DNA of 17,514 nt from a bacterium. GTDB taxonomy: Bacteria > Patescibacteria > JAEDAM01 > Absconditabacterales > Absconditicoccaceae. Positions 1-17,514 of the stretch are shown here, piece by piece. The notes beneath the pieces are model-generated. The model made no database searches, had not been told where the DNA came from, and was given only the letters and a program-made list of their open reading frames with translations. Where the stretch lies: contig JAFTEM010000004.1 of NCBI GenBank assembly GCA_017453665.1, positions 1 to 17,514 on the forward strand. Direction: 5' to 3'. The position numbers were made by a program, and so were the translations under genes. Position 1 is the first letter of the stretch, and each line of letters opens with the position of its first letter.

Positions 1-1
1 A

Positions 2-151
2 GAAGAATTCTCTGATATAGAAATAAGATATCAACATATTATTAAAACAGTTTTGCCTTATATACAAACAATATTACAATTATGTTTAAAAAATCCTAAT
101 GTAAGTGCTGAAGTAAAAGGAGAAATTTTGATGTTGAGGAAAAGTTTGTAA
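2..151 (+). CDS. C-terminal fragment of an unidentified protein
   Basis: An open frame enters from the left edge and ends at TAA (149-151), giving the last 49 residues of a protein. The segment looks helical and amphipathic (IIKTVLPYIQTILQLCLKN, then an EVKGEILMLRKSL tail), but no family motif is visible and I cannot name it. It is the only plus-strand gene I can support. It runs tail to tail into the capsule-type glycosyltransferase gene with only three bases between the two stop codons and no terminator hairpin between them. Most of the gene lies outside the window, so the reading rests on the open frame and plausible composition only. Confidence 0.5.
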   Translation, partial: EEFSDIEIRYQHIIKTVLPYIQTILQLCLKNPNVSAEVKGEILMLRKSL

Positions 152-154
152 ATA

Positions 155-1165
155 TTAATCAATTTTATTTTCTTCTAAAAATTTATTGTACATTGTTAAA
201 TGCCCCTCTGAATTACTTCTAATAAATTTCAATTTCCAAGAAAGCTTAGAAAAGGGAATTTTCATTAGATTATTAAAAGTATCTTTATTATATGACATGT
301 TAAAAAATGTAGCCAAATCATACAACCTATCATTTTTAATATCAATACCATCAATTTCCCTTCTGCAATCTAGAAAATTTCTATATGCTATATAGATTGT
401 ATAATCTATTAAAAAATAATTAATCAAATATTGATAATCCTTGTGATACTGCATAAAAAAATCATAAACAAAATTAAATAATCTACTATTTGATTGTCAT
501 CAAATAAAAAATCAACACCGTCTCTCAAATCATCAGTATTCTTCGACTATTTTTTTTGAATAATTTGAATTCACCGACTTCCCTTCAAAATTAAAAAAAA
601 CATTACTATTAATAAACATTGTAGCATCCACCCAAATACCCCCATATTGTTTTAACAAAGCCATCCTTATTATATCAGACAAATGAGTAATACTAATCTT
701 ATGTTCATAAACTTTTTTAATGATAAAAGCTGGTAATGTAACATATTTTTCATAATTATCCTTATCTAACAAAACAATTTCATATCAACAATTATGTTTT
801 TTTACACTATTAATACAAAGTCTTACTAATTCAGGAGCATTATCTATTCATTGCCACCATAAAACCCAAATATTTTTACAATCTCTTTTTGCTGGGATAT
901 CCTTTAGTTTATAATCTGCCAAAAATCAAGCATATTTGTTTTCAAGAAAATTAATACTCAATTCCAACCTACGTCTCTTTATTGTTTTTCAAATCTGTTT
1001 TGGAAATATCAACGCAAAATCTCACCAAAAATTATAATGAGCTATCTTTAATCAAAAGCAAAATGAATCATATAAAAATTTCGAAATTTTATGGAGTAAA
1101 ATTCTTCAAATTTGGACAAATCACATCATACCCAACCTATTCTTTATAATAATAAGTTTCTTCAT
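155..1165 (-). CDS. capsular polysaccharide synthesis-type glycosyltransferase (GT32-like)
   Basis: Encodes 336 residues when TGA is Gly; two TGA-bounded pieces join into one protein. The pattern matches the capsular polysaccharide synthesis family (Caps_synth, related to GT32 sugar transferases). It has NIWVLWWQGIDNAPELV (about 98-114), then HLSDIIRMALLKQYGG (161-176) running into IWVDATMF, which holds the family's substrate/metal region, then FFIGGQSN and a YLINYFLIDY segment typical of the C-terminal half. The TGA in WWQG and the double TGA in FIGG fall on glycines expected in the family. By family knowledge it transfers a sugar from a nucleotide-sugar donor to a surface glycan at the cytoplasmic face; donor and acceptor cannot be read. 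It is the last gene of a three-gene transferase operon and starts 6 nt after the preceding stop. The ATG at 1165 has no Shine-Dalgarno; a later MM pair at 1127-1129 is an alternative start. The region is visibly AT-rich. Confidence 0.85.
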
Positions 1166-1171
1166 TTTTGA

Positions 1172-2089
1172 TTATAAATTAAAAATTTTAATAAAAACAA
1201 TTTTTATTATCCTATTTAATATTATAAAAAAGTATCTCGGATATTTTAAAAGAACCATAATATAAGTATACACAATTCACTTCTCTCACCATTTAATTTT
1301 ATTTTTATGATAAGATATAACATACTGTATATCTTGTTGAGGAAATCTTTCCTGAAGTGCTGTAAAAAACCTTAAATTATGTTGAAAATGTTCTGATAGA
1401 GAATATTCCTTTGTTTTTTGAGATAATGATCAATGTCAAATTCTATAAAATCAGAGCTTTTGGCATATAAACTGGATTTTTTCATCATGTAAAGAAAACA
1501 CTAATACAGTCCACCAGTCTTGAAACAAACCAATTCAAACAGGAAATGGTATAAGAATATCTATAAATTCAGCCCTAAACATTATTTCTGTAGATGTTAT
1601 ATGGTTCCACAAAGACAATTCTGAAAATTTATTTGACCAGATATCTCAATAAACCATAGATTTTGTCCTAAAATTATCATTTTGATTAATAACAACTAAA
1701 TCATGATAAGATAACGCACAATCTTTATGTGAACTCATAAAATTAACCTGGCACAAAAGTTTATTTCTCGTCCAAATATCATCAGCATCACAAAATGCAA
1801 TATAATCTCCAGTTGAAAAATATTTTTTTACTTCATACAATCAAACATTTATTGCAGAATTTACTCATCAGTTTTCTTTTTTTATTATAGAGACTTTTGA
1901 ATGTAGCCCATACACATCTACAAAATTTTGCGCAACTTCAAATGAATTATCCGTAGATCAATCATCTATTATAAATAAAAACCAATTTTCATATTCCTGG
2001 TAATATATAGACATTAACTGTTCCAAAAAAAATTTTCCTCAATTATACACAGGAAGCACTATATAAACACATTTTTTTGAACACTCCAT
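1172..2089 (-). CDS. family 2 glycosyltransferase
   Basis: Encodes 305 residues. The N-terminus reads CVYIVLPVYNGGKFFLEQL, followed by FLFIIDDGSTDNS (about 38-49) and IAFCDADDIW (97-106): the GT-A nucleotide-binding DDGSTD motif and the DxD metal-binding motif of GT2 enzymes. The glycine of DDGS is encoded by TGA. The second half has STEIMFRAEF and PFPVGIGLFQDWWTVLV, the acceptor-side pattern seen in rhamnosyl- and related transferases, and ends with a basic, hydrophobic tail that may touch the membrane. It presumably adds a sugar to a surface polysaccharide or O-antigen-like glycan; the exact sugar is not inferable. Start at ATG 2089, because the in-frame TAG at 2105-2107 lies just upstream with no other start between. 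It begins 5 nt after the previous transferase and ends 6 nt before the next, so the three are clearly co-transcribed. Confidence 0.88.
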
Positions 2090-2094
2090 ATTTA

Positions 2095-2901
2095 TTAAAT
2101 TTTTCTAAAACACTCATTACCTAACAATTTATATGGGAATCTTTCTAGACCATCAATAAAGCTCTCGACCTTCATTTTTTGCAACAAAGGATAAACAACC
2201 TTCCTCAAGCACTCCCAACAAACAACTCACAATCCATAAAATTTTCCATGCAATTCAAATATTGTTTCAAAATTCTTCCTATTAAACTTAAACCACTTAT
2301 AACTATAATTCTCAGCTCACCTTTTAATTCTATGTACTGTTAATGTCTCATCTATATTCCTTATCAAATTCTTTCATTTACAAAGTACTTTCTTCTGAAA
2401 ATAAGCATCTCACATATACACCCTATCTTCTACATAACGATATCATTCATTTCTAAACATCAATGATGGATGAATAGTGTAGTAGTTTTCTTTACATAAG
2501 TAGTATTCAAATCACTTATCATCTCATTCATACCACATCAAAGTCTTCGTTCAACAGCCAACATACTTTACATTCTCTTCTAAAAACCTCACTTGTTTCT
2601 CCAATTTCTCTGGTTTCCATAAATCATCATGATCTTGTATAGCAATATATTTCCCTTTAGCATGTTCTAACAAAAAATTCAATCATCTATATGGTCATAA
2701 CTTCCTACCTGAATCTATAATTCTAATCCTCTTATCTCCTATAGCTTTAATCAACTCAATAGTCCTATCTTCAGATTGATCATCATGAATCAAAATCTCA
2801 AAATGAGTATATGTCTGATTTAAACAAGATCTCAATGTCTCTTGTATCGTTTTTTCTGCATTATATGTGCATATTAGGACAGAAACTAGTGGATTACCCA
2901 T
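2095..2901 (-). CDS. family 2 glycosyltransferase
   Basis: Encodes 268 residues, first gene of the transferase operon. It opens with LVSVLICTYNAEKTIQETL, then EILIHDDQSEDRT (about 35-47) and YIAIQDHDDLW (85-95), so the GT2 DxxSxD and DxDD motifs are both present (D90, D92, D93). A following HPSLMFRNEGYRYVEDRVYM segment (around 150-170) matches the HPS.MFR...YR acceptor region of GT2 enzymes such as those of O-antigen and capsule clusters. The C-terminal 100 residues are basic and hydrophobic without a recognisable domain. The only in-frame ATG after the upstream TAG (2911-2913) is at 2901; a weak AGG lies about ten bases before it. The structured RNA and its U-tract end about 40 nt upstream, so expression of this operon could depend on read-through. 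Confidence 0.88.
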
Positions 2902-2914
2902 TCATAAGACCTAG

Positions 2915-2942
2915 AATATAAAGTAAACCACAGTTACCACAA
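2915..2942 (-). promoter_or_regulatory. possible promoter of the glycosyltransferase operon
   Basis: On the minus strand, TTGTGG (2937-2942) and TATATT (2915-2920) are 16 nt apart and would start transcription only a few bases before the ATG at 2901. The -10 is good and the -35 poor. If it is real, the operon does not depend on read-through from the RNA just upstream. Confidence 0.3.
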
Positions 2943-3032
2943 AAAAACAAATGCAACTTATAATCAATCGGTCGCCAAACCATTATATCAAACCCCTCTA
3001 ATTGAGTTTTTGATTAACTACAAGTTGCATTT
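2941..3032 (-). terminator. long-stem terminator at the end of the structured RNA
   Basis: The 21-bp stem (3012-3032 with 2949-2969; the distal 11 bp are perfect, AAATGCAACTT with AAGTTGCATTT) is followed on the minus strand by TTTGTTTTTTTG. The 42-nt loop is long for an intrinsic terminator and contains UUUGGCGACC, which can pair outside the loop. Stem plus U-tract fit termination, possibly conditional, about 40 nt before the first glycosyltransferase. Confidence 0.6.
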
Positions 3033-3190
3033 CTTTTTTGGCGACCACTAACCGTCTTTTTTTCTTTTAATTAAAAAAGGCGATTAACACTGTAGTCGCC
3101 AAACTATAAATACTCTTCCCGTGTAGAAAAACGTATCGAGCAGTATTAACCGCCTTTATACCCACACGAAAAGAAGTCGCATTGAGAAAA
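2941..3190 (-). ncRNA. structured RNA with interleaved helices and terminal U-tract; no known family recognised
   Basis: Read on the minus strand, this gap folds into a chain of long helices. (a) 3162-3172 pairs with 3116-3126 (11 bp). (b) 3146-3157 pairs with 3076-3087 (12 bp), interleaved with (a). (c) Alternatively 3073-3087 pairs locally with 3048-3063 (about 15 bp, one mismatch). (d) GGUCGCCAAA at 3037-3046 can pair with UUUGGCGACU at 3094-3103 or with UUUGGCGACC at 2970-2979. (e) A 21-bp terminal stem, 3012-3032 with 2949-2969, is followed by UUUGUUUUUUUG. Helices a to c, the upstream option of d, and e each contain at least one G-U pair that would be an A-C mismatch on the plus strand, so the RNA is transcribed leftward. 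The option pairing 3037-3046 with 2970-2979 makes a pseudoknot with the terminal stem. I see no tmRNA tRNA-like ends, RNase P core, SRP or 6S signature. It may be an independent small RNA or the leader of the glycosyltransferase operon that starts at 2901. Confidence 0.72.
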
Positions 3191-3193
3191 ACA

Positions 3194-3221
3194 TTTATAA
3201 TTTGGCACATTCAATATACAA
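3194..3221 (-). promoter_or_regulatory. likely promoter of the structured RNA
   Basis: Minus-strand TTGTAT (3216-3221) and TATAAA (3194-3199) are 16 nt apart, a reasonable sigma-70-type pair. It would start an RNA near 3187-3190, just before the first helix (3172). No equally good pair lies between the upstream terminator (3313-3350) and this point. Confidence 0.5.
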
Positions 3222-3263
3222 AAAAGATAACAGAAATAAAGACATTTTCATAAGATTTTCCAA

Positions 3264-3287
3264 AAGTTTTAGCTGTAGCTAAAACTT
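3264..3287. repeat. perfect 11-bp inverted repeat with 2-nt centre
   Basis: AAGTTTTAGCT, GT, AGCTAAAACTT: a perfect palindrome between the mtnN terminator and the promoter of the structured RNA. It could be a protein-binding site, since it lies about 45 bp upstream of the -35 box, or a second terminator stem. No long U-run follows on either strand, so a DNA-binding role seems more likely. Confidence 0.5.
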
Positions 3288-3312
3288 GCAAAAGAAAAGA
3301 AAATAATAAATT

Positions 3313-3350
3313 AAAAAAAGCATGATATCCAAATATCATAGATACCATGC
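3313..3350 (-). terminator. intrinsic terminator after mtnN
   Basis: On the minus strand GCATGGTATC (3341-3350) pairs with GATATCATGC (3320-3329) over 10 bp including one G-U, with an 11-nt loop, followed at once by TTTTTTT (3313-3319). It sits about 30 nt past the mtnN stop and closes the gene series that begins at rel. Confidence 0.85.
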
Positions 3351-3379
3351 CAACAAATTTTCTTTACATTATACACCCC

Positions 3380-4051
3380 TTACATCAACATTTTAACAAT
3401 CTTATCCAACACAACCAAACTATTTTTCATAGCAAAATCCAAATTATTCTCATGCGCAGTAATCGCATCAGCATCAGCTCAATCAGATACCGCTTTAATA
3501 GTAAACATCTTATCTTCTAACCCATATTCACGAGCAACACTAGCAATCGCAAAAGCCTCCATATCAGCAACATCTCATCAAGTAACTCTTCTCAACTCCT
3601 CAGCTCTTTCTTTATCATCAATAAAAGCATCTCAGGTAGCACAAACACCTCCTTTATGGAATCAAAAATCTATTCAAAAAATCTCAATCTCATCTCCTCA
3701 ATTTACATAAAGAGGCTTTTTAATGTAATCCAAATGTTCTCCTCCAAAAGGAAGATACATATCATGTTGCAAAATCTCTTTTATCAAAAACACATCTCAA
3801 ATAGCCACTTCATTTCCTCTAAGATTTCCAGCAATTCAAATATTAACAAGATAATCAACCCCATACTTCTCTATCAACCCAGCCGTTCAAAAACTAGCTT
3901 GAATTTTTCAAATTCCTGTTAAAACAAGTACAATATTCTCTCATTCATAAAAAGTAAGATGACCTAACCTCTCTTTCTCCTCCAAATCATATGCAGCAAT
4001 AATATGTTCTGCTTCCTCATCCATAGCAGTAATAATACCTATTTTTTTCAT
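3380..4051 (-). CDS. mtnN: 5'-methylthioadenosine/S-adenosylhomocysteine nucleosidase
   Basis: Encodes 223 residues, close to the usual 230. It cleaves adenine from MTA, SAH and 5'-deoxyadenosine, feeding methionine and adenine salvage and removing SAH. Family landmarks in order: MKKIGIITAMDEEAEHI with the catalytic-base Glu at E12, LTGIGKIQASFGTAGLI (44-60), VDYLVNIGIAGNL (65-77), CATGDAFI (137-144), VADMEAFAIASVA (161-173) with the Met-Glu pair that binds ribose (M164, E165), and KAVSDGADAD (186-195) with the catalytic Asp D190. Many of these glycines, including those in GIGK, NIGIAG, CATGD and SDGAD, are TGA codons, so the gene is unreadable with the standard code. It starts 12 nt after nrdR and is followed by a strong terminator. 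In a reduced genome it suggests that SAM chemistry is retained. Confidence 0.95.
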
Positions 4052-4063
4052 AATAATCTCTTA

Positions 4064-4498
4064 TTATTCAATAAAATGTTTAAAATCCTCAAAACTATCA
4101 AATGACTGATAAACTGAAGCAAATCTTACATACACAACAGGATCAATACTTTTCAATCCTTCCAAAATATCATCCCCTATCTTCTTACTAGACACTTCAT
4201 GTCATTCAGCTTGCCACTCAATTTCTAAATTATTAATAAGATTATCAACAACATCAGGAGAATATGGTCTCTTAGCAAAAGCCAATAAAACCGCTTTTCT
4301 TAATTTAGCTCTATCATATAATTCCTTTTTCCCATCTTTCTTAACGACAACTAGTTCTGTTAATCCTATCCTTTCAAACGTAGAAAATCTATGAGCACAT
4401 CTCTCACATTCCCTTCTTCTTTTTATAATCGTACCATCTTCTATAATCCTAGAATCAACAACCTTAGAATCCATATTTTTACATTTAGGACACTTCAT
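4064..4498 (-). CDS. nrdR: transcriptional repressor NrdR
   Basis: Encodes 144 residues, near the family's usual 150. NrdR is an ATP/dATP-sensing repressor of ribonucleotide reductase genes. The N-terminal zinc ribbon is intact: MKCPKC with C3 and C6, then CERC with C31 and C34, followed by RFSTFER. The ATP-cone follows (ELVVVKKDGKKELYDRAKL, about 49-67, and RKAVLLAFAKRPYS). One TGA codon (residue 99, in QAEGHEVSS) joins the two standard-code pieces. The C-terminus has the family signature VYVRFASVYQSFDSFEDF. The start is fixed by the invariant MKCP beginning. It lies 15 nt after the exonuclease gene and 12 nt before mtnN. No ribonucleotide reductase gene is in the window, so its targets are elsewhere. 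Confidence 0.96.
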
Positions 4499-4513
4499 AA
4501 CATCGTATAATAA

Positions 4514-5506
4514 TTAAAATATTGATTGTTCTTGAATTTTAACCTCTCAAACCTCTGGTATTGTATTATTTGACTTTTTTATAAAATCATCAAGCGTAAA
4601 CTCAAACGACTCATCATCAATAAAAATCTTCTTATAATGTAAAAAATAGAACATAACAAGCGCCGTCATTCTTACATCGTTCTTACAATATTTCTTAAAC
4701 TCATCCAAAAAAGATTCATCTCAAGTCTTCAAATATTCATTCCAAAGTACCTCTCCTTCTGCTCAAGAAGAAAGTGTCTTTTGAACTCAAACAAGCGACT
4801 CAGATAACTTATTCAAACCTATCCTTTTTTTAGTTAGCTTCTGAAAAAACAAATAAAGATCAATACTCTTATTATTAAGAATCTCAATCTCTTTATCTCA
4901 ATATCAAGCATTCCAAGCAGATACCGGATTATCAAACCATATTTGGTTAAATCAAACAATATATCCATCAAATGCAAGCATTTCATCAACAAAATCTTTC
5001 AAATTTTCTCTCATAATAGCGCGATAATCCATCTTTTCTCCATTAGGATACATCGCATATGCTAATAAAAATTCAGCCGCTTTTAAATCATCAGTCACAG
5101 TAGTTTCTATATCATATACAATATAAGGTTTCCCATTAATTGTAGAATATTTTCATGATTTAAATTCATCCATAAGTATCTGTTCAATCGTCTTTTGTCC
5201 AACCATTCTCTCTTTTTTAGAAACATATTTAATAATAAGCGATTGAATTACAGACTTCTGATCAAAAGGCACTACAACCTCAATTTTATCAATCTCATCA
5301 GCTAGATGAAGATTGTTATCTTTTTTATATAATCTAAAACAGATGTCTCCACGAGAAAAGTAGAAGACATCGTTTCAATCATGAAAGCAAAGCTTAAAAA
5401 AATCGTTTGCTCACTGACACCTTTCCCTTTTAATAAGTGCATAAAGGTGCGGTATAAAATCATTTTGGATTGTTGTTAAGTCCTTTATCGAGAATCTCTT
5501 GTACAT
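4514..5506 (-). CDS. DEDD-type 3'-5' exonuclease-like protein (RNase H fold)
   Basis: Encodes 330 residues. Residues about 128-290 carry the three exonuclease motifs of the DEDD superfamily, in the branch related to the proofreading domain of PolB and to YprB-like ribonuclease H proteins. These are YIVYDIETT (D132, E134), YIVGFNQIWFDNPV (N187, D192) and KKYCKNDVRMTALVM (Y273, D277, of the DEDDy kind). The first 120 residues are not recognised and may be a lineage-specific nucleic-acid-binding part. Several TGA codons fall at plausible glycines (GFNQ, AGYGD, LVGVQ). The start is ATG 5506, immediately after an in-frame TAA and with only a weak AAGG before it. By family it should degrade single-stranded DNA or RNA with two metal ions. 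Its position 9 nt after ybaB suggests DNA maintenance, but the substrate is unknown. Confidence 0.78.
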
Positions 5507-5515
5507 GCCTTATTT

Positions 5516-5911
5516 TTATGATAAACCTGGAATAGTTGGCATACCTGCTCAGTTACCTCCTCACATCATTGCAGCAAGATTACTAGGATCAAATCCTAAT
5601 ACCTCCTTCGTTTTTTCGGCAGCAACTTCTTGAGCTTTGTTTTGAGCTTTTTGAAAAGCCTTTACTACAAGTTCTTCTAGTTCCTCTTTCTTAGAAGGAT
5701 CTAAAAGTGCTTTATCATTAATTTTAAAATCTCTAATTTTCATTTCTCCTGTCATATCAATAACAATACTACTAGCCTTCTCTCCATTTTCATCAGTAAA
5801 TTCTCATTCCTTAGCTCTAATAACAAGATTCTTTAACGCTTTTTGGAGTTCCTTGTATTTATCATACATTTTTTTCAACTCTCACATTTTTCATAATCAT
5901 CCTAAATCCAT
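5516..5911 (-). CDS. YbaB/EbfC family nucleoid-associated protein
   Basis: Encodes 131 residues. YbaB/EbfC proteins form tweezer-shaped dimers that bind DNA and are often encoded near dnaX and recR. The N-terminus MDLGGLGKMGELKKMYDKYK matches the family's glycine/methionine-rich start, with three of its glycines as TGA. The core follows: TDENGEKASSIVIDMTGEMK (about 36-55), then FKINDKALLDPSKKEELEEL, then a long helix of KAQNKAQEVAAEKTKEVLG. The C-terminal tail is Gly/Met-rich (AAMMGGGNGAGMPTIPGLS) like the usual GMPGL ending. It stands 59 nt after mscL and 9 nt before the exonuclease gene. A TATATT box at 5929-5934 could be part of an internal promoter, but its -35 spacing is too long to be convincing. 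dnaX and recR are not next to it here. Confidence 0.9.
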
Positions 5912-5970
5912 TTTCCAATACAAAAAAGAATATAAAAAGTATTACTTTATCATTAACAAAGAGAAAAATC

Positions 5971-6258
5971 TTACGCTTTTTCTACTCCTAAATAATGAAT
6001 TACTAAGAAAACGATAATCGCAGTTAACAAGAAATCAATTAATCTAGCAAGAGCCTTTCCATATAATACTCCATGCCATGAAAGATCCTCAAGCTTTTCA
6101 ATCTTAAGCTTCTTAAAGATAGGAGTAAAAAACAAAGGAGTAACTAAATCTTCAACGATACTTTTAACAAATTCTCAAACTTTTACTCAAATCAAAAGTC
6201 AGATAGCCATTCCAACAACATTATATTCTGCTAGGAACGCTGCAAAATCGTTTCGCAT
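5971..6258 (-). CDS. mscL: short MscL-family mechanosensitive channel
   Basis: Encodes 95 residues. The first helix has the MscL pattern: FLAEYNVVGMAIGLLIGVKV (8-27) followed by GEFVKSIVEDLVTPLF, comparable to the NVVDLAVGVIIG...SLVADI.MP core of known MscL pores. The second membrane segment is LIDFLLTAIIVFLVIHYLG (about 73-91). It is shorter than typical MscL (about 130 residues), with a reduced periplasmic loop and no cytoplasmic C-terminal helical bundle. MscL homopentamers open under membrane tension and release solutes during osmotic down-shock. Two of the helix-1 glycines and the one after VKV are TGA. The start is the first ATG after an in-frame TAG (6286-6288). It sits 38 nt after the solute-binding-like gene and 59 nt before ybaB. 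Confidence 0.8.
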
Positions 6259-6296
6259 ATCTCATATATAATAAAAATAAAAAGACTATACCTGTA

Positions 6297-7505
6297 CTAT
6301 AAGAATGTATTATTTAAATACAAGTTGGGTTGAACTTTTTTTTCTATTACGCTCCAATAAGCATTGTCATCCATAAACCTCTCTATCTTTCAAACAGAAT
6401 CTTCTAAAACAGTAAAATTCTGAACTAATCAACAACTATCTTGGCGACAATTTTTTTGGAATTCATTATCAAAAACCGGAATAAGATGAGCATCATATGC
6501 TAAAGAATCCTCTCAATCTCAAAAAGCCAGATCCATATAGTCAAGGATAAACTGAATCGCCATATCATAATGCTGACTATTTGTAGGGATAACAAATCAA
6601 TAAAGTCTTACAAAAGGAAGTTTCCCTTCATAAGGATAGGTCTTAGAAACTAAAACATCTTCAAACCCTTTATTATATGTAGACTTAAATCCCCAAGCAA
6701 CTCAAAGAAGATTCTTCTCTAAAAGACATGAAAGAGGCTGTTCTTTACATTTTTCTGAACTTCATTGAATAGAAGCTAATAATTTCTTTTGTGTCTCTTG
6801 TGATGCTGTCGTAAAATCTACCCAATTACTAAATTCTCAAATATCATTTACCTCAATGAAATCAATAATCTGCTGTGCTGAAATAATACTATTATCCAAC
6901 ACCGAAGGACTATCAGAAACTCAAAAATTAAATGAAAGATATGAACGTGTTGGATTTCGATTACTAGACCCCTCAATTAATCCATCAGCACCATCTCCCA
7001 AACTAGATAATCCATACATTACAGGAAGATCAATTCCAAAAGGCAAGAACTCTTTATGATTTTCAACAAATGTTTTTAATTGAGAAATAAACAAAGGACT
7101 AATTTCTTCTTGGAAACCAATATTCTCAAGAATACTGACACCCGTTAAAAAATCGTATGGTAAAAGAAGTAAATCCGCACTAACACCACTCCATTCATTA
7201 GGTAATTCAACTTCTACTACCTCAATATCTCCTCAATGTGTTGATTTAAACCAATCAATAAGTGCATCCAAAGATGTTTTCTGATCTTTCCATACAGCAA
7301 TACGAAGTGTCTCATCAAATTGAGGAACCTCATATACATCTTCTTCTATTTCTCAATCTTCATCAACACTAGCCTCCGTAGTTTCTATTTCTGATCCATC
7401 ATTATCTTTATCACTACTAGTTCCCCAAGGAACAAAAAAAACAAACAAAGTACATAAAAATCAAAATATCGCCAAAAAAAGTACTTGTCTCAAATCACTT
7501 CTCAT
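6297..7505 (-). CDS. membrane-anchored solute-binding-like protein
   Basis: Encodes 402 residues. One N-terminal hydrophobic helix (VLFLAIFGFLCTLFVFFVPW, about 8-27) lacks a convincing lipobox, so it looks like an uncleaved anchor. A very acidic linker follows (about 30-62). The outer part resembles the MalE-type extracellular solute-binding fold: ETLRIAVWKDQK near the start, VEVELPNEWSGVSADLLLLP with the AD.LL.P pattern, PLFISQLKTFV, and late in the protein LPFVRLYGFVIPTNSQHYDM then AIQFILDYMD, as in the W.Fv.P..S.....A..F. region of sugar binders. The C-terminus runs past the domain to a TAG at 6297-6299. No permease or ATPase gene is near, so it may bind a ligand for another purpose, for example as a surface adhesin or sensor. 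It starts 7 nt after the pilin-like gene, with no Shine-Dalgarno. Confidence 0.6.
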
Positions 7506-7512
7506 CTGTTAA

Positions 7513-8799
7513 TTAGAAAATAATAGTAAAATTTCAAAGCGCATTATCATCCATAGTAGGTTTCTTAACCTGTAGTTTTATATTATATTTTCAAACCTTT
7601 CATTCTCATTTGATAGTGTAATATTGATCAGTTCACCTTAATCCATTAAAAGAGAATCTATACTCCAAAAATGGATATAAACTATGCTTACTCGTCGCAT
7701 TGGTCCGTAATAAATTTATTAGTTCAAAGCTTAAATACGGACGTGAAACATTAGTCGAAGAAATAACACTTGTAAATCATCAAAGTGCTTTTAAAGCAGA
7801 TGCCTGTGAAGAAATAACATTCAATCATGTCATATTATCTCCTTGAGCTCCCTGAATATTAAAATTATTTACTTGTTCCGAACCTCAAAACACAACAGTA
7901 GTCTTTTGATCTCACAACGTTCAATTCACCTGAGTACCAGCCAAATATCATTTATTAGTATATTGATTTATATTATATTTTCTAATAACAGAATCTCTAT
8001 TCCCATTCACAGAATATGAAGTACTAGAAACGTTTGTTGATTCATTTGGGATTATAGAGAACTCCGTCTTTTGTCCCAAATTACTATACCATCATTTTAA
8101 AACCCAATCAATCATAGGCTGATATTCACTTCTTGTCTGATCTTTTTCTCAAGGACAAGAAGTACTTTTACACAAGATAGCACAATCAGTACAAGTAGAA
8201 GTAGCTTCTTTTATTCTTTTATACAAATAAGGATTCAACCTAAATTCTCATGAGACACCATTAGTAAGTTTACCCGGATTTGAAGATGACTTCACATAAT
8301 AAGAAGAACTATCAATATCTCACAATGACTTATTTAAAGAGATTAACACCGTTTGATTATAATTAATCATATTATAATTCTCTGAATTTAGTCATGATTC
8401 AACTAATATAGGCTCTACATCTCAATTCTTTGCCTTAGGAATGGTTTCTGTCGTAGCATCAACCTCCCAATAAAGTGATGTAGCTCAAGAATTTCAATAA
8501 GAAAAGAGATCTCCTATCCAATAATCTCAAGTATTTCCGACATTCAAATGTGTATTCGATGATGGCTGATATTTCCATCCAGATTTTCAATTAAATCAAT
8601 AGGTTTCACCATCTGTTCAATGCCCTGCATATTTCACTGCCAATGACCCCCTTTCTATAGCAGAAATTGCAGCATAATACGCAGCAGAATATTGCGCAAC
8701 ATTTCAATAAGAATTAGAAAACGGAATAAAACTAGAAAAAAGTGCAAACATCATTGCAACACTAATAATAATCACAACAAGCGTCAATCATAATAACAT
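7513..8799 (-). CDS. pilin-like (PilX-type) surface protein, putative
   Basis: Encodes 428 residues, unusually rich in TGA glycines, Ser, Asn and Thr. The N-terminus MLLGLTLVVIIISVAMMFAL (1-20) is a single hydrophobic helix. It is followed by QYSAAYYAAISAIERGSLAV (37-56), which resembles the amphipathic, AE-rich extension of PilX-like minor pilins. The rest is a large polar domain with a cysteine cluster (C203, C206, C210, C215) that could form disulfides, and a beta-rich end (KYNIKLQVKKPTMDDNALG). I infer an extracellular adhesin or minor pilin; no classic prepilin cleavage site (G followed by FTLIE) is visible. The start is ATG 8799; six codons between it and the upstream TAG (8821-8823) would add KGGIRKK but offer only rare starts. 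It lies 26 nt after the zinc-ribbon gene and 7 nt before the solute-binding-like gene. Confidence 0.55.
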
Positions 8800-8825
8800 C
8801 TTTTTTCTAATTCATCATTTCTAAA

Positions 8826-9419
8826 CTAATCAAGGTTTGGTGCTCAACACTCAGGACAATAATGATAAACTCCTAAATATTCCGTATGACATTGTTTACA
8901 CTCCGTACAAAGATTCTCTCAACACCATACACACATATGATGAGTATCTTTATTCAAATATCAACAATGAGGACATTCAGTTATTGTCTGTTCTAAAGCT
9001 TCTCTCCAAACTCCTCTCTCCCATTTATACACTAAAGGACGAAATGCTAAATAAAGAGGAAGCCCTATAATAGGAGTAAGAACAACAACCAAGAATACTG
9101 AAATAAATTGATAAAATGAACTATTACTCCTAGCCATAGCATCTCTAAGCACCCATATAACACACAAAATCCAAACTATTGCTACTCCCCAAAACGTAAA
9201 AAATTCAATATCAGTATATTGATCAAAGAATGGAATATATTGTGCAACAAATCAAGCAATATCACTTCAAGTATCAAGATTCTGAACATGAAGAATAAGA
9301 TCTGGAGTCGTTGGTGCTGGAGTCTCTTGAATAACATTAACAGTAGTCACTATTTCATTTGTCCCTCAAGTAATTAAATCACCTAAAGCTTCTTCTATCA
9401 CTCAGCTGAGTTCCTCCAT
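8826..9419 (-). CDS. two-helix membrane protein with C-terminal double zinc ribbon
   Basis: Encodes 197 residues of unknown function. Residues 1-70 are polar with no clear signal peptide. Two membrane segments follow, about 72-91 (FFTFWGVAIVWILCVIWVLR) and 104-126 (around VFLVVVLTPIIGLPLYLAF). The C-terminal 50 residues hold four CxxC-type knuckles: C149/C152, C163/C166, C171/C174 with C177, and C188/C191, the layout of a double zinc ribbon (DZR). Three glycines directly after knuckles are TGA. The arginine-rich segment after helix 2 (FRPLVYKWERG) suggests that the zinc part is cytoplasmic, so the N-terminal domain would also be cytoplasmic. It sits between rel and the pilin-like gene with short gaps, and may be a membrane scaffold or assembly factor for the surface proteins downstream. 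That role is inference. Confidence 0.7.
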
Positions 9420-9444
9420 TTTTTATATTTATGAAAAAAATAAA

Positions 9445-11679
9445 TTATCTAATAACTTTCCTTAGTACTTCTAAAGAAACTGAGAACTTTTTCAAGTCTT
9501 TCAACACAAAAGCTATCTTCGCAGGATTATCTACCTGTAATGAAAAATCAACTAATACATTTCCATCATCCGTATGCTTAATAGACATCTCAAGCAACGG
9601 CACATTAAATTGAGAGAAAACTTGAAGAAAATCTACAATCGTTAATTCACGAGGATGAAATTTAATCTTTAAATCTAAACGATAAGAATTAGAAGCCTGA
9701 TCTGCCCAATGCGCTTCTAATAACGCATCATAAGAAACCGTCTTCAAAGCCTTACATCACATATTATGAATCTTAATTCCCCTCTTTGATGACTTAGCAA
9801 TAATCTTTTCCCCAAGCTTTGGAGAACATTCAGGACAGAATACACAATTCAAATGCTTATCATCATCAACAATAACCATAGTAGAAGAGAGCGGATTATT
9901 AATTTCATCTTTCAATCCATTCTCTAATTCATCAGTGTCGTCAAGTACCGTTTTTTCAACAACATTCTTCAAAAGATCAGGATAAGCGTCTCTTACAATA
10001 TTACCGTAAGTATCCTGCTTATCAAGTACCATCAAAATCCTCTTTTCAACTTCAAGCGGTTCTCCCAGTTTCTGAATCTTATCTTTATCAGAACGAAAAG
10101 TAGGAAGTCAAAGATCCTTCAAATAATCATTAAGCTTATCAATAGCTTCTTCCAAACGAGTTTCTCTTTCAGCCGTCTTCAAATATTTTAATAGTTGGTT
10201 CTTAGCTGATGGCGTACGTAAAAACTCTACCCAGTGCTTATTAGCCGCATACCTATTCTTAAAGGTATTGATATTAATAATATCTCCTGTTTTTAATTTA
10301 TAACTAATAGGCTTAATTTGTCCATTAACAATAGCGTTCTTGAATCTAAGCCCAATAGAAGAATGGACACTAAACGCAAAATCAAGTACTGTTGACCCAA
10401 CAGGGAGCTCTTTAATATCCCCTCTAGGCGTGTAAACAAAAATCGTCTTATCAAGCACCTCAATATTTAATTGAGACTTAAATTTCTCTTTCTCTGAAGT
10501 ATCTTTATAATCAGCAACAATTTTTTGTAATTTCTGAATCCAAATTCCTTGTTGCTCAGAAACCACGGTTGGTGCATTACTCTCAGAATAAGCAAAATGT
10601 GCAGCAACTCAAAACTCAGCCACCTCATCCATTTCCTTAGTCCTAATCTGAATCTCAACCGGAAAACGAAACATTCCTAAAACTGTTGTATGGATACTTT
10701 TATATCCGTTAAATTTAGGAATCGCAATATAATCTTTAATCTTCTTAATAAGCGGAATATAGTACTTATGAATAACTCACAATACCATATAACAATCTCA
10801 AACACTCTCCGTAATAACTCTAAACGCTAATAAATCCATCACCGTAGAAATATCAGATTCATGATACTTCTTGGAAAGCTTTTCATAGATCCTATAGGGA
10901 CTTTTGATCCTTCATTTAACTTCAAAATTCTGTACTCCTTCTTTATGAAGCATCGCTGTAAGCATCTTCATTCCTTTCTCCGTATATCTTTCACCCTCAC
11001 GGAAATATTTCCTTAAATACTCAAGAATCCTATTAAATTCCTCAGGGTTCATAGCAGAAAACGACCCATTTTCCAAAAGCAGTTGAAAATGATAAAGCCC
11101 TAATCTCTTCGCAATAGGAACATAAATCTTCAAAGTCTCTTCCGCTATCTTATGTCTTTTTCTCTCTTCTGGATGAAATTGTAAGGTCTGAATATTATGA
11201 ATACGATCCGCTAATTTAACAAAAATAACCCTCAAGTCTTTTGCCATAGCCAAGAAGGTTTTTTTAATCGTTTCAAGATGTCTATCTTCTCATTGATATC
11301 TTACTTTTGAGACCTTTACAAGTCCCTCACAAATTTCAGCAACTTCTTCCGAAAACTCTGCAGCAATCTCCTCACGAGTAATCGGAGTATCTTCAATCAC
11401 GTCATGCATAATACAAGCCTGAATAGAGACCAAATCTGGTTTCAATTCCATCAAAAAGATAGTAGCCTTCAATGGATGGATAATATAAGGCTCTCAAGAC
11501 AACCTTTTAACTCAAGCATGAGCAGCTTTAGTAAAGACATAAGCATGACGAATCTCTTCTATTTGTTCTTCAGGAAGATATTGTGATGCTTGCTCAATAA
11601 TTTCATCTAGCAAAAAAGTCGGATCTTCATCAAAGGTCAGCTGATAATCGAAAAAATTATCGAGTTCTTTAATGTCCAT
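9445..11679 (-). CDS. rel: bifunctional (p)ppGpp synthetase/hydrolase (RelA/SpoT family)
   Basis: Encodes 744 residues, a full-length long RSH protein; five TGA-separated pieces join in one frame. The hydrolase HD domain is intact: GEPYIIHPLKAT with H68, CIMHDVIEDT with H92-D93, and KLADRIHNIQTL (155-166) with D158. The synthetase domain follows: KSPYRIYEKLSKKY (259-272), MDLLAFRVI with D282, DYIAIPKFNGYKSIHTTV (316-333) and EIQIRTKEMDEVAEFGVAAH (342-361). Then come a TGS domain (LDKTIFVYTPRGDIKELPVG and DFAFSVHSSIGLRFKNAIVN), a helical part, a cysteine region (CVFCPECSPKLGE...GIKIHNMGCK) and a C-terminal ACT domain ending KKFSVSLEVLRKVIR. The protein should both make and break ppGpp in response to starved ribosomes. 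Start at ATG 11679, about 30 nt downstream of a strong promoter. The usual HW.YKE after the synthetase core is replaced by HFAYSES. Confidence 0.96.
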
Positions 11680-11711
11680 ACTATTCTGATTTTAGACTAA
11701 AGATACCCTAA

Positions 11712-11739
11712 AGCATAGGAATAGTTCGACTATTGTCAA
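11712..11739 (-). promoter_or_regulatory. rel promoter
   Basis: Minus-strand TTGACA (11734-11739), a perfect -35, and TATGCT (11712-11717) are 16 nt apart; the start of transcription would fall about 25-30 nt before the rel ATG. The spacer holds ATAGT-TCG-ACTAT, a small palindrome, and AGGAAT/ATTCCT arms (11717-11722, 11744-11749) bracket the -35, suggesting an operator. Confidence 0.65.
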
Positions 11740-11821
11740 GCGAATTCCTGTTGACTTATTTTAAATTTTCAGAAAAAGAAAGCATACACGAAAATCAATA
11801 ACGAAAAACCAACAAAACATT

Positions 11822-12400
11822 TTATGAAGAGCTTTTTATTCCATCAATCATAGCTTTATAAATATTTTCAACAGAATCCTCAGCTTTCACCGTTATTAAT
11901 TTTCAAATTTCTTCAAAATATTTTATCACTGGCATTGTTTCCTTCTCAAAGGTATCTAATCTCTTATTTATCACATTAAGGTCGAGATCATCAGCCCTAT
12001 TCTGCTCTTTAGCTCTATTTAAAATTCTTTCAACAGCTTTCTCTCTAGATATATCAAAATAAACTCATAAATAATCTCTTTTATTCTCACATTCTTTAGC
12101 AATAAAATAATGAAGCTGAGGCATTGTCCTAGGAAATCCATCAGTTAACATATACTCATCATGTTCTAAGAGATGAAAACACATAGAAAATAAATCAAAT
12201 GCCAGAGTATCAGCTAACATTTTTCCCTGAGCCATAGTATCTTTCATATACAAAGATACAGCATTTTCATTAGAACTTAAAGCTCTAAAAATCTGTCCTG
12301 GTTCAATATATTTAAAATTCTTAAATTCATCTAAAAAAATCTTAGCCTGAGTTCCTTTTCAAGAACCTTGAATTCAAAAAAATACAATATCTTTATTCAT
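11822..12400 (-). CDS. adk: adenylate kinase, short-LID form
   Basis: Encodes 192 residues. It catalyses ATP + AMP = 2 ADP. The P-loop GIQGSGKGT (9-17) is complete, with G9 and G14 both TGA codons; G14 next to the catalytic Lys would have to be Trp or stop under other codes. The AMP-binding part has IEPGQIFRAL (32-41, R39) and LTDGFPRTMPQ (85-95). The LID is cut to a few residues between ERILNRA (124-130) and NRADD (134-138), so this is the short type without a zinc-binding LID. R147 lies in the following helix. It is a separate gene: 167 nt and a terminator lie upstream towards uS9, and 142 nt with the rel promoter lie downstream. In many bacteria adk sits inside the ribosomal spc operon next to infA; here it is just past the far end of the cluster. 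Confidence 0.94.
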
Positions 12401-12403
12401 GCC

Positions 12404-12432
12404 AATATCAAAAAATATAAAACTAACGTCAA
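12404..12432 (-). promoter_or_regulatory. possible adk promoter with almost no leader
   Basis: Minus-strand TTGACG (12427-12432) and GATATT (12404-12409) are 17 nt apart. The -10 ends only three bases before the ATG at 12400, so transcription from it would start within or at the start codon. Either adk mRNA is leaderless or the real promoter is further up. Confidence 0.4.
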
Positions 12433-12464
12433 TATAGTAAAATTAAAACCAAAAGCAAACAAAC

Positions 12465-12501
12465 GTTCGTAGATTATTACAATATATAATAATCCGCGAA
12501 C
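12465..12501. repeat. long inverted repeat between uS9 terminator and adk
   Basis: GTTCG-tag-ATTATTA, a 7-nt centre, then TAATAAT-ccg-CGAAC: arms of 15 positions with 12 perfect pairs plus G-C and G-T matches in the spacer. It may be a second transcription stop behind the ribosomal cluster (T-rich sequence follows on the minus strand) or a regulatory site for adk. Confidence 0.55.
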
Positions 12502-12518
12502 ACTTCAAAAAAAATCAA

Positions 12519-12546
12519 CAAAAAAAGCCGGAAATCAACTCCGACT
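12519..12546 (-). terminator. intrinsic terminator of the ribosomal protein cluster
   Basis: On the minus strand GTCGGA (12540-12545) pairs with TCCGGC (12527-12532), one G-U, with a 7-nt loop, followed directly by TTTTTT (12521-12526). It lies about 22 nt past the uS9 stop. Confidence 0.85.
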
Positions 12547-12567
12547 CTTTTCATGAAAATATAATAA

Positions 12568-12990
12568 TTATCTCTTTGACCAAGTAGGTGCCTTTCTCGC
12601 TTTCTTCAAACCTGGCTTTTTTCTTTCCTTAACTCTAGGATCTCTCTTTAATAATCCATGAGGTTTTAAAGTAGGTCTAAGATCAGAATTCCATTCAACC
12701 AAAGCTCTAGAGAAAGCTAATCTAATAGCATCAGATTGTCCTGCAATACCACCACCAACAATCTTAATCTCAGCATCAAATTTCTTAACAACATCATTAC
12801 CTAAAGTAGTGAAAGGAAGAATTGCATTTTGATATAGATAAACATTTCCTCCAAAATAATCAGCTAACTTATATTCTTTACCACTAGCTGTTTTTACAAG
12901 GAAATTTCATGCTCCTTTAGCATATAATTTAACAGTTGCTGTTGTTTCCTTTCTTCTTCCAACTGCATTTGTATACTCTCTGTTTGCCAT
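12568..12990 (-). CDS. rpsI: 30S ribosomal protein uS9
   Basis: Encodes 140 residues. The N-terminal NAVGRRKETTATVKLYAKG (8-26), the central VGGGIAGQSDAIRLAFSRAL and the basic tail RDPRVKERKKPGLKKARKAP ending SKR are diagnostic; the terminal Lys-Arg reaches the P-site tRNA in the ribosome. Its ATG overlaps the TAA of uL13 as TAATG, so translation of the two is probably coupled, as in the conserved rplM-rpsI pair of bacteria. It is the last gene before the cluster's terminator. Confidence 0.97.
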
Positions 12991-13448
12991 TATTTATAAA
13001 GGTTAATTGGTTTAAAATTATCGTATTTAGTAGTAGTTCCTTTTACTAATTTTAATCTCTTAATTCTAGCATCTCTTAATTTATTCTTTGGAAGCATACC
13101 TCTAACCGCATACCATAATGCCTTTCCAGGATTCTTTTTAAGTAATTCACCTAAAGTAATACTTTTCAAATTACCTTTATAACCACTATAGGTATAATAT
13201 ACTTTATCTGATAATTTCTTTCCTGTAGCAACAATGTTCTCAACATTTTCTACAATAACGAAACTTCCAGCATCCCAAAAGTCAGAATAATAAGCTCTAT
13301 CTTTACCCATTAGTTTCTTAGCAACATCTACTGCTAATCTTCCAAGAGTTTTTCAAGTAGCATCAACACGATACCATCTTCTATTCTTTTCTTGATCAGT
13401 CTGTTTAACCCAGATGGTCTTATTTAAATCTTTCTTAGTAAACTCCAT
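12990..13448 (-). CDS. rplM: 50S ribosomal protein uL13
   Basis: Encodes 152 residues (about 142 in E. coli). Landmarks: RRWYRVDATGKTLGRLAVDV with the ATGKTLGRLA signature, where the first Gly is TGA, then FVIVENVENIVATGKKLSDK, YYTYSGYKGNLKSITLGELL, and AVRGMLPKNKLRDARIKRLK. uL13 is an early-assembly protein of the large subunit. The extra length is an N-terminal stretch of about 15 residues. Two in-frame starts exist: ATG 13448, chosen here, and ATG 13460, which would add MGVI with its Gly as TGA. The stop overlaps the uS9 start by one base. Confidence 0.96.
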
Positions 13449-13483
13449 GATTACTCACATACGATAACTAAAATAAATGATAA

Positions 13484-13873
13484 CTATGCCAACTTCAACA
13501 TAATTTTTGGAGCAGCATCTCCAACTCTAAATCCAAGTCTATATGAAGTAGTGAATCCAGAAACTCTTTTTTCATCTCTATATTTAGCCCAAAGCGTTTC
13601 AATCACTTTTTTTCCTTCTTCTTCTCCATAGATAACAGACTTAACATATTTGATAGCTTCTCTTTTTGCTTCTTTTTCATCCTTATATTTAGCATCAAAG
13701 CTTAATAATCTTGAAAAGAATTCATCAGTGTAAGCCTTCAAAACTTTAGCTCTTTTTGGAGTAGTTGTTATCTTTCAAGCTCTAATTAAACTAGAAAGTT
13801 GCATTCTCATAAATACTCATTTACTCTTAGCTCCTGTATTTAATTCTAAGAGCTTATTTTGCTGGTGTCTCAT
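13484..13873 (-). CDS. rplQ: 50S ribosomal protein bL17
   Basis: Encodes 129 residues. It begins MRHQQNKLLELNTG, followed by FMRMQLSSLIRAGKITTT and PKRAKVLKAYTDEF, matching the MRH...L...R...L.SLi..grI.TT..RAKelr signature of bL17. The C-terminus (GFTTSYRLGFRVGDAAPKIM then LKL) matches the GYTRI.K.G.R.GDAAPMA..EL ending. An insertion of about 20 charged residues (FDAKYKDEKEAKREAIKYVK) lies in the middle. It follows rpoA by 24 nt, the conserved bacterial order. Confidence 0.95.
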
Positions 13874-13897
13874 TTTAAAACCATAATAAATAATAAA

Positions 13898-14899
13898 TTA
13901 TCCAATCAATACCTTACCAATGTTTGATAATGAAGAAGTAATCTCATCAATAGCCTTTCTACCAACTCCTTTCATAACAAGAAGTTCTGATTTCTTTTTC
14001 TTCTCCAAATCTTCAACATAAAGAATATTATTCTTAATTAATGCATTCCTTGTTCTTTCACTTAAAGGTAATGCATCAATAGGCATCGTCTTTACTGAAG
14101 AATGTTCTTCAACCGTAGTACTAGAATCTTCAGTTAAATCTTCATAATCAACTAATACTGACTTATCAATATATACATTATCGAAGATGAACAACTTAGC
14201 ATAGCTTGCTAATACCTCTCCAGCAAACATAACAATTTCCTTAGGAGAGATAGCTTCATATTTAGCTTTAACCTCAAGATTTAACGCATCCTTAGTGCTT
14301 CCACTAAAGTCTTCAATAACTTCTTCAACATCGTATCTTACATAATCAACTAATGAGAAGTCATTATCGATTAACAAAAGACCAACTTCGCTACTTCAAT
14401 CAGCAGCTTTATCTCTTTGTCTTAAGTAATCCAAACTATAATATCCGTAACCTTTCTCTATTCTTAATTCAATACTCAATTCAACAGAACTATCAGTTAT
14501 TTCAAACAAATGTACATCACCATTTAATAATTCAATACCTGAAGGCAACTTTAAATCAGCTGCACTATATGACCCAACTCCCTTGAATCTCTGAGAAACC
14601 CATTGAAGAGAATCAACATTTTCATCCACTTTAAAGCGAAGTGTCTTAAGGTTCAACATAATAGCAATCACATTTTCCCTTACTCCACTAATTATATCGT
14701 ATTCGTGTGGAACTCCCTTAATCTTTAATCCAGTAACTGCACCACCAAGATTATAAGCAAGAATAATTCTTCTTAAAGCATTTCAAAGCGTATGCCCGAA
14801 CCCTCTTGGTACATATTTCAATTCAAACCTTGTAGCACCGTCATCTAACTGACTGAAAGCAATCTTAGGGACTCCAATAAATTGTTGTATGTTCAACAT
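13898..14899 (-). CDS. rpoA: DNA-directed RNA polymerase subunit alpha
   Basis: Encodes 333 residues. The N-terminal dimerisation domain has FELKYVPRGFGHTLGNALRR (about 24-43; the Gly of TLGN is TGA), the signature by which alpha nucleates the polymerase, then VTGLKIKGVPHEYDIISGVR and VIAIMLNLKTLRFKV. An acidic and Ser/Thr-rich linker (around 245-270) leads to the C-terminal domain from about 272: MPIDALPLSERTRNALIKNN and LLVMKGVGRKAIDEI, with the helix-hairpin-helix that contacts UP elements and activators. One TGA (AADGSEVG) joins the two standard-code halves. The gene lies between uS4 and bL17 as in the classical alpha operon. Confidence 0.98.
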
Positions 14900-14964
14900 G
14901 GAAGTAGAAATATGATATAAAGTTTTTGTTATCTAGTAATTAGTAGTAACGCTTCATCCATCTA

Positions 14965-15585
14965 TTAAGCTCTAGCATAGAATTCGATAACCTTCAAGAG
15001 ATCTCCAAGTGGTTCAATTTCTCCCTTTTGTGGAGCTCCAAGAACTTCAATACTATAAGCATTTCTATCAACTTTCATCCAAGAAGGAACTTTAGCAGGA
15101 GAAGTTTTAGCAGCATTAGCATATAAAGGAGAGTTCTTTAACTTTTCTTTTACAGTAATTTTATCTCCAGCCTCAACAAATGTTGAAGGAACATTATGCT
15201 TCTTACCATTTAATAAGAAATGCCCATGAACAACCATTTGTCTAGCTTGCATAATAGTGTTAGCGAATCCAGATCTCAAAATGATTACATCAAGTCTTCT
15301 CTCTAAGAATTGAAATAATGCAACATCATGAGAAATGTTATTATTTTTAGCATATTTCGCAGCTGTTTTTTTAACAATTGTAGAGAATTGTTTTTCTGAA
15401 AGCATATAACTTCTCTTAACAACTTGTTTATTTCTAAGAAGTTTTCAATACTCAGAATTTCTTTGCATTCCAGCACCATGTTGTCCTGGCAAAGCTCTTC
15501 TCTTTTTAATATTATACTTCTGAGAACCAAAAAGGTTTACTTGTTCTCTTCTACATAATCTAAACTTAGCTCCTGTGTATCTCAT
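14965..15585 (-). CDS. rpsD: 30S ribosomal protein uS4
   Basis: Encodes 206 residues. It begins MRYTGAKFRLCRREQVNLFG and continues KKRRALPGQHGAGM (about 29-42), where only one cysteine remains, so this is the zinc-free form. The S4 RNA-binding domain follows from about 93: LERRLDVIILRSGFANTIMQ then ARQMVVHGHFLLNG, and the C-terminus has the DLLKVIEFYARA ending. A TGA Gly at residue 47 (EYGKLLRN) joins the two pieces. uS4 binds 16S rRNA early in assembly and, in E. coli, represses its own operon; no such leader site is discernible here. It sits between uS11 and rpoA, the usual position. Confidence 0.97.
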
Positions 15586-15632
15586 CCGATAAAAATAATA
15601 AATAAACCTAAAAATATTTTTATAACAAAAGA

Positions 15633-16016
15633 CTAATTTCTTTTTGGTCTTTCACCTTTACATCCTCCAAATTGGATTCCTGTCTCTTCTTTGATATATT
15701 CAATATCAATAACTCCAATTTCAGTAATAGCTTTAAATACTCCTTCTCTAGCCATACCTGTACCCTTAAAGATAACACCAATTTCTTTTAACCCATAATT
15801 CTGAGCCTCTTTAAGAATATTTTTTGTAAGCATTTCTGCAGCATACGGAGTACTTTTCTTTGAACCTTTATATCAAACCTTTCAAGTTCCACCTCAAAGA
15901 ATTTTATTACCTTCTTGATCAATTAAAGTAACCAAAGTGTTATTTGATGTTGTATGTACATGTAAAATTCCACTTACAACTTTAATATCCTTCTTTTTTG
16001 CCTTTGTAACAGCCAT
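15633..16016 (-). CDS. rpsK: 30S ribosomal protein uS11
   Basis: Encodes 127 residues. Landmarks: GILHVHTTSNNTLVTLIDQE (17-36), ILGGGTGKVGYKGSKKSTPY (40-59), with three glycines as TGA, then AAEMLTKNILKEA, and the C-terminal ETGIQFGGCKGERPKRN, matching the family's T..PHNGCRPPKRR end with HNG changed to QFG. uS11 forms part of the platform near the decoding centre. It lies 25 nt after uS13 and 47 nt before uS4, the conserved order. Confidence 0.96.
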
Positions 16017-16041
16017 TTTCCATAGAAAAAACTAGATAAAA

Positions 16042-16416
16042 CTATTTCTTTAATACAGGTCTTACTTTAGATCTTCCGAGAAGTTTTTTAGCAGTTCTCG
16101 CATTTTTTCTTGTAAGTTGTCCTCTTACAGGAAGTCAAAGATTATGTCTCATTCCTCTGTAACATTTAATTTCCTTTAATCTTTTAATAGCAGAAGCAAC
16201 TTCTCTCTTAAGATCATTTTCAAGAACATAATTTTTCAATTCATCAGAAATTAATTTCTGTTCTTCTTCAGTTACATCCTTAACTTTTTTCATATAATTA
16301 ATTTTGAGTTGATCTAAGATTTTTCTTGATCTTTCTCTTCCAATCCCGTAAATAGTAGTTAACGCAATCCAAATAGATTTCTCTTCTGGAAGAACATGTC
16401 CCATCAATCTAAACAT
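16042..16416 (-). CDS. rpsM: 30S ribosomal protein uS13
   Basis: Encodes 124 residues. The N-terminal part MFRLMGHVLPEEKSIWIALT aligns with the family's M.RI.GV.LP..K....ALT, followed by YGIGRERSRKIL. Near the C-terminus the family signature MRHNLGLPVRGQLTRKNART is present, with the Gly before LPVRG encoded by TGA: a clear single-codon proof of the code. The usual RGQRTKTNART has become RGQLTRKNART. A GAAGGA touches the start codon directly and is too close to act as a Shine-Dalgarno. uS13 contacts the P-site tRNA and forms subunit bridges. Confidence 0.97.
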
Positions 16417-16444
16417 TCCTTCAAAAAAACAATATAAATAAAAA

Positions 16445-16561
16445 TTATCCTTGTCTAGCCTTATGTCTAGGGTTTTTCTTACAAGTTACATATAATTTAC
16501 CCTTTCTCTTTACAATCTGACAATACATACACCTTTTTTTAAGAGAAGTTACCACTTTCAT
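16445..16561 (-). CDS. rpmJ: 50S ribosomal protein bL36
   Basis: Encodes 38 residues. [20 protein letters not shown] continues to [12 protein letters not shown]. The zinc ligands C11, C14, C27 and H33 are all present, so this is the zinc-binding (C+) form. It lies between IF-1 and uS13, its standard place. Without a single TGA, it is one of few genes here readable by the standard code. Confidence 0.97.
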
Positions 16562-16609
16562 CGTCTTTAAACATAAGATTTAAATATATTCACAACAAAT
16601 TTGACCATA

Positions 16610-16870
16610 TTATTCATTAGCTATCTCTTGATCTGAAGCCTTCGTTGCAACATTGTACCTATAAATAATTCTACCTTGTTTCATATCGTATTGATTAACT
16701 TCAACCTTAACCCAGTCTCACTCAATAATACCGATATGAGATTGCTTCATTTTTCCCGCCTTATAACACGTAATCACCATATCAGTATCTTTCAACTTTA
16801 CAGTGTACTTCCCAGCAGGGAGTTGTTCTAGGATTTCTCAATCCCATTCGAGCACTCAAGCTTTAGCCAT
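16610..16870 (-). CDS. infA: translation initiation factor IF-1
   Basis: Encodes 86 residues (72 is common). MAKAGVLEWDGEILEQLPAG then YTVKLKDTDMVITCYKAGKM matches the S1-type OB fold of IF-1 (GtV.e.LP...F.V.l.nG....a...GKMr), followed by IGIIEGDWVKVEVNQYDMKQ and GRIIYRY, the PyD...GRI.yRy signature. The extra residues form a C-terminal tail (NVATKASDQEIANE). Three or more glycines are TGA. IF-1 blocks the A site during initiation. The ATG overlaps the bL21 stop codon as TAATG. Confidence 0.95.
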
Positions 16871-17187
16871 TAACCAACAATTTTCTTAACAGTTAAAACC
16901 GTTTGAAGAGGTCTAAATCCCTTCAATCTTGCATATCTTGTTTTTCTTTTAAACTTAAGAATCTTAACTTTTTCTCCTTTTTGAGTAGTTCAAACATCAA
17001 ATTCAACGCTTGCTCCACTAATATAAGGAGCTCCAACTTTAACTTCATTACCGTTTTCATCAAAGAGTGCTAATACCTTATCAGCAACAAGTTTTTCTCC
17101 TTGAGCTTTATCAACATTATCTACAACAATTTCATCCTTTTCAGAAACGATATATTGATGTCCTTGTAAATCTACAACTGCATACAT
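16870..17187 (-). CDS. rplU: 50S ribosomal protein bL21
   Basis: Encodes 105 residues, the usual size. It starts MYAVVDLQGHQYIVSEKDEI (family: MYAII..GGKQY.V..GD) and continues DNVDKAQGEKLVADKVLALF, VGAPYISGASVEFDV, and VKILKFKRKTRYARLKGFRP with the KfKrrk.Y.r..GHRq ending. The conserved HRQ is FRP here. bL21 is normally paired with bL27; no bL27 lies beside it. Its stop overlaps the start of infA by one base, so it is built into the initiation-factor cluster. Confidence 0.95.
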
Positions 17188-17212
17188 CCTTTATACAAAA
17201 TACCAAATAAAT

Positions 17213-17476
17213 TTACACAATCTTACCAAGTTGTGCTAAAGTATTATACTTCTTCTTTGTCTTTCTATAAGAATCAGAAACGATAGCTCTCATTCTCTTA
17301 TATCTTCTAGAAGAAGGGAAATCATAACTTACAAATTTTCTATACCATTTTGTACCATAATGTTTTTGCTTCTTTGCTTTATCCAAAATATGAGAAGCCC
17401 AAAGTTCTTTCTTATAAAAAGAAATAATTCTCTCATTGGTATTCAAATCTCCAGTTCTTCGAACGGTAAATCACAT
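17213..17476 (-). CDS. small basic protein, possible divergent bS21
   Basis: Encodes 87 residues, very rich in Lys, Arg and Tyr. The start is ATG 17476, because an in-frame TAA lies about 20 nt upstream and no other start comes between; the second codon is TGA (Gly). I do not recognise it firmly. Position at the head of a ribosomal protein cluster, size and charge suggest a ribosomal protein. The pattern NERIISFYKKELWASHILDK, then KQKHYGTKW and DFPSSRRYKRMRA, recalls bS21 (R.F.R.....GIL...rrr..YEKPS..R.rK.A) with an insertion of about 12 residues, but the identity is low. The C-terminus KKKYNTLAQLGKIV is unlike bS21. It could instead be a lineage-specific subunit. Confidence 0.6.
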
Positions 17477-17514
17477 GAATATAACAAATAATAATTAAAA
17501 CCCAACTTGTAGAT

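Follow-up and report, generated by a model that had tools for sequence, protein, structure and literature searches.

A candidate promoter-linked leader RNA family upstream of surface and restriction-modification genes in a UGA-glycine bacterial lineage

The minus strand of the window, by which we mean the whole stretch of 17,514 nucleotides that was analysed, carries two units of one structured-RNA family at 3206–2941. The stretch 2941–3206 is flanked by a nucleosidase gene (PF01048) and by a glycan operon on the same strand. The family was neither matched in Rfam 15 nor described in the literature that we searched and, as judged from the sequences compared, it is a promoter-linked leader. Our preferred reading, which we rate at somewhat better than even, is that this 5′ leader controls accessory genes as a conditional terminator (attenuator). 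The structure, the strand and the position as a leader are well supported by the comparison of family members, and we infer termination at the U-run and the regulation of two states.

The minus strand of 2920–3200 folds with −88.6 kcal/mol, compared to −57.2 ± 4.3 for shuffled sequences (z −7.3; 0 of 200 shuffles folded as well), and the plus strand of the same region folds less well (z −3.9). The helices that the initial annotation of this DNA had proposed were recovered. Helix 3162–3172/3116–3126 is part of a 14-bp inner stem (3162–3175/3113–3126) in the predicted folds, helix 3146–3157/3076–3087 lies within a 17-nt pair (3141–3157/3076–3092) that is 88% complementary, helix 3037–3046/2970–2979 is paired at 10 of 10 positions and the terminal stem (2942–2969/3012–3039) extends over 28 nt (86%). 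Both interleavings that had been described as possible pseudoknots represent the conserved core of the RNA family, namely the anchor/tail helix of unit 1 and unit 2. A structured RNA is indeed present in the box 2941–3190 that had been drawn around it, but its true extent is longer, with the 5′ end at 3206 and a −10 box at 3218–3213. The family nature of the element, its two units, the built-in promoter and the relatives in front of restriction-modification and S-layer genes had been missed.

In the whole window, Rfam 15 gave no match at the gathering score, and a permissive search of 2800–3400 gave 19 matches, all far below gathering. The absence of a tmRNA from the window was confirmed, and neither a tRNA nor a match to any Rfam family was found there. 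When 20 member-holding loci were searched with Rfam 15, five tRNAs and nothing else were found. Among the matches listed in searches of the literature on Gracilibacteria/Absconditabacteria and candidate phyla radiation RNAs, which include PMC11665869 and PMC12045711, the portions accessible to us do not describe the family. The parts of the two units and the neighbouring features are the following:

155..1165, minus strand: capsular polysaccharide synthesis protein (PF05704, E 1.2e-69)
1172..2089, minus strand: second glycosyltransferase (PF00535, E 5.6e-21)
2095..2901, minus strand: family 2 glycosyltransferase, the operon's first gene 3′ of the element (PF00535, E 1.3e-33)
3035-3012; 2969-2949; 2947-2941, minus strand: unit 2 anchor; tail; U7 (R1 match)
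3046-3037 / 2979-2970, minus strand: unit 2 outer stem GGUCGCCAAA / UUUGGCGACC (complementarity)
3037..3060, minus strand: second copies of the anchor-like strand GACGGUUAGUG and of GUCGCCAAA (complementarity)
3073..3092, minus strand: unit 1 tail CAGUGUUAAUCGCC followed by U6, complementary to the anchor (complementarity, R1 match)
3098..3206, minus strand: unit 1 hairpin, 109 nt (fold and family comparison)
3141..3158, minus strand: unit 1 anchor UAAAGGCGGUUAAUACUG at the hairpin apex (complementarity to the tail, R1 match)
3175-3162 / 3126-3113, minus strand: unit 1 inner stem (predicted fold)
3206-3192 / 3112-3098, minus strand: unit 1 closing stem GCCAAAUUAUAAAUG / ..AUUUAUAGUUUGGC (predicted fold, family comparison)
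3213..3218, minus strand: unit 1 −10 box TATATT, at −12 to −7 before GCC (in phase with the family)
3319..3351, minus strand: terminator-like hairpin after the nucleosidase gene and before the element (terminator scan)

Unit 1 follows the full family plan but has a poor −35: this region (3240–3235, TTTATT) is weak, the TTG of the family is absent from the window copy, and the unit 1 promoter was not listed in a generic promoter scan of the window. The model R1 matches unit 1 at 3073–3158 with 69 bits, unit 1 being among the sequences from which R1 was built. Unit 2, which was not used for R1, is matched by it at 2946–3033 with 41 bits (E 1.9e-6); a second model, R2, which includes unit 2, gives 51.5 bits. 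The unit 2 anchor is located directly 3′ of the outer strand, and the outer stem and the anchor/tail helix interleave. No promoter of its own was seen by eye for unit 2, and a generic terminator scan listed neither the unit 1 nor the unit 2 U-run. Of the second copies at 3037–3060, the closing-strand copy reaches z 5.9 and the anchor copy only z 1.7. As modelled, these strands could act as rival partners for the tail and box of unit 1, and the second GUCGCCAAA copy is at the same time the outer 5′ strand of unit 2. Among 56 family members, second closing-strand copies are significant (z > 2.5) in 14 and second anchor copies in 13. A tandem similar to that of the window is found in the genome G003 (L117). 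The sequence TATAATGG (minus strand, window 2980–2987) in the unit 2 loop also occurs in L117 despite an otherwise different loop, and could be a second −10 box.

The relatives were found by searches of increasing reach. With blastn over 20 related genomes we obtained one long match (G003, E 8e-15), a few short matches with E between 1e-6 and 1e-3, and numerous others no better than chance, and reading these matches side by side revealed a common plan. The 16 first members were aligned from anchor to tail (A2). With R1, 12 of 49 genomes from the order gave a match at E ≤ 0.1, the weakest probably by chance, as did 27 of 353 from the class at E ≤ 0.01, the class being deduced from named contigs. 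R2 was built from 56 matches and gave 98 matches in 45 of the 353 genomes; in a phylum sample it matched two of 379 genomes, the centre genome G003 and G538. All genome counts are lower bounds, since searches over 40 genomes use strict filters by which weak matches are lost, and the model E-values are rough. Seven of 44 loci (L215, L222, L223, L226, L229, L239 and L240) went unmatched by R2 at E ≤ 0.01, though these places had matched in the genome scan. The R2 finds that were not used in building R2 form a set of 41 further elements, in which L203, L210 and L217 are registered 1–2 nt off and from which L235 was left out at a locus edge; L137 was excluded because it lies within a coding frame. 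In G538, the element L244 (R2 E 2.9e-7) has a fully paired closing stem, GCAAAACUACAAU/AUUGUAGUUUUGC, and a phased −10.

From 5′ to 3′, a unit consists of a sigma-70-like promoter, GCCAAA, a hairpin of about 90–140 nt with an apical anchor, UUUGGCGAC, a tail and a U-run. The hairpin is closed by GCCAAA/UUUGGC, and UUUGGCGAC closes the stem on the 3′ side. The −10 box is located 6 nt 5′ of GCCAAA (−12 to −7). A −10 of the form TANNN[TG] is in phase in 49 of 56 members, compared to 4.0% at random places, and TTG is found at about −34 (−36 to −33) in 51 of 56 (control 8.8%); this phase was noticed only once the structure had already been defined. Of the 41 further elements, 32 have a −10 and 36 a TTG at the phased position. 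A run of at least four T near the tail end is present in 55 of 56 members and 38 of 41 further elements (control 17.7%), a good U-run being absent in L171 6511 and three L238 units. The anchor centre lies at 0.41–0.61 of the hairpin in all 56 members, with a mean complementarity score of 27.9 (minimum 12) compared to 10.5 for shuffled interiors; the anchor of L136, with a score of 12, is unconvincing. Invariant columns of A2, which covers 16 sequences from anchor to tail only, are confined to three elements: anchor, GUUUGGCGACU box and tail.

The 5′ strand of the closing stem lies outside both R1 and R2. In the 41 further elements this stem is 95.1% paired, and the seven pairs beyond GCCAAA are 94.1% paired, compared to 59.5% with another element's 3′ strand when the 5′ partner was re-optimised; in the other closing-stem controls, for the sets of 56 and 41, the 5′ partner was not re-optimised. 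The closing stems of the 56 members contain 69 G-U pairs, no A-C and 37 other mispairs, and those of the 41 further elements contain 41 G-U and 3 A-C; L132 and L133 are out of register in the count for the 56 and in the anchor-position scores. This imbalance fixes the strand and speaks for an RNA (or for one strand of DNA). It also bears out the view that the G-U pairs make sense only on the minus strand.

The tail is complementary to the anchor over 14–18 bp. An upstream segment complementary to the tail is present in 16 of the 16 first members. Because this segment had been picked by complementarity, we tested A2 for covariation: 94.8% of anchor/tail cells are paired and 43 cells show two-sided change, compared to 13.9 in shuffles and 1–9 in slid registers, and the number of pairs with two-sided change is seven, a count that 30 of 500 shuffles also reached. 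In A4, an alignment of 55 distinct members that was fitted to the model, 92.1% of the cells are paired (64.4% when shuffled), 266 cells show two-sided change (65.5 when shuffled, 35–44 in slid registers) and such changes occur at 18 of 18 anchor/tail pairs. The covariation in relatives by which the initial annotation had suggested judging the helices is thus strong. In the 16 first members the tail could also self-fold as a plain terminator stem, which is 98.2% paired with 0 two-sided changes. By reading, several more distant members are without this stem, and therefore the anchor/tail helix was taken as the general feature.

Orientation was counted for 89 elements, three high-GC loci being set aside (the units of L238, L241 and L185 left out). 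A downstream neighbour is present in 82 of the 89, on the same strand in 78; the upstream neighbours are on the same strand in 47 cases and on the opposite strand in 39. Since orientation tracks the downstream gene and not the upstream one, a cis-acting leader would be the better half of the earlier proposal of a new small RNA or cis-regulatory leader, which is supported as a whole by the lack of an Rfam match, the compensatory change and this orientation. The next ATG frame (at least 60 aa) starts 12–23 nt past the model end in 22 of 88 cases, and the others are spread up to 424 nt (limit 450). Distances of this kind would agree better with control exerted at the U-run than with a masked ribosome site.

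Of the 88 downstream frames, 72 were taken as set A5. Among these 72 proteins we found 15 with EcoRI_methylase, 8 with S-layer homology (SLH), 3 with N6_N4_Mtase and 3 with the pilin methylation motif, as well as 2 site-specific recombinases; Tsp45I, MmeI, a C-5 methylase, ResIII and others occur as singles among the 25 of 51 families listed. In the class, EcoRI-type methylase gave 37 matches in 32 of 353 genomes. An R2 match (E ≤ 0.003) is located just upstream at 15 of 30 of these methylase loci, 7 of the 15 having themselves gone into R2. Such a match was found at 0 of 8 methylase loci without an in-frame TGA compared to 15 of 22 with TGA, so the link is with recoded lineages. In addition, L291 and L297 have R2 at E 0.01–0.02 upstream of the methylase, and L282 and L304 have the closing stem and a phased −10 despite giving no R2 match. 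L291, L297 and L299 have in common, upstream of EcoRI-type methylases, the closing stem CGAGGUUUU../..AAAACUCG and AAUUGCC-AU6 at the end of the tail, and are possibly a variant subfamily. In L116, L119 and L121, a second terminator-like hairpin (AAAUAGUUCGGCUGA ... AGUCGCUAAACUAUUUU) lies between the element and the methylase gene, with a 3′ arm that is able to pair with UUUGGCGAC of the element.

The earlier proposal that the window itself belongs to a recoded lineage is supported: code 25 (UGA = Gly) is consistent with its reading frames. Its ribosomal protein S4 shows 69–71% to entries named Absconditabacterales and 84–95% to other relatives. The gene order of the window is conserved in L001–L003 only up to adk, and a first genome scan with the window nucleosidase as query gave no match. 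In genome G001 the order of the two genes preceding the nucleosidase is kept, and a convergent gene follows immediately after it. At the end of this orthologous nucleosidase gene in G001 we found no R2 match and no match to a glycosyltransferase, and the window glycosyltransferase had no match in G001–G003 at E ≤ 1e-10 in a search that ran without a positive control. From the G001 nucleosidase end, the element appears to travel with the accessory operon.

For the attenuator we propose the following scheme. RNA polymerase would start at about the G of GCCAAA, as the phased promoter suggests, and the first ~110 nt would form the long hairpin with the anchor displayed in a small apical hairpin. 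Once made, the tail could pair with the anchor in a 14–18 bp helix beside the U-run; if the anchor is kept in its local apical hairpin, the tail would remain free or self-folded. The anchor would thus be one strand with two partners, one early and local, the other late and beside the U-run, and the balance of the two states would set whether polymerase stops at the U-run or reads through into the next gene. In the window, the glycan operon would stand under two such units in series. Candidates for what tips the balance are a protein, polymerase speed, temperature or another copy's tail.

Two properties expected of an attenuator are seen in the sequences: the element is co-directional with the gene (78 of 82) and has a phased promoter upstream, represented in the window copy by a −10 with a poor −35. 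The two exclusive anchor pairings are predicted ones: in 55 of 56 members a local apical hairpin that takes in four or more nt of the anchor and, as the alternative, the anchor:tail helix. In the 56 members, opening the apical hairpin costs 9.2 kcal/mol on average and anchor:tail pairing gives −23.5; before any pseudoknot penalty, the paired state comes out ahead by a mean of 9.4, with a spread of −16.6 to +9.7. Some points speak against attenuation. As modelled, the whole hairpin could coexist with the complete anchor:tail helix only by bending or opening in part. A promoter on each tandem unit is odd for an efficient terminator, and in the sequences the plain terminator stem of the tail appears without covariation and some units without a good U-run. 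Nor is a conserved ligand pocket apparent in the aligned columns, which run from anchor to tail.

An mRNA stabiliser or translation element, in which the 5′ hairpin protects the end, the U-run or AU-rich stretch aids ribosome loading and the anchor/tail pairing merely shapes the 5′ end, is in our view unlikely. It would suit a stem that starts at about the inferred first nucleotide, the surface proteins encoded by some downstream genes (the 8 SLH and 3 pilin methylation motif proteins of the 72) and the 22 of 88 cases with an ATG 12–23 nt past the model end, but it leaves the covarying anchor/tail helix and the local apical competitor unexplained, and the ATG distances reach hundreds of nt.

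We consider it distinctly improbable that the element is an independent trans-acting sRNA, a gene of ~150 nt that ends at the U-run and perhaps targets the anchors of other copies, read-through being incidental. Most units do have their own promoter and U-run, tandem units occur (up to six in G065), and tails can pair with the anchors of other members, the own hairpin being the best partner for just 14 of 56 tails. This low rank may, however, reflect only that relatives share anchor and tail words, and both the shared orientation of element and downstream gene (78 of 82) and the element's place upstream of 15 of 30 EcoRI-type methylase loci count against an independent gene.

The tandem units are best seen in the high-GC genome G065 (L265–L269, L238 and L241), with up to six in 1.5 kb at a spacing of 248–297 nt. 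Among 15 G065 units, identity is 0.78, 0.75 and 0.76 in promoter, spacer and tail, compared to 0.56–0.60 when shuffled, and the arms are at chance (0.58 compared to 0.55–0.56). When one G065 hairpin was compared with its own genome, the only full match was to itself and the rest were short apex matches and chance-level ones. There is a slim chance that such units are a stand-alone RNA device with actively diversified arms, that is, orthogonal bistable on/off switches or variable recognition sequences; misfolding between equal-armed neighbours is a possible pressure on the arms. If so, each accessory gene or array would fire independently, giving RNA-based, phase-variation-like diversity in the surface coat and in DNA methylation, and truly diversified arms would be a new way to make independent switches. 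By eye, short ATG-to-stop frames (e.g. ATG AAT ACA TCA TAA) recur after several G065 tails.

A DNA element read as a folded single strand (an integron attC-like site, a transposon end or a recombination site) is most improbable. The conserved ends with a freely variable middle, the tandem arrays, the link to accessory genes and the G001 nucleosidase end without R2 or glycosyltransferase match would agree with it, but the unit includes a phased promoter, the tail beyond the hairpin covaries and the orientation follows the downstream gene. Integron attC sites likewise have a conserved structure, variable arms and arrays, and their boxes read RYYYAAC / GTTRRRY. In contrast, 38 of 56 members start with GCCAAAU, the common ends GCCAAAU / GUUUGGC fit no attC box, and the unit includes a promoter and a U-run tail. 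A coding role was rejected, as the 93-aa frame at 3067–3348 has no Pfam match and crosses the terminator-like hairpin. A guide RNA was rejected likewise: one G065 hairpin has no full match elsewhere in its own genome, and two window words gave 0 exact IMG/VR matches. A phage origin was also rejected. In IMG/VR, 12 contigs were picked out by a pattern scan, the eight R1 matches in them are nearly all plain terminator-like hairpins, and in the best of them, L149 (E 0.0066), the closing stem is not formed in the predicted fold; IMG/VR thus contained no convincing family member.

In attenuation leaders, such as riboswitch expression platforms and those of the trp/pyr type, competing hairpins control transcription. 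The family resembles them in being a 5′ leader with exclusive pairings, a U-run before the gene and compensatory evolution. It differs in that no conserved ligand pocket is seen, the apex of a long hairpin with sequence-variable arms supplies the competing strand, the promoter is locked to the element and the targets are unrelated accessory genes. In the replication leaders of IncI-type plasmids, which are under pseudoknot/antisense control, an apical loop pairs with a distant strand. This pairing and the words CGCCAA/UUGGCG are shared with the family, whereas here the element is multi-copy, precedes unrelated genes and carries the words in its closing stem. TIGR arrays, which also occur in Patescibacteria, consist of tandem units with variable parts as well and encode 36-nt dual-spacer RNA units beside Nop-domain (Tas) proteins (PMC12045711). 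Compared to these 36-nt RNAs, the units here are ~265 nt long (G065 spacing 248–297 nt), each with a promoter and self-complementary arms.

Regulation in Patescibacteria is apparently little explored. The family, large and recognisable, ties a fixed promoter and a folded leader to restriction-modification, S-layer, pilin and glycan genes, and the surface and defence functions encoded downstream are expected to matter for host-attached cells. The element may also lend itself as a portable part for controlling expression in bacteria for which few genetic tools exist.

Further observations were made in the window. A perfect 11-bp inverted repeat, AAGTTTTAGCT/AGCTAAAACTT, is located at 3264–3287, between the nucleosidase terminator and the promoter of the element. 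Furthermore, 6297–7505 encodes a protein of 402 aa and 7513–8799 one of 428 aa; neither matches Pfam at E ≤ 0.001, and the 428-aa protein has a hydrophobic segment at its start.
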